This document shows positions 1-61,789 of a DNA stretch of 61,789 nt, piece after piece. Below the pieces are notes generated by a model, which ran no database searches, was not told the origin of the DNA, and saw nothing but the letters and a program-made list of their open reading frames with translations. The position numbers and the translations under genes are program-made. Each line of letters begins with the position of its first letter. Positions within the stretch are counted from its first letter, which is position 1. The DNA comes from a virus. Location: the IMG/VR virus record IMGVR_UViG_3300030419_002074, positions 1-61,789 of that record, one strand, 5' to 3'.

Positions 1-81
1 ATAATGATCGTTGAAGCACCAATTCCAACCCATATCGCTATGATTTTAGCAAATGTTGTAGGAGAACTTGAAGATGAGTAA
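1..81 (+). CDS. Partial small protein of unknown function (5' end outside window)
   Basis: An open frame enters from the left edge and ends at TAA 79-81, with an internal ATG at 4 in the same frame. Only about 25 residues are visible, ending GELEDE, and I do not recognise the family. The stop overlaps the start of the next gene at 74, a translational coupling seen throughout the window. The real start may lie upstream of the window. Confidence 0.5.
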   Translation: MMIVEAPIPTHIAMILANVVGELEDE

Positions 82-232
82 TACAGTAACTTTAAGCAAG
101 CATGAGATGGTAGTGGACAGACATCACGAAATCCACATCACCACATGGCGAGGGATGGTCATTAGCGTAGACGGTCTACCAGACGACTGGGATTATACAA
201 TTCATGATGCGGAGCAAGATGTAGATGAGTAA
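74..232 (+). CDS. Small hypothetical protein (52 aa)
   Basis: ATG at 74 follows a purine-rich GGAGAACTTGAAG ribosome-binding stretch. The product is short, acidic at the C terminus and has a His-rich N-terminal third with HEIHITTWRG. No signal peptide, membrane segment or known motif is visible. It overlaps both neighbours by a few bases, so it belongs to a run of coupled small phage genes. Function unknown. Confidence 0.6.
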   Translation: MSNTVTLSKHEMVVDRHHEIHITTWRGMVISVDGLPDDWDYTIHDAEQDVDE

Positions 233-446
233 CAAAATATCATATGATTTTAATGTTGATAGTCTTATTAGTGTCGAAGCACCCATTGGTACTGATCCAG
301 ACGCATTGATCGAGCAGGTACTAGCAAAACTGATTTGTAGGGCAGCAGAAAAAGACCTTACGATTACTTTTGAGGATTTCTTTGACAAAGAGACAGGTGT
401 TTGGGATAATGATTGGGAGAACTATAATAGGGAGACAAGCAAATGA
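225..446 (+). CDS. Small hypothetical protein (73 aa)
   Basis: ATG 225 overlaps the previous stop and its own TGA overlaps the next ATG at 443. The protein is soluble-looking and acidic (VEAPIGTDPDALIEQVLAKL, then FEDFFDKETGVWDNDWE). A family is not recognised. The position within a string of overlapping short frames and the good fit to phage-style coupling support that it is real. Confidence 0.65.
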   Translation: MSNKISYDFNVDSLISVEAPIGTDPDALIEQVLAKLICRAAEKDLTITFEDFFDKETGVWDNDWENYNRETSK

Positions 447-613
447 CTGAAGTTAAGATTGAACTACAATTTGATAGATCAGATGTTACAAAGGAAGATG
501 TTTACGATTACCTTAAAGAGTTGATGGAGGATGATAGCTTAGACTTCTACTCCATCGCAATACACGAAAACGGTAAACAAAAAGAATTTGAGTGGGATAA
601 CACGGAGATTTAA
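443..613 (+). CDS. Small hypothetical protein (56 aa)
   Basis: ATG 443 sits in an ATGA overlap with the previous gene and the frame closes at TAA 611-613. The product is acidic with alternating charged residues (DVTKEDVYDYLKELMED) and no membrane segment. The next gene begins two bases after this stop. Function unknown. Confidence 0.6.
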   Translation: MTEVKIELQFDRSDVTKEDVYDYLKELMEDDSLDFYSIAIHENGKQKEFEWDNTEI

Positions 614-614
614 G

Positions 615-803
615 ATGAGCGATATTAAAACAGTATGGGAAGGTCAGTACATCAAGGTTGATTTAGTAGACACTACAACCGAGTGTACGGTAGCCAACAA
701 TGTCTACAGCCTAACAGAGATGTTAGACTTACATCAAGAACTTGTAGAGGCTTTTGACGTAACAATGAAAGAACTGGAAAAACTTAACCATGTTAGCGTG
801 TAG
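615..803 (+). CDS. Small hypothetical protein (62 aa)
   Basis: I chose ATG 615 because it lies directly after the previous stop and behind a GGAG box in CACGGAGATTTAAG; an in-frame TTG at 588 is possible but would create a longer overlap. The product begins MSDIKTVWEGQYIKVDLV and ends with a probable helix (LTEMLDLHQELVEAFDVTMKELEKL). Function unknown. Confidence 0.6.
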   Translation: MSDIKTVWEGQYIKVDLVDTTTECTVANNVYSLTEMLDLHQELVEAFDVTMKELEKLNHVSV

Positions 804-948
804 TCAGTGCTTTGTTAGTCTAGCCCAAGCTATTGCGATTGGAAGCAGTTGTTTGATACCAATAATACTTAGCAACGGAAAGTTATTCAAAAAGAAAAAG
901 AAAATTCAGAAAAAACTAAAGAAGACTCTTGACATTGACGATAGATAG
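790..948 (+). CDS. Small putative membrane protein with basic tail (52 aa)
   Basis: ATG 790 overlaps the preceding gene. The product has an N-terminal Cys-x2-Cys pair, a hydrophobic stretch around residues 10-28 (LAQAIAIGSSCLIPIILS) and a very Lys-rich C-terminal third, the layout of a small inner-membrane protein with a cytoplasmic basic tail. The end of the frame overlaps the -35 box of the next promoter. There is no clear ribosome-binding site, so the call is tentative. Confidence 0.4.
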   Translation: MLACSQCFVSLAQAIAIGSSCLIPIILSNGKLFKKKKKIQKKLKKTLDIDDR

Positions 949-956
949 GGTATAAT
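929..956 (+). promoter_or_regulatory. Sigma70-type promoter upstream of a structured RNA
   Basis: TTGACA at 929-934 and TATAAT at 951-956 with a 16-base spacer that contains TTGACGATAGATAGGG. Transcription would start near 963 and read into the structured non-coding stretch that follows. The spacer resembles those of the promoters at 1091 and 13420. Confidence 0.75.
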
Positions 957-962
957 GAAAGA

Positions 963-1067
963 GACTGGCGAGGTCACAAGTGACGGTGTGATCCAAAACC
1001 GTAACCGAGCAACATGATATACCATCCCTTCGAGGAGTTGCGTAAGTCGGATAAGCCAGCTTTTTTC
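963..1067 (+). ncRNA. Candidate structured small RNA between two promoters
   Basis: About 105 bases without a gene lie between two promoters. Visible helices are an outer stem CTGGC 965-969 with GCCAG 1055-1059, a hairpin ACGGT 983-987 with ACCGT 998-1002, and a long arm CCGAGCAAC 1005-1013 closing with GTTGC 1037-1041 and TCGG 1047-1050, with CCT-TCG-AGG at its tip. The outer stem is followed by CTTTTTTC, like an intrinsic terminator, so the product could be a free small RNA and not just a leader. I could not match it to a known riboswitch. Confidence 0.5.
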
Positions 1068-1090
1068 AAAAAAAAACTTAAAGTTTTTTC

Positions 1091-1119
1091 TTGACAAACG
1101 ACGATAACTATACTATAAT
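1091..1119 (+). promoter_or_regulatory. Sigma70-type promoter for the rIIB-like gene
   Basis: TTGACA 1091-1096 and TATAAT 1114-1119 with a 17-base spacer starting AACGACGATA. The start site would be near 1126, where the transcript begins GTAACGAATCAACC, a sequence shared with the promoter at 13420. The leader then leads to a GAGAAGGA ribosome-binding site before ATG 1171. Confidence 0.8.
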
Positions 1120-1170
1120 AAAAGTAACGAATCAACCACTTTAACTTTTAATTTTGAGAAGGATTAGAAA

Positions 1171-2007
1171 ATGCTTAGTCACATTAAATCAAATGACAAT
1201 CACTGGACTGTTGTACTTGGCGGTCAGCCATTTCAGTTTGACCACACTCACCCAGAATATAATGGGCTTTGCGAGTGTGTTATGGCTGGAGATGAGAACG
1301 AGTTTGTAACTCTGTTCAATACGGGTACGGTCATCGAGAACTGGTCAGAAGGTAACTTCGAGTTTCGAGATGGTTTTCTATACTATGAAGACGAGCAGGT
1401 AGCGAGTCAGCCAACTGAGCGTATTATCGGGATGCTCAAGAATGGTTGGGATCATAAACCAATGCTCTCGTACCTAGACCGCCTTTATCAAAACGTCAGC
1501 AATCGTGCTGTACAGGAATCCTACACATGGTGTAGCCACAAGGGACTACCAATTACTGATGACGGAATGTTAATCGGTTACAAGGGTGTGTCCATCTACG
1601 AGGGCGAGGATCGCACAGATAAGAATGGTCGCACTCTGACCGCTGGCGATCATGTTGACAGGTATACTGGTAACTCGTTCCGAAATAATGTCGGTGATGA
1701 GTGCAGTATGAATCGTCGTAGAGTCAGCGACAACTGCAACGAAGGGTGTGCCGCAGGTCTGCATGTCGGTACTTACGAGTACGCCAATGACTGGGCTGGA
1801 AGCACTGGAATTGTATTGCTTGTTAAGTTCGATCCCGCTGACATCGTTAGCGTCCCTACTGACTGTAATTACTCCAAGATGCGAGTCAGCAAATACACTG
1901 TAGTCAGTGTTGCCCGTGAGCAACTCGAAGAAGAAGTGTTCATGGAAGACGAGTACGATGACCACTACGAAACAGAGGAGTACCAAGACGAACAATTAGA
2001 TTTCTAA
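1171..2007 (+). CDS. rIIB: rIIB-like phage protein
   Basis: A 278-residue protein. The C-terminal half carries the block CNEGCAAGLHVGTYEYA (residues 189-205) followed by VLLVKFDPADIVSVP and a Lys/Arg-rich strand, which I recognise as the conserved C-terminal part of rIIB-like proteins of T4-like and marine phages. In T4, rIIB is a membrane-associated protein that, with rIIA, counters exclusion by prophages. No rIIA partner is visible here. The last 25 residues are strongly acidic (EDEYDDHYETEEYQDE). ATG 1171 has a good GAGAAGGA box. The gene is monocistronic, bounded by its own promoter and a strong terminator. Assignment from motif recall, function from the family. Confidence 0.75.
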   Translation: MLSHIKSNDNHWTVVLGGQPFQFDHTHPEYNGLCECVMAGDENEFVTLFNTGTVIENWSEGNFEFRDGFLYYEDEQVASQPTERIIGMLKNGWDHKPMLSYLDRLYQNVSNRAVQESYTWCSHKGLPITDDGMLIGYKGVSIYEGEDRTDKNGRTLTAGDHVDRYTGNSFRNNVGDECSMNRRRVSDNCNEGCAAGLHVGTYEYANDWAGSTGIVLLVKFDPADIVSVPTDCNYSKMRVSKYTVVSVAREQLEEEVFMEDEYDDHYETEEYQDEQLDF

Positions 2008-2025
2008 TCGTGGTTGGTTAGAACG

Positions 2026-2062
2026 AGGTCGGGGTCGCTGGGATGCGGCTCCGGCTTTTCTT
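2026..2062 (+). terminator. Intrinsic terminator after rIIB-like gene
   Basis: Thirteen base pairs can form between 2026-2038 and 2045-2057, with some G-U pairs and a six-base loop, followed by a T-rich run (TTTCTTTAC). It lies just downstream of the rIIB-like stop. Confidence 0.8.
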
Positions 2063-2086
2063 TACACTTTTACCAAAGGAATAAAA

Positions 2087-2497
2087 ATGAAACATCTTAT
2101 TTTAGCAATGATGATTAGCCTGTTCAGCGTCAGCGTAGCAGATGCACAACAAAGAAAACCAGTATTCTTTGAGAGAGTTACTGTTGGTGATGTTCTCACA
2201 GGGACGGGACTTTACCTCAAAGAGGTAGGCTGTAAGACTGTGGCAGGAACCAAGAAGATTATTAAAGGAACAGGAGATATTATTACCTCTCCGTTTAGAG
2301 CTAGATTCAACTGGCCTAAGCCTAGAATGTTCAGATACGAACGAGGATTCTGGACTCCCTCCAAGATGGAAGAAGTGCCAATGACACCTCCAGAGATTGA
2401 TCTTGGAAGACCAGTAGAGCCAAAGGGATTGATATACCCCCTACATAGAGACATTGATAACCAAGAGTTTATTACGCTTGTAGAGTTTAATTTTTAA
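2087..2497 (+). CDS. Putative exported protein of unknown function (136 aa)
   Basis: The N terminus is a classic Sec signal peptide: MKH, a hydrophobic core (LILAMMISLFSVSV) and an ADA-Q cleavage site around residue 20. The mature part has a Gly/Lys-rich segment (GTKKIIKGTGDIITSPF) and a Pro/Arg-rich tail with no recognised domain. AAAGGA lies ahead of ATG 2087. Export implies a role in the host periplasm or envelope, or as a virion component that passes the membrane. Confidence 0.65.
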   Translation: MKHLILAMMISLFSVSVADAQQRKPVFFERVTVGDVLTGTGLYLKEVGCKTVAGTKKIIKGTGDIITSPFRARFNWPKPRMFRYERGFWTPSKMEEVPMTPPEIDLGRPVEPKGLIYPLHRDIDNQEFITLVEFNF

Positions 2498-2508
2498 TTG
2501 GAGTGTGT

Positions 2509-2616
2509 ATGGTAAAGAACGAAGCAAATAATTTTATGTTAAAAGACTTTAGCTTAGGCTTTTTATCTGGCATTAGTTTGTCAATGTTAATTGTGATCTA
2601 CCGAACATTTGCGTAG
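2509..2616 (+). CDS. Very small membrane protein (35 aa)
   Basis: ATG 2509 to TAG 2614-2616. A single hydrophobic helix covers residues 14-31 (FSLGFLSGISLSMLIVIY-like) between short charged ends. GGAG at 2500 lies 6 bases before the start. It ends just ahead of the RNA gene island. Function unknown; small single-span proteins are common in phages. Confidence 0.5.
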   Translation: MVKNEANNFMLKDFSLGFLSGISLSMLIVIYRTFA

Positions 2617-2622
2617 TATCAC

Positions 2623-2695
2623 GCCCCGTTCGTCTAGTGGACTAGGACATCAGGTTTTCATCCTGAAGACAGGAGTTCAATTCTCCTACGGGGTA
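2623..2695 (+). tRNA. tRNA-Glu (UUC)
   Basis: Full cloverleaf. The acceptor arms GCCCCGT and ACGGGGT pair, with G1-U72 at the end. The anticodon stem TCAGG/CCTGA encloses loop TTTTCAT with anticodon UUC. The T arm is AGGAG-TTCAATT-CTCCT. A73 is followed by CT, so CCA is not encoded and must be added by the host enzyme. Confidence 0.93.
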
Positions 2696-2696
2696 C

Positions 2697-2980
2697 TGCC
2701 TTCGGGCATAAGCATGTAGACGTTATTATTGAATCAATACAGGACGCGGGTTCGACTCCCGCCGCCTCCACTCAACGACGAAGCGTAAATGGGGGCGAAA
2801 TGGCTTTCGACTGGTTGTGGATATAATGATTGCATGTCGTAGTTGATAGAAGGGCTACGTTAAAAATCTATCACAACTTCAAATGGCGTAGAGAATTACG
2901 CAATGGCCGCTTAGGTGGCCGATTGACCTACTTGTAGGTCACGGGGCTTGCCAGTGCCTTGTTACCAAAACTGGCACTAT
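2697..2980 (+). ncRNA. ssrA: Circularly permuted (two-piece) tmRNA
   Basis: The tmRNA halves are in reversed order. The 3' half comes first: GCATGTAGACG at 2711, T arm GCGGG-TTCGACT-CCCGC at 2746-2762, acceptor strand CGCCTCC 2763-2769 and A73 at 2770. A 20-base spacer 2771-2790 follows, then the 5' half starting GGGGGCGAAATGGC at 2791. The acceptor strands pair over 7 bp with the G3-U70 wobble that alanyl-tRNA synthetase needs. The tag reading frame ends NGVENYAMAA-stop (stop 2912-2914), close to the canonical ENYALAA. Hairpins 2925-2940 and 2953-2978 follow the tag. The product should rescue stalled ribosomes with SmpB from the host, since none is seen here. The outer ends (2697, 2980) are estimates. 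Confidence 0.92.
2882..2914 (+). other. tmRNA proteolysis-tag reading frame
   Basis: The in-frame codons read N-G-V-E-N-Y-A-M-A-A and stop at TAG 2912-2914. The resume codon is probably one to three codons upstream, giving a tag of about 11-13 residues. The AMAA end resembles the hydrophobic ALAA end of bacterial tags that is read by ClpXP-type proteases. Confidence 0.85.
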
Positions 2981-3051
2981 GGTGCGGTGGATCGGTTATC
3001 CAAGCGAGTCTTATATACTCGCCTCCGTAGGTTCAATTCCTACCTGCACTA
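2981..3051 (+). tRNA. tRNA-Ile (UAU)
   Basis: Acceptor GGTGCGG pairs with CTGCACT (G1-U72 again). The anticodon stem CGAGT/ACTCG holds loop CTTATAT with anticodon UAU, reading AUA isoleucine codons directly. The T arm is GTAGG-TTCAATT-CCTAC. It starts directly at the end of the tmRNA. AUA is frequent in this AT-rich genome (many ATA codons are visible), which would explain why the phage carries it. No CCA encoded. Confidence 0.88.
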
Positions 3052-3056
3052 CTCAT

Positions 3057-3130
3057 GGACTCGTAGCTCAGTTGGTTAGAGCAGGGGACTCATAATCCCT
3101 TTGTCGGGGGTTCGAGTCCCTCCGAGTCTA
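3057..3130 (+). tRNA. tRNA with CAU anticodon (Met or Ile2)
   Basis: Acceptor GGACTCG/CGAGTCT, D arm GCTCAGTTGGTTAGAGC, anticodon stem GGGGA/TCCCT with loop CTCATAA and anticodon CAU, T arm GGGGG-TTCGAGT-CCCTC. It is elongator-type, not initiator-type. CAU could also be an isoleucine tRNA after lysidine modification; the sequence alone does not settle this. Position 1-72 is G-U and CCA is not encoded. Confidence 0.9.
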
Positions 3131-3134
3131 CTAT

Positions 3135-3206
3135 GGCCTGATAGTTAAACGGATATAACAAGGGTCTTCTAAACCCTAGTTCGAGGTTCGATTCCTCGTC
3201 GGGCTA
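3135..3206 (+). tRNA. tRNA-Arg (UCU)
   Basis: Acceptor GGCCTGA/TCGGGCT, anticodon stem AGGGT/ACCCT with loop CTTCTAA and anticodon UCU, T arm CGAGG-TTCGATT-CCTCG. It reads AGA, a codon that dominates the arginine codons of this window. G1-U72 and a following ACT are shared with the other tRNAs of the island. Confidence 0.92.
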
Positions 3207-3228
3207 CTTAAAATTTAATGGAGAATAA

Positions 3229-3405
3229 ATGAAACATCTAAAAGAAATGAACATGAGTTATTTACAGCACATGATTAGAGCTTTATGTATTTCATCAATA
3301 CTGTTTTTAGCCAGTGCTTGTTGTTTTGTTCACGCATTTATTCCCTGTCTGTTCGATTCGACAGCCACTACACTAATTAGCACCATCAAAGAGTCAGCAA
3401 AATAA
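3229..3405 (+). CDS. DUF6356-like small membrane protein (58 aa)
   Basis: ATG 3229 follows GGAG. The product has the pattern MSYLQHMIRAL, a hydrophobic helix with FLASACCFVHAFIPCLF and then TATTLISTI. I recall this SY-x2-H-x3-AL ... L-A ... VHAFIP-x-LF ... T pattern from the DUF6356 family, found in bacteria and some phages, function unknown. It is shorter than usual chromosomal members because it lacks their N-terminal extension. One transmembrane helix, residues 16-40. Confidence 0.6.
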   Translation: MKHLKEMNMSYLQHMIRALCISSILFLASACCFVHAFIPCLFDSTATTLISTIKESAK

Positions 3406-3406
3406 T

Positions 3407-3586
3407 ATGGCAAAGAAAAAAAAGTATACGCCGCCCAAGACGGATAAAAAAGAAATAGAAGAATTTAAGAAGCACTCAAAAATGATAGACGAAAAAACAA
3501 AAGCTATCTCAGAAACTTATAGGAAGTGGTGGGATAAGGACAAGGGAACATGGAAAAAAGGATACAAAGAAAATGGGGATTCGTGA
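3407..3586 (+). CDS. Small Lys-rich hypothetical protein (59 aa)
   Basis: ATG 3407 lies directly after the preceding stop. Highly basic N terminus (MAKKKKYTPPKTDKKE), probable helix, and a Trp-rich end (YRKWWDKDKGTWKKG). Such composition suggests nucleic-acid or membrane-surface contact but no family is recognised. Its end overlaps the next gene by 14 bases. Confidence 0.5.
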   Translation: MAKKKKYTPPKTDKKEIEEFKKHSKMIDEKTKAISETYRKWWDKDKGTWKKGYKENGDS

Positions 3587-3851
3587 AGAACTGGCTGGAA
3601 TTTACGGCGACGATCTTTTGTTTGCCGATGGCTATGACTCTGCTATTATTGGCGTTGCTGGTGGCTTCGATTCAGGAAGGGTGGTATACTCTATTCCGAA
3701 GATGATTGATTCCTGCATGAAGGAGGCCGGTATGGAATATCACGAATCTCTTGAATGGCTAGAATACAACACGTTTGGTGCTTACGTTGGGGATAATACC
3801 CCTATATATTTTGATGATGAAGTAATATCTTTTTTTAGGAATCAAGAATGA
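3573..3851 (+). CDS. Conserved phage protein of unknown function (92 aa)
   Basis: Contains the block FADGYDSAIIGVAGGFDSGRVV near residues 17-38 and a C-terminal EWLEYNTFGAYVGDNTPIYFDD, a pattern I recall from many marine and freshwater phage genomes as a conserved hypothetical. Soluble, acidic. Starts inside the preceding gene (ATG 3573) and its stop overlaps the next ATG, so translation is coupled. Confidence 0.7.
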   Translation: MGIREELAGIYGDDLLFADGYDSAIIGVAGGFDSGRVVYSIPKMIDSCMKEAGMEYHESLEWLEYNTFGAYVGDNTPIYFDDEVISFFRNQE

Positions 3852-4069
3852 GAAATACTATCGGAGAAGGGACTATGTGTCAAAGAGAAAGGCAACTCAT
3901 AAAATTAGCACTAAGTTATGCTTTGTCAAATTTAGATGATATAAACGAAGCCTTCAGTGACGATGAGGTTGTTAATGGATTTATTAAAATTTATAGCCAT
4001 CATGACTCAGAGATACTAAGAGAAGTGGAAGAACAAGAGATTTTAGACTTAATAGATTTGTTTGACTAA
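3848..4069 (+). CDS. Hypothetical protein (73 aa; start 3848 or 3875)
   Basis: ATG 3848 overlaps the previous stop. A second in-frame ATG at 3875 has a better ribosome-binding site (GGAGAAGG just upstream), so the true start may be 3875, giving 64 residues. The product is acidic and helical (ALSNLDDINEAFSDDEVV, then EVEEQEILDLIDLFD). Function unknown. Confidence 0.6.
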   Translation: MRNTIGEGTMCQRERQLIKLALSYALSNLDDINEAFSDDEVVNGFIKIYSHHDSEILREVEEQEILDLIDLFD

Positions 4070-4080
4070 AGAGGTCTACG

Positions 4081-4335
4081 ATGGACAAGGTGCAAAGATT
4101 TAGAAACCATATGGCCGAGAAAGGGTTTGAGTACACCATAGAAGAAGCCCGTGAGTTAATGTGGGAAATGGAAGATTACCTAGAGTTAATGTCTAGGCTA
4201 ACTTATAAACAACTAATAGCCATCACTAATAAAATAAGCGAAGCCGACAAAGAAAAGATACGACACTCTATCGGAGCCACTCAAGAGGAATTTGACAGGC
4301 TCGTAGAATTTATAATTGACATTCGTGGATTATAG
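4081..4335 (+). CDS. Hypothetical helical protein (84 aa)
   Basis: ATG 4081 after AGAGGTC. Predicted mostly helical and charged, with YLELMSRLTYKQLIAI in the middle. No motif recognised. The next promoter (-35 at 4316) lies inside its last codons. Confidence 0.6.
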   Translation: MDKVQRFRNHMAEKGFEYTIEEARELMWEMEDYLELMSRLTYKQLIAITNKISEADKEKIRHSIGATQEEFDRLVEFIIDIRGL

Positions 4336-4343
4336 TGTATAAT
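4316..4343 (+). promoter_or_regulatory. Sigma70-type promoter
   Basis: TTGACA 4316-4321 and TATAAT 4338-4343, 16-base spacer, positioned to transcribe the gene starting at 4369. It overlaps the 3' end of the upstream gene. Confidence 0.7.
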
Positions 4344-4368
4344 AATTAGAAACTTCAGGGAGTCAGCT

Positions 4369-4905
4369 ATGAACATTTTTGTACTTGATAAAGACCCAAC
4401 AGTGTCAGCACAGCAACACTGTGACAAACATTGTGTCAAGATGGTCTTAGAATTATACCAGCAACTAGGATCAGCCGTTCGTCGTCACGGAGCCACTGAT
4501 TCACAGATGCCTTTAACTCAATCAGGAAAACCTCTAAAGGGAGGGTATCATAATCATCCATGTACTAGGTGGTGTGGTGACAGTCGTTCTAATTTTGACT
4601 GGGCTGCTACACATGCGATTGCTCTGGCAGAAGAATACACGTTTAGATATGGCCGAAAACATGCGTGTGAAAACGGCATTAGGCATCTATCCAAGATGCG
4701 TCAAATGATTCCTACCGGAAGACTTACTAGATTCGCTCAAGCTATGCCAGACGAGTATCGTAACGATGATTCCGTACAAGCATATAGAGATTATTATTGG
4801 AAAGATAAGCGTGTCAATATCGACGTTCGATGGGATAATAATAGGGAAAAACCAAAGTGGTGGAAACAATTAGAACTTACTTGGAGTCAGCTAGATGCAG
4901 AATAA
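4369..4905 (+). CDS. Conserved phage protein, MNIFvLD...HCDKHCVKM family (178 aa)
   Basis: The start MNIFVLDKDPTVSAQQHCDK and the sequence HCVKMVLELYQ are the signature of a widespread phage protein family; later blocks are NHPCTRWCGDSRSNFDWAATHA and EEYTFRYGRKHAC. Some databases place such proteins near pyrimidine-dimer glycosylase-like folds, but I cannot confirm that here. Conserved His, Cys and Asp residues suggest metal or catalysis. ATG 4369 has AGGGAG ahead and a dedicated promoter. Confidence 0.75.
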   Translation: MNIFVLDKDPTVSAQQHCDKHCVKMVLELYQQLGSAVRRHGATDSQMPLTQSGKPLKGGYHNHPCTRWCGDSRSNFDWAATHAIALAEEYTFRYGRKHACENGIRHLSKMRQMIPTGRLTRFAQAMPDEYRNDDSVQAYRDYYWKDKRVNIDVRWDNNREKPKWWKQLELTWSQLDAE

Positions 4906-5350
4906 TATTGGAAGAATTATTTTTGGATGGGTCATAATTATCTCGACTGGTATGTTTGGATACTGGATTGGCAAAAACACGAACAATACCCAATCACAAC
5001 CTGAGAAAGAATTACAAAAGATTATAGACTACAACACACATTCCATCCAGTCGTTAGCTATAGCGGCTAAAACACAATCAAACAACGCAGACATACTACT
5101 TCAAATATTGAATGTTCTGGAGGGTAAGGCTGTAAAGGAATTGCCAAGAAGTATAAATGGACTCTTTCTTTCAGATATGCCTGACTTTGAAGTAGAGGAT
5201 GGCGATAACGATATACCTCTAACATTCGATCAAGTAACAAAAGATCAACTAGAATTAGATTTAGGTATAAGGTCTTTAGCGTCAGGCAATCTTTTTCAGG
5301 CCGATACACTTCATAATATTTTGAGAAAGATAAAAGATAGGGAACAATGA
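4895..5350 (+). CDS. Membrane-anchored protein of unknown function (151 aa)
   Basis: One N-terminal membrane helix at residues 8-26 (IIFGWVIIISTGMFGYWIG) followed by a soluble, mostly polar domain with a coiled-coil-like stretch (NTHSIQSLAIAAKTQSNNADIL). Starts inside the previous gene with an 11-base overlap and ends in an ATGA overlap with the next. Topology suggests a cytoplasmic short end and a periplasmic or cytoplasmic tail; function unknown. Confidence 0.6.
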   Translation: MQNNIGRIIFGWVIIISTGMFGYWIGKNTNNTQSQPEKELQKIIDYNTHSIQSLAIAAKTQSNNADILLQILNVLEGKAVKELPRSINGLFLSDMPDFEVEDGDNDIPLTFDQVTKDQLELDLGIRSLASGNLFQADTLHNILRKIKDREQ

Positions 5351-5556
5351 AAACAAACATAAAGGGAGATTCGGGTTTATCTGATAGCGGTTTTTATTCG
5401 TGTCAGAGATTTATACAGAGAAAGCATCAAAAGGACTCTGAGTTTTTAGAGGAGTCTTCGAGGCTAGATTTGATGAAAAAAAGATTTGATTCTGTTGCCA
5501 AGCCTCCCCAGAATAAAAGTTTGTGGAATAAAATTAAGAGCTTCTTTGGGAAATAA
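5347..5556 (+). CDS. Small basic hypothetical protein (69 aa)
   Basis: ATG 5347 overlaps the previous stop. Ser/Gly-rich start, then charged helix and a basic amphipathic end (NKSLWNKIKSFFGK). No recognised family. Its stop is followed within two bases by the sugar dehydrogenase gene. Confidence 0.55.
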   Translation: MKTNIKGDSGLSDSGFYSCQRFIQRKHQKDSEFLEESSRLDLMKKRFDSVAKPPQNKSLWNKIKSFFGK

Positions 5557-5557
5557 A

Positions 5558-6460
5558 ATGAAATACAATGTTGGAATCATCGGTAGAGGGTTTGTTGGTA
5601 ACGCTATACTGTCTCATCTAAATAACCAAGATTGCATTCGAGTTCTTTCTTATGACATAAAGGACAACATGACCATTGATGACGCTTACAGGGCTATTGT
5701 TAAGCGGTGTGAGTTTATCTACCTGTGCCTACCTACACCGTCAGATAAAGATGGAAAATGCTTTACAGATGGCCTTGACAATGCGTTAGCTGTACTTAGT
5801 CATCACGCATCAAACGAAAATAAATTTCCGATAGTATTTATTAAGTCTACTATGGTTCCCCAGACTACATGCAAGTTTCAGGAAAAATATAAGAACCTGA
5901 TATTAGTTTGTAACCCTGAGTTTTTAACAGAACGATCCGCCGAGCATGATGTATCCGTAACTACAAAACATCTAATAGGTATGCCGACTAAACAACGAGA
6001 GTTCATTGGGCTTGTAAGGGACTACCATGAAGCGGCTTGGCCTAATTCGGAGTGTGTATTCACTACTCCCGTTCATGCCGAGCTTATTAAATATACAACA
6101 AATACATTCTTCGCAACGAAAGTAATCTTTGCAAACCTCATGTTTGAATTATGTGCCAAGCTAGACATTGAATATAGTGACTTCATAGAGTCAGCATTAA
6201 AAGCTGACCCAAGACTAGGGGAGCTACATTGGGAAGTTCCCGGCCATGATGGTAAATTTGGATTTGGCGGCAAGTGTTTTCCAAAAGATTTACGAGGAAT
6301 GATTAGTTTATTAAACGAGAAAGAGATAGACGCTTCTCTACTTAAAGTTGTACAATCAAGTAACCTAAATATAAGAAAAGAGGAAGATCAATGTCAACAA
6401 GATTCGATAACAGAAGTGTGTCAACTTTTAAGAAAGACATTCACTTTGCCACAAAACTAG
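5558..6460 (+). CDS. UDP-glucose/GDP-mannose dehydrogenase-like protein, minimal form
   Basis: NAD-binding Rossmann motif GIIGRGFVGNA at residues 6-16, the middle-domain signature GFGGKCFPKDL with catalytic Cys240 and Lys243, and YTTNTFFATKVIFANLM of the dimer helix. Family members oxidise the C6 hydroxyl of a nucleotide sugar to a uronic acid in two NAD-dependent steps. At 300 residues it lacks the C-terminal UDP-binding domain of the usual ~430-residue enzymes. I chose ATG 5558, which is directly before the Rossmann strand and after a stop; a longer upstream frame is not needed. Its last 70 bases overlap the next gene. It probably supplies precursors for the glycosyltransferases elsewhere in the window. 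Confidence 0.85.
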   Translation: MKYNVGIIGRGFVGNAILSHLNNQDCIRVLSYDIKDNMTIDDAYRAIVKRCEFIYLCLPTPSDKDGKCFTDGLDNALAVLSHHASNENKFPIVFIKSTMVPQTTCKFQEKYKNLILVCNPEFLTERSAEHDVSVTTKHLIGMPTKQREFIGLVRDYHEAAWPNSECVFTTPVHAELIKYTTNTFFATKVIFANLMFELCAKLDIEYSDFIESALKADPRLGELHWEVPGHDGKFGFGGKCFPKDLRGMISLLNEKEIDASLLKVVQSSNLNIRKEEDQCQQDSITEVCQLLRKTFTLPQN

Positions 6461-7005
6461 AAAAGTATTTCTTTACTGAGTGGCTGGATAAAGTTGAGTC
6501 TGGAGCGTGCGGTCTGCATGTCTCAGAATGGAGCGACAATGGCTGCGGCAATGATGGAGAGTTTATTGCTAAGGGCAATACCGCTGGTGCTGACTATAAA
6601 ATATCTGGATCAATAAGAGGTGAAGGATTAGACGCAAAACTAACAGACGAGCCTTTAGAAATTAAATGGGTTCCTACTGCGGGTAAGTTTACATTAAAAG
6701 AAAATGATCTCAAGGCTTATGTAAGCGAGCAGGCCAGCATCCTGTTTATTTATAACTCAGTAAGATGCGGAACGAACCTTAGAAAGCCAAAGGATTATGA
6801 CTTTGATCGCCATATTAAATTAGTGGAGTCCAAGAGTCAGCAAATTAAGTGGGGAATCATGTGGTCTCCCAGAGTTAAAGAGCTTTACAACAGCACCAAG
6901 AAAGCTGCGGGTTTCAAGCCAATAAGTTATATGGGTGGCAAGTATGGCGTTGTTCTTAAGCAGCAAGACTTCAGTAAATGGTTTGTATCTTACGATTGGG
7001 AATAA
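6391..7005 (+). CDS. Hypothetical protein, possible PD-(D/E)XK nuclease fold (204 aa)
   Basis: No family recognised with certainty. The sequence GADYKISG (around residue 66), then LEIKW about 25 residues later, resembles the Asp ... Glu-x-Lys core of PD-(D/E)XK enzymes, and the following TLKENDLKAYVSEQASILFIYN resembles the next helix-strand unit. This is a weak similarity read by eye. ATG 6391 has GAGGAAG ahead and overlaps the dehydrogenase gene by 70 bases. The stop is directly followed by the GMP reductase start. Confidence 0.5.
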   Translation: MSTRFDNRSVSTFKKDIHFATKLEKYFFTEWLDKVESGACGLHVSEWSDNGCGNDGEFIAKGNTAGADYKISGSIRGEGLDAKLTDEPLEIKWVPTAGKFTLKENDLKAYVSEQASILFIYNSVRCGTNLRKPKDYDFDRHIKLVESKSQQIKWGIMWSPRVKELYNSTKKAAGFKPISYMGGKYGVVLKQQDFSKWFVSYDWE

Positions 7006-8064
7006 ATGAAAATAGTAGAAGAAACAAAATTAGATTTTGATGACATACTTTTAGTTCCTGCACGATCTCCTGCCGCCAGCAGGAAGGAAGTAGAATTAAA
7101 AAGAAACTTCAAATTTTTTCACTCACCGAAAGAGTGGCGTGGACTCCCCATCATGGCGGCCAACATGGACACTACCGGAACTTTCAATATGGGTTCCGCT
7201 TTGGCAAAACATGAGGCCGTAACATGCTTACATAAATTCAATGATCCCGACAGGGTTGTGGACTATTTTAAGTACTACAACATAGAGCCTAGTGTGTGGG
7301 TTTCTGTAGGTATGAATAAGGACGACTTGAATAAACTACATACTATCAAAAACGGAATTCACTCTGAACCAAATATTTGTATTGATATTGCCAACGGCTA
7401 CACTGAGAAATTTGTAGAATGGTGTTCCGTTGTTAGGTCGCACTTTCCAGAGTCAATCATCATGGCAGGAAATGTCTGTACACCTGAGATGGTTCAAGAG
7501 TTAGTTCTTCATGGCGGCGTAGATATAGTTAAAATAGGAATCGGGCCGGGGTCTGCCTGTACCACCAGACTTAAGACCGGAGTAGGATACCCTCAACTTT
7601 CAGCAATTATCGAATGTAGCCACGCTGCTCATGGATTAAAAAGTGGTGATGGAAAGATGGGTCTTATCTGTGCTGACGGGGGATGTAGAATACCGGCAGA
7701 TATTTGTAAGGCTTTTGCGGCAAACGCTGACTTTGTTATGCTTGGAGGAATGTTGGCTGGTACAGATGAATGTGAGGGAGAATGGGAATACTCTACTGAT
7801 GAAAAGAAAACAGCCCTTAAGTTTTATGGTATGTCTTCAAAGAAGGCACAAGATAAACATAATGGAGGTATGAACGGTTATGCTACTAGCGAGGGTAGAA
7901 TTAAAATTACTCCATACAGAGGGTCAGCGGATTCTGTTATAAGCGACATCAAAGGAGGTTTGCGTAGCTGTTGTGCATATATTGGTGCTACTCGGCTTAA
8001 GGATCTACCTAAATGTGCAAAAGCTATCAAAGTTAATAGAACTCATTTTGACAAAACGCTGTAA
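7006..8064 (+). CDS. guaC: GMP reductase (IMPDH/GMPR family)
   Basis: A TIM-barrel enzyme of 352 residues. LDFDDILLVPARSPAASRKEVEL at the start, MAANMDTTGTF (52-60), the catalytic loop GPGSACTTR with Cys185, ADGGCRIPADICKA and LGGMLAGTDE define the IMPDH/GMPR superfamily. The absence of CBS domains, the length and AANMDTTGTF fit GMP reductase better than IMP dehydrogenase. It converts GMP to IMP with NADPH and ammonia release, recycling host guanine nucleotides. Unusual in phages; fits the nucleotide-supply theme with NrdAB, ThyX and MazG. Start is ATG 7006, right after the preceding stop. Confidence 0.88.
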   Translation: MKIVEETKLDFDDILLVPARSPAASRKEVELKRNFKFFHSPKEWRGLPIMAANMDTTGTFNMGSALAKHEAVTCLHKFNDPDRVVDYFKYYNIEPSVWVSVGMNKDDLNKLHTIKNGIHSEPNICIDIANGYTEKFVEWCSVVRSHFPESIIMAGNVCTPEMVQELVLHGGVDIVKIGIGPGSACTTRLKTGVGYPQLSAIIECSHAAHGLKSGDGKMGLICADGGCRIPADICKAFAANADFVMLGGMLAGTDECEGEWEYSTDEKKTALKFYGMSSKKAQDKHNGGMNGYATSEGRIKITPYRGSADSVISDIKGGLRSCCAYIGATRLKDLPKCAKAIKVNRTHFDKTL

Positions 8065-8071
8065 AATATGC

Positions 8072-8080
8072 GTATATAAT
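8072..8080 (+). promoter_or_regulatory. Candidate -10-only promoter GTATATAAT
   Basis: GCGTATATAATATTGA at 8071-8086 matches the element found at 29384 and 36976. The TTGACA at 8048 is 21 bases away from TATAAT, too far for a standard sigma70 pair. Could be a phage-specific promoter. Confidence 0.4.
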
Positions 8081-8117
8081 ATTGATAAACACTACCCGTA
8101 TTTTTAGGGTAAGAAAA

Positions 8118-8402
8118 ATGGAGAAATCACACGTTTTAACAGCACTTAAATCTATATTCAACGATCCTCTTGAAGATGAATCCGCATGGAAAACTTACGC
8201 TAATTTTCTAGAACTTTTTATGCAGGAACATGAAGAAACCACAGATTATCTATGTAGGATAGTCGAGTTCAACAGAAGTCAAAGGCTAATGTTTAGAACT
8301 AGGTTTGCCGAGAGAGGATTTGAGTTGACTCCAAATCAGATGAACCAGTATATATTTTTATTAATGTTAGCCCTGAGTACATACAGCGAGCTATCTAGTT
8401 AA
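8118..8402 (+). CDS. Hypothetical helical protein (94 aa)
   Basis: I chose ATG 8118 over an upstream TTG because it follows AGGGTAAG. All-helical, acidic; segments ALKSIFNDPLEDESAWKTYA and FAERGFELTPNQMNQYI are visible. No family recognised. Confidence 0.6.
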   Translation: MEKSHVLTALKSIFNDPLEDESAWKTYANFLELFMQEHEETTDYLCRIVEFNRSQRLMFRTRFAERGFELTPNQMNQYIFLLMLALSTYSELSS

Positions 8403-8422
8403 TTTTTTTTAGGAGATTTAGG

Positions 8423-8644
8423 ATGGAGAACGAATTTTCGGATCATGCGTTAGAGTCATTGAGATTGCGTGCGGAAACAGATAGGGCGGAAGCACTTACT
8501 AGTTTGAAGATTTTGTTAGATTACCCCGCTGGTATTGGCGACCATAGTACGGAAGATTTGAATAACAACTTAAATGAAGCTCTTTCAAAACTTGCAGATG
8601 CCGATGACAGGATAGAAACACTGAAAAAATATTTTTATGTATGA
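8423..8644 (+). CDS. Small hypothetical protein (73 aa)
   Basis: ATG 8423 after a strong AGGAG. Helical and acidic, with an Asn-rich middle (EDLNNNLNEALSKLADADDRIETL). Ends overlapping the nuclease gene by 8 bases. Function unknown. Confidence 0.6.
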   Translation: MENEFSDHALESLRLRAETDRAEALTSLKILLDYPAGIGDHSTEDLNNNLNEALSKLADADDRIETLKKYFYV

Positions 8645-8963
8645 GTATAAGGCTATAGTTGATCGAGTTGTTGATGGTGATACAGTAGATTTTATTGTAG
8701 ATCTAGGCTTCAGCGTTAAAATAAAGATACGTGGTAGACTTTCTGGTGTAGATACCCCAGAGAGGGGTCATGAAGACTGGGCTAAAGCTACCTCCGTCTG
8801 TAAGGATTTACTACAAAAGGTAGGTACTACTGACGAAATAACTGGTGACACTTCTCTTGTAATAAAAACTGGCAAGACCGGAAAATACGGTCGCTGGATT
8901 GTTGAGATACAGGGAGTTACAGACGAACTCGCTAAAATCTGGCCTTATAAGACAAGAGGATAA
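8637..8963 (+). CDS. Staphylococcal-nuclease-like (SNase/thermonuclease) protein
   Basis: OB-fold nuclease pattern: VVDGDTVDFIVDLGF (residues 11-25) with the metal-binding Asp, RLSGVDTPE (34-42) with catalytic Arg34 and the downstream Asp, Glu in the next loop, and GKYGRW (81-86) with the second Arg. These are the SNase active-site elements, so it is probably an active calcium-dependent endonuclease. It is shorter than secreted thermonucleases (108 residues) and has no signal peptide, so it acts in the cell, possibly in host DNA breakdown. It overlaps the previous gene and is 2 bases from the serine-rich gene. Confidence 0.85.
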   Translation: MYEYKAIVDRVVDGDTVDFIVDLGFSVKIKIRGRLSGVDTPERGHEDWAKATSVCKDLLQKVGTTDEITGDTSLVIKTGKTGKYGRWIVEIQGVTDELAKIWPYKTRG

Positions 8964-8965
8964 CG

Positions 8966-9997
8966 ATGGGAAGACCTTGCATATGCTGTAAAGAGGAGCC
9001 ATCATCTTCAGATTCCTCAAGCCGATCCAGTGAACCTTCTGAATCGGTTTCTGCTTCCGAGTCCATTAGTAGTGAATCTGTTTCTAGTAGTAGCGAGTCT
9101 GCTTCTAGTAGTCGTTCTTCTAGTAAATCTGGTTCTTCTAGTGAATCTGCTTCTTCTAGTAGTGAATCTGTTTCTAGTAGTGCTTCTGCCTCTAGTAGTA
9201 GCCCATCGGAATCTGCTTCTAGTAGTGAATCTGTTTCCAGCAGCGAATCCGCTTCTAGTAGTGAATCTGTTTCCAGCAGCGAATCCGCTTCTAGTTCAGA
9301 ATCGGTTAGCGTATCAGGAAGCGTTAGCGTATCAGGAAGTACCGTATCAGGAAGTACCGGATCAGGCTCTTCGTTTAGTGCCTCGTTTTTCGCTTTTTCC
9401 GGATCTTCTTCTTCCGGAGCCTCTTCAGTAGACCCATCCTCAGACGTGTCTGTTTCCGCTTCCGTTAGTGTTGGATCTTCATCTACTGTGGTATTCAAAG
9501 ATTACTGTTGTCGTAGCACAGGCATTGAAGGTGCGGCCTGTGATTGGTCAAACGACTGGGAAGGAGGTCATGGATGTGTAACATTTGAAGGCGTGCTTGG
9601 GGGTAAATACGGATGTGAAACAGTAGTTTGCGGATACGTTGATGAACATACTTCCTGTACTGCAATTTTAAATTGTAGAACTTTAACACAAGAGGCGTGT
9701 AATAGGGAGTGCGATGCGGGCTGTGAGGGCATACCAACCGGCTTTTGTCTTCCCTGTCAGGAAGGTGGAGTCACTGTATGTTACGAGGTTGAAGAAGTAC
9801 TACCTACAGATTGTCGGGAAAACTGCAACTGTGAGGATACTGAAGGGTGTACATACGATTACGATGAAGGTACAGACAGCTATATTTTAGCATTTTCAAC
9901 ATGTCCAGACGGTTGCGATTGTGAAGGTCAGCTACCCAGCCCCTTTCCCCCCGGCGGTGGGCCAGCTAGAATTACTGGAAATTGTCTGGACGAATAA
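8966..9997 (+). CDS. Serine-rich repeat protein with Cys-rich C-terminal domain
   Basis: A 343-residue protein in three parts. The N terminus MGRPCICCKEEP has a CxCC cluster. Residues about 13-175 are almost only Ser with Glu, Ala and Val (SESVSSSESAS repeats, then VSVSGS repeats). The C-terminal ~165 residues contain more than 20 Cys in CxC and CxxC spacings (CNCEDTEGC, CDAGCEG, CPDGCDCEG), suggesting disulfide knots or metal binding. No signal peptide or membrane helix. Likely an extracellular or virion fibre-like protein; the Ser tract is a natural target for O-glycosylation by the adjacent glycosyltransferase. Ser tract length is maintained by DNA repeats. Function is inference. Confidence 0.7.
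   Translation: MGRPCICCKEEPSSSDSSSRSSEPSESVSASESISSESVSSSSESASSSRSSSKSGSSSESASSSSESVSSSASASSSSPSESASSSESVSSSESASSSESVSSSESASSSESVSVSGSVSVSGSTVSGSTGSGSSFSASFFAFSGSSSSGASSVDPSSDVSVSASVSVGSSSTVVFKDYCCRSTGIEGAACDWSNDWEGGHGCVTFEGVLGGKYGCETVVCGYVDEHTSCTAILNCRTLTQEACNRECDAGCEGIPTGFCLPCQEGGVTVCYEVEEVLPTDCRENCNCEDTEGCTYDYDEGTDSYILAFSTCPDGCDCEGQLPSPFPPGGGPARITGNCLDE
9218..9289 (+). repeat. Perfect 36-bp tandem duplication inside the serine tract
   Basis: Two identical 36-base units at 9218-9253 and 9254-9289 encode SSSESVSSSESA. They are embedded in a wider field of imperfect TCTAGTAGTGAATCT-like repeats from about 9065, and 18-base GTTAGCGTATCAGGAAGC-type repeats follow at 9305-9360. Repeats of this kind change copy number by slippage. 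Confidence 0.9.
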
Positions 9998-10014
9998 TAC
10001 AGATAGGATAAGAT

Positions 10015-11379
10015 ATGAACATTATAGGCAACCCTAAAGCAAGTTGGAGCGACATAGATTGTCCATTTCTGGGCGATGACAAAAAATGTGAAGTCGCAAC
10101 GAGGATGGTCGGTGAAGATATAATAATAGACCATCCGTATCATTGTTCCGCTTGTACGGCTTCTAAAAACGCTAGATCAGAAGCGTGTCACTCGCTGAAT
10201 ATGTATATTGACCTAAAGGTCGGAAAAGAAAAATTAGAAAAAGCACAGCAAAAATTTAAAGTTCGTGAGAGACAGCTAGGTGAAGGTGTTGGCACTGAGG
10301 TTCATAGAATGATACCAGCTTGGCTAGAAAAGCCCGGATGTAAGTGCAAAGATATGGCTAGAAAGATGAATGTATGGGGCACTTCTGGTTGTGAAGTAAA
10401 CAGAGTGCAGATAACAAATCACTTACTTAGAAAGGCTAATGAGGTTGGATTTTTTAGCTGGGTTCCAGAAGCGGCTACGAAGATGGTAATAAATAGGATG
10501 TTAACATCAGCCATTAATAAGGTCAAAGCAAAGGAACAAAACAATCCAAATAAGTGGTACTGTGCGGTAACAACAGCACCAAGAAAAATTCCCACGCTAG
10601 ATACATGTTTAGAATCTCTTCAAATAGCGGGATGGGAGCCGTTTATATTTGCTGAACCTGATTCCGAGCGACCAAAATCCGATTTTGATGAGTTCTATCT
10701 TCCTCATGCAGAAAGAAAGGGTGTGTGGCATAACTGGCTTCACAGCTTAAGATACGGTATAGAAAATACAGATGCCAATATATTTCTGACAGTACAAGAT
10801 GATTCATTGTTTCATCCTGATTCAAAGGCGTTCGCAGAAAAGATTCTGTGGCCTTCTCAGGATGTTGGATTCATATCTTTATATACGCCAAAACACTACA
10901 GTATAAAACCTAAGTTCAAAACAAAAACTAGACCAAAGGGTGTTAATAGAATACATACTAAGTCTCTGTGGGGTGCTTGCGGCTTGGTGTGGCCTAGATC
11001 GGTGGTGGAGGCTATGCTTGAACATCCTTTTATTGCTCACAACCAATGGTACGGTGCTAAATTAAAGACCGCATCCGCTTGGGAGAAAATGATAGAAAAA
11101 AGAAAAAAAGAACCTTGGAGAATACAAAATAGTGATACAGCGATAGGTAAATTAATGGGGAGAATGAAAAGGACTATGTGGTTCTGCGATCCCTCTCCTG
11201 TTCAACATATTTCACTGACCTCAGCAACTGGTCATGGCGGCAATAAGGGAAGAAGAAACTGCGGAAGATGTGCGAGTTGGGACGAGAGCTTATTTGATCA
11301 AATACCAATAAGCGATCAAGGTAGAGAGTTTGATAAATTCTTTAATCACGATGATATTATTATTGACATTCCAGAATAA
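10015..11379 (+). CDS. Glycosyltransferase-like protein with N-terminal Cys-rich domain
   Basis: A 454-residue protein. Residues 1-130 hold Cys clusters: C16, C25, C44, C47, C58 and the block GCKCKDMARKMNVWGTSGC (residues 108-126), a Cys/Trp-Gly motif I recall from phage and planctomycete proteins. From residue 180, WYCAVTTAPRKIPTLDTCLESL starts a GT-A-like domain, with VQDDS (260-264) as the DxD-like metal site. A terminal GHGG...CGRCAS adds more Cys. Probable nucleotide-sugar glycosyltransferase. Its gene follows the Ser-rich protein by 17 bases, so that protein is a plausible acceptor (inference). Confidence 0.7.
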   Translation: MNIIGNPKASWSDIDCPFLGDDKKCEVATRMVGEDIIIDHPYHCSACTASKNARSEACHSLNMYIDLKVGKEKLEKAQQKFKVRERQLGEGVGTEVHRMIPAWLEKPGCKCKDMARKMNVWGTSGCEVNRVQITNHLLRKANEVGFFSWVPEAATKMVINRMLTSAINKVKAKEQNNPNKWYCAVTTAPRKIPTLDTCLESLQIAGWEPFIFAEPDSERPKSDFDEFYLPHAERKGVWHNWLHSLRYGIENTDANIFLTVQDDSLFHPDSKAFAEKILWPSQDVGFISLYTPKHYSIKPKFKTKTRPKGVNRIHTKSLWGACGLVWPRSVVEAMLEHPFIAHNQWYGAKLKTASAWEKMIEKRKKEPWRIQNSDTAIGKLMGRMKRTMWFCDPSPVQHISLTSATGHGGNKGRRNCGRCASWDESLFDQIPISDQGREFDKFFNHDDIIIDIPE

Positions 11380-11390
11380 TAGAATATAAT

Positions 11391-11588
11391 ATGGATTGCA
11401 ACTGTTGTCAGTGCAAAAAAGAAATGACCTTCAAGGAATCTTATCTTTGCAGAATATGCAATGAAAGATACTGTGATAAGTGTTCTTTAGATCATTTTGG
11501 TCTATATGAAGATGGTGACGAGGTAAAGTATAGAAACATTTTTGTGACTATGTTATGGTTAATCAGAAAAAGGATCTTTGGTAAATGA
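11391..11588 (+). CDS. Small Cys-rich zinc-finger-like protein (65 aa)
   Basis: CNCCQCKKEM, then CRICNERYCDKCSLDHF: pairs of CxxC typical of a treble-clef or RING-like zinc site in the first 40 residues, then a hydrophobic-basic tail (IFVTMLWLIRKRIFGK) that could sit on the membrane. No known family. Stop overlaps the start of the nucleotidyltransferase gene. Confidence 0.6.
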   Translation: MDCNCCQCKKEMTFKESYLCRICNERYCDKCSLDHFGLYEDGDEVKYRNIFVTMLWLIRKRIFGK

Positions 11589-12025
11589 GAGTGGGAATTA
11601 TATCAGGATATTTTAATCCAATACATACTGGGCATTTAGACTACATTGAAGGAGCTAGAAAGAAGTGCGATCTACTATATGTAATTGTCAACAATGACTA
11701 TCAAGTAGAACTAAAGGGGTCTGCCAAATTCATGTCAGAAGAATCAAGAGTTAGAATTGTCAGAGCCTTAGAATCTGTAGATCGTGCTATCGTCTCAGTG
11801 GACGACGATCCCACTGTAGTTAAATCAATAGCTAAAATATACAGTGAAAATAGAGACGACCCTTTTATTGATGGTTTTTATTTTATGAATGGTGGAGACA
11901 GGGGTGGTAACAACACTCCTGAAGCAAATTTTTGTGAGCTAAACAAGATAGAATTAATCTATAATGTTGGTGGAGAAAAAACAGAGTCTTCTAGTAATCT
12001 AATAGAGAGCGTTAAACAGATATAA
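11585..12025 (+). CDS. Cytidylyltransferase-family nucleotidyltransferase
   Basis: 146 residues with the hallmark SGYFNPIHTGHLDYI (HxGH at 14-17) near the N terminus, an Arg/Ser-rich middle and ESSSNLI near the end in place of the family ISSTxIR. Members activate sugar-phosphates, phosphocholine, glycerol-3-phosphate or pantetheine with CTP or ATP. Next to a phosphomannomutase, a sugar-phosphate nucleotidylyltransferase role (as in RfaE/HldE C-terminal domains) is the most likely, but the substrate cannot be read from the sequence. Confidence 0.8.
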   Translation: MRVGIISGYFNPIHTGHLDYIEGARKKCDLLYVIVNNDYQVELKGSAKFMSEESRVRIVRALESVDRAIVSVDDDPTVVKSIAKIYSENRDDPFIDGFYFMNGGDRGGNNTPEANFCELNKIELIYNVGGEKTESSSNLIESVKQI

Positions 12026-12026
12026 A

Positions 12027-12728
12027 TTGACACAATATTTATTTGATGTGGATGGGACATTAACAAATGCTAGAGAGTCCATCTCGAAGGAAATGGATTC
12101 ATTCTTTGGCGAGTGGGTTGTGTCTAAACAAAGAAATGGTGACGAAGTATTTTTAGTAACTGGATCAGATAGAGAAAAGACTATTGATCAAATAGGTAAG
12201 CCGTTATACAGGCTTATGAATGGTGTTTATCAAAATTGCGGAAATCAATTCTTCCATAGAAATTCTTTAATATATGAATCTAAGTGGATGATCTCAGCAC
12301 ACCTGAGACTTGATCTTCTTATACTAGCAGAGAAAAGTCCTTGGTTTGGAAAAGCAAAAGAAAATATAGAAGAACGTATAGGAATGGCTAACTTTTCTAC
12401 AATAGGCAGAACGGCAACCAAGCAACAAAGAAGTGCCTACTCCTTATGGGATGAGGCTGTGGGAGAACGGCAGAAAAACGCTCAATGGCTTTCTTTAAGA
12501 TACCCAAAGCTCCAGTTTGATGTCGGGGGAGAAATAAGTACTGACATTTATCCAAAAGGAAAAGACAAAAGTCAAGTACTAAAATTTATGAATCACGATA
12601 CTATCTTCTTTGGAGACAAGTGTAACGAAGGTGAAAACGACTATTCGATAGCACAAAAGTCGGATAAGTTTCACCATGTACACGGCTGGAAGAATACAAT
12701 GTTTATTATAAAGAGTTATTATGGCTAG
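12027..12728 (+). CDS. Phosphomannomutase, eukaryotic-type (HAD superfamily)
   Basis: HAD motif I FDVDGTLT at residues 6-13, and the PMM-specific C-terminal blocks GGEISTDIYPKGKDKSQVL and FFGDKCNEGENDY (about 194-206). This is the PMM1/PMM2 (Sec53) type, which converts mannose-6-phosphate to mannose-1-phosphate for GDP-mannose. Length 233 fits the family (~245). The TTG at 12027 is taken as the start because the first Asp motif lies only six residues in and no ATG precedes it. It forms an operon with the nucleotidyltransferase upstream and suggests a mannose-based glycan. Confidence 0.85.
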   Translation: MTQYLFDVDGTLTNARESISKEMDSFFGEWVVSKQRNGDEVFLVTGSDREKTIDQIGKPLYRLMNGVYQNCGNQFFHRNSLIYESKWMISAHLRLDLLILAEKSPWFGKAKENIEERIGMANFSTIGRTATKQQRSAYSLWDEAVGERQKNAQWLSLRYPKLQFDVGGEISTDIYPKGKDKSQVLKFMNHDTIFFGDKCNEGENDYSIAQKSDKFHHVHGWKNTMFIIKSYYG

Positions 12729-12888
12729 TTTTTGTTATGAATGTACTGAAGAACTTTTCGGTGAAGAACATGCGGACAGTAATGAGTTTGCGGGAATTGT
12801 CAGACCAGATGAAAAATATTTTTGTCTGTGTGAAGGGTGCGGTTGGATAACCGTAGATAAAGACGGTAAAAGAATAGAAGAGGAGTAG
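12721..12888 (+). CDS. Small zinc-ribbon-like protein (55 aa)
   Basis: ATG 12721 overlaps the PMM stop. CYEC near the N terminus and CLCEGCGW near residue 35 could form a zinc ribbon. Very acidic otherwise. Ends directly before the dCMP deaminase ribosome-binding site. Function unknown. Confidence 0.6.
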   Translation: MASFCYECTEELFGEEHADSNEFAGIVRPDEKYFCLCEGCGWITVDKDGKRIEEE

Positions 12889-12890
12889 CC

Positions 12891-13436
12891 ATGTTTAAGC
12901 ATGTTAAAGTAATAGTAGCCCCAACGGATTGGGACTGTATTTTCATGCAAGAGGCAACACTTTGGTCTAGAAGAAGTCATGATTCACAAACGCAATGCGG
13001 ATGTGTAATTGTTAAAGATAAAACAGTGATATCAACTGGCTATAATGGCTTTATAAGAGGTATAGATGACTCAGATCTTCCTAAAACCAGACCAGAAAAA
13101 TACCCCTTCATGATCCATGCGGAAGCTAATGCAATATATAACTCTGTAAGAATTGGGAGATCCACATTAGGTGCGTCAGTATATATAACCGCACCTCCAT
13201 GTATAAATTGCCTACAGATGCTCTATCAGTGTGGAATTAAAGAGGTTATTTTTTCTGATGTTTCTAATCCTAAGATGTGCATTTACAACGATGACTACGC
13301 TACAATACTAAAGAAGATGGGGGACAAAATTGATATCAAATATCTTCCCGTTTCAAACGTAGACAATAAAAACATATCTGAAACTTTTGAGATTTTTACA
13401 AAAAAAAATAAAGAACGTGTTGACAAACGACGATAG
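12891..13436 (+). CDS. dCMP/cytidine deaminase family protein
   Basis: Zinc-dependent deaminase signature: H76-A-E78 (HAEANAIYNSVRIGR) and PPC104-INC107. N-terminal ATLWSRRSHDSQTQCGCVIV and GYNGFIRG are typical of dCMP deaminases (T4 Cd, ComEB), which convert dCMP to dUMP for dTMP synthesis. Fits the phage ThyX and dNMP kinase. About 40 extra C-terminal residues are Lys/Asn-rich and unmatched. GAGGAG precedes ATG 12891. Confidence 0.88.
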   Translation: MFKHVKVIVAPTDWDCIFMQEATLWSRRSHDSQTQCGCVIVKDKTVISTGYNGFIRGIDDSDLPKTRPEKYPFMIHAEANAIYNSVRIGRSTLGASVYITAPPCINCLQMLYQCGIKEVIFSDVSNPKMCIYNDDYATILKKMGDKIDIKYLPVSNVDNKNISETFEIFTKKNKERVDKRR

Positions 13437-13448
13437 ACAGTGTATAAT
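13420..13448 (+). promoter_or_regulatory. Sigma70-type promoter with conserved spacer
   Basis: TTGACA 13420-13425 and TATAAT 13443-13448, 17-base spacer AACGACGATAGACAGTG. The start region GTGGTAACGAGCAACC resembles the start region of the promoter at 1091. It lies at the end of the deaminase gene and drives the zinc-ribbon, small protein and SSB genes. Confidence 0.82.
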
Positions 13449-13490
13449 AGTGGTAACGAGCAACCGACCAACCAAGCGAGGAGAATGAAG

Positions 13491-13907
13491 ATGGCGAAAA
13501 AGAAAAGAGGACAACCACTAAAGTCATGTCCAGAGTGCGATGCACAATGTCACGCAAGATTGGCAACATGCAAGAAGTGTGGCTTTGTCTTCTATAAGAA
13601 GAAGAAAAAGTTTATTGAAGATTGGAAAGAAGAATTAAAACCGGGAGACCATGTAAGAGTTGTCGGCAGATCTGGCACCTATTACATCAAAGAAAGTGGT
13701 GAAAAAGTATACTTCACAAATCCCGGAGTTTACCTAGTAAAACATATTCGTGATGATGGTATTGTAGCTATTGGAACAGGAAGAATATGTCATGGATACG
13801 AGTTCCTTTACATGGGTAAGGAAAAGCAGTCGTCTATGTTGGACAGTATGTATAACAGTCCACATAAATTAATCGGTGTTTCTTTAAAAAGAAAAGGAGA
13901 GTCTTAA
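13491..13907 (+). CDS. Zinc-ribbon protein with possible SH3-like C-terminal domain (138 aa)
   Basis: MAKKKRGQPLKSCPECDAQC then CKKCGF: two CxxC-type pairs forming a zinc ribbon at residues 12-32. The rest (KPGDHVRVVGRSGTYYIK, NPGVYLVKHIRDDGIVAIG, YEFLYMG) looks like a small beta barrel. I took ATG 13491 because GAGGAG lies six bases ahead; ATG 13485 touches the Shine-Dalgarno. May bind nucleic acid; no known family. Confidence 0.65.
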   Translation: MAKKKRGQPLKSCPECDAQCHARLATCKKCGFVFYKKKKKFIEDWKEELKPGDHVRVVGRSGTYYIKESGEKVYFTNPGVYLVKHIRDDGIVAIGTGRICHGYEFLYMGKEKQSSMLDSMYNSPHKLIGVSLKRKGES

Positions 13908-14119
13908 TGACTACTAATTGGACTTCGATTCTTAGCAATCGAAAAAACAGAAGTGCGGTTACTAATTTTGCCAATGGCAATATGACAGGCCGTGAATTTT
14001 ATGCAACTTTTGCAAACACTTCCCTTGGGGGTCATGTTCGTAATTTGTTGAGAACTTATGGCGTTGATCGGGCACGTAAATTGGCTCGCAAAGCTTTGAA
14101 TCGTAGAGAGTTTGCTTAA
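13907..14119 (+). CDS. Small basic hypothetical protein (70 aa)
   Basis: ATG 13907 overlaps the preceding stop and follows AAAGGAGAG. Basic, helical, with RNLLRTYGVDRARKLARKALNRREFA at the C terminus, which would suit RNA or DNA binding. Located just before SSB. Family unknown. Confidence 0.6.
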   Translation: MTTNWTSILSNRKNRSAVTNFANGNMTGREFYATFANTSLGGHVRNLLRTYGVDRARKLARKALNRREFA

Positions 14120-14139
14120 CTTTAAGGAGGTTTAGAAAT

Positions 14140-14493
14140 ATGTTGAACAATCGTGTAATTCTTAAGGGTAATTTGACAAGAGACCCAGAATACAAAACCG
14201 TTTCCGAAAAGGAGCTGGTTACTTTTAGAGTTGCAGTTAATGAGTCCATTGGAAATGGACGAGAAGAAACTGTTTATCTTGATGTTGATGGCTGGGGTAG
14301 CCACGCTGCCTACGCTCAGAACGTAACACTTAGCAAGGGTGATCGTGTTATTGTTGACGGAAGGCTTCGTCAACGAAACTGGGAAGACAAGAACGGGGTG
14401 TCACGCACTTCGTACAGTGTGTTGCCCAGCACGTTTTCCAAGGTTGTTAAGCCTACACGTAAAGAGTCTGTAGAAGCTACAGAAACGTTCTAG
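14140..14493 (+). CDS. ssb: Single-stranded DNA-binding protein (first copy)
   Basis: OB-fold SSB: MLNNRVILKGNLTRDPEYK, TFRVAVNES, TVYLDVDGWGSHAAYA, LSKGDRVIVDGRLRQRNWEDKNG. 117 residues; the C-terminal tail is short and acidic-poor (ESVEATETF) and lacks the usual DDDIPF end that recruits partners. It coats ssDNA in replication. AAGGAGG precedes ATG 14140 and an intrinsic terminator follows, ending this operon. A second SSB gene is at 55081. Confidence 0.9.
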   Translation: MLNNRVILKGNLTRDPEYKTVSEKELVTFRVAVNESIGNGREETVYLDVDGWGSHAAYAQNVTLSKGDRVIVDGRLRQRNWEDKNGVSRTSYSVLPSTFSKVVKPTRKESVEATETF

Positions 14494-14499
14494 CCATTA

Positions 14500-14545
14500 G
14501 GAGGAGTGCCGGTTAGATCTCATCTAGCCGGTATCCCCTTTTTAT
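14500..14545 (+). terminator. Intrinsic terminator after ssb
   Basis: Stem TGCCGGTTAGA 14507-14517 pairs with TCTAGCCGGTA 14523-14533 around a five-base loop, followed by TCCCCTTTTTATT. GGAG at the foot can pair with the TCCC, lengthening the stem. Confidence 0.85.
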
Positions 14546-14546
14546 T

Positions 14547-14735
14547 ATGAAAAACATAGCATCAGTAAAACTACAGATCAATGACCTAGATCATAGAATA
14601 GATATTCTACATGAAAGGTCATACAATCCAGACATAAGCACTTCTGAGTTAAAAGAAATCAACAAAAGAAAAAAGAAGCTGCAAAAAAATAGACAAAAAT
14701 TGGTGAAAAAGGTTGAGCAATACTACTCAAACTAA
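14547..14735 (+). CDS. Small Lys-rich coiled-coil protein (62 aa)
   Basis: One continuous predicted helix with heptad-like spacing (LQINDLDHRIDILHER, then LKEINKRKKKLQKNRQKL). Strongly basic. It starts right after the SSB terminator, so its own promoter is unclear. Function unknown. Confidence 0.5.
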   Translation: MKNIASVKLQINDLDHRIDILHERSYNPDISTSELKEINKRKKKLQKNRQKLVKKVEQYYSN

Positions 14736-14744
14736 CACTATAAT

Positions 14745-14948
14745 GTAATGAAAATAAACGATTAGATTGGGATAGCTTCCTAGTCTAAGGAAGGTGACTG
14801 AATAATCTAGGACGTAAGCTAGATAAGGTATCCAAATCTTGAGGAAGGGGCAACTGCCTGACCAGAGAGATAGGAGTACAAGGACATTTGAACTACTTAC
14901 GGTAGTTCCGAGTTGTGGGTAAAAAGTAAATCCCACCCTTCCATTTTT
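14745..14948 (+). ncRNA. Structured RNA / 5' leader upstream of hsp20
   Basis: About 270 bases without a gene (14736-15004). A -10 box TATAAT lies at 14740. An outer helix AGATTGGGATA (14764-14774) pairs with TATCCAAATCT (14828-14838) with one mismatch and encloses two hairpins: CTTCCT/AGGAAG (14776-14793) and ATCTAG/CTAGAT (14805-14824), a three-way junction. Downstream are GAACTAC/GTAGTTC (14889-14907) and GTGGG/CCCAC followed by CTTCCATTTTTAT, which looks like a terminator. A last hairpin GACTG...CAGTC (14953-14977) sits just before the hsp20 ribosome-binding site. The layout suits a cis-regulatory RNA with terminator control, or a free RNA. manA and wcaG RNA motifs of marine phages are possible relatives (recall, unverified). 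Confidence 0.6.
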
Positions 14949-15004
14949 ATACAGACTGTGCCTAATGTTGGGCAGTCAAAACTCGCTTTAACTAGGAGAA
15001 AATT

Positions 15005-15421
15005 ATGAACGCTTTAATGACTAAACATGACGAACTTTTTAGAGACCTGTTTTCCAATTCAATAGGAATGAACAGGCTTTTCAATAGACTGGCAAATGCT
15101 GAACAGTCTAATTTTCCACCTTACAATATCGTCCATGATAGCGGTAGCATTTTTGTTGAACTGGCCTTAGCTGGATACAACAGAGATGATATTGAGGTTA
15201 TTGTAGAAGATGGGGTGCTTTCAATAGAGGGCAACAATAACTCTGACCGTGATGGTGACTTTCATCATAAAGGAATTGCATCACGCCGCTTTAAAAGAAA
15301 TTTCAGCCTCGGTGAATACATTGAGGTTAAATCAGCTGAATTAAAAGACGGTCTTCTTACTATCGCACTTGAGGAGGTTCTTCCCCCCGAGAAACAGCCA
15401 ACAGTGATTGATATCAAGTGA
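15005..15421 (+). CDS. Hsp20 / alpha-crystallin small heat-shock protein
   Basis: 138 residues. Alpha-crystallin domain from about residue 38 (YNIVHDSGSIFVELALAGYNRDDIEVIVEDGVLSIEG) with SRRFKRNFSLGEYIEV and the signature ELKDGLLTIALEE (A-x-x-x-n-GvL type). The C-terminal VIDIK supplies the I-x-I motif used in oligomer assembly. Acts as an ATP-independent holdase in the cytoplasm. Hsp20 genes are frequent in aquatic phages. TAGGAG precedes ATG 15005, behind a structured leader. Confidence 0.92.
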   Translation: MNALMTKHDELFRDLFSNSIGMNRLFNRLANAEQSNFPPYNIVHDSGSIFVELALAGYNRDDIEVIVEDGVLSIEGNNNSDRDGDFHHKGIASRRFKRNFSLGEYIEVKSAELKDGLLTIALEEVLPPEKQPTVIDIK

Positions 15422-15594
15422 TAAAGTTTTTAGATACGCTGATTTTTGTAATGCCCTCACTTGTGGGGGCATTATATTTTATAGTCGGGCTATGTTACAT
15501 TGCTAAGAAAGATTACGCTTGGGCTTTGATTTGGATATCCTATGCCCTTGCTAATGTCGGACTCGTACTAATCGGATTGAGAGGAGAAGAATGA
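15418..15594 (+). CDS. Small two-helix membrane protein (58 aa)
   Basis: Begins with GTG 15418 inside the Hsp20 stop (GTGA overlap). Two hydrophobic helices at about residues 4-26 (FLDTLIFVMPSLVGALYFIV) and 34-53 (YAWALIWISYALANVGLVLI). The overlap with flanking genes on both sides argues that it is translated. Function unknown. Confidence 0.6.
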   Translation: MIKFLDTLIFVMPSLVGALYFIVGLCYIAKKDYAWALIWISYALANVGLVLIGLRGEE

Positions 15595-15824
15595 AAAAAC
15601 CAAACCGCAAGAAACAACAAAACGATTTAGCCAGAGGAAAAAAGAAAGCAGCTAAGGAGCTAGCCAAGAAAAGACGAAGAAAGCTAAAGAAACAGGCCAG
15701 ACTTGCCGAAAATATAGAAGAGAGAAAAGCCGAAAAAGAGACATTCAAGCTAGAGGAAGAAGTCAGAAAAATACAAAATAAGGGTTTAACAATCAGAAAA
15801 CCCAAAGAAGAACTTGACAAATAG
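15591..15824 (+). CDS. Lys/Arg-rich coiled-coil protein (77 aa)
   Basis: ATG 15591 overlaps the preceding TGA and follows GAGGAGA. Extremely basic N-terminal 45 residues (RGKKKAAKELAKKRRRKLKK) leading into a charged helix. Likely binds nucleic acid or is disordered; family unknown. Confidence 0.55.
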   Translation: MKKPNRKKQQNDLARGKKKAAKELAKKRRRKLKKQARLAENIEERKAEKETFKLEEEVRKIQNKGLTIRKPKEELDK

Positions 15825-15841
15825 AAAAGTTAGTGTATAAT
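15814..15841 (+). promoter_or_regulatory. Sigma70-type promoter
   Basis: TTGACA 15814-15819 and TATAAT 15836-15841 with a 16-base spacer. It reads into the gene at 15867, whose AAAGGAG ribosome-binding site follows closely. Confidence 0.78.
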
Positions 15842-15866
15842 GAAGCGTGTTTAAAGGAGATTTGAG

Positions 15867-16292
15867 ATGACCGAAAATATTGGATATAACGAAAGCACTT
15901 TTGGATTACTGCTTTTTTGTTTGATTTTATTGCCTATAGCAGCAGCTTTCTTAGCACCCCTCGTTGGGGGTATGATAGTTTTGTGGATTACTGTATGGCA
16001 ATCCTCGTTAGAATTAATAGACCATCTTAAAAAACCTAAAATCGTTACGAAAAGTGTTTATGTAGATAGGCCCGTTACAGTATATAAGACCATAAAAGAA
16101 AAGATTACGGAACCACAAAAAGAAAAGAATACCAAGCCAAAAGTTCCAGACTTTATTGAGGAGACTATTGGGGGCTTACACAGCTTAGGGCTGAAAAAGA
16201 GTCAGGCAAAAAAGATTGTTGCGAAAGTATATGACGCAAATATACATTCCAATACTGAATCTCTACTGAAAGACTGCCTATCTCATCTGTAA
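15867..16292 (+). CDS. Membrane protein with C-terminal helical domain (141 aa)
   Basis: A long hydrophobic stretch at residues 12-46 (LLLFCLILLPIAAAFL, then GMIVLWITVWQ) can form two helices, followed by a Lys/Thr-rich linker. The last 45 residues (GLHSLGLKKSQAKKIVAKVY...LLKDCLSHL) resemble a three-helix RuvA-C/UBA-like bundle in spacing. This is pattern only. First gene of the block that leads to the PAP2 and DUF1501 genes. Confidence 0.6.
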   Translation: MTENIGYNESTFGLLLFCLILLPIAAAFLAPLVGGMIVLWITVWQSSLELIDHLKKPKIVTKSVYVDRPVTVYKTIKEKITEPQKEKNTKPKVPDFIEETIGGLHSLGLKKSQAKKIVAKVYDANIHSNTESLLKDCLSHL

Positions 16293-16329
16293 TTGTGTAT
16301 AATTCTATGGTTTTTATCGGAGTTGTACA

Positions 16330-16992
16330 ATGGATTCAAATAAAGTTCTGCAAGAGTTTGCTAATAGAATAGATGATATTAAGTACACTGACAGTCCTAA
16401 GCAGGTCAAAGTCAGTGACGATATCACTATTGGCTGGAGGAACGTGCTACCGGAACCCCAATCAAATACTTCAGAACGGACACGTAAAGAGCTTGAATAT
16501 CTATCTAAATTAACAAAAGACCTAAATATTAAGCAAAAAAACTTAATTCAGATAGCTGATAAAGAACCCCTAGATCTTTTTACCGACATTCTCAAAAAGA
16601 ATAACTTAGATTTTGACAGGTCTGATTTTGACAAGATCTGGAAGATATCCGAACCGGTAATAATGAATTTGAAATATCAATACAATAGACCACGACCTGA
16701 ACAGCTGGCACCGTTTTTTGGAATAAATATAAATGTTACCAAGACCTCATCCCATCAAACACCCGCGTATCCTTCTGGTCACACTGCTTACGCTGCTTTT
16801 GCTGCTTATCTTCTCTCAGATATGTATCCTGCCTTTAGCCATCAATTCTTTTCTCAAATTGGTATTGTTGGATACGCTCGCTGTCTGCAAGGTGTTCATT
16901 ATCCTAGCGACAATGAAGCTTCTATGATTATTTCAGGAGCCATTTGGGAAGATATTAGATATAAACTTTTTCCCAACTTGCAATCATATTAA
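16330..16992 (+). CDS. PAP2-superfamily phosphatase (vanadium-haloperoxidase type)
   Basis: Three PAP2 motifs in order: YQYNRPRP (116-122), PSGHTAYAAF (148-157) and YARCLQGVHYPSD (182-194), with catalytic His151, Arg184 and His190. No membrane helices or signal peptide, so it resembles soluble class A acid phosphatases/haloperoxidases. Possible substrates are lipid or sugar phosphates. AAACAC-type -10 (TATAAT 16298) precedes it. The stop is 10 bases before the first DUF1501 gene, so the two are probably cotranscribed. Confidence 0.85.
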   Translation: MDSNKVLQEFANRIDDIKYTDSPKQVKVSDDITIGWRNVLPEPQSNTSERTRKELEYLSKLTKDLNIKQKNLIQIADKEPLDLFTDILKKNNLDFDRSDFDKIWKISEPVIMNLKYQYNRPRPEQLAPFFGININVTKTSSHQTPAYPSGHTAYAAFAAYLLSDMYPAFSHQFFSQIGIVGYARCLQGVHYPSDNEASMIISGAIWEDIRYKLFPNLQSY

Positions 16993-17002
16993 GGAGCTTC
17001 AA

Positions 17003-18262
17003 ATGTTAGATTTTTACTTTAACAGACGGGATTTTCTCAGGATAGGATCTATTGGTACAGGGATGACACTTGCTGGCTTGTCAGATGCTGCATTGGCTGA
17101 ACAGCCTAGAGCATACGAAGATAAGTCCGTTGTTTGGGTCTGGCTAGGCGGTGGCCCTACCCAGTTTGAAACTTTTCACGCCCCAAACGACACGGTTCCT
17201 ACAGAGTGGCAGCCTGTAAACGGTGCAAAGCACGACCCAAAGACCAACATTACTCTTGGGGAAGATTGGCGGGAGCTATCTAAACATACTTCAAAATTAA
17301 ACGTAGTTAACTCATTTAGTCATAAGGACTCTTCGCATAGACAGGGAACTCATTTTATGATGACTGGGCATTACAACCCAGAACGAACAACAACATCTAT
17401 GGCTAAGTATCCCTCATTTGGGTCAATGGTATCCGCTATTTATGGAACCAATCATCCAGACAACGGAGTTCCTTCTTATGTTAAACAAGGTAAGATCGAA
17501 GGAGATGAAGGGGCTTGGCTTGGAGGTGCATACAAGCCCTTTGACCCATCTAATAAAGACAACCTAACTCCACGAATTGAGCTAGATAGATTTAGTAACA
17601 GAAAAACATTACTCAGTGAGTTAGGATCTGCTGCTAAAGATATTTCTGGCAAGGGTGCCCAGTCTGTTGGATTTTATAAAGGTCAGGCTTATGATGTCAT
17701 ACTTGGTTCAGCAAAGGAGGCGTTTGCAACGGACAAAGAATCTGAATCTACAAAAGCACTATACGGATCTACAAAAGCTAATGACATTGGAGAACAGCTT
17801 ATCCTAGCTAGAAGACTGGTCGAGCATGGAACTAAATTTATCACGCTACATTATGGTGGATGGGATATGCATAGCAATATATCCAACGCCCTTAAAACAA
17901 AGGTGGCTCCGATAGATAAAGCTATTGCTGGATTTCTTGCAGACCTATGGGATCGAGGCTTAAACGAAAAGGTTCTCTTGGTTGTTACAGGAGAGTTTGG
18001 TAGAACTAAAATAAATGCAAATGCTGGACGTGATCATTGGCCTGCAATTACACCAATGATGATGGCCGGTGGCGAATATCAATCAGGGAGGACTATCGGT
18101 AAGGCAGATAGATCTTACAGTCCTACAGAGAATCCTGTAGGGCCGCTTGATCTGCAAGCAACTCTGTTTGACCACTTCGGAATTGATGGAGCGATTCAAC
18201 GTACTGACATGTCTGGTCGTCCCAGATATTTGTTAGAAGGTGAAGCAAAAGTAATTCTTTAA
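17003..18262 (+). CDS. DUF1501 family protein, copy 1, with Tat signal
   Basis: 419 residues. N-terminal twin-arginine signal NRRDFLRIG (7-15), hydrophobic stretch and AALAEQ cleavage region. Mature domain: VWLGGGPTQFETF, HFMMTGHYNP, a Tyr-rich middle, LILARRLVEHGTKFITLHYGGWDMH and the C-terminal signature GEFGRTKINANAGRDHWP. These are DUF1501 hallmarks, a family with an alkaline-phosphatase/sulfatase-like fold, very abundant in Planctomycetes. Its biochemical role is unsettled. Compared with copies 2 and 3 it lacks the Pro in EFGRTPKIN. AAGGAG precedes ATG 17003. Confidence 0.88.
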   Translation: MLDFYFNRRDFLRIGSIGTGMTLAGLSDAALAEQPRAYEDKSVVWVWLGGGPTQFETFHAPNDTVPTEWQPVNGAKHDPKTNITLGEDWRELSKHTSKLNVVNSFSHKDSSHRQGTHFMMTGHYNPERTTTSMAKYPSFGSMVSAIYGTNHPDNGVPSYVKQGKIEGDEGAWLGGAYKPFDPSNKDNLTPRIELDRFSNRKTLLSELGSAAKDISGKGAQSVGFYKGQAYDVILGSAKEAFATDKESESTKALYGSTKANDIGEQLILARRLVEHGTKFITLHYGGWDMHSNISNALKTKVAPIDKAIAGFLADLWDRGLNEKVLLVVTGEFGRTKINANAGRDHWPAITPMMMAGGEYQSGRTIGKADRSYSPTENPVGPLDLQATLFDHFGIDGAIQRTDMSGRPRYLLEGEAKVIL

Positions 18263-18276
18263 TAGAGGAGGTGACT

Positions 18277-18417
18277 ATGCCATTGTTTAATGGTCCACTC
18301 GCTACATTTATTAGGAAACACAAGCTAGTCAGACGTACTGCTGTTGTTGGCGGTGCTTTGGTTGGTATCTACTTCTTGGGAGCTTCCCAAGGTTGGTGGG
18401 AAAGATTTTTATTTTAA
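18277..18417 (+). CDS. Small single-span membrane protein (46 aa)
   Basis: ATG 18277 behind a strong GAGGAGGTG. Basic N terminus (FIRKHKLVRR), hydrophobic helix (TAVVGGALVGIYFLGAS) and a Trp-rich end. Located between DUF1501 copies 1 and 2. Its consistent spacing suggests that it belongs to the same envelope-directed unit; function unknown. Confidence 0.6.
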   Translation: MPLFNGPLATFIRKHKLVRRTAVVGGALVGIYFLGASQGWWERFLF

Positions 18418-18428
18418 GGAAAAGAAAT

Positions 18429-19685
18429 ATGAAAAGACGACATTTTTTACATGCTGGTATTCTTGGTAGTTTTGGTTTATCTCTAGCTAGGGGTGATCAA
18501 AAGTTTTACGAAAGTAAAGAAGGGCCAGCCAAAAGTGTTATTTTCATATATCTCCCCGGAGGAATGGCTCATCAGGAAACTTTAGATCCTAAGCCATTTG
18601 CTCCGTTGGAGTATCGTGGACCGCTTGGTAGTATAGACACTAACATTCCCGGCATTCGTCTGGGTGAACTGCTAAGTAAGACATCTAAAGTTATGGATAA
18701 AATTACAATTATCCGCAGTATGACACATGGAGAAGCAGCTCATGAGCGTGGGACACACAATATGTTTACTGGCTATAGACCTAGCCCAGCCCTTCAATAC
18801 CCATCTATGGGTTCAGTGGTTGCACATGAGTTTGGACCTCGTAAAAACCTTCCTCCATATGTCTGTATCCCCAACCAGCCTAATGAATTTGCAGGTACTG
18901 GATATTTAAGTAGCTCTTATTCTGGGTTTGGTTTAGGCTCTGATCCCGCTAGTGATGGATTCCAAGTTAGAGACCTAAAGATTCCGGTTGAAGACGAAAG
19001 ATTCACAAGAAGACAGCGTGTGCTTAATATAGTCAATACGGATTTTAACAAGAAGCAAGAAGCTGATTCTGTTAAGGCGATGAACTCATTTTATGAGCGT
19101 GCTTACAGTCTCATAGGAGATCAAAACGCAAGGGATGCCTTTGATATAGAAAAGGAACCGGCAAACATTAGAGATAAATATGGCAGAAATACTGCCGGTG
19201 CTAGAATGTTACTGGCCCGCAGGCTAGTAGAGTTTGGAACAAGATTCGTAACACTCACCTATGGCGGGTGGGATATGCATGATAACATAGCCAATGGAAT
19301 GAAAAATCAGCTTCCGGCTTTCGATCAAGGTTTTGCAACTCTTATTGAAGACTTGGATGATCGTGGATTACTCGACTCTACGTTAGTGTGTGTGGTTTCT
19401 GAGTTTGGAAGAACCCCAAAAATCAACGCTAACGCTGGTCGTGATCACTGGCCAAAAGTTTTTAGTACAATAATGGCAGGCGGTGGCATTAAAAGAGGAA
19501 TGACATATGGAACCTCAAATGCTACTGCGAGCGAACCAGACCAAAACCCAGTCAATATAGAAGATTGGGCGGCTACTATCTACAATAGATTAGGAATAGT
19601 TGCTGATAAAGAATTAATGGCTCCCGGCGAACGACCTATCGAGATTGTTGACGGCGGCAAATTACTAACAGATATTATTACTTAA
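18429..19685 (+). CDS. DUF1501 family protein, copy 2, with Tat signal
   Basis: 418 residues. Tat-type start MKRRHFLHAG; start ATG 18429 is supported by AAGGAAAAG and by the signal. Core motifs: FIYLPGGMAHQETLDPKPFAP, IIRSMTHGEAAHERGTHNMFTGY, MLLARRLVEFGTRFVTLTYGGWDMHD, SEFGRTPKINANAGRDHWP. Closest to chromosomal planctomycete DUF1501 proteins by layout. The family is exported folded, which suggests a cofactor or metal is inserted in the cytoplasm. It is diverged from copy 1, so these are not recent duplicates. Confidence 0.9.
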   Translation: MKRRHFLHAGILGSFGLSLARGDQKFYESKEGPAKSVIFIYLPGGMAHQETLDPKPFAPLEYRGPLGSIDTNIPGIRLGELLSKTSKVMDKITIIRSMTHGEAAHERGTHNMFTGYRPSPALQYPSMGSVVAHEFGPRKNLPPYVCIPNQPNEFAGTGYLSSSYSGFGLGSDPASDGFQVRDLKIPVEDERFTRRQRVLNIVNTDFNKKQEADSVKAMNSFYERAYSLIGDQNARDAFDIEKEPANIRDKYGRNTAGARMLLARRLVEFGTRFVTLTYGGWDMHDNIANGMKNQLPAFDQGFATLIEDLDDRGLLDSTLVCVVSEFGRTPKINANAGRDHWPKVFSTIMAGGGIKRGMTYGTSNATASEPDQNPVNIEDWAATIYNRLGIVADKELMAPGERPIEIVDGGKLLTDIIT

Positions 19686-19695
19686 GGAGTATAAA

Positions 19696-19890
19696 ATGAA
19701 GATTAAAATTCCACTAATAGCTATAGCGATACTAGCCGCAATATACTTTGGAAATAAAGAAGAAATTAAAAACATGTTTATAAAGGAGAATCCCGTGATT
19801 TGTGACACCTGTGAAAACGAATGTCCATGCCCAGTTCAAGAATGTATATGTCAAGACGCTTGCGAGTGTCCAGATTGCGAGGTGTCATAA
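19696..19890 (+). CDS. Membrane-anchored Cys-rich mini-protein (64 aa)
   Basis: N-terminal hydrophobic helix (IPLIAIAILAAIYFG) then, in the last 30 residues, nine Cys in CxxC and CxC spacing (CDTCENECPCP, CICQDACECPDC). Could bind metal or form disulfides outside the membrane. Stop overlaps the next ATG. Lies between DUF1501 copies 2 and 3. Confidence 0.65.
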   Translation: MKIKIPLIAIAILAAIYFGNKEEIKNMFIKENPVICDTCENECPCPVQECICQDACECPDCEVS

Positions 19891-20267
19891 TGAAATATTT
19901 AGCATCAACACTATGTCTCTTGCTTATCCCTTTGTCAGCCGAAGCAGAGCAGCCCGAACGCAAGGTTGTCAAGCCGCCGGTTGTAAAGAGTGTTCCTAGA
20001 GACTTTACAAGGCCACAGGTAAAGAAGCCTGCTGGTTTTGGGAAGCAAGAATGGCAAAGACCTCAACAGCCTCAAGTTAGGCCTAGCCATAACTACAGAC
20101 ACGGAAGCATAATAATCGGCAGACCTTATGTTTACCCGTATCAGTACAGAGTGTATCCACCAACGATTCACCGTTACTACTACGGTCCTCCGGTAATTGT
20201 TCAACCACAACCTGTTCCTGTTTACCCGTCTCCGTTCAGCGGACTATTTTTTCACTTTAGGTTTTAG
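19890..20267 (+). CDS. Exported Pro/Tyr-rich protein (125 aa)
   Basis: Sec signal peptide (MKYLASTLCLLLIPLSAEAEQ, cleavage after AEA). The mature part is low-complexity, rich in Pro, Tyr, Arg and Val (YVYPYQYRVYPP, PPVIVQPQPVPVYP), resembling surface or scaffold proteins. I chose ATG 19890 (ATAATG overlap) because the signal peptide starts there. One base separates its stop from DUF1501 copy 3. Confidence 0.7.
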   Translation: MKYLASTLCLLLIPLSAEAEQPERKVVKPPVVKSVPRDFTRPQVKKPAGFGKQEWQRPQQPQVRPSHNYRHGSIIIGRPYVYPYQYRVYPPTIHRYYYGPPVIVQPQPVPVYPSPFSGLFFHFRF

Positions 20268-20268
20268 T

Positions 20269-21483
20269 ATGAAAAGAAGAGAATTTTTATCATCATTAGC
20301 TGGTGTGGCCGCTTTAACCCAAACGCTAAAAGCTAATCAGCAACAGTTAAAGAAAAATGGTAAATCTGCCATCCTCCTCTGGATGGGTGGCGGTCCGTCA
20401 ACTATGGATATATGGGACTTGAAACCAGACGCACCAACCGGAGGGCCATTCAAGCCTATTGCTACAACTGGCGATGTGGAGATTTGCGAACATATGCCGC
20501 TAATGGCAAAACAGATGCATAACATGGCTATCGTGCGAAGCATGAGTACCCGTGAGGCAGATCATATGCGTGGACGATACTACATGCATACTGGCTATGT
20601 TCCTAACCCAAGCATGGTTCACCCTAGTTACGGATCTGTCATCTCTAAGGAATTAGAAAAACAAGATCTACTAATTCCACAGTTTGTTTCTGTAAATGGG
20701 CCAAGTCACGGGGCTGGTTTTTTAGGTGCCCAATACGATCCATTTAGTGTAAATAGCGATGGTAGAATTAGAAACCTAGACATGAAGATAGATCAAAGAT
20801 TCTATCAAAGGGCACATGTACTAGACATGATAGAAACTAATTTTATTAATAACAACAGAGGGTCTCTAGCAAAAGAACATCAAAAAGTTCTTAGGAAAAC
20901 TTTTAATGTTTTAACAAGTAAAGAAATGGATGCTATGAAGATAGCCGGTGAACCAGAAAATATTAAAGAAAGATATGGCGACAACGGCTTTGGTAAGGGG
21001 TGTCTAATGGCTAGGAGGCTAGTAGAAGTTGGTGTGCCTTTTATTGAAGTTGGCTTGGGAGGATGGGATAATCATCAAAACATCTTTCCAACGCTAAGAG
21101 ATACAAAACTACCCATGCTAGATCAAGGCATGAGTGCATTAGTAGAGGACTTAGAACAGAGAGGGTTACTGGAGGACACAGCTATTATATGGATGGGCGA
21201 ATTTAGTAGAACTCCACGCATTAATCAAAACGCTGGTCGTGACCACTGGGCACGAAGCTGGAGCGTGGTTGTAGGTGGTGGTGGCATGAAAGGCGGCATA
21301 GCTGTTGGTGCTACAAACGAAGATGGTACAAGAGTAGAAACAGAACCATATTCCTCCCAAGATGTTATGGCCTCAGTATGCAAGGCTCTTGGCATTTCGC
21401 TACAAACTACTTACACAAGTAAAAGTGGGCGACCTATGAAGATAGCTAATTCAGGAAAAGTAATTACTGAACTATTTTCTTAG
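20269..21483 (+). CDS. DUF1501 family protein, copy 3, with Tat signal
   Basis: 404 residues. Tat signal MKRREFLSSLAG; ATG 20269 fixed by the signal. Motifs: LLWMGGGPSTMDIWDLKP, IVRSMSTREADHMRGRYYMHTGY, GVPFIEVGLGGWDNH, MGEFSRTPRINQNAGRDHW, VVGGGGMKGG. This follows the common bacterial DUF1501 consensus most closely, including the WDLKP step. Putative sulfatase/phosphatase-fold exported enzyme. Third in the series, each copy followed by a small membrane protein. Confidence 0.9.
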   Translation: MKRREFLSSLAGVAALTQTLKANQQQLKKNGKSAILLWMGGGPSTMDIWDLKPDAPTGGPFKPIATTGDVEICEHMPLMAKQMHNMAIVRSMSTREADHMRGRYYMHTGYVPNPSMVHPSYGSVISKELEKQDLLIPQFVSVNGPSHGAGFLGAQYDPFSVNSDGRIRNLDMKIDQRFYQRAHVLDMIETNFINNNRGSLAKEHQKVLRKTFNVLTSKEMDAMKIAGEPENIKERYGDNGFGKGCLMARRLVEVGVPFIEVGLGGWDNHQNIFPTLRDTKLPMLDQGMSALVEDLEQRGLLEDTAIIWMGEFSRTPRINQNAGRDHWARSWSVVVGGGGMKGGIAVGATNEDGTRVETEPYSSQDVMASVCKALGISLQTTYTSKSGRPMKIANSGKVITELFS

Positions 21484-21492
21484 GGGTTTAAG

Positions 21493-21786
21493 ATGAAATT
21501 TTTTAAATGTGCCGTATATATTATTTTTCTATTAACATTAGCAAATCTTGCTTTTAGTGCGTATATGTTTAGGGAGCTTAGAAAACCTAATATTATTGTG
21601 GCTCCCGATCCAGCACTTAGAGAAATAAAAGAACATTCGATGATGAGAGATACACAACTACTTCAAGGAATATTAATGATACATCACGACAGGGGGATGC
21701 ATCCTCCCGGAACCCAAGTTCTGTGTCCTTTATGCGATAATCAAGAAAAACAACTAAAGTCAATTATAGTACAAAAGGAGAACTAA
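21493..21786 (+). CDS. Membrane-anchored small protein (97 aa)
   Basis: Hydrophobic helix residues 6-25 (CAVYIIFLLTLANLAFSAYM), then a polar domain with HHDRGMHPPGTQVLCPLCDN containing one CxxC pair and several His. Possibly zinc-binding outside the membrane. AGGGG precedes ATG 21493. Unknown function. Confidence 0.6.
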   Translation: MKFFKCAVYIIFLLTLANLAFSAYMFRELRKPNIIVAPDPALREIKEHSMMRDTQLLQGILMIHHDRGMHPPGTQVLCPLCDNQEKQLKSIIVQKEN

Positions 21787-21787
21787 G

Positions 21788-22942
21788 ATGCCACTCCCAG
21801 AAAAAGGAAAAGACGAATCAAGGGAAAGTTTTATTTCTAGGTGCGTGTCTAGCGACAAGACTAAAAAAGAATTTCCAGAACAACAGCAAAGAGTAGCTAT
21901 GTGTATGTCTAGAGCCACAGAAGACTTACCAGCGATGGCTTCAGCTGACTTCAAATATAATATTGAGACATTTGGTTATACGGAAGAAATTACGGAAGAT
22001 AATTTCTATATCCCAGCAGAGGCAGAGTATGTAGACTTCCAAGACACAGAAGAAGAATGGGATATAGCTATAGCAAAACCGGGCCTTTGGGAAAACATAC
22101 GAAAGAAGAAAGAGCGTGAAGGTAAAAACTACAAGCCCGCCAAAACAGAAAAAGAAGGTAGACCAAGCCAAGAAGAGTTAAAAAAAGCACAATCAGATAA
22201 GCCGGGACCAAAAGATCCTCGCAGGACACCCGCACCAAAGAAAGACCAGAAGAGAGGCTCCAAGAAAAACAAACCAGATAGTGCAAAGAATCCTAGTGGC
22301 AAGATTACATTTAGTAAAGAAGTAACTAAACAACTTTCAAATAAAGTAAAGGAACACAATGCAAAAGGCAAAGGTTCCAAAGCTAGCCTTGGAATGCTTA
22401 AAGCGGTATACAGAAGGGGAGCTGGTGCTTATTCCACTAGTCACGCACCAAAGATGAGTCGTCACGGCTGGGCTATAGCTAGAGTAAACGCCTTTCTAAC
22501 CTTACTAAGAACCGGAAAGCCCTCAAACTCGGGCTACACTCAAGATAATGACTTGTTGCCAAAAGGTCATCCTAGAAAGTCAAAGGCTGAGGCGGCTTAT
22601 AAATATGAAAACCCTAAAACCGGAGAGGTGTTTACTTTCGTCAGAAGGGGCAACTACAAGAAGGATGGCGTTTCTCTTGTATATAGAGGAGAAGCAGCAG
22701 AATACCAAGGGCGTAAAGTCACCTTGAACAAACCCTTCAGAACTCCCGATGGGCCAAAGAAGTTTGCGGTCTACACCAAGAATGGTTCTGGTAAAGTCGT
22801 TATAGTTAGATTTGGCGATCCTAACATGGAGATCAAAAAGGACAACCCTAAAAGACGTAAGAGCTTTAGAGCTAGACACAAGTGCGACACAGCTCCCGGC
22901 CCCAAATGGAAGGCTAGGTACTGGTCTTGTAGAATGTGGTAG
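21788..22942 (+). CDS. DUF5824-like phage protein with basic linker (384 aa)
   Basis: The N terminus MPLPEKGKDESRESFISRC...EFPEQQQRVAMC is a motif common in phage proteins next to head genes. A long Lys/Pro-rich linker (residues 95-170) follows, then GMLKAVYRRGAGAYSTSH...WAIARVNAFLTLL (about 200-240), which I recall as DUF5824, and a basic C-terminal domain ending RARHKCDTAPGPKWKARYWSCRMW, a recurrent phage motif. Possibly virion- or DNA-associated. Function not established. Confidence 0.65.
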   Translation: MPLPEKGKDESRESFISRCVSSDKTKKEFPEQQQRVAMCMSRATEDLPAMASADFKYNIETFGYTEEITEDNFYIPAEAEYVDFQDTEEEWDIAIAKPGLWENIRKKKEREGKNYKPAKTEKEGRPSQEELKKAQSDKPGPKDPRRTPAPKKDQKRGSKKNKPDSAKNPSGKITFSKEVTKQLSNKVKEHNAKGKGSKASLGMLKAVYRRGAGAYSTSHAPKMSRHGWAIARVNAFLTLLRTGKPSNSGYTQDNDLLPKGHPRKSKAEAAYKYENPKTGEVFTFVRRGNYKKDGVSLVYRGEAAEYQGRKVTLNKPFRTPDGPKKFAVYTKNGSGKVVIVRFGDPNMEIKKDNPKRRKSFRARHKCDTAPGPKWKARYWSCRMW

Positions 22943-22943
22943 C

Positions 22944-23138
22944 TTGAAAAATCCATATGAACCCCCCAAAACATATACAAAAAAGAGTGCAGAACGCCAC
23001 TATCACTTTGATAATAGAGAAGATACAGATTGGTCTGGTTTTTTCTTTGTTATCATCATTCTGTTCATAGTATTGTTTCATCATGTATTAATTGATTTCT
23101 TTGTAGGTGTCTTTAAAGAGGTTTTGTATGGGGTATAG
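22944..23138 (+). CDS. Small membrane protein (64 aa, TTG start)
   Basis: An in-frame TTG at 22944 follows the previous stop by one base. The product has a polar N terminus with the block SAERHYHFDN and a long hydrophobic helix (FFFVIIILFIVLFHHVLI). No ATG is available before the helix. The stop lies inside the next gene. Function unknown. Confidence 0.5.
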   Translation: MKNPYEPPKTYTKKSAERHYHFDNREDTDWSGFFFVIIILFIVLFHHVLIDFFVGVFKEVLYGV

Positions 23139-23949
23139 AAACCTAACCATAAGAGGAAAAAGAGATGGTTTTGGTTGTCAGCTAAATGCGGTGTTATCTG
23201 GTCTAGCCTTTTGTTACAATCATCCGAACTATAGATACGTCCATACACCCTTTTGCAGTGTATCTCACGGATGGAGAGAAAACACAGATGAGCTGAATAA
23301 CCTGATTGGAATACCGGATGGTAGGCATGGAAAGAGAATACATGTTGTATACCGATATATGGCCCAAGTGTTTAAAGATCCCAACCATTTTTATAATACT
23401 AAAACCTTAGATTACATAAGACAATTTTACTGGTCTACCCCTAAACCTGAACCCGTAAAAGAGGATATAGTGGTACACATAAGAAGGGGAGATGTACAAA
23501 GACACAGGGGAGGAGATAGAGCGAGAAGATATATTCCCAACGCTTGGTATAATGCAACAATACCCCAGTTAGCAAAAAGATATCCAGATCATTACACGAT
23601 AGCCGTGCATTCAGAAGGAGAGATGGATGAATTCAAACCCATAATGGACGGCTGGCCAGAAGATTTAATACAAAGAACTAAGTGGAAGTTATCAAAAGGA
23701 ACTGGAGTTCCGGAGGTAGGGCATGTCGGTGCCCATGATCAAGAATATATACTTCCAGTTACTTTTCATGAAATGGTAACCGCAAAGGTATTACTGCAAA
23801 GCAAAAGCGGATTATCTTACACCGCTTCACTTTATTCCGAGGGAGACATCTTCTTTTTATCTAGTGGGGCAAATGGCCAACAAACCGGCTTATCTCACTG
23901 GAAGATGGCCCGACATGAACTAGAACCCAAAGAGCCTATTTTTAAATGA
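23128..23949 (+). CDS. Fucosyltransferase-like protein (GT11/GT23 fold)
   Basis: 273 residues. GFGCQLNAVLSGLAFC near the N terminus (donor-site loop GxGxQL) and VVHIRRGDV (115-123), the hallmark of alpha-1,2/alpha-1,6 fucosyltransferases and O-fucosyltransferases. The final SLYSEGDIFFLSSG fits the third motif. These use GDP-fucose, which in bacteria is made from GDP-mannose, linking it with the phosphomannomutase at 12027. ATG 23128 chosen over earlier frames because of AAAGAGG. Confidence 0.78.
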   Translation: MGYRNLTIRGKRDGFGCQLNAVLSGLAFCYNHPNYRYVHTPFCSVSHGWRENTDELNNLIGIPDGRHGKRIHVVYRYMAQVFKDPNHFYNTKTLDYIRQFYWSTPKPEPVKEDIVVHIRRGDVQRHRGGDRARRYIPNAWYNATIPQLAKRYPDHYTIAVHSEGEMDEFKPIMDGWPEDLIQRTKWKLSKGTGVPEVGHVGAHDQEYILPVTFHEMVTAKVLLQSKSGLSYTASLYSEGDIFFLSSGANGQQTGLSHWKMARHELEPKEPIFK

Positions 23950-24998
23950 TTAATTTAATTGCACCTATAAATAGTTTAGGGTATGGGGTAGCTGGATATA
24001 ATTTATTCAAAAATTTATTAGCGGAACACCGCACCACTGCCCTTTACCCTATTTCAAAGCCTGAATTTATTGACGAGTATATACAGGCCGGATTGAACAA
24101 TAGGGATGATCAAACCGTAAAACCTTGTGTTAAGATATGGCATCAAAATGATTTATTTCAATTTGTAGGACATGGAGAACATATAGGGTTTCCCATATTT
24201 GAACTGACTGAATTTAATGAGGAAGAAAAACTAAGCCTTGGTCATTGTGATAAGATATTCGTTTGTTCCGAATGGGCAAGAGGGGTAATTCTAGACCAAA
24301 TGACTGGTCGTTTCTCTGAGGATCGTGTACGTGTTGTGCCACTTGGTGTAGATACAAATTTGTTTCAACCTTCTCTATCTTCCAGACCCCAAACTGTCTT
24401 TTTTAATTGCGGTAAATGGGAAAAAAGAAAAGGGCACGACGTGCTGCTAGAATGCTTTAATGCCGCATTTGAAGATAGGGATAATGTAGAACTTTGGATG
24501 ATGTGCGAAAACCCGTTTATAGGGGATGCTAATAATGGGTGGGCAAACCTTTACAAATCTTCTAAACTAGGTTCAAAAATAAGACTAATTCCCAGACAGC
24601 AAACGCATAAAGATGTGTATAACATTATGCGGCAGACTGATTGTGGTATCTTTCCAGCAAGAGCTGAAGGCTGGAACTTAGAACTACTAGAGATGATGGC
24701 CTGCGGAAAACACGTAATCGCTACAAATTATTCGGCTCACACAGAGTTCTGCAACTGTGACAATACTATGCTAATAGAGCCAAATGGTTTAGAGCAGGCT
24801 AAAGATGGAGTTTTCTTCTCTGGTGAATATGGAGAATGGGCGTCTTTAGGCGAAAATTCTAAAGAACAGTTGATCAGTTATATGAGATCTTTTCATAAGA
24901 GCAAGCAACAAGAGAATAAGCTAAATGACAACGGTGTCAATACCGCAAATATTTTCACTTGGCAAAACTCAACCCAGAGGCTTATAGATGGACTCTAA
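23946..24998 (+). CDS. Glycosyltransferase family 4
   Basis: GT-B protein of 350 residues: APINSLGYGVAGYNLF at the N terminus, VPLGVDTNLFQPS and NCGKWEKRKGHDVLLECF at the domain junction, and PARAEGWNLELLEMMACGKHVIATNYSAHTEF with the conserved E-x7-E-type donor site. Retaining transfer from a nucleotide sugar is expected. It overlaps its upstream neighbour by 4 bases and the protease gene by 11. Confidence 0.88.
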   Translation: MINLIAPINSLGYGVAGYNLFKNLLAEHRTTALYPISKPEFIDEYIQAGLNNRDDQTVKPCVKIWHQNDLFQFVGHGEHIGFPIFELTEFNEEEKLSLGHCDKIFVCSEWARGVILDQMTGRFSEDRVRVVPLGVDTNLFQPSLSSRPQTVFFNCGKWEKRKGHDVLLECFNAAFEDRDNVELWMMCENPFIGDANNGWANLYKSSKLGSKIRLIPRQQTHKDVYNIMRQTDCGIFPARAEGWNLELLEMMACGKHVIATNYSAHTEFCNCDNTMLIEPNGLEQAKDGVFFSGEYGEWASLGENSKEQLISYMRSFHKSKQQENKLNDNGVNTANIFTWQNSTQRLIDGL

Positions 24999-25911
24999 CT
25001 TCAAAACACCCAGATCTATTCTAAATCACTACAAGAGTGGCTTTACAGGTGCTATATGTGATAACGAAGACATTAAGAAACTACTAGGTGAGCTACCAAT
25101 GCCTATATTTGGAGCGGCTGCTTACGATCTGTATGGCTCCGGAGAAGGTAAATTAAGTTTGCCTTTTAAATATTTACTTGAATTCGATTCTGGTTTCGGT
25201 CCGGCAGAAAGACAAACGACAGGCGACTGCGTTTCCCACGCCACCAGAAACGCTATCGACATCACTAGATCTGTGGAAATCAAAAATGGTGAGCGGGAAG
25301 ACTTTGTAACTAGAGGTGCTACGGAGGGTATATATCAGTCCAGAGGCCATCGTGGACAAGGTATGACGTGTAGCGGGGCTGCGAGATATGTGCATCAATC
25401 GGGTGGCATACTGTTAAGGAAAGACTACGGTAAAGTTGATCTTTCTAAATATAACTCAAGTTTAGGAGCTAATCATCGTATTCCCGACAGCATTTATAAA
25501 ACAGAGGCTAAGAAGCATCAAGTCAAGACAATATCTAACGTCAGAACAGTCGAAGAAGCTAGAGACGCTCTTGCTAATGGTTATGCTATGTCTGTATGTT
25601 CTGGGTATGGGTTCAGTAGTCGTAGGGATGGTAATGGCATTGCCAAACGTTCTGGCAGTTGGTCTCACGCTATGGCTTGGGTCGCTTGCGATGATTCTCG
25701 TAAGACTTTAAACGAAACGCTCTTCTTGGTTCAAAATAGCTGGGGAGCTTGGAACTCCGGACCGAAAACTCACGGTCAACCAGACGGAAGCTTCTGGATT
25801 AGAGAAAAAGATGCTAGAGGCATGTTGTCTGGCGGTGGTGCTTGGGTATTTAGTGACGTAGAAGGGTTCCCAGCTAGAAAAGTCGAGTGGACAATAGATG
25901 AGGTTTTTTAA
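24988..25911 (+). CDS. Papain-like cysteine protease (C1 family)
   Basis: 307 residues with a complete C1 catalytic set: Gln76 and Cys81 in QTTGDCVSHA, His227 in GSWSHAMAW and Asn250 in VQNSWG. No signal peptide or obvious propeptide beyond the N-terminal ~70 residues. It could be a virion-maturation protease or act on host proteins or peptidoglycan-linked peptides. C1 peptidases are rare in phages. It sits between a glycosyltransferase and a row of small membrane proteins including a holin candidate, so a role around lysis or envelope is possible. No inhibitor or obvious substrate gene is recognised. Confidence 0.82.
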   Translation: MDSNFKTPRSILNHYKSGFTGAICDNEDIKKLLGELPMPIFGAAAYDLYGSGEGKLSLPFKYLLEFDSGFGPAERQTTGDCVSHATRNAIDITRSVEIKNGEREDFVTRGATEGIYQSRGHRGQGMTCSGAARYVHQSGGILLRKDYGKVDLSKYNSSLGANHRIPDSIYKTEAKKHQVKTISNVRTVEEARDALANGYAMSVCSGYGFSSRRDGNGIAKRSGSWSHAMAWVACDDSRKTLNETLFLVQNSWGAWNSGPKTHGQPDGSFWIREKDARGMLSGGGAWVFSDVEGFPARKVEWTIDEVF

Positions 25912-26283
25912 ATGAATATAAAACAAAGAGCCGTTATAGGCGTTTTAGTGGTATCCGGCTTCATTTTTTTTCAAGTTAATAGAAAATCTTCAGAAAATAA
26001 CTTGACAAAAGACGATGTAAACTCTATAATAGAGACAGTAGAACAATCGTTTATTGACGCAGAGGTATCTGTATTAAAAATAACTCCTGAGCCAGACATT
26101 ACTCCGGAAGGGCCAAATCCAGATCCGGAAAAATGTATCTGCAAAGGAACAGGTAAGATAGTGCAAGGGGATGGGCATGTGTCGCCATGCCCTTACCACG
26201 CAAAAACAGATTCTCAGCCAACTATACAAACATACATAGTTCCTAGATTTAGATTATTTAATTTTCTAAGACCTAGAGGCTGA
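25912..26283 (+). CDS. Membrane-anchored protein with DnaJ-like Cys motif (123 aa)
   Basis: N-terminal hydrophobic helix (AVIGVLVVSGFIFFQV), then an acidic linker with Pro, and CICKGTGKIVQGDGHVSPCPYH: a CxCxGxG repeat followed by CPYH, resembling half of a DnaJ zinc centre. It is followed by a hydrophobic end. A promoter lies inside the gene. Function unknown. Confidence 0.6.
   Translation: MNIKQRAVIGVLVVSGFIFFQVNRKSSENNLTKDDVNSIIETVEQSFIDAEVSVLKITPEPDITPEGPNPDPEKCICKGTGKIVQGDGHVSPCPYHAKTDSQPTIQTYIVPRFRLFNFLRPRG
26002..26030 (+). promoter_or_regulatory. Sigma70-type promoter within a gene
   Basis: TTGACA 26002-26007 and TATAAT 26025-26030, 17-base spacer AAAGACGATGTAAACTC, sharing GACGAT with the promoters at 1091 and 13420. 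It would transcribe the holin-like gene and its neighbours, although a terminator at 26296 stands in between. Confidence 0.65.
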
Positions 26284-26295
26284 TATTAATTGTTT

Positions 26296-26318
26296 ATGAA
26301 CGGTCGTTCATTTTTTTA
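26296..26318 (+). terminator. Short intrinsic terminator
   Basis: ATGAAC 26296-26301, loop GGTC, GTTCAT 26306-26311, then a run of T. Six base pairs only, so strength is uncertain. Confidence 0.6.
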
Positions 26319-26345
26319 ACTTAACTTTTTTAGGAGATCTTTATC

Positions 26346-26522
26346 ATGGATAAAGTAAAATCTTTGCTCACTTCTCGTCGATTTTGGGTTTCTGCTGTTG
26401 GCTTGGCTGCCGTAGTAGCGTCTGAAACTTTGGGTATTGAGCTGAATCAAGAGCAGATCGTTGGTGTTGTCACCATTTGTGTGGCGTGGGTTATTGGTGA
26501 TACAGTCCGCGAAACCAAATAA
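26346..26522 (+). CDS. Holin-like small membrane protein (58 aa)
   Basis: Starts LLTSRRFWVSAVGLAAVVASETLGIELNQEQIVGVVTICVAWVIGDTVRETK-like: one or two hydrophobic helices around residues 12-28 and 39-52 with an acidic link. This SRKFW ... LG ... V..ayi.Ge..rd pattern is often annotated as phage holin. It would open the inner membrane at lysis. TAGGAG precedes ATG 26346. The assignment rests on pattern only; no endolysin is recognised next to it. Confidence 0.6.
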   Translation: MDKVKSLLTSRRFWVSAVGLAAVVASETLGIELNQEQIVGVVTICVAWVIGDTVRETK

Positions 26523-26531
26523 GAGGTTAAC

Positions 26532-26876
26532 ATGCTTTCAAAAGTACTCTCTGAACTCTCACCGGTTCAATGGATTTTTATTGGCTTAGGTTTACTAATC
26601 ATGCTGCCCACTTTACTGGAGTGGCTTAGTAAAGCTAAAGTTGTAGCCTCAGATAAACTCGGGTCGATTAGTACACCCGTGTCTGGGCCTAAGCTAAAAT
26701 CTGTTACTAATACAAATTCACTTACCAGTATAGTAAGCAAATGGGAATGTTTATACGAAGCCTGTCAAGAGGCTAAATTGGAAACTGCCTGCTCTAAAAT
26801 AGAAGAGGTCTTTCCTTTATTGACAAAGAAGAGTATTAAAGAAGAAAAAACAGATAAAGCTTTTGAAACACTTTAA
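26532..26876 (+). CDS. Membrane-anchored hypothetical protein (114 aa)
   Basis: Membrane helix residues 12-30 (VQWIFIGLGLLIMLPTLLEWL), Ser/Thr linker, then a helical polar domain with three Cys. Follows the holin-like gene by 9 bases and resembles accessory membrane proteins found next to holins; possible spanin or antiholin role is speculative. Confidence 0.55.
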   Translation: MLSKVLSELSPVQWIFIGLGLLIMLPTLLEWLSKAKVVASDKLGSISTPVSGPKLKSVTNTNSLTSIVSKWECLYEACQEAKLETACSKIEEVFPLLTKKSIKEEKTDKAFETL

Positions 26877-26890
26877 TCTAAGGAGTACCC

Positions 26891-27355
26891 ATGAGTAATA
26901 GTATTAGAACAATTTTAGGATTAACACTTGTTATTCTGGGTGTATTTTGGAATGATATTCGGGAAAGGATTCCTGATTTCACTCCTACTCCTGAAGTGGT
27001 GATCGCTATTGACGAACCTTCTGAAAAAACTAAAGAAAAAGTCTCAAGTATATCATCATTGGTAACCGATGATAATGATATGATAAATATGGCTATCTTT
27101 AATAAGGTTTTCTCTGATAGGCTTCTTTCATATGAAGCAACTAATCAGCAGGTAAACGATATATATACCTTAGCGGGCAAAGCTTTTTTTGAAGATACGT
27201 TAAAGGGTAAATACGAAGGACTTTCTTCCGCACTAACAAATCTCATGAAAGAAGAGCTAGGGGTTGAAGTCCATGAATTGACTGAAGAAGAAAAGATAAA
27301 CCTAAGCGAAGCATTTAGTGGATTAGCTTGGGCCTTACAGGAGAATAACAAATAA
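26891..27355 (+). CDS. Membrane-anchored hypothetical protein (154 aa)
   Basis: N-terminal helix (TILGLTLVILGVFWNDI) then an acidic, helical domain (SSISSLVTDDNDMINMAIFNKVF ... LSEAFSGLAWALQENNK). AAGGAG precedes ATG 26891. Stop overlaps the next ATG. Function unknown; fits the small-membrane-protein block. Confidence 0.55.
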   Translation: MSNSIRTILGLTLVILGVFWNDIRERIPDFTPTPEVVIAIDEPSEKTKEKVSSISSLVTDDNDMINMAIFNKVFSDRLLSYEATNQQVNDIYTLAGKAFFEDTLKGKYEGLSSALTNLMKEELGVEVHELTEEEKINLSEAFSGLAWALQENNK

Positions 27356-27582
27356 TGGATATCATTAAAGTAGCTAAAAATAGCCTACAAGCATCGCTTG
27401 AAAAAGCTGTTTTTGAAATCAACTCATGCCTATCTCGACCGCAAGAGAAGGGTGCCCTAGAGGATTTCAATAAAGCAATTCATAGTTACACAATGCTTTC
27501 GGGACAGATAGGAACATTGAATAAACTACAAGAACAAATTGAAGAACAGGAAGTAGTTCAAAAAGATGAAAAGCAAGATTAG
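27355..27582 (+). CDS. Small coiled-coil protein (75 aa)
   Basis: ATG 27355 overlaps the previous stop. Helical with a Glu/Gln-rich end (LNKLQEQIEEQEVVQKDEKQD). Overlaps the next gene by 17 bases. Function unknown. Confidence 0.55.
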   Translation: MDIIKVAKNSLQASLEKAVFEINSCLSRPQEKGALEDFNKAIHSYTMLSGQIGTLNKLQEQIEEQEVVQKDEKQD

Positions 27583-27940
27583 TGTACTGATATTTGAGGC
27601 TGATGAAAGATTTAGCCCATTAGACAGCGGTTACTTAAGATTATTAGTAGATGAATCTTTCCAAGTTCCCAGCAAGTACATCTCGACAAAACAAATTGAT
27701 ACTACTATACAAGAACTATATAGCCAATATTGTCATCTAGATGTTAGATATGCCAACCCTATTCTATCAGATGTAAGATTGCATAACTCAGAAGTTGAGA
27801 TTTTGTATAGAACCATTATTCCACATGGAGTAGTAGGTATTAAAAGGGGACATTTACTACCACCACATTCTTTGGAGCTAGATAGTTTCTATGAAACAGC
27901 AATCCTCGAACAACCAAGATCATTATCCCAAAGATACTAA
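27566..27940 (+). CDS. Conserved phage protein of unknown function (124 aa)
   Basis: Mixed alpha/beta, soluble. Blocks SVLIFEADERFSPLDSGYLRLLVDESFQVPSKYI and PHGVVGIKRGHLLPP are visible. The layout recalls a Nudix-like fold but there is no Nudix box, so I do not assign it. The stop overlaps the next gene. Confidence 0.55.
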   Translation: MKSKISVLIFEADERFSPLDSGYLRLLVDESFQVPSKYISTKQIDTTIQELYSQYCHLDVRYANPILSDVRLHNSEVEILYRTIIPHGVVGIKRGHLLPPHSLELDSFYETAILEQPRSLSQRY

Positions 27941-28250
27941 CGAGCTACCCTCTGTATCAACTTTGACTATATCCGTAGATACCGCCGGAGAAATTAACTA
28001 TAATTGCGATTGGGACTCAAGCGAAGAAGGTATTATTGGTATATCTGCAATATTATATAAACTAATGTTAAGTGATTTAAGTATAAAAATTTTTGATGAA
28101 ATCAAAGCTCAGTGCGTATTAGATGATAATGAGCAAGATTTCCTAGCCATTGAAGAAACTATCAGGAGGTACTCTGCTATAGATGGAAAGACAGGAAAAG
28201 AGAAAGACGATGATATAGTTGTTCCACCTGATGAGATTATAAACCTTTAA
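27891..28250 (+). CDS. Conserved phage protein of unknown function (119 aa)
   Basis: SVSTLTISVDTAGEINYNCDW then EEGIIGISAILYKLMLSDL and IKAQCVLDDNEQDFLAIEE are blocks I recall from marine phage hypothetical proteins next to sigma-factor or late genes. Overlaps the upstream gene by 50 bases in another frame, which is real coupling or a late start. Function unknown. Confidence 0.6.
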   Translation: MKQQSSNNQDHYPKDTNELPSVSTLTISVDTAGEINYNCDWDSSEEGIIGISAILYKLMLSDLSIKIFDEIKAQCVLDDNEQDFLAIEETIRRYSAIDGKTGKEKDDDIVVPPDEIINL

Positions 28251-28265
28251 AATCTGGAGTAGGGC

Positions 28266-28913
28266 ATGAATACTGTAAAAAGAATAGCTTGGAAAAGCTG
28301 GAATGCCATAGAAGAAGTTTTATGTTACGAGCCTCAACTAGATATGGGAAACATTGACGACATAGATGATGAAGACGACATGGAGGCCATGAGTCCAGAA
28401 ATGCCGTTTCCATTTTTTCCAATCATTGAAACCACGCCGAAACTTTTACACACCCCTTTAGGTTTATACCCTGCCGACTCTATGTTTAAACCATCAGATA
28501 GATGGGATTGTTGGATAGGGCTAACTAATTTTAGCATAACAAATTCAATAAAGGATGTTTTAAAAAATGATGTAGAGGGAGTTGAGGCATTAAAGATATT
28601 GGGTAGATATACTTTTTTCGTCGGTGTTGCCGGACTATTTGATTTTAAAGATGTTAGAAAAGATATCGAGTCAAAGTTATGCGACTACACGGAACAAGAA
28701 GTACTGTCTGATAAAGAAACGCAACTAACAGTAGACCTAGTTAAAAAACAGCTAACAAAAAGCAAATACTGGTCTATATTAGTAGCACCTTCAGGCAAAG
28801 TAGATTACGTTGTTTCAGAAAGTTTAGATGAAAAATATCTTAGCGGACTGAATGAATTATTGGAACTTAAACAAAACCTTGGTGGAATTATCTTAAGAGG
28901 AGATCATGGATAA
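28266..28913 (+). CDS. Conserved phage protein of unknown function (215 aa)
   Basis: Contains LLHTPLGLYPADSMFKPSDRWDCWIGLTNF near residue 60-90 and ALKILGRYTFFVGVAGLFDF near 115-135, strongly patterned blocks that I recall from aquatic phages. The N-terminal part is acidic. Overlaps the sigma factor gene by 8 bases, suggesting a link to late transcription. No catalytic motif is evident. Confidence 0.65.
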   Translation: MNTVKRIAWKSWNAIEEVLCYEPQLDMGNIDDIDDEDDMEAMSPEMPFPFFPIIETTPKLLHTPLGLYPADSMFKPSDRWDCWIGLTNFSITNSIKDVLKNDVEGVEALKILGRYTFFVGVAGLFDFKDVRKDIESKLCDYTEQEVLSDKETQLTVDLVKKQLTKSKYWSILVAPSGKVDYVVSESLDEKYLSGLNELLELKQNLGGIILRGDHG

Positions 28914-29373
28914 TAAAAAATTTGAAGAATATTGGACAAGCTCGGACATTCAGAATATAATGAATAAGGTTGCAAACAGGTATAAAAACTCTATAGATTT
29001 TGACGAGATAGAGTCTATTAAGATGCAAACTGTATGGAAGTGCATAGACAAATACGATCCAGATAGGGGTACTAAATTTACCTCCTACCTATACCAGCAG
29101 CTAACCTTCGCTCTTAAAAACAAAATCAAAAAGAAACGTATGGAATTTAACGTAGATATTGTTGATGATGTGGATAGAAAGCAGCAGGAGAGAATGGAAG
29201 TGCAGGACATCTTAATGGGGTTAGACCCAGAAGATAGAGATGTGCTAAATAAAAGATACTACCATAACATGACAATGCTTGAAATAGGAAATTCTAATGG
29301 CTACAGTAGAGAAACAGCCAGAAGAAGATTAAAGAAAGCACTAAAAATTTGTCAAAAAAATTGTTTTAGTTAA
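28906..29373 (+). CDS. Sigma70-family (ECF-like) sigma factor
   Basis: 155 residues. Region 2: DEIESIKMQTVWKCIDKYDPDRGTKFTSYLYQQLTFALKNKIKKKR (about 36-80). Region 4: LDPEDRDVLNKRYYHNMTMLEIGNSNGYSRETARRRLKKAL with a helix-turn-helix (about 105-148). Size and domain set are those of small phage sigma factors such as T4 gp55-like proteins that direct late promoters. It lies directly before the strong leader of the probable virion gene at 29473. Target sites are not proven; the GTATATAAT element is a candidate. Confidence 0.85.
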   Translation: MDNKKFEEYWTSSDIQNIMNKVANRYKNSIDFDEIESIKMQTVWKCIDKYDPDRGTKFTSYLYQQLTFALKNKIKKKRMEFNVDIVDDVDRKQQERMEVQDILMGLDPEDRDVLNKRYYHNMTMLEIGNSNGYSRETARRRLKKALKICQKNCFS

Positions 29374-29383
29374 TTTTATTTGC

Positions 29384-29394
29384 GTATATATAAT
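29384..29394 (+). promoter_or_regulatory. Candidate late promoter GTATATATAAT
   Basis: GCGTATATATAATTAGG without a TTGACA box, immediately after the sigma factor gene and ahead of a highly structured leader and a virion-like gene. Similar elements at 8072 and 36976. Confidence 0.5.
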
Positions 29395-29409
29395 TAGGAA
29401 CCGGACCTT

Positions 29410-29472
29410 CTACGGATAATTTGGAATATCATATTGGTAAAAACTTTCTTTTTTCCGTAGGAGGAATATACT
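29410..29472 (+). promoter_or_regulatory. Leader hairpin touching the ribosome-binding site
   Basis: CTACGGA 29410-29416 pairs perfectly with TCCGTAG 29454-29460. The AGGAGG ribosome-binding site (29459-29464) overlaps the last two bases of that stem and stays mostly exposed, 8 bases before ATG 29473. The stem may stabilise the mRNA or tune translation. Confidence 0.6.
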
Positions 29473-30216
29473 ATGGCCGTTCCCGGTTCAACTGCAAACT
29501 ATCTGCGTGGTACAAAAAATACTGCGTATACCGCACAGACTCAAGGTGGTACAATTCTTGGCAATACCGAAACAGGTGATGCCATTACAAACGCCTTGGC
29601 TTTAAAAGATAACTCTACCGACTTCGGTAGAATCCCTTATCCTGTAGCAAGCACTACTTCTGGTTCTATAGCCTATAACATTAAGGCTCAAGGATCTAAT
29701 GGTACTTTCTGTTGGGATGGTGGAACTGATCAGGGTGAAAGATTCGCAATGATGGGCTACAGTACCAAACTTGGTAACTATGCCAATACCGCAATCCAGA
29801 AAACTGGTGCTGATCCAAGCAATATGGCTGGACGCAGAGCTATCGCTCAGTTCATGCATCAATTTGGTGCGGACACTACTAGCCTTATTAGAAAGAACCG
29901 ATTCTCTTATACTGGCTTCTTTAACAATGGTAACAAGATTAGTTCTCGTCACCTCTTCATGAACGCTGCTGGTACTGCTATCGCAGACCCAAGTACTCTG
30001 ACTGGAAACCTTGTATGGGCACCGGGTGGTTCATCTAGAAACGGCTCTGGAGCTTTGGCTAGCTTCACTGACGTAGCTGCTAACCCAACTCGTGCTATTC
30101 CGGGCCGCTTGGTAATGCAGGCGAGCTTTGTTGTAGATGCTACAGAGGGTGATCCTTGGTCCGCTACCAGAGATGGTGGATCTGACTTCTATGACTACAA
30201 GCCAATTAACGGCTAA
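29473..30216 (+). CDS. Probable abundant virion protein (247 aa)
   Basis: Rich in Gly, Ala, Thr, Ser and Asn, few Lys, no Met-rich tail, no motifs: the composition of phage structural proteins (tube, decoration or minor head). Codons are chosen differently from neighbours (more GGT, GCT, ACT, AAC), which points to high expression. A strong AGGAGG leader, a candidate late promoter and a tight terminator make it a single-gene transcript. Exact role in the virion is not identifiable; no fold was recognised. Confidence 0.65.
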   Translation: MAVPGSTANYLRGTKNTAYTAQTQGGTILGNTETGDAITNALALKDNSTDFGRIPYPVASTTSGSIAYNIKAQGSNGTFCWDGGTDQGERFAMMGYSTKLGNYANTAIQKTGADPSNMAGRRAIAQFMHQFGADTTSLIRKNRFSYTGFFNNGNKISSRHLFMNAAGTAIADPSTLTGNLVWAPGGSSRNGSGALASFTDVAANPTRAIPGRLVMQASFVVDATEGDPWSATRDGGSDFYDYKPING

Positions 30217-30235
30217 GTCTAATCTGTTTTACATA

Positions 30236-30264
30236 GCGGGGTCACCTCGGTGGCCTCGCTTTTA
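30236..30264 (+). terminator. Intrinsic terminator after virion gene
   Basis: GCGGGGTCAC 30236-30245 pairs with GTGGCCTCGC 30250-30259 around a CTCG loop, followed by TTTTAAC. Confidence 0.9.
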
Positions 30265-30287
30265 ACAGTCATCAGAGGGTTTTTAAA

Positions 30288-30605
30288 ATGAACGACACTT
30301 GGGATTTAATAAGAAATGTAGCCGAAGTAGTAGGGATGTTTTTCATTCCGGTAATGGCTTGGGTGCTATACACCATTGTCAATCATGGAAAGCAGATAAT
30401 CGTGTTAGAACAAAAAGTAAATGAGTCCTTGAATCAACGCATGGGACGTATTGAAAAGCGTGTCGGCGGGATTGAGGACAAGATAGAACAGATGAGCGAA
30501 AACGTTACCGAGTGCAAAATGGTCGTTAACGACAATAAGCATCTTCAGGGTGAGATTAGTCAGAAGTTTGACATACTCCTTCAAAGGATGAATCAGCAGG
30601 GCTAA
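30288..30605 (+). CDS. Membrane-anchored coiled-coil protein (105 aa)
   Basis: N-terminal hydrophobic helix (VVGMFFIPVMAWVLYTIV) followed by a long coiled coil (VLEQKVNESLNQRMGRIEKRVGGIEDKIEQMSENV). This layout occurs in phage lysis accessory proteins and tail-membrane proteins; I cannot choose. Flanked by two terminators, so it may be transcribed alone with a strong AGAGGG site. Confidence 0.6.
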   Translation: MNDTWDLIRNVAEVVGMFFIPVMAWVLYTIVNHGKQIIVLEQKVNESLNQRMGRIEKRVGGIEDKIEQMSENVTECKMVVNDNKHLQGEISQKFDILLQRMNQQG

Positions 30606-30624
30606 GACTCTCGATCTTCAAAAT

Positions 30625-30667
30625 AAACCGTTTGTGTTGTAAAAAATAGCACAAGCGGTTTTTTTTA
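30625..30667 (+). terminator. Intrinsic terminator before nrdA
   Basis: AACCG-T-TTGTG (30626-30636) pairs with CACAA-G-CGGTT (30650-30660), loop of 13 bases, then a T run to 30666. Confidence 0.88.
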
Positions 30668-30669
30668 TG

Positions 30670-30698
30670 TTGACAAAATTGATTGTATGGTGTATAAT
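30670..30698 (+). promoter_or_regulatory. Sigma70-type promoter for nrdA-nrdB-thyX
   Basis: TTGACA 30670-30675 and TATAAT 30693-30698 with a 17-base spacer, directly after the terminator. It would start the nucleotide-synthesis operon. Confidence 0.85.
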
Positions 30699-30744
30699 AA
30701 GTACAAACCTATAAATAAATTGAAATAACAAAGGATATTCGTAT

Positions 30745-32973
30745 ATGCAAGTCAAGAAAAGGAGTGGAGAGAAAGAAGCTTTCTCGGTTGAGAAGATACA
30801 CAAGGTAGTAGAGTGGGCAACAAAAGGAATAAACGGAGTATCCTTTTCTGACATTGAGATGAATGCAAACTTATCTATTTATGACGGAATCAGCAGCGAA
30901 GAAATTCATCAAATACTTATCAAGTCCGCCAACGATTTAATATCTACAAGCTCTCCTAACTATCAGTATGTTGCCGCCAGATTACTCAATATGCATCTCA
31001 GAAAAGATGTATGGGGATATGGAGATCAACCAACAGACTTCTTACTATTCCTACAGAGAAATGTTGATAACGGAATATACGATCCTAGTATTTTAGAAAA
31101 GTGGAAAGAATCTCAAATTGATTCTTTGGGCAAGTATATATCTCATGGTAGGGATGACCTGTTTACATATGCAGGACTACAGCAACTTATAGATAAATAT
31201 CTCGTCAAAAATCGTAGCACCGGAGTAATCTATGAAACTCCTCAGTTTGCCTACATGTGCATTGCCATGTGTTTATTCGATACTCTAGACGAGGTAAAGA
31301 AAGCATATGATTGCTACTCTACGTTTAAGATTAATCTTCCTACTCCTATTATGGCTGGAGTACGTACTAATATTCGCCAGTTCGCAAGCTGTGTTCTGGT
31401 TGATGTTGATGATAACCTTGATGGTATATTCTCAAGCATTCATGCAGTTGGCAAGTATACGGCAAGAAGAGCGGGTATCGGACTTAACATCGGAAGAATG
31501 AGGCCTATCAACTCCCCGATTAGAGGGGGTGAAGTAATTCACACCGGAGTAATTCCTTATCTTAAAAACTTTGAGTCAGCAGTTAAGTCTACGAGTCAAA
31601 ATGGATTACGTGGAGGCTCCGCTACGGTACATATCCCGTTTTGGCACTTTGAAATAGAAGACGTTGTAGTCCTAAAGAATAATGCTGGAACTGACGATAA
31701 TAGAGTTCGTAAGCTTGACTATTCTATTCAGTTTTGCAAACTATTTTATGATCGCTTGATAGCCAATGAAGACATCACGCTTTTTAGTCCTCATGAAGCA
31801 GTTGGCTTGTACGAGGCCTTTGGAGACAATGAGAAGTTTGAGGAATTATATTTAAAATACGAAAATTCAAGGTCTTTAAAATTTAGAAAAAAAATACCAG
31901 CCAGAAAGTTAGCAGAGAGCTTTGCTCGTGAAAGACTTGAGACAGGACGTATCTATAGTATGAATTTAGACAACGCTAATGAGCACGGGTCATGGAACGT
32001 TCCTGTTTACATGTCCAATCTATGTCAGGAGATAATTCATCCTACAGTTCCAATACAGTCTATAGACGATCCCGAAGGTGAAATAGGAATCTGTATTTTG
32101 TCGGCATTAAATCTACTAGAGCTAAGTAATGAAAAAGACATAGCAGAAGCCTGTAGAATGGCCGTAAGAACCCTAGAGTCCGTAATAGATTACCAAAATT
32201 ACCCCGTACTAGCTGGAGAAAACTTTACTAAGAACAGAAGGTCTCTGGGGATTGGTATAACTAATCTTGCTGGGTTCTTAGCTAAGAATAAGCTTACGTA
32301 TGACGATCCAGAGGCTTTAGAATTAGTTCACGAAACTATGGAGCAAATACAATGGAATTTAATTAGTGCCTCCTGCGAGTTAGCTGAAGAAAAGGGGGCT
32401 TGTGAAAAATTCGACGAGACTAAATATTCTAAAGGATTACTACCCATCGACTGGTACAAAAAAAGCGTGGACGATTTAGTTAAGCCTAAATATAATATGG
32501 ACTGGAAAGAGCTAAGAAAAAGAGTTAAAGAACATGGTCTTAGACATTCTACGCTCTCAGCTATTATGCCCTGTGAGTCCTCTAGCGTAATCCAAAATAG
32601 TACTAACGGTATTGAGCCTGTCAGAAGCTTACTAATTCACAAGAAGGCTAAGAACGGCGTTCTGAAGCAACTTGTACCAAATTACCATATGCGAAAAAAA
32701 TATTATACTTTAGCTTGGGAAATGGAAGACAACAAGGCTATAATGAATATAGCAGCAGTTATTCAAAAGTTTGTAGATATGAGTATGAGTACTAATTTAT
32801 ACTATAACTATTCTCATTATGAAGATGGTAATATACCATTAAGTATTTTAATCAAAGATCAGATATACGGATATAAATACGGTCTAAAAAATTTCTACTA
32901 TGCCAATACGCCAGACGGAGACGGCGACACAGAGAAAGGCATGAATTGTGAATCTGGAGCATGTGCTATATGA
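30745..32973 (+). CDS. nrdA: Ribonucleoside-diphosphate reductase class I, large subunit
   Basis: 742 residues. N-terminal ATP-cone (KKRSGEKEAFSVEKIHKVVEWA, residues 4-25), then the catalytic barrel with PTPIMAGVRTNIRQFASCVLV (first active-site Cys), IGLNIGRMRP, GGSATVHIPFWH, NLDNANEHGSW..YMSNLCQEI (NxLCxEI pattern with second Cys), LSALNLLEL and the C-terminal C-x4-C pair (NCESGACAI) that shuttles electrons from thioredoxin or glutaredoxin. Reduces NDPs to dNDPs. Stop overlaps nrdB. The ATP-cone would permit dATP feedback, often lost in phages. No intron or intein. Confidence 0.96.
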   Translation: MQVKKRSGEKEAFSVEKIHKVVEWATKGINGVSFSDIEMNANLSIYDGISSEEIHQILIKSANDLISTSSPNYQYVAARLLNMHLRKDVWGYGDQPTDFLLFLQRNVDNGIYDPSILEKWKESQIDSLGKYISHGRDDLFTYAGLQQLIDKYLVKNRSTGVIYETPQFAYMCIAMCLFDTLDEVKKAYDCYSTFKINLPTPIMAGVRTNIRQFASCVLVDVDDNLDGIFSSIHAVGKYTARRAGIGLNIGRMRPINSPIRGGEVIHTGVIPYLKNFESAVKSTSQNGLRGGSATVHIPFWHFEIEDVVVLKNNAGTDDNRVRKLDYSIQFCKLFYDRLIANEDITLFSPHEAVGLYEAFGDNEKFEELYLKYENSRSLKFRKKIPARKLAESFARERLETGRIYSMNLDNANEHGSWNVPVYMSNLCQEIIHPTVPIQSIDDPEGEIGICILSALNLLELSNEKDIAEACRMAVRTLESVIDYQNYPVLAGENFTKNRRSLGIGITNLAGFLAKNKLTYDDPEALELVHETMEQIQWNLISASCELAEEKGACEKFDETKYSKGLLPIDWYKKSVDDLVKPKYNMDWKELRKRVKEHGLRHSTLSAIMPCESSSVIQNSTNGIEPVRSLLIHKKAKNGVLKQLVPNYHMRKKYYTLAWEMEDNKAIMNIAAVIQKFVDMSMSTNLYYNYSHYEDGNIPLSILIKDQIYGYKYGLKNFYYANTPDGDGDTEKGMNCESGACAI

Positions 32974-34040
32974 AAACTATATTTAACACCAAAAATATAG
33001 ACCCAATGAGCCAACCTTTGTTTTTAGGAAAGGACTTGGGTGTACAAAGATACGACGTGGTTAAGTATCCCGTTTTTAAAAGTCTTGATAGCAAGCAGAT
33101 GATGAACTTTTGGAGACCGGAAGAAATCGAGCTAAAAAAAGATCGTGGAGATTTCAAAGAGATGTCTGACAATGAGAAGTTTATTTTTACTTCTAATCTA
33201 AAATATCAGACAATGTTAGATAGCGTTATTTGCAGAGGTGTTCCCACTCTTTTGGAATATGTGACCAATACAGAACTAGAGGCATGTCTCATGACGTGGC
33301 AGTTCTTTGAAAAAATTCACAGTCAATCCTACTCTTATATTATACAAAATGTATACGCTGACAGTAGTGAGGTTTTTGGCGGCATATATGAAGACAAGGA
33401 GATAATGAAAAGGGCGAACAGTGCTATATTAGATTACAATAACCTAATGAATATGTCTTGTGACCCCACAAAAATCTCAGACCTAAAGAAGCAAATTTAT
33501 ATGACTGTCATGAGTATCAACATACTAGAGGCGGTAAGGTTCTATGTCTCCTTCATTTGTTCTTTTGCTTTCGCAGAAAATAAAAAGATGGTCGGGAACG
33601 CAGACATTATCAAATTGATCAAAAGAGACGAGGCTCTACATCTAACTAACACCAAAGAAATATTAAAAATATTGCAGACCGAGGAAAGCGAGGGTTTTGT
33701 AAAAACCGCACAGAGATGTGAAGCCGACGCAGTGGAGATGTTTGAAAGAGCAGCAGAGCAAGAAAAAGAATGGGCTTCATATCTATTTAAGGATGGATCA
33801 ATTATTGGACTCAACGAAGTTGTCTTACATCAGTATGTTGACTGGTTATGCATGTCTAGAAGAAAGATGATAGGACTACCATACGAGAACGTGGGGAAAA
33901 ACCCTATAGCCGGATGGACTCAAGCTTGGATGAGCAGCGAATCAGTACAGGTTGCTCCGCAGGAGCATGAGATCACTAGCTATAAAATAGGTGCAAGTAA
34001 AAACGACCTTGAGGACATGGACTTAGGAGATATACTTTAA
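32970..34040 (+). CDS. nrdB: Ribonucleoside-diphosphate reductase class I, small subunit
   Basis: 356 residues, ferritin-like diiron fold: SNLKYQTMLDSVICR, TNTELEACLMTWQFFEKIHSQSYSYII (with Glu and His ligands), VMSINILEAVRFYVSFICSF, and IKRDEALHLTNTKEI (second Glu...His set). These fit NrdB/NrdF radical-generating subunits. I chose ATG 32970 (ATGA overlap with nrdA) over the in-frame ATG 32961. Makes the tyrosyl or dimetal radical for NrdA. Confidence 0.95.
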   Translation: MKTIFNTKNIDPMSQPLFLGKDLGVQRYDVVKYPVFKSLDSKQMMNFWRPEEIELKKDRGDFKEMSDNEKFIFTSNLKYQTMLDSVICRGVPTLLEYVTNTELEACLMTWQFFEKIHSQSYSYIIQNVYADSSEVFGGIYEDKEIMKRANSAILDYNNLMNMSCDPTKISDLKKQIYMTVMSINILEAVRFYVSFICSFAFAENKKMVGNADIIKLIKRDEALHLTNTKEILKILQTEESEGFVKTAQRCEADAVEMFERAAEQEKEWASYLFKDGSIIGLNEVVLHQYVDWLCMSRRKMIGLPYENVGKNPIAGWTQAWMSSESVQVAPQEHEITSYKIGASKNDLEDMDLGDIL

Positions 34041-34129
34041 TGTGGTCTTTAGAAGTTATCATAGCCTTGAACAAAAAGGCACAAGAAGAGTATGACTCTA
34101 AAAAGGAAAAAGATGAAGAACAAGATTGA
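34040..34129 (+). CDS. Tiny hypothetical protein (29 aa)
   Basis: ATG 34040 overlaps the nrdB stop and the frame closes at TGA 34127-34129. Short hydrophobic start and a Lys/Glu tail. It may only serve to couple translation between nrdB and thyX. Low confidence. Confidence 0.3.
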   Translation: MWSLEVIIALNKKAQEEYDSKKEKDEEQD

Positions 34130-34742
34130 ACTATTAGGATATTATGGTAGCGATGAAATAATAGCGTGCTCTGCTTGGACTTCTACCTCTAGAAATCTAA
34201 CGGAAGACAAACGTAATCGCATTGGTAAGTTAATTAATATGCTGTGGAGTGAAGGACATGAAACACCATTTGAAAAGGGTGTGGTTCATTTTCTTGTTGA
34301 TACTGATATTGCGTCTCACATACACCTACTTAAGCATAGAATATCTTCTCTCAATGCTGAGAGTGCTCGGTATAAAGAATTAAAAGAAGACAAGTCTTAC
34401 ATACCTCAAGACTGGCCTGAACACTGGAGGGACTTGCTTAGACACCACACAGAGCAAAGCGACAGACTATATCATATTTGCATTGAAGAACTAACGGAGG
34501 ATTTAGGCAGAAAAAGAGCAAAAGAATCGGCACGATTTTTTAAGACATATAATAGTCAGATTCAGGCTGACATCATGTTTAACATGCGTAGCTTTGCTAA
34601 CTTTATAAAGCTAAGAAATAGTGAACACGCACAGGTCGAGATTAGAGAGATCGCACAAGAGATGTGGAATTTAGTAGAAAGTATTGAAGGGGAACCGTTT
34701 AAGCACACGCTTGAGGCTATTAAATGCCGAATTGTAGGATAA
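34113..34742 (+). CDS. thyX: Flavin-dependent thymidylate synthase
   Basis: 209 residues. ThyX motif KHRISSLNAESARY at 74-87, a conserved form of RHRxxSxNxxSxRY with Lys for the first Arg. Start HETPFEKGVVHFLV and the C-terminal RSFANFIKLRNSEHAQVEIREIAQEM (with catalytic Arg and Glu) complete the family pattern. Converts dUMP to dTMP using FAD and NADPH, following dCMP deaminase. ATG 34113 follows AAAAGGAAA; ATG 34092 in frame is also possible. Last gene of the nrd operon. Confidence 0.95.
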   Translation: MKNKIELLGYYGSDEIIACSAWTSTSRNLTEDKRNRIGKLINMLWSEGHETPFEKGVVHFLVDTDIASHIHLLKHRISSLNAESARYKELKEDKSYIPQDWPEHWRDLLRHHTEQSDRLYHICIEELTEDLGRKRAKESARFFKTYNSQIQADIMFNMRSFANFIKLRNSEHAQVEIREIAQEMWNLVESIEGEPFKHTLEAIKCRIVG

Positions 34743-34762
34743 TATTTTAGAAGAGAAGTAAA

Positions 34763-35125
34763 ATGAAAATAGAAACATCCAATGGAGATATACTAGACAA
34801 AATATCTATACTGATGATTAAATCCGAAAGAATTACGGATGAACAAAAACTTAAAAACATAAACAATGAACTAATAGAACTGTCTCCATGTCTGTTGGAG
34901 CTTGCAGATTTTTTCGAGATATTTGAGGATCTTAAAGCAACAAACGAATCGCTCTGGGACATTGAAAATAAAATAAGGGAAAAGGAAATACAAAAGTGTT
35001 TTGATGAAGACTTTATAGAATTGGCTAGGTCTGTATATAAGTATAACGACGAAAGAGCAAGATTAAAAAGGTTAATTAACTTACAAAGTGAATCCAATTT
35101 TATAGAAGAAAAATCATATACTTGA
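34763..35125 (+). CDS. DUF6165 family protein (120 aa)
   Basis: MKIETSNGDILDKISILMIKSERITDEQKL at the start, LWDIENKIREKEIQKCFDEDFIELARSVYKYNDERARLKRLIN in the second half, ending EEKSYT. This is the DUF6165 pattern. Members often lie beside glycosyltransferases or lipopolysaccharide genes; activity unknown. Soluble, helical. Precedes the SET gene by 25 bases. Confidence 0.75.
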   Translation: MKIETSNGDILDKISILMIKSERITDEQKLKNINNELIELSPCLLELADFFEIFEDLKATNESLWDIENKIREKEIQKCFDEDFIELARSVYKYNDERARLKRLINLQSESNFIEEKSYT

Positions 35126-35150
35126 ATACTAATCAATAGCAAGGAAAAAA

Positions 35151-35606
35151 ATGTCAAATAATTTTGCAATGCCTAAATTGAAAATAGCTAATCCTGACTG
35201 CACCGAAGTGAGGAGAGTCTATTTTGAAAATACCGATAATTTTGGATATGGTGTATTCGCTACACGGGATATCAAAAAAAATGAAATGATAGAAGAGGGT
35301 ACGTACTTCTTGACGGGCTTCTTCAACACCAAGGAGGATGCGGAGCATATACGTGGGCTTCCTCAGTACTGCTGGACAATGAAATGTGGTTGCGATCAAT
35401 GTAAGGATAAAAACGAACTACAATATATAGTAACTACAGGAAACACAATGTTATACAACCATTCAGAAGACTTTAATGCGGTTGTATCTATAGTCAGATC
35501 AGAGCGTATTGTTAGGATTTACGCCAGAAGAGACATCACAAAAGATGAGGAGCTGTTTGCAAACTATGGCAAGGGCTATAACTTTTGGTACCAAAGTAGA
35601 CACTAG
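35151..35606 (+). CDS. SET-domain protein (putative lysine methyltransferase)
   Basis: 151 residues. FGYGVFATRDIKKNEMIEE (SET-N: GxGvfAtrdI), TMLYNHSEDFNAVV (NHS, the SAM-side motif), and IYARRDITKDEELFANYGKGY (eEl-x-x-nYG, including the catalytic Tyr). Three Cys near the middle (KCGCDQC) could bind zinc. SAM-dependent methylation of a lysine side chain is the family reaction; the target here is unknown. SET proteins exist in some cyanophages but are uncommon. Its stop touches the radical SAM start. Confidence 0.85.
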   Translation: MSNNFAMPKLKIANPDCTEVRRVYFENTDNFGYGVFATRDIKKNEMIEEGTYFLTGFFNTKEDAEHIRGLPQYCWTMKCGCDQCKDKNELQYIVTTGNTMLYNHSEDFNAVVSIVRSERIVRIYARRDITKDEELFANYGKGYNFWYQSRH

Positions 35607-36374
35607 ATGAACATTCTTAATTATATCGAAATACATAGTGTTGATCATTGTACTTTATCCTGCAATTATTGTTCACACGACGCAGAAAATGCAGACGTTA
35701 AATCTTATTCGGCTGAAGACTACGATAGATGGTTCGATAAGCTTACCAAAAAAGGAATACTCTTTGATAACATATCTATCGCTGGCGGAGAGCCTTTAAT
35801 AAATAAAAAACTGCCTGAGCTTATAAGTATGTCCCGACGATATACCAACCAAAGGGTTGCAACGATGACTAATGGCTGGTGGCTCAGTAGCGACAATTCG
35901 GTAAGGAAGCAGGCAGACAGATTGGTTGGAGTAGACGATCTATGCGTAACCATATATCGCCCATACGTTGAAAAATTTGGCGGATTATCCGCAGTAGAAG
36001 AAAGGCTTGATTATCTACAGGAATTAATGCCCGGACTAAACATTGTAAGATGGGGTCAAAGAATAGTTAGAGACTTCGGTAAAATAGAATTTACTAACGA
36101 AAAAAAAGATACTGTTCCAGATTTTTATTGTGCTTTTATGGGGTGTAAGCAGCTATTGCACACGGGTATATTATTAGGCTGCTGTGCTTCTAGGCGTGTT
36201 ATTTCCATGCCAGCGGTAGATAAGTTTAGTATACAGGCCGACTTCAGTAAGGAGGAGTTTGTCTCGTGGTATAACAAGAATCCTCTCGATCTTTGCAATC
36301 ATTGCTCAATAGGAACTGAGGGGGTAACATATGTAGAATGGACCCAAAAAAAGAAAGATAACAATGACAAATGA
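35607..36374 (+). CDS. Radical SAM enzyme with auxiliary Cys cluster
   Basis: 255 residues. VDHCTLSCNYCSHDA holds the CxxxCxxC cluster (residues about 15-22), AGGEPLINKKLPEL is the SAM-binding GGEP, and the C-terminal part has CAFMGC, GILLGCCAS and CNHC, typical of a SPASM-like or other auxiliary Fe-S cluster. Such enzymes modify peptides or proteins, or nucleic acid bases. No start-stop gap to the SET gene, so the two may act on the same target (inference). No precursor peptide is obvious nearby; the 67-residue product of the next gene is a possible candidate only by position. Confidence 0.85.
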   Translation: MNILNYIEIHSVDHCTLSCNYCSHDAENADVKSYSAEDYDRWFDKLTKKGILFDNISIAGGEPLINKKLPELISMSRRYTNQRVATMTNGWWLSSDNSVRKQADRLVGVDDLCVTIYRPYVEKFGGLSAVEERLDYLQELMPGLNIVRWGQRIVRDFGKIEFTNEKKDTVPDFYCAFMGCKQLLHTGILLGCCASRRVISMPAVDKFSIQADFSKEEFVSWYNKNPLDLCNHCSIGTEGVTYVEWTQKKKDNNDK

Positions 36375-36567
36375 TGAAAGATATGGTGGTATTGTAGATT
36401 CTCTTATTGATAATATCTTAGAGAGATATGGTATCTCTGAGGAGCTAATAAAGAAAATTACTGGTATTATTGATGGCGTGGTAAAGAATGTCTCAGTCCA
36501 AGAAATCGGAGATGAAACATTTATAACGATACATTTGAATAATATTAATTTAAAATTCAAGAGGTGA
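36364..36567 (+). CDS. Small acidic helical protein (67 aa)
   Basis: ATG 36364 overlaps the radical SAM stop by 11 bases. The product is acidic with IDNILERYGISEELIKKITG and a beta-type C terminus (DETFITIHLNNINLKFK). No Cys, so it is not an obvious thioether peptide substrate. Could be a partner or anti-CRISPR-like size protein; function unknown. Confidence 0.55.
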   Translation: MTNDERYGGIVDSLIDNILERYGISEELIKKITGIIDGVVKNVSVQEIGDETFITIHLNNINLKFKR

Positions 36568-36572
36568 ATTTA

Positions 36573-36971
36573 ATGGACAAAATTACTTATGACGACAGAG
36601 AGCCTATGAATCCCGACCAAAAAGCTAGGATGGAAATGTTAATGAAGAAACGTAAGTTTTACGATCCTATACATGGAATATCGGGGCTAGTTGAAAATAT
36701 CACAAATTGGCATCATGAAAGGAATTTGATTGACGGAAGTTCTGATAAAGATCAAGTTTTAAAATTGATGCAGGAATTGGGCGAATTATCCGACTCTGTA
36801 TGTAAAGAAAAGGATATTAAGGATGATATTGGCGATATGTTGGTTGTTATGATTAATATTTGTGTGAGAAATGATTTGAGTCTTTATGAGTGCTTAAGAA
36901 CAGCCTATGAAGATATCAAGGATAGAAAAGGCAGAATGGTGGACGGAATTTTTGTAAAAGAGGACGATTAA
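36573..36971 (+). CDS. mazG: MazG-like nucleotide pyrophosphohydrolase
   Basis: 132 residues. LMQELGELSDSVCKEKDIKDDIGDMLVVMINICVRNDLSLYECLRTAYEDIKDRKGRMVDG shows the ExxE-x12-ExxD-type metal motif and the RkGRmv end of all-alpha NTP pyrophosphatases. Phage MazG proteins hydrolyse nucleoside triphosphates, and may lower ppGpp or clean the dNTP pool. ATG 36573 after GAGGTG. It ends before the next candidate late promoter. Confidence 0.88.
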   Translation: MDKITYDDREPMNPDQKARMEMLMKKRKFYDPIHGISGLVENITNWHHERNLIDGSSDKDQVLKLMQELGELSDSVCKEKDIKDDIGDMLVVMINICVRNDLSLYECLRTAYEDIKDRKGRMVDGIFVKEDD

Positions 36972-36975
36972 TGAG

Positions 36976-36983
36976 TATATAAT
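36976..36983 (+). promoter_or_regulatory. Candidate late promoter GTATATAAT
   Basis: GAGTATATAATATTGAA, no -35 TTGACA; the same core as at 8072 and 29384. It lies ahead of the probable virion gene at 37018. Confidence 0.45.
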
Positions 36984-37017
36984 ATTGAATGACACCATAT
37001 TGAACAGGATAACTTAA

Positions 37018-38421
37018 GTGCCAACACCTATAATCAACCCGCCAAACAGCAGGGTATTCTACGCCTGTCAAGCTGTTTTGTATAAAGAGAGGCAAACAAC
37101 TACCACCGGTGGGAACGATGTTCCTACATCAAATGCGTTCTTGACGGGCGTGCAGTCCATTGGTATAGATTCAGAGTTTCCCTTTACACCATATGATGAC
37201 TTAGGAAGATTTCAGAAAAAGTACGGATCTTATGGACAGCAGCTGTTTACTATTAATATTTCAAGAGTTCTTTCTAACCCCTCGACAACTAGCGATGGAG
37301 GAACAGCCGATCTCGGAGAGCCGTTTTACAAGGTCACACCTAGCAACGATTATGAAGCGACACACATGTTAGCTAATGCGAATTTAGGTGCGTGCGGTCT
37401 GAGCACCGGCCTACGTAACTACGACATAACGGTAGTATATGGCAGCGATGGTAACGAATTCATGGATGGAGGTTTATCTTCCGGTGAGGTCTTTATGTCA
37501 ACCACATACAGAAACTGTATACTCACAAGTATTTCTTACAATTTTTCTGTAGGGGGAACGGTTACAGAAAATATTACGCTAATCAGCAAGGTGGCAACAC
37601 AAGACACCCAAACATCAGGATTTACTAACTTATTGGGGACTGCCAAAGACGGCGAAGGAAATAATGTAGTTATAGAAGCAGACACCTTAAAAGGGCGAGA
37701 TATCGACTTTGCAAGCTGTATCTTGCCTGTAGAGGTCGAAAGAATGTTTAAACTAGGTGCCGAAGCAGACAACTGGCAGGGATTTGACGACAACATTTTA
37801 GGTCTACAGTCTATAGAGCTAAATGTTGACATTGAATACGTGGATTTGCCAGATATTGGTTTATGGAGAGGAAGCAATATTAACAATCAGACAGCCGCTG
37901 GCGATGATGACACTCTGCCAACATACGCTGTTGGAGGACAAGAAGCTAGAAGAGCAGAGGTAAATCTGTTCAGACAAGTTGGCGTTCCGGTAGGTGTTTC
38001 TTTTTCCTTCACTGGAATAGCATCGGCACAATATAGAGGCGATATTGCGGCCATCGCAGACGGTTCAACACGGCAAGATTTTGAATTAACCGATACAACC
38101 TTTACTAAAATGGACTCTATTGAGACTGACAGTCAAGCCGCAGTTGATGGAGTTAATTCAACTAGACCTTATTATGAGGCAAACAGAGAGTTTAGATTGG
38201 TAGCCAAAAAAGGTAATTACGGAGCTAGCGGCTGGACCGGTGCAAATTACTGGCAGTGGCATTTAGGTCAAAAAAATTACCTAACAGCACTATCTTACAG
38301 CGGGGGAGACGCGGGAGGTGGAAATGTAGAAGTAACACTTAATTATCAGAATGATCACAGTGACTTTGTAGTATTCAAAGATACCGCCCTAAAGACTATA
38401 CAAACTACAAAAACATATTAG
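37018..38421 (+). CDS. Probable virion structural protein, tail-tube-like (467 aa)
   Basis: A 467-residue beta-rich protein poor in Cys and Lys. It begins PTPIINPPNSRVFYACQAVLY (residues 2-22), has SISYNFSVGGTVTENITLI in the middle (after beta hairpin pattern) and a terminal YWQWHLGQKNYLTALSYS. Such starts and Gly/Thr/Asn-rich beta segments are common in tail tube and sheath-associated proteins, but the match is by composition and not a proven family. GTG 37018 is the start, behind AGGATAAC; no ATG is usable. Candidate late promoter upstream. Confidence 0.6.
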   Translation: MPTPIINPPNSRVFYACQAVLYKERQTTTTGGNDVPTSNAFLTGVQSIGIDSEFPFTPYDDLGRFQKKYGSYGQQLFTINISRVLSNPSTTSDGGTADLGEPFYKVTPSNDYEATHMLANANLGACGLSTGLRNYDITVVYGSDGNEFMDGGLSSGEVFMSTTYRNCILTSISYNFSVGGTVTENITLISKVATQDTQTSGFTNLLGTAKDGEGNNVVIEADTLKGRDIDFASCILPVEVERMFKLGAEADNWQGFDDNILGLQSIELNVDIEYVDLPDIGLWRGSNINNQTAAGDDDTLPTYAVGGQEARRAEVNLFRQVGVPVGVSFSFTGIASAQYRGDIAAIADGSTRQDFELTDTTFTKMDSIETDSQAAVDGVNSTRPYYEANREFRLVAKKGNYGASGWTGANYWQWHLGQKNYLTALSYSGGDAGGGNVEVTLNYQNDHSDFVVFKDTALKTIQTTKTY

Positions 38422-38437
38422 AGTTGAAAGGCCAAGC

Positions 38438-39103
38438 ATGGCGAGGAAGAGAACAAAGAAACAACCCATTAGACCCTCTCGCAAGAAATTAAAGCCTAAA
38501 ACAGAAAACCAAGCAGAATACATAAGAGGAATGTCAGAAGCTGATGTTACCTTTTGCTCTGGCCCTGCGGGTTCTGGAAAAACAGCAGTCGCTGTAGGAC
38601 TGGCTTGCGAATACATTTTACAAAATAAAGTTGATAAAATCATTATAACTAGGCCAGTCGTAGAGTCTGGAAGAGGAATCGGATTTTTGCCCGGAACCCT
38701 AACAGAAAAAGTCCACCCCTATATGGTACCGATTATTGAGGAGATGAAGCTGTATTTAGGTTTAGAGACTTTTAATTCAATGAGAGCTACAAATATAATA
38801 GAGATATGTCCGCTGGAATACATGCGTGGTAGAAACTTCCATAACGCATTCATGATTCTAGACGAAGCACAGAACGCAACATTTGAACAGATAAAAATGT
38901 TTCTAACAAGAATTGGAATGGCATCCAAAGCCGTTGTTAACGGCGACTTGGATCAGACAGACCTAAAGGGCGACTCATACGGAGGGCTTCATGACTGCAT
39001 GGATTCTCTGCAAAATCTCAACGGTGTAGCCATATGTAAACTCAATGAAGAAGATATTGTAAGAAATGACATTATATCAAAAATCCTACAAAGATTGAAA
39101 TAA
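38438..39103 (+). CDS. phoH: PhoH-like ATPase
   Basis: 221 residues. Basic N terminus, Walker A GPAGSGKT (42-49), IIITRPVVESGRGIGFLPGTL, Walker B FMILDEAQNATFEQIKMFLTR and NGDLDQTDLKG. This is the PhoH/PhoL NTPase domain found in many aquatic phages. Related to RNA helicase or ribonuclease NTPases; its phage function is unclear. AAGGCCAAGC before ATG 38438 is a weak ribosome-binding site. Confidence 0.93.
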   Translation: MARKRTKKQPIRPSRKKLKPKTENQAEYIRGMSEADVTFCSGPAGSGKTAVAVGLACEYILQNKVDKIIITRPVVESGRGIGFLPGTLTEKVHPYMVPIIEEMKLYLGLETFNSMRATNIIEICPLEYMRGRNFHNAFMILDEAQNATFEQIKMFLTRIGMASKAVVNGDLDQTDLKGDSYGGLHDCMDSLQNLNGVAICKLNEEDIVRNDIISKILQRLK

Positions 39104-39106
39104 AGT

Positions 39107-39135
39107 TTGCATTTTCGTTCGTTATACGCTATAAT
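39107..39135 (+). promoter_or_regulatory. Sigma70-type promoter
   Basis: TTGCAT 39107-39112 and TATAAT 39130-39135, 17-base spacer. Leads to the FmdB-like gene with AAAGGAG at 39150. Confidence 0.7.
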
Positions 39136-39159
39136 ATAGAAATTGAAAAGGAGTTAAAG

Positions 39160-39504
39160 ATGCCTCGTTACGACTTTGAATGCACTCCATGTGCATACTA
39201 CACAGAGATTACACAGTCTATGGACGCACCGTCTGTGATAGAGTGTCCTGTATGTGGACAGCAGACATTGCAGAAAGCTTTTATCACACCCCCTCGAATT
39301 TTTGTAAGAGGGGAAGCAAAAACTGTGGGCCAACTGGCCGAAAGAAACTATAAAGATATGGGCTTTTATGAAAAATCAGAGAGAGTAGAAAAAGATAATA
39401 AGGACGGTATGACCACAGAGCAGAAAGAAAAAAGAAAGCTGCATCAGAAAATAACATCCATGACACCAGAACAAAAAATTAAATGGATAAAGAACGGTGA
39501 CTGA
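39160..39504 (+). CDS. FmdB-like zinc-ribbon protein (114 aa)
   Basis: MPRYDFECTPCAYYTEI and SVIECPVCGQQTLQKAF form the two-CxxC zinc ribbon of the FmdB/CxxC regulatory family. The C-terminal half is Lys/Glu-rich, helical. A protein of this sort may bind DNA or RNA polymerase, but no regulatory target is visible. Confidence 0.85.
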   Translation: MPRYDFECTPCAYYTEITQSMDAPSVIECPVCGQQTLQKAFITPPRIFVRGEAKTVGQLAERNYKDMGFYEKSERVEKDNKDGMTTEQKEKRKLHQKITSMTPEQKIKWIKNGD

Positions 39505-39775
39505 TAAGAAAAATCCAATAGTTATAGACGGTCAAGCCTTCCCAGATATGGAAAAAAGACTACACCCTCATATAGCTATCATTACTATGAAAGTAGACGT
39601 AAGAGCCATCATGCCAAATGGCATGTTTGACCAGTATATTATGGGAGATCAGGCACTACGTAAGTATGGACTAGCAACAAAGGGGCAGTTTATAATCAAA
39701 GGCCACTCAGAAGGCGACTGTCTAAACAAACTTAAAAAAGTATTGGAGGATATTGATGGCAAGACACGAGAATGA
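39497..39775 (+). CDS. Conserved phage protein of unknown function (92 aa)
   Basis: GTG 39497 overlaps the previous stop. IITMKVDVRAIMPNGMFDQYIMGDQALRKYGLATKGQFIIKGHSEGDCLNKLKK is a compact alpha/beta sequence. No family recognised. Overlaps the following gene by 20 bases. Confidence 0.55.
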   Translation: MTDKKNPIVIDGQAFPDMEKRLHPHIAIITMKVDVRAIMPNGMFDQYIMGDQALRKYGLATKGQFIIKGHSEGDCLNKLKKVLEDIDGKTRE

Positions 39776-40109
39776 AGATGTATCTGACCTTAAGCTGCCG
39801 CCAGTTAATGAGACAACCGTTGAGTTTTTTGGAGAAAGAGGCGAAAAGGTAGAACCCAACGTCGGGCTATCTAAATCTGTATCTACGTATCTCAACTACG
39901 AGATATTATCTATGCAGTATTTTATACGTGTCGGTAGAGGAGAAATCATTGATCCATACGGTGCAGACTTTGGATATACGAAGTCTAAGTTATCATCAAT
40001 GTATAAATTTAAAAAAGTTTCAAAAGAAGCTTTTGACAGCTATCAAACGTATTTAAAAACTAAGAATAGACTACACTTTACTAAAGCCAGAAGACTTGTT
40101 ATGGAGTAA
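39756..40109 (+). CDS. Conserved phage protein of unknown function (117 aa)
   Basis: ATG 39756 has GGAGG five bases upstream, so I prefer it to TTG 39753. Soluble and mixed, ending with a Lys/Arg-rich helix (YLKTKNRLHFTKARRL). Function unknown. Confidence 0.6.
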   Translation: MARHENEDVSDLKLPPVNETTVEFFGERGEKVEPNVGLSKSVSTYLNYEILSMQYFIRVGRGEIIDPYGADFGYTKSKLSSMYKFKKVSKEAFDSYQTYLKTKNRLHFTKARRLVME

Positions 40110-40113
40110 AAAT

Positions 40114-40413
40114 ATGAAAAAAGGACCACTTTCCAACGAAGAAAAGCAATTTGTGACCGATAATGTCGGTCAATTCGCTAACGTAGAAGATCTAGCAGAA
40201 AACATGAATAGGTCTGTTAGTATTCTTCAGAAATTTATTGATGGTTTACCACCTAAAGGTCAAGATGTCAGCGGATTGTTTGCAAGAAAAGAAGATCGTG
40301 GAGTTACCGTGATGACAGAGGCGGCTTCTATGGCTTCGGACGAAAACAAAGCGGAGCGTTCCACATCAGCACCTCCAAGATTCAGACAGTATATCCACAA
40401 AATCAAGGAATAG
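40114..40413 (+). CDS. Hypothetical protein with possible helix-turn-helix (99 aa)
   Basis: MKKGPLSNEEKQFVTDNVGQFANVEDLAENMNRSVSILQKFI resembles a helix-turn-helix like those in homeobox-like or transposase N termini (residues 7-45), followed by a disordered polar tail. ATG 40114 after GGAG. Role possibly DNA binding. Confidence 0.55.
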   Translation: MKKGPLSNEEKQFVTDNVGQFANVEDLAENMNRSVSILQKFIDGLPPKGQDVSGLFARKEDRGVTVMTEAASMASDENKAERSTSAPPRFRQYIHKIKE

Positions 40414-40419
40414 TATACG

Positions 40420-40950
40420 ATGGAATTAGGTACTCATGTATGCACCCATTTCGATGGTTACATGAAAAGGCTCTGTCACGAAGAACTGATGATTAGCTGG
40501 CAGATCACGCTTACCGATGGTATTGTGATATATGGAGATTATGAACGTCCCGGTTTACCTAACCCTTGGGAAAGACTGCGGATGCACTGTGCTCTACATA
40601 ACGTATTGCCTGCAAAGATTGAACTGTATATGTTTGGTGCTGAACACAAAATATTTTTTGAAGACCCTGAAGGGCTAGATGGGGTCTCAATTATGCGTGG
40701 AATAGCCAAAGAGCAATCTATGGACGGCCAACAATCACAATCTTATCAGACATTAACTGTGTGTTTGCTAAATGATTCGTGTGAGTATATAGATGTAGCT
40801 AAGTACACTTGGCCGCACAACGACTTTGAACAGAAAGAATCTAAAAGAAAGCTATCTGTCAATAACTTGGAGAATATGATTTTTAAAAATGGATCAAAAA
40901 AATTGCTCAACCCCGAAGTTCAAAAGCATATCAACGTCGAAACCGTGTAG
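40420..40950 (+). CDS. Conserved phage protein of unknown function (176 aa)
   Basis: Alpha/beta protein with ITLTDGIVIYGDYERPGLPNPWERLRMHCALHNVLPAKIELYMFGAEHKIFFEDP; the spacing of Trp, His and Cys is distinctive and I recall similar hypotheticals in aquatic phages. Overlaps the next gene by 62 bases. Unknown function. Confidence 0.6.
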   Translation: MELGTHVCTHFDGYMKRLCHEELMISWQITLTDGIVIYGDYERPGLPNPWERLRMHCALHNVLPAKIELYMFGAEHKIFFEDPEGLDGVSIMRGIAKEQSMDGQQSQSYQTLTVCLLNDSCEYIDVAKYTWPHNDFEQKESKRKLSVNNLENMIFKNGSKKLLNPEVQKHINVETV

Positions 40951-41386
40951 TGCCGCCCAGTACATAGCCGAGATGGTGTGTATTAGGAGAAGCGAACGGG
41001 ACAACAAAGGTAGCCTTGAATATAAATTCTGGAACAACTCTAAGAACGAGGAATATCAAACACAGATTAGAGTTGCATCTAAACTAATAAAGAAATTTGG
41101 ATCGGAGGCTATACTACACTACCTGAACGGCTCGGGTAAAAATGTCTATTCTCTAGGCTTCCTGCACAAAAGCAAAAAGTTCGTTTTGCCGCTAGACTTT
41201 GTAAAAGACGGTATAGAAAAGTCCAAAGAACTATTAGATAAACAAAGCAAGATAGAGAAAAAAATTGTAGATTTACCTAAAGGTGAATACAAACCAAGAA
41301 AAACGATTCCACAAAAAAATACACTTATGTCGAAACTGAGGAAAGTAGATGGCAACAAAAACAAAAACAAAAACAAAGACTCCTGA
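40889..41386 (+). CDS. Conserved phage protein of unknown function (165 aa)
   Basis: CSAAQYIAEMVCIRRSERDNKGSLEYKFWN and IRVASKLIKKFGSEAILHYLNGSGKNVYSLGFLHKSKKF define a compact phage domain. The C-terminal ~40 residues are Lys/Asn-rich and disordered. It ends overlapping the RecA-like gene by 38 bases, so the two are likely translated together; a role in recombination is only suggested by this. Confidence 0.6.
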   Translation: MDQKNCSTPKFKSISTSKPCSAAQYIAEMVCIRRSERDNKGSLEYKFWNNSKNEEYQTQIRVASKLIKKFGSEAILHYLNGSGKNVYSLGFLHKSKKFVLPLDFVKDGIEKSKELLDKQSKIEKKIVDLPKGEYKPRKTIPQKNTLMSKLRKVDGNKNKNKNKDS

Positions 41387-42443
41387 ATATCTAAAAAAAA
41401 TAATTAAAGATTATGGTGAGATAATACGTAGCGGCACCGATGTGCTTGAGCAAAAAAAGAACTTCAAAACCATTTCTGTGAGTCCAGCTATAGATATTGC
41501 ACTTGGCGGTGGAATTAGAGAGGGTAGCTGGCTGACGCTTACCGGAGATCCAAAATCCGGCAAGACAACCACAGCCATGCAGATCGCATCAAATTGCCAG
41601 AAAGAAGGGCGTCCGATTATATATCTAGATGCTGAAGGTCGTCTTAAAGATATGAACTTTGAGGTTTCGGATTTAGATCCTAGCAAGATGACTATCGTAG
41701 CACCAGAAGATAAGCCAATTCCAGCAGAAGACTTTCTAGATGTGGCGTACAAGATGATGAGTCACCCTGACTACTACGGGGCAGTCCTTATCATTGATTC
41801 TATATCTTCGTTAATGCCTAAAAAGGAGTTGGATGGAGACTTTAGTCCCGGCAGAGCTGGACTACCTAAAATTCTTTCCATATTTACAAAGAAGATAGGA
41901 CAACTATTACCACGTCAGCACGGTCTTATTATTGCTATTACCCACTATATTGCAAACACTGGGGGCTTTGGCAAGGCCAAGCTTGCCGATGGTGGGAACA
42001 AAATTCAGTATCAGGCAGATACAAGAATGGAAATTGCTGGAGGTGGAGAAAAGGTATCTGCGGTATCTCCTTGGAGCAATCCTTCCGGAGACAGAATAGG
42101 TCAGGTTGTGAACTGGAAAATAATATGCTCATCTATGGGACCGCCGGGAAGATCCGTTCAAAGCTACATACGTTATGGTCACGGAATAGATAAAACCCAA
42201 GAAATACTAATGCTTGCATGTGATCTGGGATTAATAGACAAGGCCGGTGCTTGGTTTACATGTAGCTTCATGAGCTTCTTCAAAGATTTAGCAAAGGAAA
42301 TTAAACCTGATATAGATGTGGAAAATGAGGAAGAACTAAATAAAGCGTTTAAGTTTCAGGGTCAGGAGAATCTATATGTGTTTTTGTCTGAAAATCCAAA
42401 GACCGTTGAAATTCTTGAATCATCAATTAAGGGTATGTTATAA
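41349..42443 (+). CDS. RecA/UvsX-like recombinase
   Basis: 364 residues. Walker A GDPKSGKTT (66-74), IIYLDAEGRLKD, a Walker-B-like strand AVLIIDSISSLMPKKEL and IIAITHYIANTGGFGKAKLADGGNKIQYQADTRMEI (the L2-like and C-terminal core). This is the RecA core; it matches UvsX-type phage recombinases in length better than bacterial RecA. It should form ATP-dependent filaments on ssDNA for recombination-dependent replication and repair. No intein. Confidence 0.88.
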   Translation: MATKTKTKTKTPEYLKKIIKDYGEIIRSGTDVLEQKKNFKTISVSPAIDIALGGGIREGSWLTLTGDPKSGKTTTAMQIASNCQKEGRPIIYLDAEGRLKDMNFEVSDLDPSKMTIVAPEDKPIPAEDFLDVAYKMMSHPDYYGAVLIIDSISSLMPKKELDGDFSPGRAGLPKILSIFTKKIGQLLPRQHGLIIAITHYIANTGGFGKAKLADGGNKIQYQADTRMEIAGGGEKVSAVSPWSNPSGDRIGQVVNWKIICSSMGPPGRSVQSYIRYGHGIDKTQEILMLACDLGLIDKAGAWFTCSFMSFFKDLAKEIKPDIDVENEEELNKAFKFQGQENLYVFLSENPKTVEILESSIKGML

Positions 42444-42457
42444 AGGAACGATATGAA

Positions 42458-42664
42458 ATGCCACTATTTAAAAAAGATAAAGACAACAAAAAAGAGGACA
42501 GAAAAGACGATAGAAAAGATAAGGTAGAAAGTAGGAGGAACTACAGGCTTGAAAAAATCAATGCCTTGAAAGAAAAAATCTATGCCGTTGCCGCTAAAAG
42601 AAAATGGCTATTCTTGATTATTGCAGCAGCGATTGCAGCTTATCTCGTATTTAAGTTTGTATAG
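42458..42664 (+). CDS. Small charged membrane protein (68 aa)
   Basis: Lys/Asp-rich N-terminal half (KDKDNKKEDRKDDRKDK) followed by a membrane helix (WLFLIIAAAIAAYLVFKFV) at the C terminus: a tail-anchored layout. Function unknown. Precedes the dipeptidase gene by 10 bases. Confidence 0.6.
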   Translation: MPLFKKDKDNKKEDRKDDRKDKVESRRNYRLEKINALKEKIYAVAAKRKWLFLIIAAAIAAYLVFKFV

Positions 42665-42674
42665 GAGTATTGAA

Positions 42675-43898
42675 ATGAATTGGGAGCATTTACACAAACA
42701 GTCAAAAGTAGTTGATCTACATAACCACGCCATACTTAAGAAGTTCTTGCTAGACAGAGATCTAACAACTAGTAAGACTAAATTTTTGGCTTCATTGTTT
42801 AAGAGGGCTTTCTGGCCACTAAGTCAGAGAAGTACGTTCCCACTGATTAAAAAGGGTGGCGTCGATGTGGTGTTATCTACTTGTTACGTTCCTGAGAAAG
42901 AATGGGTAGACGATCAGGGGCTTGTTAAATTAGCACTAAAGTTCGCACCAAAAACCAAAAAAAGAGTTTTTGACCAGTTCTACTTCGATGCCACAGTAGC
43001 AATGATGGACTCTATAGAGTCGGAGATAGATAAGTATAACGACACTTTTGTAGGAGGTCCGGACGATGGTGCCTTCATTAAGTTGGTCAAGAATAAGAAC
43101 GAACTCATTGATTGCTTGGCTGACAATGATATTGCTATAATACACTCCATAGAAGGAGCACACAGCCTAGAGGGTATTGACTGCGAATCTTCTAATGACA
43201 ACTCTGTAGTCGAGGCCGAAGTTTTGCAGCACCTTGATTATTTTGCGGAGCGTGGCGTTGCCTATTTGACACTAGCACACTTTTATCCTAACAAGGTTGC
43301 TCATCCGGTATTTCCATATCCAACTTACGGTATTAAAAGAAGCAACTGGAAAAAACTAATGGCGGGATGGGATATGAATAAAGGCCTTACCGCTTTAGGT
43401 GCCAAGGTCGTACAGAGAATGATAGATCTGGGTATGCTTATAGATATTGCTCATTGCACCCCTAAAGCTAGAAAAGAAATATATGAGATAGTTGGAGACA
43501 GACAAAACCTTGTTATTTCTAGCCACTCTGGATGCTTTGAAATTAATCGTGATCCATATAATCTAGAAGACTGGGAAATAAAATGGATCGCAGATCATGG
43601 TGGTGTGGTTGGAATTATCTTTATGAACTACTGGATTAGTCCTATTGACACTCCGCTAGGCATGAAGTACATTGAACAAACAATTAGTCATATGCGAGAT
43701 GTTGCCGGACCCCATGTAATTGGATTGGGTACAGACTATGACGGATTTACCGACCCTCCTGATGAGATGGTTGACATTTCAGAACTTCCTAGACTAACGA
43801 GATATTTACATTCTTTAGAAAGATACTCCGAAGATGAAATCAAGGGATTTCTTGGAGGCAACTCTTTGAATACACTTATAAACGGATGGGGGCAATGA
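42675..43898 (+). CDS. Membrane dipeptidase-like protein (peptidase M19 family)
   Basis: 407 residues. VVDLHNHAILKK aligns with the M19 zinc site HxD, but the second ligand is His, not Asp (HNH). Other M19 motifs are intact: AIIHSIEGAHSL (bridging Glu), LTLAHFYPNKVAH, IDIAHCTPKARKEI, ISSHSGCFEINRDPYNLEDWEIKWIADHGGVVGI, IGLGTDYDGFTDPP and FLGGNSLNTL. M19 enzymes cleave dipeptides, including ones with a D-residue, and beta-lactams. ATG 42675 is behind TAGGAG. Odd neighbour of the RecA-like gene and rare in phages; a role in cell-wall peptide recycling or in host metabolism is inference. Confidence 0.85.
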   Translation: MNWEHLHKQSKVVDLHNHAILKKFLLDRDLTTSKTKFLASLFKRAFWPLSQRSTFPLIKKGGVDVVLSTCYVPEKEWVDDQGLVKLALKFAPKTKKRVFDQFYFDATVAMMDSIESEIDKYNDTFVGGPDDGAFIKLVKNKNELIDCLADNDIAIIHSIEGAHSLEGIDCESSNDNSVVEAEVLQHLDYFAERGVAYLTLAHFYPNKVAHPVFPYPTYGIKRSNWKKLMAGWDMNKGLTALGAKVVQRMIDLGMLIDIAHCTPKARKEIYEIVGDRQNLVISSHSGCFEINRDPYNLEDWEIKWIADHGGVVGIIFMNYWISPIDTPLGMKYIEQTISHMRDVAGPHVIGLGTDYDGFTDPPDEMVDISELPRLTRYLHSLERYSEDEIKGFLGGNSLNTLINGWGQ

Positions 43899-44059
43899 TG
43901 TCTATAGAAACACACGTTAAATGGATTGCATCCGAGGCTCACTGGGCTGTATATGATGAAGTTGACACTATAGTCGGCTTTTATATAACCTACGGTGAGG
44001 CCATACAAGCTTACAAAGATTATTGCAAAAAAAATTTTCCGGAGTTTTATGATGACTAA
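43895..44059 (+). CDS. Small hypothetical protein (54 aa)
   Basis: ATG 43895 (or 43898) overlaps the M19 stop in an ATGATG sequence. Soluble, aromatic-rich (HWAVYDEVDTIVGFYITYGEAIQAYKDY). Frame ends at TAA 44057. It overlaps the next gene. Function unknown. Confidence 0.5.
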   Translation: MMSIETHVKWIASEAHWAVYDEVDTIVGFYITYGEAIQAYKDYCKKNFPEFYDD

Positions 44060-44300
44060 ATTTAAATTTGAAAAATACGATGATCCTTTCAGGGCTTTTA
44101 ACATACAGATGTCTATCATATGCGACCTAGAACAAGGAGGTAAGATAGACGAGAATGAGGCTTTTGAGCAGGTTAAGGCACTATACAAACAATTTAAACA
44201 CTACTTCAAGCACGAACATGAGGCTAGTTCTGTTTTAGAGAACAAGGCATATTACGATAATAACAAATACGTATACAAAGAAGAAAAGGAAACAGAGTAG
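44052..44300 (+). CDS. Hypothetical acidic helical protein (82 aa)
   Basis: ATG 44052 is seven bases behind GGAG; the frame continues upstream without a better start. Composition is charged and helical (YDDPFRAFNIQMSIICDLEQGGKIDENEAFEQVKALYKQF). Function unknown. Confidence 0.55.
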   Translation: MTKFKFEKYDDPFRAFNIQMSIICDLEQGGKIDENEAFEQVKALYKQFKHYFKHEHEASSVLENKAYYDNNKYVYKEEKETE

Positions 44301-44420
44301 ATGGAAGCGGTATTTGCCGGTTTAACGGCTTGGACTATAGAGATCGGTATAGCCTGCCTTGGTCTCTATTTACTAAAAAGAGAAGAAAATAAAGTGATCC
44401 AAAGACGGAAGAAAAAATGA
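44301..44420 (+). CDS. Tiny membrane protein (39 aa)
   Basis: ATG 44301 lies directly after the previous stop. One membrane helix (AGLTAWTIEIGIACLGLYLL) and a basic tail (KREENKVIQRRKKK). Stop overlaps the glycosyltransferase start. Function unknown. Confidence 0.5.
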   Translation: MEAVFAGLTAWTIEIGIACLGLYLLKREENKVIQRRKKK

Positions 44421-45436
44421 ATTACACAGATCTGTACACAACACTACCACGACACATAGAGCAGAGTAACAGGGAGATAAATAATGTCTCCTTTTGCAAT
44501 CTTTACTCCTGTTTAAAAAATATGTATTCCCACAATTCAAAGAAAGATAGGGTTGTGTTTTTTACAAAACACGCTTCAGAAAAAACAATAGACAAGTTTG
44601 TAAAAGACAAGTCTATAATAGATGCTATTGGAGATATTGCTGGCGAAAATCTGGTCACGATATCCGGAGACTGGGGTATATACAGAGATGAAGATGGTTA
44701 TGTTGGACAAAGTTCAAGCAAAAATTTTAGAGTAACTATTCCGGGGCTAGAAAAAATGTTTGACAGGTTTGATAGCTGGTTCTGTCCGCACTTAGAAGAG
44801 GACGTGCATGAGAAGATGTACCCAATCCCCATCAATATATTCACTCACGACTGGCAGGAGCTTGTAAGTAAAGATATAGAAGAATTAAGACAGATTGAGA
44901 AACCTAATCTTTGTTACGCTAACTTTTGTATGACCTCTTTATACAGAACAACATTAGCTAAATGGATTCCTAAGCAAGACTACATTGATTATCTGTTTCC
45001 TAAAAGGTTCGAGAAGATTGACGAATCAGTTTCAGATGACATACTTTCAGACAAGACTTTGGATCTGGAAGACTTTGCTACGACATTAGCCTCATATAGA
45101 TTTGCTATTGCACCGATTGGAAACGGTATAGATACACATAGGTTATGGGAATGTATATTGACAAACACGGTTCCTATTGTTCAAGACTCATTTTGCAACC
45201 GAGTTTTTTCAAAAATATGGCCTATGATTATAGTGCATAGATATGAATTTGATAATATTCAACAGAAGATGTGTGACTTTTCTAAAAAACATGGTGATTA
45301 TATAGAGTACGATTACTCTCTATTATTAAAGAAAAATTTTGACAAGCTACTTGAAAGATTAAAATATGAAAGTGATAGGGTTAGACGGGAGAGAGCACAA
45401 GTGGAACCCGTCGAGCAAATCGTCATCAAGTTCTAA
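44417..45436 (+). CDS. Exostosin-like glycosyltransferase (GT47)
   Basis: 339 residues. The C-terminal block YRFAIAPIGNGIDTHRLWECILTNTVPIVQDS matches exostosin/GT47 proteins (cgn-x-d-thR-wE-l-x-x-gciPvi). The N-terminal half is all beta-alpha with KSFSxx spacing. It is a likely GT-B-type transferase. Start ATG 44417 overlaps the prior gene, and its final 71 bases overlap the nuclease gene. Role in virion or host-surface sugar assembly is inference. Confidence 0.8.
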   Translation: MNYTDLYTTLPRHIEQSNREINNVSFCNLYSCLKNMYSHNSKKDRVVFFTKHASEKTIDKFVKDKSIIDAIGDIAGENLVTISGDWGIYRDEDGYVGQSSSKNFRVTIPGLEKMFDRFDSWFCPHLEEDVHEKMYPIPINIFTHDWQELVSKDIEELRQIEKPNLCYANFCMTSLYRTTLAKWIPKQDYIDYLFPKRFEKIDESVSDDILSDKTLDLEDFATTLASYRFAIAPIGNGIDTHRLWECILTNTVPIVQDSFCNRVFSKIWPMIIVHRYEFDNIQQKMCDFSKKHGDYIEYDYSLLLKKNFDKLLERLKYESDRVRRERAQVEPVEQIVIKF

Positions 45437-45773
45437 AAGATCAAATTTACATAAAAGTGCAAAAGAATTACTTGACATTCTGTTTCCGTATGATAGAATA
45501 CTAGAAGAGGTTTCGCTCGTCGGGACCAATAATGGTATTAGAAGAGGTACTCTTCGTGCTGATTTCTTTATACCAAATAGAAACCTAATGGTTGAGGTGC
45601 ATGGTGAACAACACTTCAAGTTTAATAAATTCTTCTTCAAGGACAAGCTATCATTTTTTAAAGCTCAGGCTAGAGATCGAGATAAAAAAGAGTGGTGCAA
45701 TCTAAACGATATAAGGTTAATAGAATTTAATTACGATGAGGATTGGGATGACTGGAGAAGAAAAGTTAGCTGA
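45366..45773 (+). CDS. Vsr/EDxHD-like PD-(D/E)XK endonuclease
   Basis: 135 residues. LRADFFIPNRNLMVEVHGEQHFKFNKFFF holds the D-x(n)-E-x-H-G-E-x-H core of Vsr-like and intron-encoded EDxHD nucleases, followed by KLSFFKAQARDRDKKEWCNLNDIRLIEFNYDE. Such free-standing nucleases are used in mismatch repair or homing. It overlaps the GT47 gene by 71 bases in another frame, which makes a selfish insertion less likely. Substrate unknown. Confidence 0.78.
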   Translation: MKVIGLDGREHKWNPSSKSSSSSKRSNLHKSAKELLDILFPYDRILEEVSLVGTNNGIRRGTLRADFFIPNRNLMVEVHGEQHFKFNKFFFKDKLSFFKAQARDRDKKEWCNLNDIRLIEFNYDEDWDDWRRKVS

Positions 45774-46209
45774 GTTTGTAGAGGCTATTGACTCGTGGGT
45801 AGAGTCTAAATACGTACACACCAGCAAACCAAGAGAGGAAGCTCCGAGAGCGTTGAGCTTTAAGAAGGACACCTTAAGAACGCTAACAAACGAAGAGTGT
45901 GCTTTTTATGCATACGAGCTATATGCCTATGCGGAATATATTGAAACACTAAGAACAAAAGAAAATGCAATTTTAGAATGGGCAGATTCCAGTATTTGGT
46001 ATATAATATCTACAGTTATGCAAAACTATGGAACACAGTATACAAAATGGCAGGAAAAGTATTACTCTGCCGTAAAGGAAAACCCACTAGCTTCCCAAAT
46101 ATTAAAAGTTAAAAATCATGCAGAAGCTAGAGTAAAGATTCTAAACGGAAAAGCCGATAGAATACAAAGCATGGCACAAATACTTAACAATCTATCTAAG
46201 AGGAGATAA
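45748..46209 (+). CDS. Conserved helical protein of unknown function (153 aa)
   Basis: I took ATG 45748 because GAGG lies ahead of it; ATG 45736 in frame is also possible. All-helical: CAFYAYELYAYAEYIETLRTKENAILEWADSSIWYIISTVMQ, with a basic tail. No recognised domain, but the aromatic helix pattern is distinctive. It lies just before the helicase-loader-like position, so it may be a replication accessory (position only). Confidence 0.55.
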   Translation: MTGEEKLAEFVEAIDSWVESKYVHTSKPREEAPRALSFKKDTLRTLTNEECAFYAYELYAYAEYIETLRTKENAILEWADSSIWYIISTVMQNYGTQYTKWQEKYYSAVKENPLASQILKVKNHAEARVKILNGKADRIQSMAQILNNLSKRR

Positions 46210-46211
46210 GA

Positions 46212-46625
46212 ATGTCAGAACATCTAGAAGATTTCTTGGGAAGTCTTTCTCAAGAACAGAAGGACCGGCTGCTCCAAATGCTGGGCGATAGTCAATCGTC
46301 TCCTGAGCCTAAGCAGCCAGAGACAAAAAGTGTTGCGAGAGAACCTGAACAAGACTTTACAATGAAGATCAAGAAAGAGGGTGAAGAAGAAGGGAAGGTT
46401 ACAGGAGTTCCCGTTAACGAGATGCCAAGATTCAATAAGTTTGTAGACGATGGTACCGAACACAAAGACAAGCAAAACGAAACCCCAAGCCTATCGCTAA
46501 CAGAAAGAAAAAGACCACCCTTCAAAAAGGTCAGTCAGTTATGTTCGAGATGCAATCAAACGTTCGATGTGCATCCACAATTTGCTAGAGATTTTTATAT
46601 TTGCGACAAATGCCTAAAAAGATAG
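46212..46625 (+). CDS. Acidic protein with C-terminal zinc ribbon (137 aa)
   Basis: The first 100 residues are low-complexity and charged. The end carries CSRCNQTFDVHPQFARDFYICDKCLKR, a clean CxxC ... CxxC zinc ribbon at residues about 112-137. Its 3' end overlaps the DnaB gene by 16 bases. It could be a helicase loader or partner by position; not shown by sequence. Confidence 0.6.
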   Translation: MSEHLEDFLGSLSQEQKDRLLQMLGDSQSSPEPKQPETKSVAREPEQDFTMKIKKEGEEEGKVTGVPVNEMPRFNKFVDDGTEHKDKQNETPSLSLTERKRPPFKKVSQLCSRCNQTFDVHPQFARDFYICDKCLKR

Positions 46626-48082
46626 AAAAAAAATTAGAAGACCTAGCGGCAGAAAGAGCTGTCTTAGCGGCACTCTGTCAGCATGGATTAGATGCATATC
46701 TAGAGATTGACTTTATTGACTCTAGAAGCTTTACAGATCCTATGAATCAGTTGATATTCGACTGCATATATGCGTCAATCGCTGAGAACACACAGGTAGA
46801 ACTTTCGTCTATTCTGTCGGCCTCCAATGATCTAGGTATATACGATCAGATCAACAATAAAGAAGAGATTGGATTCATTAGATCATTATTCAACTTTCCA
46901 ATTCACAAGGAAAATGTTGGATCATATGCTGCCAAAATAGCCAAGCTCAAGCTAGCTAGAGATTTAAAAAAGACACTAAGAGCCTGCGAAAAGGATTTAG
47001 ACCAAGTAACGGGTGAAGAGGATGTTATGGACTTGGTGGCCAAAATAGAAGAGCCTCTTCTAGAAGCTACTGGGGACATATACCAATCCTCCAGCAAGAA
47101 GACAGAAGTTCTTGGGGAAGGCGTTAATGATTATGTCGAACATTTAGCAGAAAATGTGTCTGACTTCGCTGGTATACCTAGCGGGTTTGAAAGATTTGAT
47201 GTCGCTATAGGTGGTGGGCTTCGTAGGAAGTGTGTAGACTTGGTTGCGGCGAGACCGAAGGTTGGTAAGTCTATGTTTGGTGATGCTGTAGCCATGCATG
47301 TTGCTGGCAATTTAGATATTCCTGTTTTAATGTTAGATACAGAGATGTCTAAAGAAGACCACTATAATCGTATTCTAGCCAATCTGTCTGGGGTTGAAAT
47401 CAATAAAATATCGACCGGTAAATTTTCAGAAAACGAAATAGACAAGGAAAAGGTTTTTGCTGCGGCAGACAAATTGAAAAATATACCGTATCACTATATA
47501 AGTATTGCGGGCGAATCCTTTGAGAACATTCTAAGTCAAATGAGAAAATGGATATATCAACACGTAGGATTTGACGAGAACGGTAAAACAAAAGATTGTC
47601 TTATTGTATACGACTATCTAAAGCTTATGGGGTCAGAGGGAATCAGTGCTTCAATGCAAGAGTATCAAGTTTTAGGATTCCAAATAACCAAGCTACATAA
47701 CTTTATGGTAAAGTACGACGCACCATGCTTGTCTTTTGTTCAATTAAATAGAGATGGTATTACGAAAGAATCTACGGATGTAGTGTCTGGTTCCGATAGA
47801 CTTATTTGGCTTTGTACTAGTTTTTCTATTTTTAAGATGAAATCCGATGAGGAGGTGGCGACCGACAATATTGATAACGGTAACAGAAAATTAGTGCCAG
47901 TGGTTGCCCGACATGGTGAGGGACTAGATGATGGTGATTATGTTAGCATGAAAATGCATGGTAAATTTGGTAGAATAGAAGAAGGTCTAACTAGAAACGA
48001 AATTCATGAAAACGCAAGAAGTAGAGAAGAAGGCTTTGAAACCGAAGATATTGAGTCAACAGAAGATATCATCAATATGTGA
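46610..48082 (+). CDS. dnaB: DnaB-like replicative helicase
   Basis: 490 residues. N-terminal DnaB domain (AERAVLAALCQHGLDAYLE... , residues 14-100) and RecA-like motor: IPSGFERFDVAIGGGLRRKCVDLVAARPKVGKSMFGD (Walker A RPKVGKS 215-221), DIPVLMLDTEMSKEDHYNRI, and DCLIVYDYLKLMG (Walker B). The hexameric 5'-3' helicase unwinds DNA at the fork. ATG 46610 is chosen because it leads directly into the conserved start. Its C-terminal 77 bases overlap the primase gene. No intein. Confidence 0.92.
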   Translation: MPKKIEKKLEDLAAERAVLAALCQHGLDAYLEIDFIDSRSFTDPMNQLIFDCIYASIAENTQVELSSILSASNDLGIYDQINNKEEIGFIRSLFNFPIHKENVGSYAAKIAKLKLARDLKKTLRACEKDLDQVTGEEDVMDLVAKIEEPLLEATGDIYQSSSKKTEVLGEGVNDYVEHLAENVSDFAGIPSGFERFDVAIGGGLRRKCVDLVAARPKVGKSMFGDAVAMHVAGNLDIPVLMLDTEMSKEDHYNRILANLSGVEINKISTGKFSENEIDKEKVFAAADKLKNIPYHYISIAGESFENILSQMRKWIYQHVGFDENGKTKDCLIVYDYLKLMGSEGISASMQEYQVLGFQITKLHNFMVKYDAPCLSFVQLNRDGITKESTDVVSGSDRLIWLCTSFSIFKMKSDEEVATDNIDNGNRKLVPVVARHGEGLDDGDYVSMKMHGKFGRIEEGLTRNEIHENARSREEGFETEDIESTEDIINM

Positions 48083-49082
48083 TGAACTATTAAACGTGCT
48101 GCCTTCTGTGTTAGAGTATTTTGATGTGGAGTATGTAGAATATCCCAATAGGCTTGCATTCCCGTGCCCTGTGCATGGCGGAGACAATCCAGAAGCTTGC
48201 TGCATCTTTACCGATGGTATGACGCATACTGGTAACTGGTCTTGTTGGACACATCATTGTGAGGAGGAGTTTGCAAACAACCTTTTTGGATTTGTAAGGG
48301 GGTGCCTTTCTTACAGTAGAGATAGAAGCGTCTCTATGAATGAAACGGCTTCTTTCTGCCTTAATTTTCTCGATAAGGATTTTTCAGAATTAAGCTCTGA
48401 CAATCATCGCAGGCAATTTAAGGTCATTGATGTTTTCAATAGAAAAATAGAAAGATCGGAACCTGTCATTAGCAGGGATGAAATTAGATCAAAAATAAAT
48501 ATACCGTCGAACTATTACATTAACAGAGGATACACTCCCGAAGTGCTGGATTTGTTTGATATTGGAGAATGTTTGTCAAAAAATCAGCCAATGTCTGGAA
48601 GATCGGTTGTCCCAGTGTACGATGAAGGCTATAATTATATAGGCTGTGTTGGTAGATCAATGCATGAAAAGTTGCAGCCAAAATGGTTACACAGCAAAGG
48701 ATTTAAAAAGTCCGTACTTTATGGATTAAATATTGCTAAAGATAAAATATTGAAAACGCAAACGGCCATCTTAGTCGAGGGTCAAGGCGATGTATGGAGA
48801 ATGCATGAAGCCGGTTTTTCAAACACAGTAGGTATCTTTGGTTCCAGTATTAACGAAGATCAACTAATCCTACTTGAAGCCAGTGGAGCACTTAATATAG
48901 TCATACTAACGGATACAGATGAGGCCGGTAATAAAGCCTCGGAACAAATAATAAAAAAGTGCGGCAGGCGATTTAATTACCTTCGACCCCAAATATCGGA
49001 AAAGGACGTTGGAGACATGACTATAGAACAAATAAAAGAGCAACTTAATCATCAAATAAAGGGAATACTTTATGAAGACTAA
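48006..49082 (+). CDS. dnaG: DnaG-like primase
   Basis: 358 residues. CHCx zinc ribbon: C54, H57 in CPVHGG and C80, C85 in CWTHHC, which binds ssDNA template. TOPRIM domain with AILVEGQGDVWRMHEAG (about 256-272), GSSINEDQLILL and VILTDTDEAGN, giving the acidic EG...DxD metal site. It is shorter than bacterial DnaG, with no helicase-interaction domain. Synthesises RNA primers. Overlaps DnaB upstream, in keeping with joint function. Confidence 0.9.
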   Translation: MKTQEVEKKALKPKILSQQKISSICDELLNVLPSVLEYFDVEYVEYPNRLAFPCPVHGGDNPEACCIFTDGMTHTGNWSCWTHHCEEEFANNLFGFVRGCLSYSRDRSVSMNETASFCLNFLDKDFSELSSDNHRRQFKVIDVFNRKIERSEPVISRDEIRSKINIPSNYYINRGYTPEVLDLFDIGECLSKNQPMSGRSVVPVYDEGYNYIGCVGRSMHEKLQPKWLHSKGFKKSVLYGLNIAKDKILKTQTAILVEGQGDVWRMHEAGFSNTVGIFGSSINEDQLILLEASGALNIVILTDTDEAGNKASEQIIKKCGRRFNYLRPQISEKDVGDMTIEQIKEQLNHQIKGILYED

Positions 49083-49986
49083 CATAATAGCATTTGCCGG
49101 AACTAAACAATCGGGGAAGACTACATGTTCTAATTTCTTACATGGATACCAAATGAAATGCTATGGTGTCATAGATGAGTTTGGTTTAACCAAGAACGGT
49201 CAACTGGTAATACAAACCGATGTTATTAACGAAGATGGTATAACATCAAAGGGTGATGCCATAATTGATATCAATCGTGTGGACTTAGATTTTGCTGAAT
49301 GGGCAATGTATAGTATGTGGCCCTTTGTAAAAAAGTACTCCTTTGCTGGCTCTCTGAAATCTATAGCAATGAGTTTCTTTGGCTTAAAATATGATCAACT
49401 TTATGGTTCAGAGCAACAAAAGCGGCAAATAGTACCTCACCTTAGATGGGAAAATATGCCCGGAGTAATAACAGATAAAAAACTAGCATCTTCTAAGGAT
49501 GTTAAAAGTCTAATTAGTCAAGGAAGGCTCTTATATCACAAGAAAGGCCCAATGTCAGCTAGAGAGTTTTTGCAATTTTTTGGCACTGATATTATGAGGT
49601 CGATATACGAGCCTGTATGGGTAAAGGCCTGTATAGAAGACATAAGAAGAGAAGAACCAGTGCTAGCAGTTATAGACGATTGTAGGTTTATAAATGAGAT
49701 AGAAGCTGTACAGGCCGAAGGTGGAAAAGTAATAGGTCTAGATAGATCTCCTTATGAAGACTCTCATAAAAGCGAAAAAGAGATAAAAGAAAATTGGGAT
49801 AGCTTGGATGCCGTCATTGATAACTCAGACAAAGATATCCAAGAAACCAATGGTGAAATTATAGGACTATTGGATTCGTGGGGCTGGTTTGGTGACGCCC
49901 TTAAGCCAGAAGAAATGCCGTTTCCAAAAATAGAAGAAGAAGACACTACCGGAATTCACACTATTAAAAAGGTGACAAGCTCGTGA
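49072..49986 (+). CDS. Deoxynucleoside monophosphate kinase-like P-loop protein
   Basis: 304 residues. Walker A FAGTKQSGKTTCSNFL (8-23), REFLQFFGTDIMRSIYEPVWVKA in the middle and VLAVIDDCRFINEIEAVQAEGGKVIGLDR, as in T4 gp1-like dNMP kinases. A large insertion (residues 30-100) with Trp/Tyr is unlike T4. It would phosphorylate dNMPs to dNDPs. Overlaps primase start by 11 bases. Position before a nuclease gene fits nucleotide recycling. Confidence 0.8.
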   Translation: MKTNIIAFAGTKQSGKTTCSNFLHGYQMKCYGVIDEFGLTKNGQLVIQTDVINEDGITSKGDAIIDINRVDLDFAEWAMYSMWPFVKKYSFAGSLKSIAMSFFGLKYDQLYGSEQQKRQIVPHLRWENMPGVITDKKLASSKDVKSLISQGRLLYHKKGPMSAREFLQFFGTDIMRSIYEPVWVKACIEDIRREEPVLAVIDDCRFINEIEAVQAEGGKVIGLDRSPYEDSHKSEKEIKENWDSLDAVIDNSDKDIQETNGEIIGLLDSWGWFGDALKPEEMPFPKIEEEDTTGIHTIKKVTSS

Positions 49987-51005
49987 TAGTAACATACATC
50001 AGAAGCTCATCGTATAATAATTATGATTATTGCCAACTGCAATATTTTATAACATACGTACTTGGACACAGATCTACATCTGGTAAAAAGGCCCAACTCG
50101 GAACAATCGTACATAAAGTTATGGAGTGCTTGGCGGCTTGCAAAAAGAAGCTACAAGAAAATCCCGATAAAAAAAGTCTTTACATAAACGATGATGCTAT
50201 TGGTAAGGTTAACTTTACGCCAAGAAGTCTTTTTACTAAAACCTTTGTATCAAAAATATTAGATAGAAGCTATGAACACTATACTAGTTCATGTGGACAT
50301 AAGTATACAGGTGCTGATATAAAGTTCTGTAGAACCCAAACCGAAACAGCATTAACATACAATGACGGACAGTTTGACCCACGAAAAAGAGATGTGGTAG
50401 ACACAGAGCCTCAGTTTGATATTGCTATTGACGAACCTTGGGCTAAATTTAAATATAAAATGCCTGACGGAAAAGAAGTTGAGGGACAACTAGCAATTAA
50501 GGGTACGATAGACCTTGTTACACAGGTTGACGATCAAACTATAGAAGTAATAGACTGGAAAACGGGCAGAAGACTTAACTGGGCTACCGGAGAAGAAAAA
50601 ACTTACGAAAAACTACTTGACGATCCGCAGTTGTTACTGTATAATTATGCTATATCGAAGCTTTACCCAAACTACGACCAGTCAATCATGACTATTTTCT
50701 ACATTAGAGATGGTGGCCCATTTAGTATGTGTTTTGATAAGACAGACCAAGAGAAGTTCTTGGGGATGTTAGAAAAAAGATTTAAGCAAATACAAAGAAA
50801 CGATTTTCCGCAGCCTTGCTCTAGAAATAGGAAGAGTTTTAAGTGTACGAAGTTATGTCACTTTTATAAAAATAACTGGCCCGATACAAACATATCCATG
50901 TGTGAGCATGTTGAGGAACATCTTAAAGCGTTTGGACATGATGAAACTGTGGAAAAGTGTAGTAGAGAAGGATTTAATATAGGATATTATGAGGCACCCG
51001 GATAA
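49983..51005 (+). CDS. RecB/Cas4-like PD-(D/E)XK exonuclease
   Basis: 340 residues. SSYNNYDYCQLQYFITYV at the start (the Cys-bearing N-terminal motif), LGTIVHKVMECL (His), IKGTIDLVTQVDDQTIEVIDWKTGR (D-x(n)-DWKTG core) and DPQLLLYNYA. C-terminal Cys residues (CSRNRKSFKCTKLCHFYK, then a distant Cys) could complete a Fe-S cluster as in AddB and Cas4. GTG 49983 is the start, overlapping the kinase stop. Probably processes DNA ends for recombination together with the RecA-like protein. Confidence 0.83.
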   Translation: MIVTYIRSSSYNNYDYCQLQYFITYVLGHRSTSGKKAQLGTIVHKVMECLAACKKKLQENPDKKSLYINDDAIGKVNFTPRSLFTKTFVSKILDRSYEHYTSSCGHKYTGADIKFCRTQTETALTYNDGQFDPRKRDVVDTEPQFDIAIDEPWAKFKYKMPDGKEVEGQLAIKGTIDLVTQVDDQTIEVIDWKTGRRLNWATGEEKTYEKLLDDPQLLLYNYAISKLYPNYDQSIMTIFYIRDGGPFSMCFDKTDQEKFLGMLEKRFKQIQRNDFPQPCSRNRKSFKCTKLCHFYKNNWPDTNISMCEHVEEHLKAFGHDETVEKCSREGFNIGYYEAPG

Positions 51006-52591
51006 TGAATTGGATTCCACTAAATTGTAAAACTCACTATAGTCTGCAAAAGGCTTTCTGTAAAAGCGAGCTATTGGCTAAAAAGTGTGTCGATTATGAC
51101 TATAAGGCTTGTGGTATAGCGGACATTGGCACTCTGTCCGGTGCTGTTGATTTTCATCAGCAGTGTGTTGCTAATAACATCAAGCCAATTATAGGATGTG
51201 ATTTTGACGGTTATATTTTGTATGCGAAGAATAAACAAGGTTGGTTTGATCTGATTAGATATGTTTCAAATCAAAACTTAGATGTATTAAAAGACGTGGC
51301 TTCTAAGGGTAACTTGATATGTGTTACTCCCGATATTAACGGGTTTGCTAAGTTGTTTAAATCCAATCACTTTCAATACGATTACGATAGTAACAAGGTT
51401 TTATACGTCTCAAAAGAAGATGCCGATTGTCATCGTGTAATGCTTTGTTCTGGTATGAAAACAACAATGAAAAAAGTACAATCAATGATAAAAGACAAGC
51501 AGGAAGTTGATAATCAGGAGTACTTTGAGAGTGATGAATTTTATCTTCCTGAACCAGAACTTAGAGACGACATGGAGATAGTCAATAAGATTGCAAATCT
51601 TTGTGAAGAATACGAAGTGGCTGGCAAACCCATGCTACCGACCTTTGAATGTCCTGATGGTATAGATGAAGATAATTACGTCACCGAACTCTGTAGAGAG
51701 GGCTGGCGTAAAAAACTTATACCTTTTAACAAGGTTGAGACAGAAGAAGACAAGCGTAAATATGCCGAACGAATTAGACATGAGTTGCAGGTCATATTCA
51801 AGGCTGGGTTATCTGGCTATTTCCTAATCGTCCAAGATATCGTCAACCATGTCAAACGGCAGGGGTGGCTTGCCGGTCCCGGACGTGGATCTGCTGCTGG
51901 TTGTTTAGTTTCTTACTTATTAGACATTACTGGAGTAGACCCTATCGAGTACGACCTGATTTTTGAAAGATTCTATAACGAAGGAAGAAACACTGAGAAT
52001 TATGTATCGTTGCCCGATGTCGATATGGATGTTCCGGCAGAACATAGAGATGAAGTTATAGATTACATTAAGGAAAAGTATGGGCATGAAAATGTTGCTC
52101 AAATGATTACATTCGGTAGACTGCAAGGTAGAGCAGCCTTAAAAGAGGTTCTTAGGATCAATGACGCTGTGTCTTTTTCAGAAATGAATACGATAACTGA
52201 TAGCATACCAGACGAGGCCAAAATCTCTGACCAACTAGAATTGATGGATGATAAGTCAATTATAAGGTGGACACTTGAAAATGAGCCTGACGATTTAAAA
52301 AACTGGTGTATTATGGACGAGGACGGTTCACTGGATGGGCCTTTATCTCACTTGTTTGAGCAGGCGATAAAGATTGAGGGCACAAACAAATCACAGGGAA
52401 AACATCCGGCAGGAGTTATTATATCTAAACACAGGCTTGCAGACGTATGTCCTATGACGAAGGATAAGTCTGGAGACACACTGGCCGCCTTTGATATGGG
52501 TGACATGGAAACACAAGGGCATGTAAAATTTGACGTGCTAGGCATTGATTTATTATCTAAAATCATGGAGATATCAAGTAATGATAATTAA
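51005..52591 (+). CDS. DNA polymerase III alpha subunit, N-terminal half (split gene)
   Basis: 528 residues. PHP-like domain at the start (PLNCKTHYSLQKAFCKSELL), LSGYFLIVQDIVNHVKRQGWLAGPGRGSAAGCLVSYLLDITGVDPIEYDLIFERFYNE (palm entry, residues about 250-330), catalytic SLPDVDMDVP (about 335-344) and the third Asp region at the very end, VKFDVLGIDLLSKIMEI. Family C replicative polymerase. The usual text continues without a break, but here the frame stops at 52589-52591 and the rest is at 53487. The PHP His/Asp residues look degenerate (H-Y-S), so proofreading may be supplied by the exonuclease gene in between. Confidence 0.9.
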   Translation: MNWIPLNCKTHYSLQKAFCKSELLAKKCVDYDYKACGIADIGTLSGAVDFHQQCVANNIKPIIGCDFDGYILYAKNKQGWFDLIRYVSNQNLDVLKDVASKGNLICVTPDINGFAKLFKSNHFQYDYDSNKVLYVSKEDADCHRVMLCSGMKTTMKKVQSMIKDKQEVDNQEYFESDEFYLPEPELRDDMEIVNKIANLCEEYEVAGKPMLPTFECPDGIDEDNYVTELCREGWRKKLIPFNKVETEEDKRKYAERIRHELQVIFKAGLSGYFLIVQDIVNHVKRQGWLAGPGRGSAAGCLVSYLLDITGVDPIEYDLIFERFYNEGRNTENYVSLPDVDMDVPAEHRDEVIDYIKEKYGHENVAQMITFGRLQGRAALKEVLRINDAVSFSEMNTITDSIPDEAKISDQLELMDDKSIIRWTLENEPDDLKNWCIMDEDGSLDGPLSHLFEQAIKIEGTNKSQGKHPAGVIISKHRLADVCPMTKDKSGDTLAAFDMGDMETQGHVKFDVLGIDLLSKIMEISSNDN

Positions 52592-52808
52592 CGCTACAAA
52601 GCAAGACTATAAGTCAGTTATATTTTCTGGCTGTGCGATAGAGGCTAAGGGGGTCTCTATCTGTAACCTAGAAGACGTACTTAACACTAAGATAGGAATA
52701 CCAAGAGCCAAGTATCAAGTGTGGTCTGACAGACATAGATTTCACAAACTTTATTTTAACATAGACGAAGCTATTGAACAATTTATAGAACTAAAAGGTA
52801 AGAGGTAA
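52581..52808 (+). CDS. Small protein between the two polymerase halves (75 aa)
   Basis: ATG 52581 overlaps the end of the polymerase N-half. Basic, with KGVSICNLEDVLNTKIGIPRAKYQVWSDRHRFHKLYFNIDEAIEQFIELKG; the last part resembles the small DNA-binding repeats (AP2- or NUMOD-like) of homing endonucleases, but this is weak. It could be the remnant of a mobile insertion that split the gene, or a true subunit. Function unknown. Confidence 0.5.
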   Translation: MIINATKQDYKSVIFSGCAIEAKGVSICNLEDVLNTKIGIPRAKYQVWSDRHRFHKLYFNIDEAIEQFIELKGKR

Positions 52809-52810
52809 CT

Positions 52811-53497
52811 ATGAACTATCGCGATATTATTGTTTTTGACTTTGAGACTACTGGAAGAAATCCTCACAAATGCCAACCCACGCAGATTGCCGCAGTAGCA
52901 ATCCACGCTAGAAAGCTGACATTGCAACCGGGCGGCGTTTTTGAAAGTAAGATGAGATGCATTGTTGATGATGACAAGGCTATCGCTGCTGGATTTGATC
53001 CGGTTGAGGATGGTGCGTTAGAAGTAACTAGAAAAACTAGGGCGGAAATTGCCAAAGGCCCACTCCCAAAAACTGTTTGGAAAAAGTTCGGGCAGTTTTG
53101 TGATAAATACAATTTTAAGAAGACTAGCTTTTCAGCACCTATAGCCGCTGGTTACAACATTAATGGCTATGACATGCCTATTGTCGAACGCTTATGTCAA
53201 GACTATGGGCCTATTGATGAAAAACGTGGACGACAGAAACTGTTTAATCCTATATTTACAATGGATTTGATGCAACATGTCTACTGCTGGTTTGAAAACA
53301 ATGCTGACGTAAAGGGTTATAGCATGGATTATTTACGTGATTACTTTGGTATGCCCAAAGACAATGCTCACGATGCGTTGCAGGACGTAAAAGATACGGC
53401 TAATATTCTTATTAAGTTTCTAAAGATGCAACGCAACTTGTCTAAAAAGATTAAATTTGAAAAAGCTTTTGCTAATGGTGAGATGTATGTCGTTTGA
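52811..53497 (+). CDS. DnaQ-like 3'-5' exonuclease (DEDDh/DEDDy)
   Basis: 228 residues. ExoI: IIVFDFETTGRNPHK (D10, E12). ExoII: AGYNINGYDMPIVERL. ExoIII: NAHDALQDVKDTANIL with a His before Asp, so DEDDh. This is the epsilon-type proofreading exonuclease of the polymerase III core. It sits inside the split polymerase operon, as a replisome module. Overlaps the C-terminal half by 11 bases. Confidence 0.88.
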   Translation: MNYRDIIVFDFETTGRNPHKCQPTQIAAVAIHARKLTLQPGGVFESKMRCIVDDDKAIAAGFDPVEDGALEVTRKTRAEIAKGPLPKTVWKKFGQFCDKYNFKKTSFSAPIAAGYNINGYDMPIVERLCQDYGPIDEKRGRQKLFNPIFTMDLMQHVYCWFENNADVKGYSMDYLRDYFGMPKDNAHDALQDVKDTANILIKFLKMQRNLSKKIKFEKAFANGEMYVV

Positions 53498-55064
53498 TAT
53501 TAATGATTTTGAAGACGCTAAGGTTTGGGATTTGATATGTAACGGAGAGACGAAAGGCGTTTTTCAGTTAGAGTCAAGCTTGGGAAAGCACTGGGCGAAG
53601 GAGGTAAGACCCAGAAACATCAAGGAGCTTGCCGCATTAATTAGCCTTATTCGTCCGGGATGTCTAAAAGCCAAGGATAATGATGGCAAGAGTATGACTC
53701 AGGTATATGCAGACAGAAAAGCTGGTAAACCAAACAGTCCTGTTGAATACCTCCATGAGTCCCTAAAACCCATCCTAGAGGAAACATATGGTGTTCTTGT
53801 CTATCAAGAACAATCTATGATGATAGCACAAAAGCTTGCTGGATTCGATCTAAAAGAAGCGGATGCATTACGTAAGGCTATTGGTAAGAAAAAAGCCGAC
53901 CTGATGGAGAAGGTTAAAAAGACCTTCCTAGAGGGCACGGAGAAGATGTCAATCGTAACACAAGAAGTGGCTGAGGAGCTTTTCTCTTGGATTGAGAAGT
54001 CGAATAGATATGCTTTTAATAAGTCACACGCCGTTTCCTACGCAATTAACGCATATTGGTCTGCATACTGCAAGACTTATCGAACTAAGAAGTTCTACGA
54101 AAAATACCTTGGGCGGGCAGATAAAAAGCCAAAGCCAGACATTGAAAAGAAGCAACTTATTGTAGATGCCAAGAGATTTGATATAGATGTTATTCCTCCA
54201 AGACTACAGAACTTACACACAGAATTCACACGCTGTAGAGAGTCAGATAAGATATATTTCGGATTAAGGCATGTAAAAAATGTAGGCGTTAAAGAATGTG
54301 AAAAGATTGCAGGATTAGTATCAGAGCAAGATATCTCAAACTATTCTTGGTTAGATTGTCTTGTCAAAGTCATATATGGACTGAATCTTAATAAAAGAAG
54401 TGTTATTTCTTTGATTTCAATCGGGGCTTTTAATGGCAGAAACAACACAGAAAATAGACAGCGAATGCTGTATGATTTCGATAGTTGGAAACAGCTCTCA
54501 GCGAGAGAGCAGAAGGCTATAGCGGATAATCATAACAGCGGAGACCCATCCGTATACGCCGAAAATCTAGCCGACTGTATTGATCATATGGTTAACACAA
54601 TCAAAGTCAACTCTAGAAGAATATCGACTGTATTAGATATTAAGTCTTCATTAGAAAACCCTTTCTACGACCTGACTGATAAAGCTGGAACTATAGCTAC
54701 AGACGAAGAGAAATACATGAGCTGTTCATTAACCTGCAATAAAATAGATGGAATTGATCTAAATATGGCTACTTATATGTGCAAAGAGATAGGAAATGGT
54801 ACGATAACAGGTAAAGCAAACTTGGCGGCAGAAATTGTATCAGTACGAACGTATAAAACTAAACGTGGTAAAAATCCCGGCCAGACTATGGCCTTCTTAT
54901 GTGTTGAAGATGGTAGCGGTTCTCTAGATTCAGTTACTGTTTTTCCCGAGTGTTATGAAAAACACAGGGATTTGCTAGTCGAGAGCAATACCGTACTGAT
55001 GATTGGAGAAATTTCCAAGAAGGACAAGACCTCCTTGATAGTCAACCAGTTATCTCAAATTTGA
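53487..55064 (+). CDS. DNA polymerase III alpha subunit, C-terminal half (split gene)
   Basis: 525 residues. Starts MSFDINDFEDAKVWDLICNGETKGVFQLES, which follows the palm in intact DnaE; then RNIKELAALISLIRPG, LKPILEETYGVLVYQEQSMMIAQKLAGFDLKEADALRKAIGKKK (fingers), NKSHAVSYAINAYWSAYCKTY and a C-terminal OB fold (ITGKANLAAEIVSVRTYKTKRG). Together with the N-half it forms a full alpha subunit. I chose ATG 53487; ATG 53475 in frame is possible. Ends without a recognised beta-clamp motif at the terminus. Confidence 0.9.
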   Translation: MSFDINDFEDAKVWDLICNGETKGVFQLESSLGKHWAKEVRPRNIKELAALISLIRPGCLKAKDNDGKSMTQVYADRKAGKPNSPVEYLHESLKPILEETYGVLVYQEQSMMIAQKLAGFDLKEADALRKAIGKKKADLMEKVKKTFLEGTEKMSIVTQEVAEELFSWIEKSNRYAFNKSHAVSYAINAYWSAYCKTYRTKKFYEKYLGRADKKPKPDIEKKQLIVDAKRFDIDVIPPRLQNLHTEFTRCRESDKIYFGLRHVKNVGVKECEKIAGLVSEQDISNYSWLDCLVKVIYGLNLNKRSVISLISIGAFNGRNNTENRQRMLYDFDSWKQLSAREQKAIADNHNSGDPSVYAENLADCIDHMVNTIKVNSRRISTVLDIKSSLENPFYDLTDKAGTIATDEEKYMSCSLTCNKIDGIDLNMATYMCKEIGNGTITGKANLAAEIVSVRTYKTKRGKNPGQTMAFLCVEDGSGSLDSVTVFPECYEKHRDLLVESNTVLMIGEISKKDKTSLIVNQLSQI

Positions 55065-55080
55065 TTTTAAGGATATATAT

Positions 55081-55389
55081 GTGAATAGATGTCATTTTTT
55101 AGGTAAACTTACCTCACAGCCGGAAATTGAAATGCAGGATGGAACTCCTGTTATAAGATTTGAACTAGAAGTAGAGGAATTCAGAAGAGACAAAAATGGA
55201 GACAAAAAAAGATCTGTAGTATATCTCGATTTTGAAGCTTGGGACAGTGCGGCAACAGCCATAGAGAGATACGCACAAGAAGATTGCATCATGGTTGTTG
55301 AATCTGTCGCCCGAATAGATGAGCCGGAAGATGCAGACGACTGTCCGTACGTTTATTTCAGAGTAACTAGCTTTAAGATAATAACTTAA
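55081..55389 (+). CDS. SSB-like protein, second copy (102 aa)
   Basis: OB-fold SSB pattern: MNRCHFLGKLTSQPEIEMQDGTPVIRFELEVEEF, SVVYLDFEAWDSAATAIERYAQED, MVVESVARIDE. Shorter and more diverged than the copy at 14140, without tail. GTG 55081 start, AAGGATATAT upstream. Located directly after the polymerase, so this may be the replication SSB while the other copy serves another time or purpose. Confidence 0.78.
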   Translation: MNRCHFLGKLTSQPEIEMQDGTPVIRFELEVEEFRRDKNGDKKRSVVYLDFEAWDSAATAIERYAQEDCIMVVESVARIDEPEDADDCPYVYFRVTSFKIIT

Positions 55390-55390
55390 T

Positions 55391-57037
55391 ATGAGAAAAA
55401 AAAGAATACTTTTTGTATCTGAAGCCTCTTGGAAAAACACAGGGTATTCAGTTTACACTAAAGAAATTTTATCTAGACTAAACCAAATGGAAGACTTGGA
55501 GGTAGCTGAACTCGCTTGCTACGCTCCACCTGAAGCACCCGAGGTTCAAACGACACCTTGGAAAGTTTTTCCAAATAGGCCATCTTCAGGATCTCCAGAG
55601 TACGAACAATACAGAAGTCGTCCCTCCTCAATATTTGGAGAATGGTCGTTTAATAGGGTGTGTCTAGATTTCCTGCCTGATGTTGTTATGGATATCAGGG
55701 ATTGGTGGATGATGGAATTTGAACAAAGGTCTCCATTTAGAGATCTCTTTCACTGGGCTATTATGCCCACTGTAGACGCAATGCCACAAAACCCGCAATG
55801 GATAAATACATATCAATCGGCGGATTCGGTCTTTGCCTACTCCGAGTTCGGTAGAGACACTATGCTCCAACAATGCGATAGCTTAAACTTTGTAGATATT
55901 GCTTCACCGGCTGCCAGTAACCACTACTTTCCAATGGATAATAAAGCGGAACACCGCAGCTCTATGGGGATTAGCGATGACGTTACCATTATCGGAACGG
56001 TTATGCGTAATCAAAGAAGAAAGCTATACCCAGATCTATTCAAGGCCTTTAGGGGTATCCTAGACAAAACAAAAGACAGTAAGTTGTTTTTACTTTGCCA
56101 CACTTATTATCCTGATATTGGGTGGGAAATACCCAATCTATTAAATTATTATGGTCTAAACAATAGAGTCTTATTCTCTCATAGATGTAAGTCCTGCGGT
56201 CACATTAGTGTTGACTTTTTTAAAGACTCTGTAAGTTTTTGCGATAAATGTAATCAGTTTCAAAAACAGCTTGTAGGCATAGAAAATGCAATCAATGAAT
56301 CAGAACTAAACAGTATATACAACCTGTTTGATATATATGTGCAATATGCAAATAGTGAAGGCTTTGGTATGCCTCAACTAGAAGCGGCTTACGCTGGATT
56401 ACCAATAGTTGCTACAGACTATTCTGCGATGGAATCTGTTATAAGAAATATAGACGGTTATCCAATTAAGCCGGTAGAAATGACACTAGAGGCGGAAACT
56501 GGATGCTACAGAGCTGTTCCCGACAATAATTACTTTATAGAACTCATGTCAGATCTCATAAAAGACAAGGAGTCTATGAGAAAAAAGGGAATCGAAACAT
56601 CACGTATAGCAAGAGAAAAATATAGCTGGGACAATACTGCCAACGTTTGGCTTAAACATATACGTTCAATACCAATAAGAGATATCAGTGAGACTTGGTT
56701 ATCACCGCCGAATATAGCCCAGCCCGCAACAAGCATCCCTGCAAATAAAGTAGACCTAGTAGACAAGGTTAATTTTCTATTCACGGACGTTTTACATAAG
56801 CCCGAGTGGATAGGAAGCTACCTATGGTCTAAGATACTAAAGGATTGTACATATAATTTCAGACTCCACAACTCAGATAAGGATTTTTACTTCAATGAGT
56901 CCCATGTTTTAGGCGTGGATAGATATGAACCCTTCAACATAGACAAGGCTATTGAAGAACTTGGAAAGTTTAGAAATCAGATCAACGATTGGGAACAAAT
57001 GAGACTTCAGTACATTCAGTCAGGAGCAATAAAATGA
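55391..57037 (+). CDS. Glycosyltransferase family 4 with inserted zinc ribbon (548 aa)
   Basis: GT-B: RILFVSEASWKNTGYSVYTKEIL at the N terminus, FGRDTMLQQC and NSEGFGMPQLEAAYAGLPIVATDYSAMESVI at the donor site (E-x7-E type, ...NSEGFGMPQLEA). Between the domains is HRCKSCGHISVDF...FCDKCNQF (about 263-285), a CxxC ... CxxC zinc ribbon not usual in GT4. C-terminal ~110 residues are an extra helical domain. It begins a run of glycan genes. Substrate unknown. Confidence 0.82.
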   Translation: MRKKRILFVSEASWKNTGYSVYTKEILSRLNQMEDLEVAELACYAPPEAPEVQTTPWKVFPNRPSSGSPEYEQYRSRPSSIFGEWSFNRVCLDFLPDVVMDIRDWWMMEFEQRSPFRDLFHWAIMPTVDAMPQNPQWINTYQSADSVFAYSEFGRDTMLQQCDSLNFVDIASPAASNHYFPMDNKAEHRSSMGISDDVTIIGTVMRNQRRKLYPDLFKAFRGILDKTKDSKLFLLCHTYYPDIGWEIPNLLNYYGLNNRVLFSHRCKSCGHISVDFFKDSVSFCDKCNQFQKQLVGIENAINESELNSIYNLFDIYVQYANSEGFGMPQLEAAYAGLPIVATDYSAMESVIRNIDGYPIKPVEMTLEAETGCYRAVPDNNYFIELMSDLIKDKESMRKKGIETSRIAREKYSWDNTANVWLKHIRSIPIRDISETWLSPPNIAQPATSIPANKVDLVDKVNFLFTDVLHKPEWIGSYLWSKILKDCTYNFRLHNSDKDFYFNESHVLGVDRYEPFNIDKAIEELGKFRNQINDWEQMRLQYIQSGAIK

Positions 57038-58020
57038 TATCTTTTGTAATTCAAGGCCCAACAAACCACAAAACAAATTTCCCCACATTTCAAAACGGTG
57101 AGTGGAAGGAGAATCGTTATACCACGCAACGATGTATAGATTCGTTAAGAGAGTGGTATCCAGACTCCGAGATCATTGTTTCATGCACTACGGGCGATGC
57201 AGATGACCTCACTAACGTGGACCAACTCCATTATGTAACAGACGACATGCTAGAGTACGACGATAATGTCAATAGACAGATACTTTCCAGTCAAGCTGTA
57301 AAACATGCCAATAACGACATTGTCTGTAAGCTACGAAGCGATATGGTGGCGGGAACCGGTTGGCTAGCACACTTTGTGAACTCAGAGCTGCTGGGTCACA
57401 AGCCTTACAATAGAATAGAGACACACAGAATGTTTGAAAAGTTTGTTTTTATATCTAACTGGAGTTGCGAGTCTGGCCTTTGGTACCATCCGTCAGATTG
57501 GTTCTTTTTAGGACTGAAGCATGATGTTGAAAGTATTTTTGATATCCCACAAAGACTTCACACTGACTGGTGTATTGGGCCGGAACAGTATATAACTATG
57601 AGATGCATGGAAAGAAACGGCTTGCAGGATTGCATAGATTATAACTGGATAGAGAATCACGGAAACCATAATTTTCACTTACGTCAGGGTGTTCCTCCCG
57701 AAGACCATTACATCAAAGAATGGTGGACTGTGTTCTTCAACAATTTTTGCGTCCTTAATCTCGGGTGGACATCTAAAGATCCTAGAATTTGGCGAGTAAC
57801 AGAAGGAGATGATGGTCACTTGGGATACTCTACATACAAGTCTAAGTTTGCCAAAAGCAGAAGTGGCTGGCGTTCAGCGGTAGAGGAACCTAGAATTGAC
57901 CCTAGCGTTAAAGGTGAGTGTGGCCTGATGTCGCACAAGTACCTTGAAAGGGTTGGAGAGTATAAAACCTTAATAAATCATTCTCAGTGGTTAATTGGAA
58001 ATAAGGCTATTTGTTCATGA
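57034..58020 (+). CDS. WavE-family lipopolysaccharide synthesis protein
   Basis: 328 residues. SFVIQGPTNHKT, RCIDSLREWYPDSEIIVSCTTGD, NVNRQILSSQAVKHANNDIVCKLRSDMV (NRQI..s...GL.......KlRSD pattern) and HLYFHPSDWFF-type middle. This is the WavE pattern, associated with lipopolysaccharide core/O-antigen in Vibrio. Probably a GT-A-like transferase. ATGA overlap with the previous gene. Confidence 0.75.
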   Translation: MISFVIQGPTNHKTNFPTFQNGEWKENRYTTQRCIDSLREWYPDSEIIVSCTTGDADDLTNVDQLHYVTDDMLEYDDNVNRQILSSQAVKHANNDIVCKLRSDMVAGTGWLAHFVNSELLGHKPYNRIETHRMFEKFVFISNWSCESGLWYHPSDWFFLGLKHDVESIFDIPQRLHTDWCIGPEQYITMRCMERNGLQDCIDYNWIENHGNHNFHLRQGVPPEDHYIKEWWTVFFNNFCVLNLGWTSKDPRIWRVTEGDDGHLGYSTYKSKFAKSRSGWRSAVEEPRIDPSVKGECGLMSHKYLERVGEYKTLINHSQWLIGNKAICS

Positions 58021-59111
58021 AAGTTCTATACATAGGAAATTATAGAGATGGCACTGGCTGGTCTAATGCCTGTATTAATAATATACTAGCTATGGACGCT
58101 GCTGGTATAGATGTAGTACCAAGAGCTATCAGCTTTAACGTTCATGATAAAGACTATACAGATAAGATTAAATCTTTAGAAATTAAACACAACCTACGAA
58201 GTAGTAATCTTGAATGTGACGTTGTGGTGCAACACACATTGCCTCACCTGTATTGTTATGATGCAAGCTATAAAAATATAGGATTTTTGGCTGTTGAATC
58301 TCACGACTTCAGAAGTACTAATTGGCATCGGTCAATAAATCTAATGGACGAACTATGGGTTCCTAATTCGCAATCAAAAGAATCTGCAATCAGAAGTGGT
58401 GTTGATATTCCAATAAAGGTGGTGCCGCACTCACTCGACATGTCTCGATACGGTAACACAGAGGGACAAAAGATACAGGAGCTACAGAATACTTTTACCT
58501 TTGGGTTTGTAGGCGAGTTTGTAGAGAGAAAGAATATCAAAGCACTAATCAAAGCTTTTCACATTGAGTTTACCCCTAAAGAACCCGTGACACTTCTATT
58601 AAAGACATCTAGGGCCGAGCTTCCGGAAATACAGGCGTACTGTAATACAATTACTCGTGGTCTCAAAATAAGGGGTCAGTATAAACCGGAAGTAGTGATT
58701 GCTGGAATGATGGATCGACAAGACTATATATCTATACTGAGTCAGGTAGACTGTTTTGTAATGCCGAGCAGAGGGGAAGCCTTTTGTATACCTGCACTAG
58801 AATCTATGGCTCTAGGCACACCTTCCATATATACTGATGGTATAGGTATGGATTATTGCGTAGGCGAGAGTGTGGAATCTAGGTTGGAGCCATGCTTTGG
58901 AGCTGTTGACACGCTGCCCAATCTAGACACCGCCGATACAATGTGGAGAGAAATAAACGTAAAGAGCCTTTGCAAAACAATGCGTTCCATGTATAATAAA
59001 CTCAAATCAGAGGATGGGCAGAAACTAAAAGCTTCCTGCATAGAAAGATCGAAAGACTATGACCACAAAGCTATTGGCAACAAAATAAGGGGAATATTGA
59101 ATGACGGCTAA
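58017..59111 (+). CDS. Glycosyltransferase family 4 (second in cluster)
   Basis: 364 residues. KVLYIGNYRDGTGWSNACINNI, LGFLAVESHDF, VPHSLDMSRYG, and FTFGFVGEFVERKNIKALIKAFHIEF (linker) plus PSRGEAFCIPALESMALGTPSIYTDGIGMDY (donor). GT-B fold. Overlaps by ATGA. Ends inside the next gene start. Confidence 0.86.
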   Translation: MKVLYIGNYRDGTGWSNACINNILAMDAAGIDVVPRAISFNVHDKDYTDKIKSLEIKHNLRSSNLECDVVVQHTLPHLYCYDASYKNIGFLAVESHDFRSTNWHRSINLMDELWVPNSQSKESAIRSGVDIPIKVVPHSLDMSRYGNTEGQKIQELQNTFTFGFVGEFVERKNIKALIKAFHIEFTPKEPVTLLLKTSRAELPEIQAYCNTITRGLKIRGQYKPEVVIAGMMDRQDYISILSQVDCFVMPSRGEAFCIPALESMALGTPSIYTDGIGMDYCVGESVESRLEPCFGAVDTLPNLDTADTMWREINVKSLCKTMRSMYNKLKSEDGQKLKASCIERSKDYDHKAIGNKIRGILNDG

Positions 59112-60147
59112 TGCATCTAGAAGGTCAATACGATCTTTAATGAGAAAGGTAGAAAAGGGACAAAAGTTAAATATCCTAACCTTTGCTACCCACGAAAGAT
59201 ACGAACACAACCTTTGCAAGACGGGGCACAATTTTTACTCACTAAAATTTGGTAAGGAATGGGATACTGATTACGCACCAATCCCAAGCAACTACCATAT
59301 CGTGGACTCTCTTCCTGAGTTTGTTGACTTTGATCTGTTTCTTAGCCATACAAGCTGTGGCCGACTTAATTTGGGTCATGATCTACTATCAAGAACTCAG
59401 GAGTCTCCCACAAATAGAGTAAGCATACCGATTCTTAGGCATTGCCATGTGCTTCCAGATATAAGGTATAATTCCCAAGAAGAGATTCGTCGGTTCAAAT
59501 CTATTTTAACAGATTGTAATTCCTTTATATCGGACTTCAACAAGCAGGCGTGGGGTTATCAAAACGAAAAAAACACAGCGGTGATCGAACATGGTGTAGA
59601 TACAGATTTTTGGAAACCAGATGAGGCTATTGAACGAGATAATGTTTGCCTTTCTGTAGTCAACGACTGGCCAAACAGAGATTGGTGTTGTGGATTTAAT
59701 CTTTGGCAAAAAACCGCCCATGATTTACCCTTAAGGGTATTCGGAAAAAGTCCCGGACTTTCGGAGGCTGCTAGAGACACTAATCATTTGCGGGAAATTT
59801 ATCAATCGTCTAGCATTTTTTATAATACGTCTATCCACTCTCCTGTGCCGACCGTTTTGATGGAGGCGATGGCCTGTGGGTGTGCGATTGTCTCAACTGC
59901 TACTTGCATGATACCTGAAGTAATCAAACATGGAGAAAGCGGCCTAATATCGAATAATGCCACAGAACTTCGTGCATATTTAGAGCTTTTGGTTAATAAT
60001 CCTACATTAGCTAGAAAACTAGGAAACAATGCTAGAAAAAGAATAGAGGATCATTACAACCTGAATAAGTTTACCGATAGCTGGAACAACCTTTTTTATA
60101 AAACTATTGAGAACTATTCAGACGTAACGATGGGAGAACAACAATGA
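59101..60147 (+). CDS. Glycosyltransferase family 4 (third in cluster)
   Basis: 348 residues. LNILTFATHERYEHNLCKTGHNFYSL at the N terminus, EHGVDTDFWKPDEAIE and VVNDWPNRDWCCGFNL, then TVLMEAMACGCAIVSTATCMIPEVIKHGESGLI (donor site, MEAMACGCAIV). Begins with a basic N-terminal tail. Frames of adjacent genes interlock. Confidence 0.88.
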   Translation: MTANASRRSIRSLMRKVEKGQKLNILTFATHERYEHNLCKTGHNFYSLKFGKEWDTDYAPIPSNYHIVDSLPEFVDFDLFLSHTSCGRLNLGHDLLSRTQESPTNRVSIPILRHCHVLPDIRYNSQEEIRRFKSILTDCNSFISDFNKQAWGYQNEKNTAVIEHGVDTDFWKPDEAIERDNVCLSVVNDWPNRDWCCGFNLWQKTAHDLPLRVFGKSPGLSEAARDTNHLREIYQSSSIFYNTSIHSPVPTVLMEAMACGCAIVSTATCMIPEVIKHGESGLISNNATELRAYLELLVNNPTLARKLGNNARKRIEDHYNLNKFTDSWNNLFYKTIENYSDVTMGEQQ

Positions 60148-60566
60148 AGATATACTTGAGTCAAGCAGACCAAGAAGATAAAAACTACAGACACTTTCAA
60201 AATGTGGCGATGTTTGTTAGAGAGGTGCTAGACACCGAAGCAAATGAAATAATATGCGATGGTTTTTTAAGTAACTTTTCTTCAGATGAGCTACCACAAG
60301 TGATTAACATCATATGTAGTAAGGTCAGGTTGAATGGTGAAGTGGTTGTTAAAGATTTAGATTTTGATCTTGTGGCTAGACGAATAAGTAGAGAAGAGTT
60401 ATCGGTCACACATATTAATCAAAATATTCTAAGATCGAGGTCTTTTAAATCATTACTGACACTAGAAGATGTAGAACAATTTGTGCCCGAAGGGTTTCAG
60501 GTTTATACCAAAGGTTTTGACGAGAGCATGTGTGAATTTGTTATCCGGTTAAGGAGGGTGAGATGA
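60144..60566 (+). CDS. Methyltransferase-fold-like protein (140 aa)
   Basis: The order of strands (ANEIICDGFLSNFSS, then NGEVVVKDLDFDLVARRISREELSV) resembles the second half of a class I SAM methyltransferase without the Gly-rich SAM loop. A truncated or pseudo-enzyme, or partner. ATG 60144 overlaps GT4 by 4 bases. I do not assign an activity. Confidence 0.5.
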   Translation: MKIYLSQADQEDKNYRHFQNVAMFVREVLDTEANEIICDGFLSNFSSDELPQVINIICSKVRLNGEVVVKDLDFDLVARRISREELSVTHINQNILRSRSFKSLLTLEDVEQFVPEGFQVYTKGFDESMCEFVIRLRRVR

Positions 60567-61378
60567 GTGAAATAAAGACAAACTGCACCGATTGCGTATT
60601 CGCCTTAAGGGACAAAGACCACCAGAGTTCCTGCACGCTCAACAGGCATGAAAAACTAAAAGTAGTAGACACCACAGAGGATAATTATTTTCTGCTAGAA
60701 AGATTTTGCAATACTTATAGACCGCAAGAATGGATTGAAGAGTTAGACCTAGAGGAACAAATGGAGCTTGAGGCAACTGTGCTTAATGAAGTCCGCCCCC
60801 GTATGGGATTCTTTATAAGGTTAGATACTTCTGTACCAGACGCTATAGACAGACTAGACAAAACGCTACAAAGCTGTATCGACATGAATGGAGGTCCGGC
60901 GTATATTGCAGTTATCACAGACAAAGTAGAATATAATGAGGAAATATGGACTCTGTTTATAAAGCACTTTGGTGAAAATAGCGATATTAAATATCACATA
61001 GTACAGCTAGAGGCAGAGTTTGAGGAGCTACCAAGAATACTGGATGAAGCTTTCACACACGCACAAAACGGCTGGATTTATGTTACAAGCTCTGGAAAAA
61101 CAGTGCCTAAAGATACTCTAGATATCTTACATAAACGTCTCAATATAGATCTTCTGCAAATCATGATGGTAGAACCCTACGATAATCTTGATGGTCTAAT
61201 GTTTCCGGCTTTTGTTTTTAAGTTCCTTAATGGCAACAAGACTAAAATCTTTGCCGGAGATGAAAAGGAAGAAGACCCAGAACGTTGCTCATTGCCCTTT
61301 ATAGATAAGATGAAGGAAGCCGAAAAAAGAGGCGAAACGAAATCAATATTTACACTGGAGGAATTTAATGCTTCCTAA
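60563..61378 (+). CDS. Glycan-cluster protein with N-terminal Cys motif (271 aa)
   Basis: N-terminal CTDCVFALRDKDHQSSCTLNR then FCNTY, a four-Cys cluster (zinc or Fe-S) in the first 50 residues. The remaining domain (AYIAVITDKVEYNEEIWTLFIKHFGENSDIKYHIVQLE, then WIYVTSSGKTVPKDTLDIL) resembles a GT-A Rossmann half without a DxD. Possibly an inactive or atypical glycosyltransferase. Sits between the GT4 run and a GT2 gene. Confidence 0.55.
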   Translation: MSEIKTNCTDCVFALRDKDHQSSCTLNRHEKLKVVDTTEDNYFLLERFCNTYRPQEWIEELDLEEQMELEATVLNEVRPRMGFFIRLDTSVPDAIDRLDKTLQSCIDMNGGPAYIAVITDKVEYNEEIWTLFIKHFGENSDIKYHIVQLEAEFEELPRILDEAFTHAQNGWIYVTSSGKTVPKDTLDILHKRLNIDLLQIMMVEPYDNLDGLMFPAFVFKFLNGNKTKIFAGDEKEEDPERCSLPFIDKMKEAEKRGETKSIFTLEEFNAS

Positions 61379-61789
61379 AGTAGCTATTATCTGTGCTAAC
61401 TATAACTATGGTGACTACATTGTTCCAGCCATAGAGAGCATCATTAATCAAACTTATAAAGGTGAGCTTCGTATTTATGTTGTTGACGATGGATCGTCTG
61501 ATGACTCTTGGGAAAAAATTTCAAATTACCCATGCGATCATTTGTTTACAAAAAGGATAGAAAATTCTGGTGCCAGTGTTGCCCGTAATATCGCCATTGA
61601 AATGTGTTGGGATTGGGCTGATATTATTGGCATCCTCGATGCTGACGACTCATACTATCCAGAAAAGATTGAGAAGTTAGTAAACAGGCTTGTCGAACAC
61701 GAAGAAGTCGGAGTGGCATACGCAGATTACGAAAATCGTTTTCCACATTTTTACAAAAGAGAATTCAAGCCTTCGTATCACCTTCAGGG
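61368..61789 (+). CDS. Glycosyltransferase family 2 (partial, runs off window)
   Basis: GT-A start: VAIICANYNYGDYIVPAIESIINQTYKGELRIYVVDDGSSDDS, NSGASVARNIAIE and IIGILDADDSYYPEKIEKLV with the DxD. ATG 61368 has GGAGG upstream. The C-terminal part lies beyond 61789. Confidence 0.93.
   Translation, partial: MLPKVAIICANYNYGDYIVPAIESIINQTYKGELRIYVVDDGSSDDSWEKISNYPCDHLFTKRIENSGASVARNIAIEMCWDWADIIGILDADDSYYPEKIEKLVNRLVEHEEVGVAYADYENRFPHFYKREFKPSYHLQ

Follow-up and report, generated by a model that had tools for sequence, protein, structure and literature searches.

The window analysed here, the whole 61,789 nucleotides of a metagenomic fragment from an uncultured phage (IMG/VR virus record IMGVR_UViG_3300030419_002074, positions 1 to 61,789), carries a complete two-piece tmRNA gene at 2697-2976 on the plus strand. 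The Rfam model of permuted tmRNA (RF04321, tmRNA_permuted) matched it over the full length of the model (1-213) at window positions 2712-2914, plus strand, with 88.9 bits and an E value of 9e-16 (2.2e-19 when the whole record was searched), against a gathering score of 47. The 3′ half of the molecule, T arm and acceptor 3′ strand included, is encoded ahead of the 5′ half. The original prediction, made from the sequence alone, had claimed a permuted tmRNA at 2697-2980 with T arm, acceptor strand and A73 ahead of the 5′ half. Both pieces were recovered where it had put them, and its outer limits described the gene better than the Rfam match, which the gene exceeds at both ends: a hairpin begins at 2697 and a second pseudoknot finishes at 2976. 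In contrast, the one-piece model RF00023 reached at most 28.7 bits in the window, with the acceptor part only, and a contiguous order of 5′ half followed by 3′ half was not found. A one-piece tmRNA running from 2791 onward, the case that the prediction had named as its refutation, was rejected for want of any match downstream. ARAGORN missed the gene in the window and called a tmRNA* in relatives, one of them with the tag GVENYAMAA, so that surveys based on this program may undercount such genes. The window gene is thus a genuine circularly permuted tmRNA. It is flanked, in ARAGORN calls on the plus strand, by tRNA-Glu(UUC) upstream (2623-2696) and by tRNA-Ile(UAU), tRNA-Met(CAU) and tRNA-Arg(UCU) downstream (2981-3207). 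Throughout this cluster (2623-3207), no CCA is encoded in any of the four tRNA genes or in the tmRNA gene, and CT follows the discriminator base in all five.

The acceptor piece opens with the hairpin UGCC-UUCG-GGCA (2697-2708), directly before UAAGCAUGUAGAC. Most relatives have a hairpin of different sequence at the equivalent place; most of these, taken singly, are too short to stand out from shuffled sequences. The P2 strands (AAGCAUGUAGACGUU...CAAUACAG; 2710-2742), assigned from the Rfam alignment and motif counts, carry CUAAGCAUGUAGA, a hallmark of one-piece tmRNAs. Within them GCAUG (2712-2716) pairs with CAUGU of the coding piece, and P2a pairs in 10 of 10 homologues. The T arm (2746-2762), placed by the Rfam alignment and the sequence, shows double changes at three of its five pairs. 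It is followed by the acceptor 3′ strand CGCCUCC (2763-2769) and A73 (2770). The predicted 20-base spacer is indeed there (2771-2790), as the part of the precursor to be removed; its length in relatives ranges from 5 to over 100 bases. The coding piece starts with the acceptor 5′ strand GGGGGCG (2791-2797) and the tRNA-like domain AAAUGGCUUUCG (2791-2809), located by the Rfam alignment and by pairing. All seven acceptor pairs form, including G3-U70 (G2793-U2767), in line with the prediction, and 10 of 10 homologues have U-G at the position of this pair. In the permuted gene of contig L413 (genome G388, about 1550-1700) the spacer is over 100 bases long and contains a direct repeat (AAGTTGGGTCAGGGTTCCCA) that is perhaps a trace of rearrangement. 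In that of contig L144 (G014) the spacer has 109 bases, and PK1 is interrupted by an additional hairpin of about 40 bases.

Further along the coding piece, pseudoknot PK1 (2838-2873) is formed by CGUAG/CUACG and UGAUAG/CUAUCA, as seen from covariation in 10 homologues. The tag frame (2879-2914) runs, according to the Rfam alignment, from the resume codon UCA at 2879 to UAG and encodes (A)SNGVENYAMAA; its 3′ end reads GGC GUA GAG AAU UAC GCA AUG GCC GCU UAG, which confirms the foretold tag end NGVENYAMAA, with TAG following at 2912-2914. Tags of relatives include GVENYAMAA, VEENFALAA and AEENFALVA, and the AA end is kept in nearly all. The stop codon sits in the covarying P5 hairpin GGCCGC/GUGGCC (2905-2920). 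After the hairpin UGACCUACUUGUAGGUCA (2924-2941), which sequence and alignment place in close relatives only, the piece ends with pseudoknot PK2 (2941-2976; ACGGGGC/GCCUUGU and UGCCAGU/ACUGGCA). An H-type pseudoknot is found here in relatives: PK2 recurs with altered sequences in every permuted relative examined and in the one-piece phage tmRNAs of genomes G001 and G325. P5, the 2924-2941 hairpin and PK2 lie 3′ or partly 3′ of the RF04321 match. Among 10 family members, 96.5% of the cells of the acceptor, T, PK1 and P5 stems were paired, a value that leans in favour of these stems because they were drawn on the window sequence. Stronger evidence comes from the double changes: 31 cells changed on both sides in the 10 homologues, whereas shuffles gave 9.6 such cells and slid controls no more than 3.

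Elsewhere the contig encodes an rIIB-like protein, PhoH, a RecA-like protein, a DnaB-like helicase, a primase and DNA polymerase III alpha, besides proteins resembling ribonucleotide reductase and numerous glycosyltransferase-like ones; some of these names rest on our reading of translations. Among the matches listed against cultured phages, DnaE reached at most about 30% identity, and blastn with the tmRNA gave T-arm matches only, most of them in phage tmRNAs of the one-piece form. DNA polymerase III alpha is in two parts (N-terminal 51005-52591, C-terminal 53457-55064; together 51005-55064), with an exonuclease-like gene (52811-53497) between them. Three look-alike proteins are encoded in tandem (17003-18262, 18393-19685 and 20197-21483), and the first of them matched DUF1501. 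A tblastn search for this DUF1501 protein found none in 50,697 phage records, and its best plasmid match came from Singulisphaera, with about 30% identity. DUF1501 proteins are often met in planctomycetes, and together these observations may hint at a host on the planctomycete side, though as only a hint. Elsewhere in the window are a manA RNA motif (RF01745; 14763-14946, 56.7 bits, just over the cut-off), which precedes a small heat-shock-like gene at 15005 and has a weaker copy in contig L119; a long serine-rich repeat of the SSSES type fused to a cysteine-rich C-terminal part (8966-9997); and genes for a membrane dipeptidase M19 (42621-43898) and an IMP dehydrogenase (7006-8064).

We then compared the phage family with bacterial tmRNAs. 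With one regular expression, a CUAARCAUGUAG-type motif was detected in 12 of the 13 permuted tmRNAs from phages and in 17 of the 20 one-piece tmRNAs from bacteria, and in none of the permuted tmRNAs of alphaproteobacterial (0/28) or betaproteobacterial (0/4) type. This bacterial permuted set covers alpha and beta sequences by our own assignment, the beta group being taken from organism titles and the alpha group named from the sequence type in Pseudomonadota genomes. The window family keeps the one-piece hallmark CUAAGCAUGUAGA, and none of the 32 permuted sequences of alpha or beta type that were compared has it. At the same position the RF04321 consensus, cyanobacteria included, has gGuugUaaacac. 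The P2-strand signatures of the alpha and beta lineages (CUAUGGCGAUAAAC or AUGGCUGUAAUUCCGG) were not found in the phage sequences, which carry CUAARCAUGUAGA, and RF04321 scores were mostly 113-162 bits for alpha and beta permuted tmRNAs versus 51-105 bits for those of phages. When the coding part was compared without the tRNA-like domain, the one-piece tmRNA of G001 matched permuted relatives with an E value of 4e-13 and the one-piece tmRNA of G325 with 2.6e-9; the best bacterial tmRNA matched it with 0.008. Across 398 Pseudomonadota genomes, the best of the matches to the window gene that we looked at proved to be a one-piece tmRNA (L471). A search of bacterial genomes with a pattern modelled on the phage sequence gave no match, and a second pattern search returned almost only betaproteobacterial records. 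In a tree of 69 tmRNAs, the phage family with both of its forms made one clade (support 99/96), apart from the alpha (100/100) and beta (99/98) permuted clades. An AU test in which all alpha, beta and phage permuted sequences were forced together did not reject this union (p = 0.17), so that an origin of the phage tmRNA lineage separate from the alpha- and betaproteobacterial permuted lineages is supported by these sequence comparisons, not proven. The alpha- or betaproteobacterial donor implied by the original prediction found no support: the signatures of those lineages are absent, and beyond the permuted family the closest kin are the one-piece tmRNAs that related phages carry.

These one-piece tmRNAs, the nearest relatives of the window gene outside the permuted family, belong to the same phage group, whose members were collected through the rIIB-like protein, the N-terminal part of DnaE and the tmRNA sequence. 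In genomes G001 and G002, whose rIIB is 93% identical to that of the window, the tRNA cluster has no permuted tmRNA. Ahead of a dCMP deaminase gene, these genomes have a complete one-piece tmRNA (107.7 bits) whose tag ends in SVEENFALAA, as in permuted relatives. An acceptor piece that had seemed to stand alone in these two genomes, as a weak RF04321 match, proved to be the end of this one-piece tmRNA, and a separate coding piece, sought in G001, G002, G007, G009 and G010, was not found there. In a blastn comparison of this one-piece locus (contig L275) with a permuted one (L140), two segments, acceptor (1777-1843) and coding (1501-1629), aligned in swapped order, and both tmRNAs lie upstream of the same dCMP deaminase gene. 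A module made of the tmRNA, the dCMP deaminase and the genes named 13485, 13907 and 14140 after their window coordinates occurs with a permuted gene in G355, G015, G011, G017, G388 and G359 and with a one-piece gene in G001 and G325; for G359 and G325, a deaminase gene directly beside the tmRNA was not observed. The same two genes flank the permuted tmRNA of G355 and the one-piece tmRNA of G001. Further one-piece cases are G325, G360, G372, G373 and G386. A scan for the acceptor signature yielded 57 contigs, 27 one-piece, 21 permuted and 9 undecided or unreadable; as the scan selects for the signature, these contigs add no further evidence for it.

To follow the changes between the two forms, we examined trees of DnaE and of the tmRNA itself. 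In a phage DnaE tree with six one-piece and six permuted genomes the forms interleave: the well supported branches call for a minimum of four changes, and a single clade of one-piece phages was rejected (p = 2.5e-37). Part of this interleaving may be due to gene exchange, because the genomes are mosaic: G004 (contigs L124 and L409) shares 91% identity with the window in rIIB but no more than 52% in DnaE. In a tmRNA tree of 48 sequences, rooted on bacterial one-piece tmRNAs, all phage genes of both forms fell into one clade (100/100) with five to six changes of form (three to six in bootstraps). AU tests on this tree rejected neither a single clade of phage permuted genes (p = 0.25) nor one of phage one-piece genes (p = 0.24). 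With only 183 usable columns in the tmRNA alignment, and with these alternatives and the union with the bacterial permuted sequences unrejected, the number and direction of the switches are not fixed. The simplest account of the sequences would be one-piece ancestry, at least one permutation in phages, and forms replacing each other at shared loci. The most likely origin of the window gene is permutation of a one-piece tmRNA already present in these phages, followed by exchange of the two forms among phages at the shared locus. The bolder proposal, a fourth independent permuted lineage born in phages from their own one-piece gene, with repeated switches and alleles swapping beside the dCMP deaminase gene, is tentative, and we would put it somewhat below an even chance.

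Other readings of the data have to be weighed against this one. A chance resemblance, a pseudogene or an assembly artefact might be suspected in a metagenomic fragment in which ARAGORN makes no call, but the E value of 9e-16, the many independent homologues and the covariation leave next to no probability for it. More serious is the idea that the permuted gene was acquired ready-made from a bacterium with permuted tmRNA (a cyanobacterium, an alpha- or betaproteobacterium, or a member of an unsampled group) and that the one-piece phage forms are separate or secondary. Three bacterial permuted lineages do exist, other phages carry a two-piece tmRNA of alphaproteobacterial type (PMC9004378), and the AU test tolerates all permuted sequences together. 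Yet the motif missing from the 32 alpha and beta sequences, the gap in RF04321 scores, the different consensus of that model at the hallmark and the fact that the one-piece and the permuted sequences of phages find their nearest kin in one another make such an uptake improbable. The direction could also be reversed, the permuted gene being the older one in the phage lineage and the one-piece genes having been resealed from it, as in Jakoba libera mitochondria. One-piece G002 and G325 stand among permuted genomes in the first DnaE tree, and the one-piece gene of G373 is only 258 nt long, made of a coding piece with PK2, a short linker and an acceptor piece. On the other hand, the bacterial relatives are one-piece and have the same hallmark, more distant members of the phage group (G386, G372, G373) commonly have one-piece genes too, and the G001 gene clusters with others of that form (92/93). 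We regard resealing as unlikely, though about twice as credible as ready-made uptake, and for G001 and G002 resealing from a permuted gene was dropped as the preferred direction on account of this grouping, which emerged with wider sampling.

The path from gene to function can be sketched from what is known of two-piece tmRNAs. The precursor would be transcribed together with the tRNAs, and host tRNA enzymes would cut it after A73 (2770) and before G1 (2791) and so remove the spacer, with host RNase P cutting before G2791 and 3′ trimming proceeding after A2770. Since neither the four tRNA genes nor the tmRNA gene encodes CCA, it would have to be added to complete the acceptor piece. This piece and the coding piece would stay paired through the acceptor stem and P2, and host AlaRS would charge the molecule through G3-U70. 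SmpB (PF01668), a partner protein whose presence does not define a tmRNA gene as such, was not found in 11 records of the phage group, which are fragments, so that function would need the SmpB of the host; together with it, the tmRNA would enter stalled ribosomes, add the tag and release them. Extra ribosome rescue capacity under phage control during infection is the most likely role. The RNA might instead be a decoy or a regulator, for example by titrating host SmpB, with no rescue for the benefit of the phage. That the search for SmpB in these phage records found none would fit this, and a tmRNA of mycobacteriophage DS6A that has only the tRNA-like domain has been described as inhibitory (PMC4131195; PMC11915505). 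However, compensatory changes have preserved the tag frame, its stop codon and both pseudoknots, PK1 and PK2, and the AA end is kept in nearly all tags, none of which a pure decoy would need. As tag and stop codon are kept, we give the decoy only a slim chance. Taken as a whole, we consider quite probable the explanation in which the genuine permuted gene of this phage tRNA cluster belongs to a phage-specific lineage with two forms, set apart from the alpha and beta ones, with the origin and the mechanism as proposed here.

What is known of the way in which a gene comes to be circularly permuted derives chiefly from three old bacterial lineages and from organelles, where the steps are blurred. 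In the present phage group both forms occur, some of them between the same neighbours, so that a duplication-and-loss model and its reverse can be tested on close sequences. The group offers a natural case for studying how a tmRNA gene changes form and a test of what phages gain from a ribosome-rescue RNA of their own. It also suggests that two-piece tmRNAs could stem from phages and not from host lineages alone.

The location of a permuted tmRNA in a phage, which the original prediction had presented as the surprise, carries less weight, even though the gene itself stands. A published survey of 402 tmRNA-bearing phages with 133 unique tmRNA structures called 53 of them two-piece, 50 of these 53 being marine or aquatic (PMC9004378), and the window's permuted tmRNA is therefore not new by itself. 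In our own survey the permuted order was present in about 39 of 119 IMG/VR viral contigs with one acceptor motif, a count that rests on our own pairing rule. About 35 permuted tmRNAs of other types were seen in viral contigs (L003, L008, L010, L017, L056, L061 and others), many of them with a UUGUAUGAAG-like P2 strand. As far as the literature consulted shows, what is new is a lineage with both gene forms.

Among known systems, Methylophilales phage Melnitz resembles the window in having a permuted tmRNA together with tRNA genes. Its two-piece ssrA is reported to be of alphaproteobacterial type and linked to a glutamine riboswitch (PMC9004378), a description that sets it apart from the window, and one-piece phage relatives at the same locus belong to the window family. 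A change of form inside one lineage has a parallel in Jakoba libera mitochondria, where, according to Williams 2004 as relayed in PMC3978253 and PMC11915505, the tmRNA gene was re-permuted to one piece; as related there, that case concerns an organelle and the reverse direction, whereas here many phage genomes hold the two forms at one shared locus. With the two-piece tmRNA of RF04321 (alpha- and betaproteobacteria, some cyanobacteria) the window gene shares the gene order, the split acceptor stem with G3-U70, the T arm and the tag frame near the end of the coding piece, and a terminal GGGG...CCUU pseudoknot of the window type is also found in one betaproteobacterial two-piece tmRNA. It differs from that kind in keeping the P2 motif CUAAGCAUGUAGA and a two-stem PK1, in its far lower score and in falling outside the alpha and beta groups in the tree of 69 tmRNAs. 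With the one-piece tmRNA of RF00023, in turn, it shares the P2 hallmark, PK1, tag and PK2; the two differ in the order of the halves, and what lies between PK2 and P2 in the one-piece form is absent from the permuted one.

Follow-up and report, generated by a model that had tools for sequence, protein, structure and literature searches.

In a few T4-like phages, replication-related enzymes are made as two polypeptides without an intein or intron, as described for gp43 of the Aeromonas phages 25 and 44RR and for NrdA of phage Aeh1 (PMC2988022). The split gp43A/43B of Aeromonas phage 25 co-purify and are active, and the split NrdA of Aeh1 is active as well (PMC2988022). Here we describe a DnaE polymerase encoded in two genes in a stretch of 61,789 nucleotides from a metagenomic IMG/VR virus record (the window). 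In contrast to the B-family polymerase gp43, this enzyme belongs to the C family. The gp43 and NrdA splits are rare curiosities, whereas the DnaE split extends over a large clade. Moreover, the gp43-type gap contains a seg endonuclease or an untranslated spacer, while the gap described here always harbors dnaQ. The kind of arrangement is thus already known from split phage enzymes, while the family of the polymerase, the breadth of its occurrence and the invariable presence of dnaQ in the gap are new. An entire radiation of uncultured tailed phages seems to have retained a central replicase in two parts, as its only recognisable DNA polymerase. Like genes split by homing endonucleases, the window's dnaE consists of two ORFs with intact relatives, namely the fused gene of one related phage and the DnaE of cells and cultured phages. 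A homing endonuclease in the gap is missing in the window and present in several relatives.

A C-family DnaE in two genes also occurs in cyanobacteria (DnaE-n and DnaE-c). There, the gene is broken ahead of CFNKSH in the fingers and a split intein rejoins the halves, whereas the window's break lies about 180 residues farther upstream and lacks an intein. YAFNKSH is uninterrupted in the C-half of the window; five relatives also have a split intein at the NKSH site. Split inteins and VSR-like homing endonucleases in fractured genes were reportedly described by Dassa et al. in 2009. Such an arrangement (intein-N, DUF559/VSR-like nuclease, intein-C) resembles the C-half of the relatives L048, L049, L061/L062, L064 and L138; the window's split is without it. 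The bacterial Pol III alpha-epsilon pair (DnaE1 and DnaQ) shares domain order, catalytic motifs and a separate DEDDh proofreader with the phage enzyme. Alpha is a single chain, with palm and fingers in one ORF, at all 80 cellular loci compared. In contrast, the phages have two chains, a reduced PHP domain and no match to the beta-clamp (PF02768) in 14 contigs considered below. In passages of a study on marine jumbo phages, PF07733 is given as the one gene that only the largest cluster has, in half of its members, and no split is mentioned alongside (PMC9123017). In a literature search mostly outside subscription journals, no phage DnaE split without an intein came up.

Break site and gene organization

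A first-pass annotation made from the sequence alone had proposed that two genes together make one DnaE, with a 75-residue protein and a DnaQ-type exonuclease in the gap. ORF calls and Pfam matches agree with both statements, and relatives display the same order. The window's DnaE is not a single polypeptide: its two ORFs lie in different frames, and dnaQ separates them. They belong to a replication array in the order DnaB, primase, dNMP kinase, PD-(D/E)XK nuclease, N-half, 75-residue ORF, DnaQ, C-half and SSB. The genes are tightly packed: the stop codon of the PD-(D/E)XK nuclease and the start of the N-half overlap by 1 nt (TAATG at 51003-51007), the N-half and the 75-residue ORF by 11 nt (52581-52591), and the dnaQ stop and the C-half ATG again by 11 nt (53487-53497). 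The N-half ends with VKFDVLGIDLLSKIMEISSNDN, and the C-half starts with ATG TCG TTT.

Table. Genes of the replication array in the window
Feature	Coordinates	Strand	Remarks
DnaB-type helicase, Toprim primase, dNMP kinase	46601..49986	+	remainder of replication array
PD-(D/E)XK nuclease (RecB/Cas4-like)	49983..51005	+	kept as upstream neighbour in relatives
DnaE N-half: reduced PHP, palm, thumb	51005..52591	+	528 aa; Pfam PHP + DNA_pol3_alpha
75-aa protein, function unassigned	52581..52808	+	ORF list; alignment of 70 sequences
DnaQ-like DEDDh 3'-5' exonuclease (proofreader)	52811..53497	+	Pfam RNase_T
DnaE C-half: fingers, HhH, OB	53487..55064	+	525 aa; Pfam DNA_pol3_finger, HHH_6, OB
SSB	55081..55389	+	kept as downstream neighbour

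When the halves were aligned with intact DnaE, the match to E. coli alpha stopped at residue 563 for the N-half and resumed at residue 591 for the C-half. The cut therefore corresponds to residues 564-590, which link palm/thumb to the fingers. The break indeed follows the third Asp region, as annotated; its placement inside the palm has to be corrected to the palm-fingers domain boundary. Together, the halves comprise the domain set of a C-family DNA polymerase (PHP, palm with three Asp, fingers, HhH and OB). The N-half carries GPGRGS and all three catalytic Asp residues (PDVDMD and the third-Asp motif VKFD). Its AlphaFold2 model (mean pLDDT 91.9) matched Pol III alpha 2hpi/2hnh in Foldseek and is predicted to end two residues past the helix that succeeds the third-Asp strand. 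The C-half has 25 residues ahead of FQLE at its start. Summed over both halves and without the Met-Ser of the C-half, the linker from KFD to FQLE amounts to 48 residues, the same as in the fused relative, and both halves run complete to one shared linker position. By eye, PHP is shortened in groups A and B and in L219, and most of its metal ligands are gone in the split lineages. DnaQ exhibits the DEDDh motifs DFETTG, GYD and HDALQD on inspection and matches RNase_T at 7e-15.

Distribution of the split among phages

A search with the C-half yielded 63 loci, and later searches raised the number to at least 253 loci, merging into at least 96 sequence clusters. At least 93 clusters from many metagenomes, including the window, have separate halves with dnaQ in between; among the matches listed, the 75-residue gene is present in 72 and absent in 21 of the 93. 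In addition, a palm-profile search was evaluated for the top 80 loci by likeness to the distant L219, a few of which are contigs counted before. Among the matches listed, 73 extend into the fingers; every one of these is split, with dnaQ between the halves, and none is fused. Since both large searches gave more than 550 candidates, the phage group is bigger than the count. Split loci reside on contigs of up to 244 kb.

The position of the break is strongly conserved. The N-halves of split clusters terminate at most a few residues from LLSKIMEI or the equivalent sequence, and C-halves of groups A and B start 21-46 residues ahead of FQLE. In group D, the median distance from the C-half start to FQLE is 51 residues versus 26, and such an upstream start would be expected if the C-half is a separate protein whose N-terminus evolves by itself. 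An overlap of the dnaQ stop with the C-half start occurs in 43 of 72 group A loci and in 51 of 73 group D loci. An assembly error or frameshift can be ruled out, as the same break and order recur in more than 150 loci. Among cultured-phage DnaE, the best 60 of 1351 records match at one place, and 59 of them are in one piece; the outlier L225 (26-29% identity) likewise has its DnaE in one ORF. Comparison of the loci demonstrates that the break is old, inherited and common to a large phage group. Split DnaE can serve as a genome marker for this group, and its break marks a place where a C-family polymerase is split in nature.

Gap content and origin of the fission

The 75-residue protein is retained in group A and in the fused relative. 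It matched neither Pfam nor PHROG, and its predicted small alpha/beta fold (pLDDT 89.3) had no match in the PDB. A homing endonuclease was rejected as its identity, since a search for nuclease families or folds found none. A HolE/theta-like subunit, suggested by its size and its place beside dnaQ, was not supported either, because the fold of theta is all-helical.

In relatives, an EndoVII-type HNH nuclease lies between dnaQ and the C-half in 12 clusters, and other gaps harbor HTH-HNH proteins, a GIY-YIG/T5orf172 protein or a NaeI-like nuclease, as well as glycosyl- and methyltransferases. The nucleases vary by lineage and by junction (N-half/75-residue gene, 75-residue gene/dnaQ, N-half/dnaQ and dnaQ/C-half), and none is common to all. 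These homing-type nucleases may have settled after the split, or one may have caused it and then been lost.

A possible route to the present order, which we hold tentatively, is that a dnaQ-dnaE block was duplicated in tandem and that the copies then underwent complementary losses, the first losing the fingers and the second PHP and palm. Deletions alone would then lead to N-half, dnaQ and C-half, which directly accounts for the constant dnaQ in the gap and for halves that are jointly complete. The fused relative shows that the order of 75-residue gene, dnaQ and one-piece dnaE is viable; as this phage is nested in the split clade (see below), it gives no clear evidence for the order before the split. 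Remnants of a second copy were not seen.

It is doubtful whether dnaE was broken by a homing endonuclease or a comparable mobile element, as considered for gp43 of Aeromonas phage 25, and whether the window's phage has since lost this element. Genes split in this way have precedent (PMC2988022), and the relatives' gap is a hot spot for the nucleases listed above. However, the differences in type and junction, beside glycosyl- and methyltransferases, resemble later settlement; furthermore, no nuclease is universal, the window has none and group D gaps mostly hold little apart from dnaQ. The comparison with split gp43 of Aeromonas phage 25 in the first-pass annotation is appropriate, but a mobile element as the cause of the window's split did not find support, given the 75-residue protein without nuclease match, the absence of any mobile element from the window's gap and the age of the break, which a large phage group has inherited.

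Among the relatives listed, the only close fused gene is that of L061/L062, one phage present in two assemblies, in which the order is PD-nuclease, 75-residue gene, dnaQ and DnaE. Trees were calculated from palm and fingers and rooted with cellular DnaE. The split lineages form a ladder of L219, group D, L183/L064, group B and group A with the window. Once group D was added, L061 fell within the split clade, with bootstrap/SH-aLRT values of 98/94 for its grouping with group A and 100/98 with groups A and B. In this position, parsimony needs one split and one re-fusion, and these trees suggest that L061/L062 is probably a re-fusion. Its gene order is that of group A with the N-half shifted beside the C-half. 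It is unlikely that L061/L062 retains the original one-piece gene and branched off before the split, in conflict with this order and with its nested position. Retention would fit its PHP domain, which is full and keeps the usual His/Asp ligands, in contrast to those split lineages that were inspected, and the AU test gave no formal rejection: forcing L061 outside the split clade lowered the likelihood by 13.3 (p-AU 0.068), and the corresponding p value in trees without group D was 0.22.

The two chains as a probable replicase

Neither a Hint nor an Intein match was obtained for the window's halves in Pfam, consistent with the annotated lack of intein residues; matches were obtained in L049, L138 and L141. 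As intein-sized sequence was also missing at both new termini, an intein at the split was rejected. A group I or II intron was rejected as well, since Rfam detected no intron RNA in 50500-55600 (E up to 5) and the gap is filled by ORFs. N-half, 75-residue gene, dnaQ and C-half are all under purifying selection, with pS of 0.65-0.91 versus pN of 0.06-0.24, which are quoted because Nei-Gojobori dS was mostly saturated. Joining of the halves by mRNA or protein trans-splicing, or an N-half that is a decaying remnant, is very improbable: trans-splicing split inteins are known at another site of the same gene in five relatives, but here the termini and Rfam results speak against splicing, the gap is packed with overlapping conserved ORFs, and both halves are under purifying selection with their catalytic residues kept. 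Without intein or intron, with an overlapping coding gap and with pN far below pS, two separate functional chains remain.

In 14 contigs of 62-244 kb, neither PolA nor PolB was found, and each has a single palm and a single fingers domain; these contigs are possibly incomplete, and a second polymerase could lie outside them. The split enzyme must consequently copy the genome, unless a host enzyme or an off-contig polymerase does. At the sequence level, a conserved split without intein or intron and under purifying selection affects the only recognisable polymerase.

Very probably, an ancient gene fission gave rise to a non-covalent two-chain DnaE replicase with DnaQ proofreading in trans. An ancestral phage DnaE would have been cut once in the palm-fingers linker, with dnaQ ending up in the gap. 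PHP-palm-thumb and fingers-HhH-OB would then be made as separate chains from overlapping genes, with the exonuclease translated in between; the overlapping starts would favour equal synthesis. Each chain would fold as its own domains, and we infer that both dock non-covalently via the natural palm-fingers interface to form one active site, to which the first chain would contribute the three catalytic Asp residues and GRGS and the second the fingers. Proofreading would come from DnaQ in trans, because PHP has lost most of its metal ligands. The fused relative speaks against this reading insofar as it shows the two-chain state to be dispensable.

Rather unlikely is a further step, in which the split itself has a role, such as a checkpoint in assembly or proofreading, and is not a tolerated accident. 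PHP-palm, fingers and DnaQ, joined by the 75-residue subunit in one branch, would then form an obligate multi-chain replicase of the C family, put together in the course of coupled translation. The distance correlation of palm and fingers (0.76) is not above those of palm and dnaQ (0.78) and of palm and nuclease (0.81), which indicates co-inheritance and not specific co-evolution.

Inteins reside at other sites of the gene in several relatives. In L048, L049, L061, L064 and L138, a free-standing DUF559/VSR-like nuclease lies between two parts of the C-half at NRYAFN/KSH in the fingers. The split intein that flanks it could be read in the sequences of L049, L061 and L064; Pfam Hint matched in L049 and, at the corresponding position, in L138. 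With this interruption, four of these five relatives have DnaE in three pieces, L061 being the exception. As two-piece, three-piece (split intein) and repaired-or-never-split forms occur together in the clade, how and why essential enzymes fracture becomes directly testable. L138 and L141 carry a cis-intein near residue 60 of the C-half.

Inteins in the DnaE genes of related phages

In five related IMG/VR phage loci (L048, L049, L061, L064 and L138) the position used by the cyanobacterial DnaE intein, NRY.FN / SH, is occupied by a split intein whose intein-N and intein-C are separated by a free-standing VSR-like/DUF559 nuclease. At a second DnaE site, around C-half residue 60, a contiguous intein (Intein_splicing) is present in L141 and L138.

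Inteins and 165-aa proteins located in related phage loci
Feature	Locus	Positions
Split intein + VSR-like/DUF559 nuclease	L049	6170-9026
Split intein + VSR-like/DUF559 nuclease	L061	4334-9020
Split intein + VSR-like/DUF559 nuclease	L064	7980-10805
Contiguous intein, Intein_splicing + HNH_2	L141	10325-12673
Contiguous intein, Intein_splicing	L138	10476-12056
165-aa protein	L061	2906-3400
165-aa protein	L133	9652-10149

Genes around the split polymerase

The 165-aa protein family of the relatives had no Pfam match and, judged by eye, resembles PD-(D/E)XK nucleases. In most phages of group A, a split-DnaE branch that includes the window, its gene separates the PD nuclease from DnaE-N, and in L133 it lies between DnaE-N and dnaQ; the family is absent from the window.

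Following the ExoIII motif, the dnaQ C-terminus (window 53420-53494) displays a tail, KIKFEKAFANG(E/D)-Y, conserved in groups A and B and in L061, which is a candidate polymerase-binding tail. No beta clamp (PF02768) was found in 14 contigs despite their C-family polymerase; the clamp of the host may serve instead.

In another branch, group D (L349-L426; e.g. L352, L370, L385), the separate C-half starts a median of 51 residues before the FQLE motif and often opens with an N-terminal extension bearing a CGCSF-type motif, zinc-ribbon-like on visual inspection.

Further genes of the window

Three DUF1501 genes lie in tandem at 17003-21483. DUF1501 genes are typical of Planctomycetota and relatives, and the three are a possible hint to the host. 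A run of glycosyltransferase-like genes (55391-61790) immediately follows the replication array.
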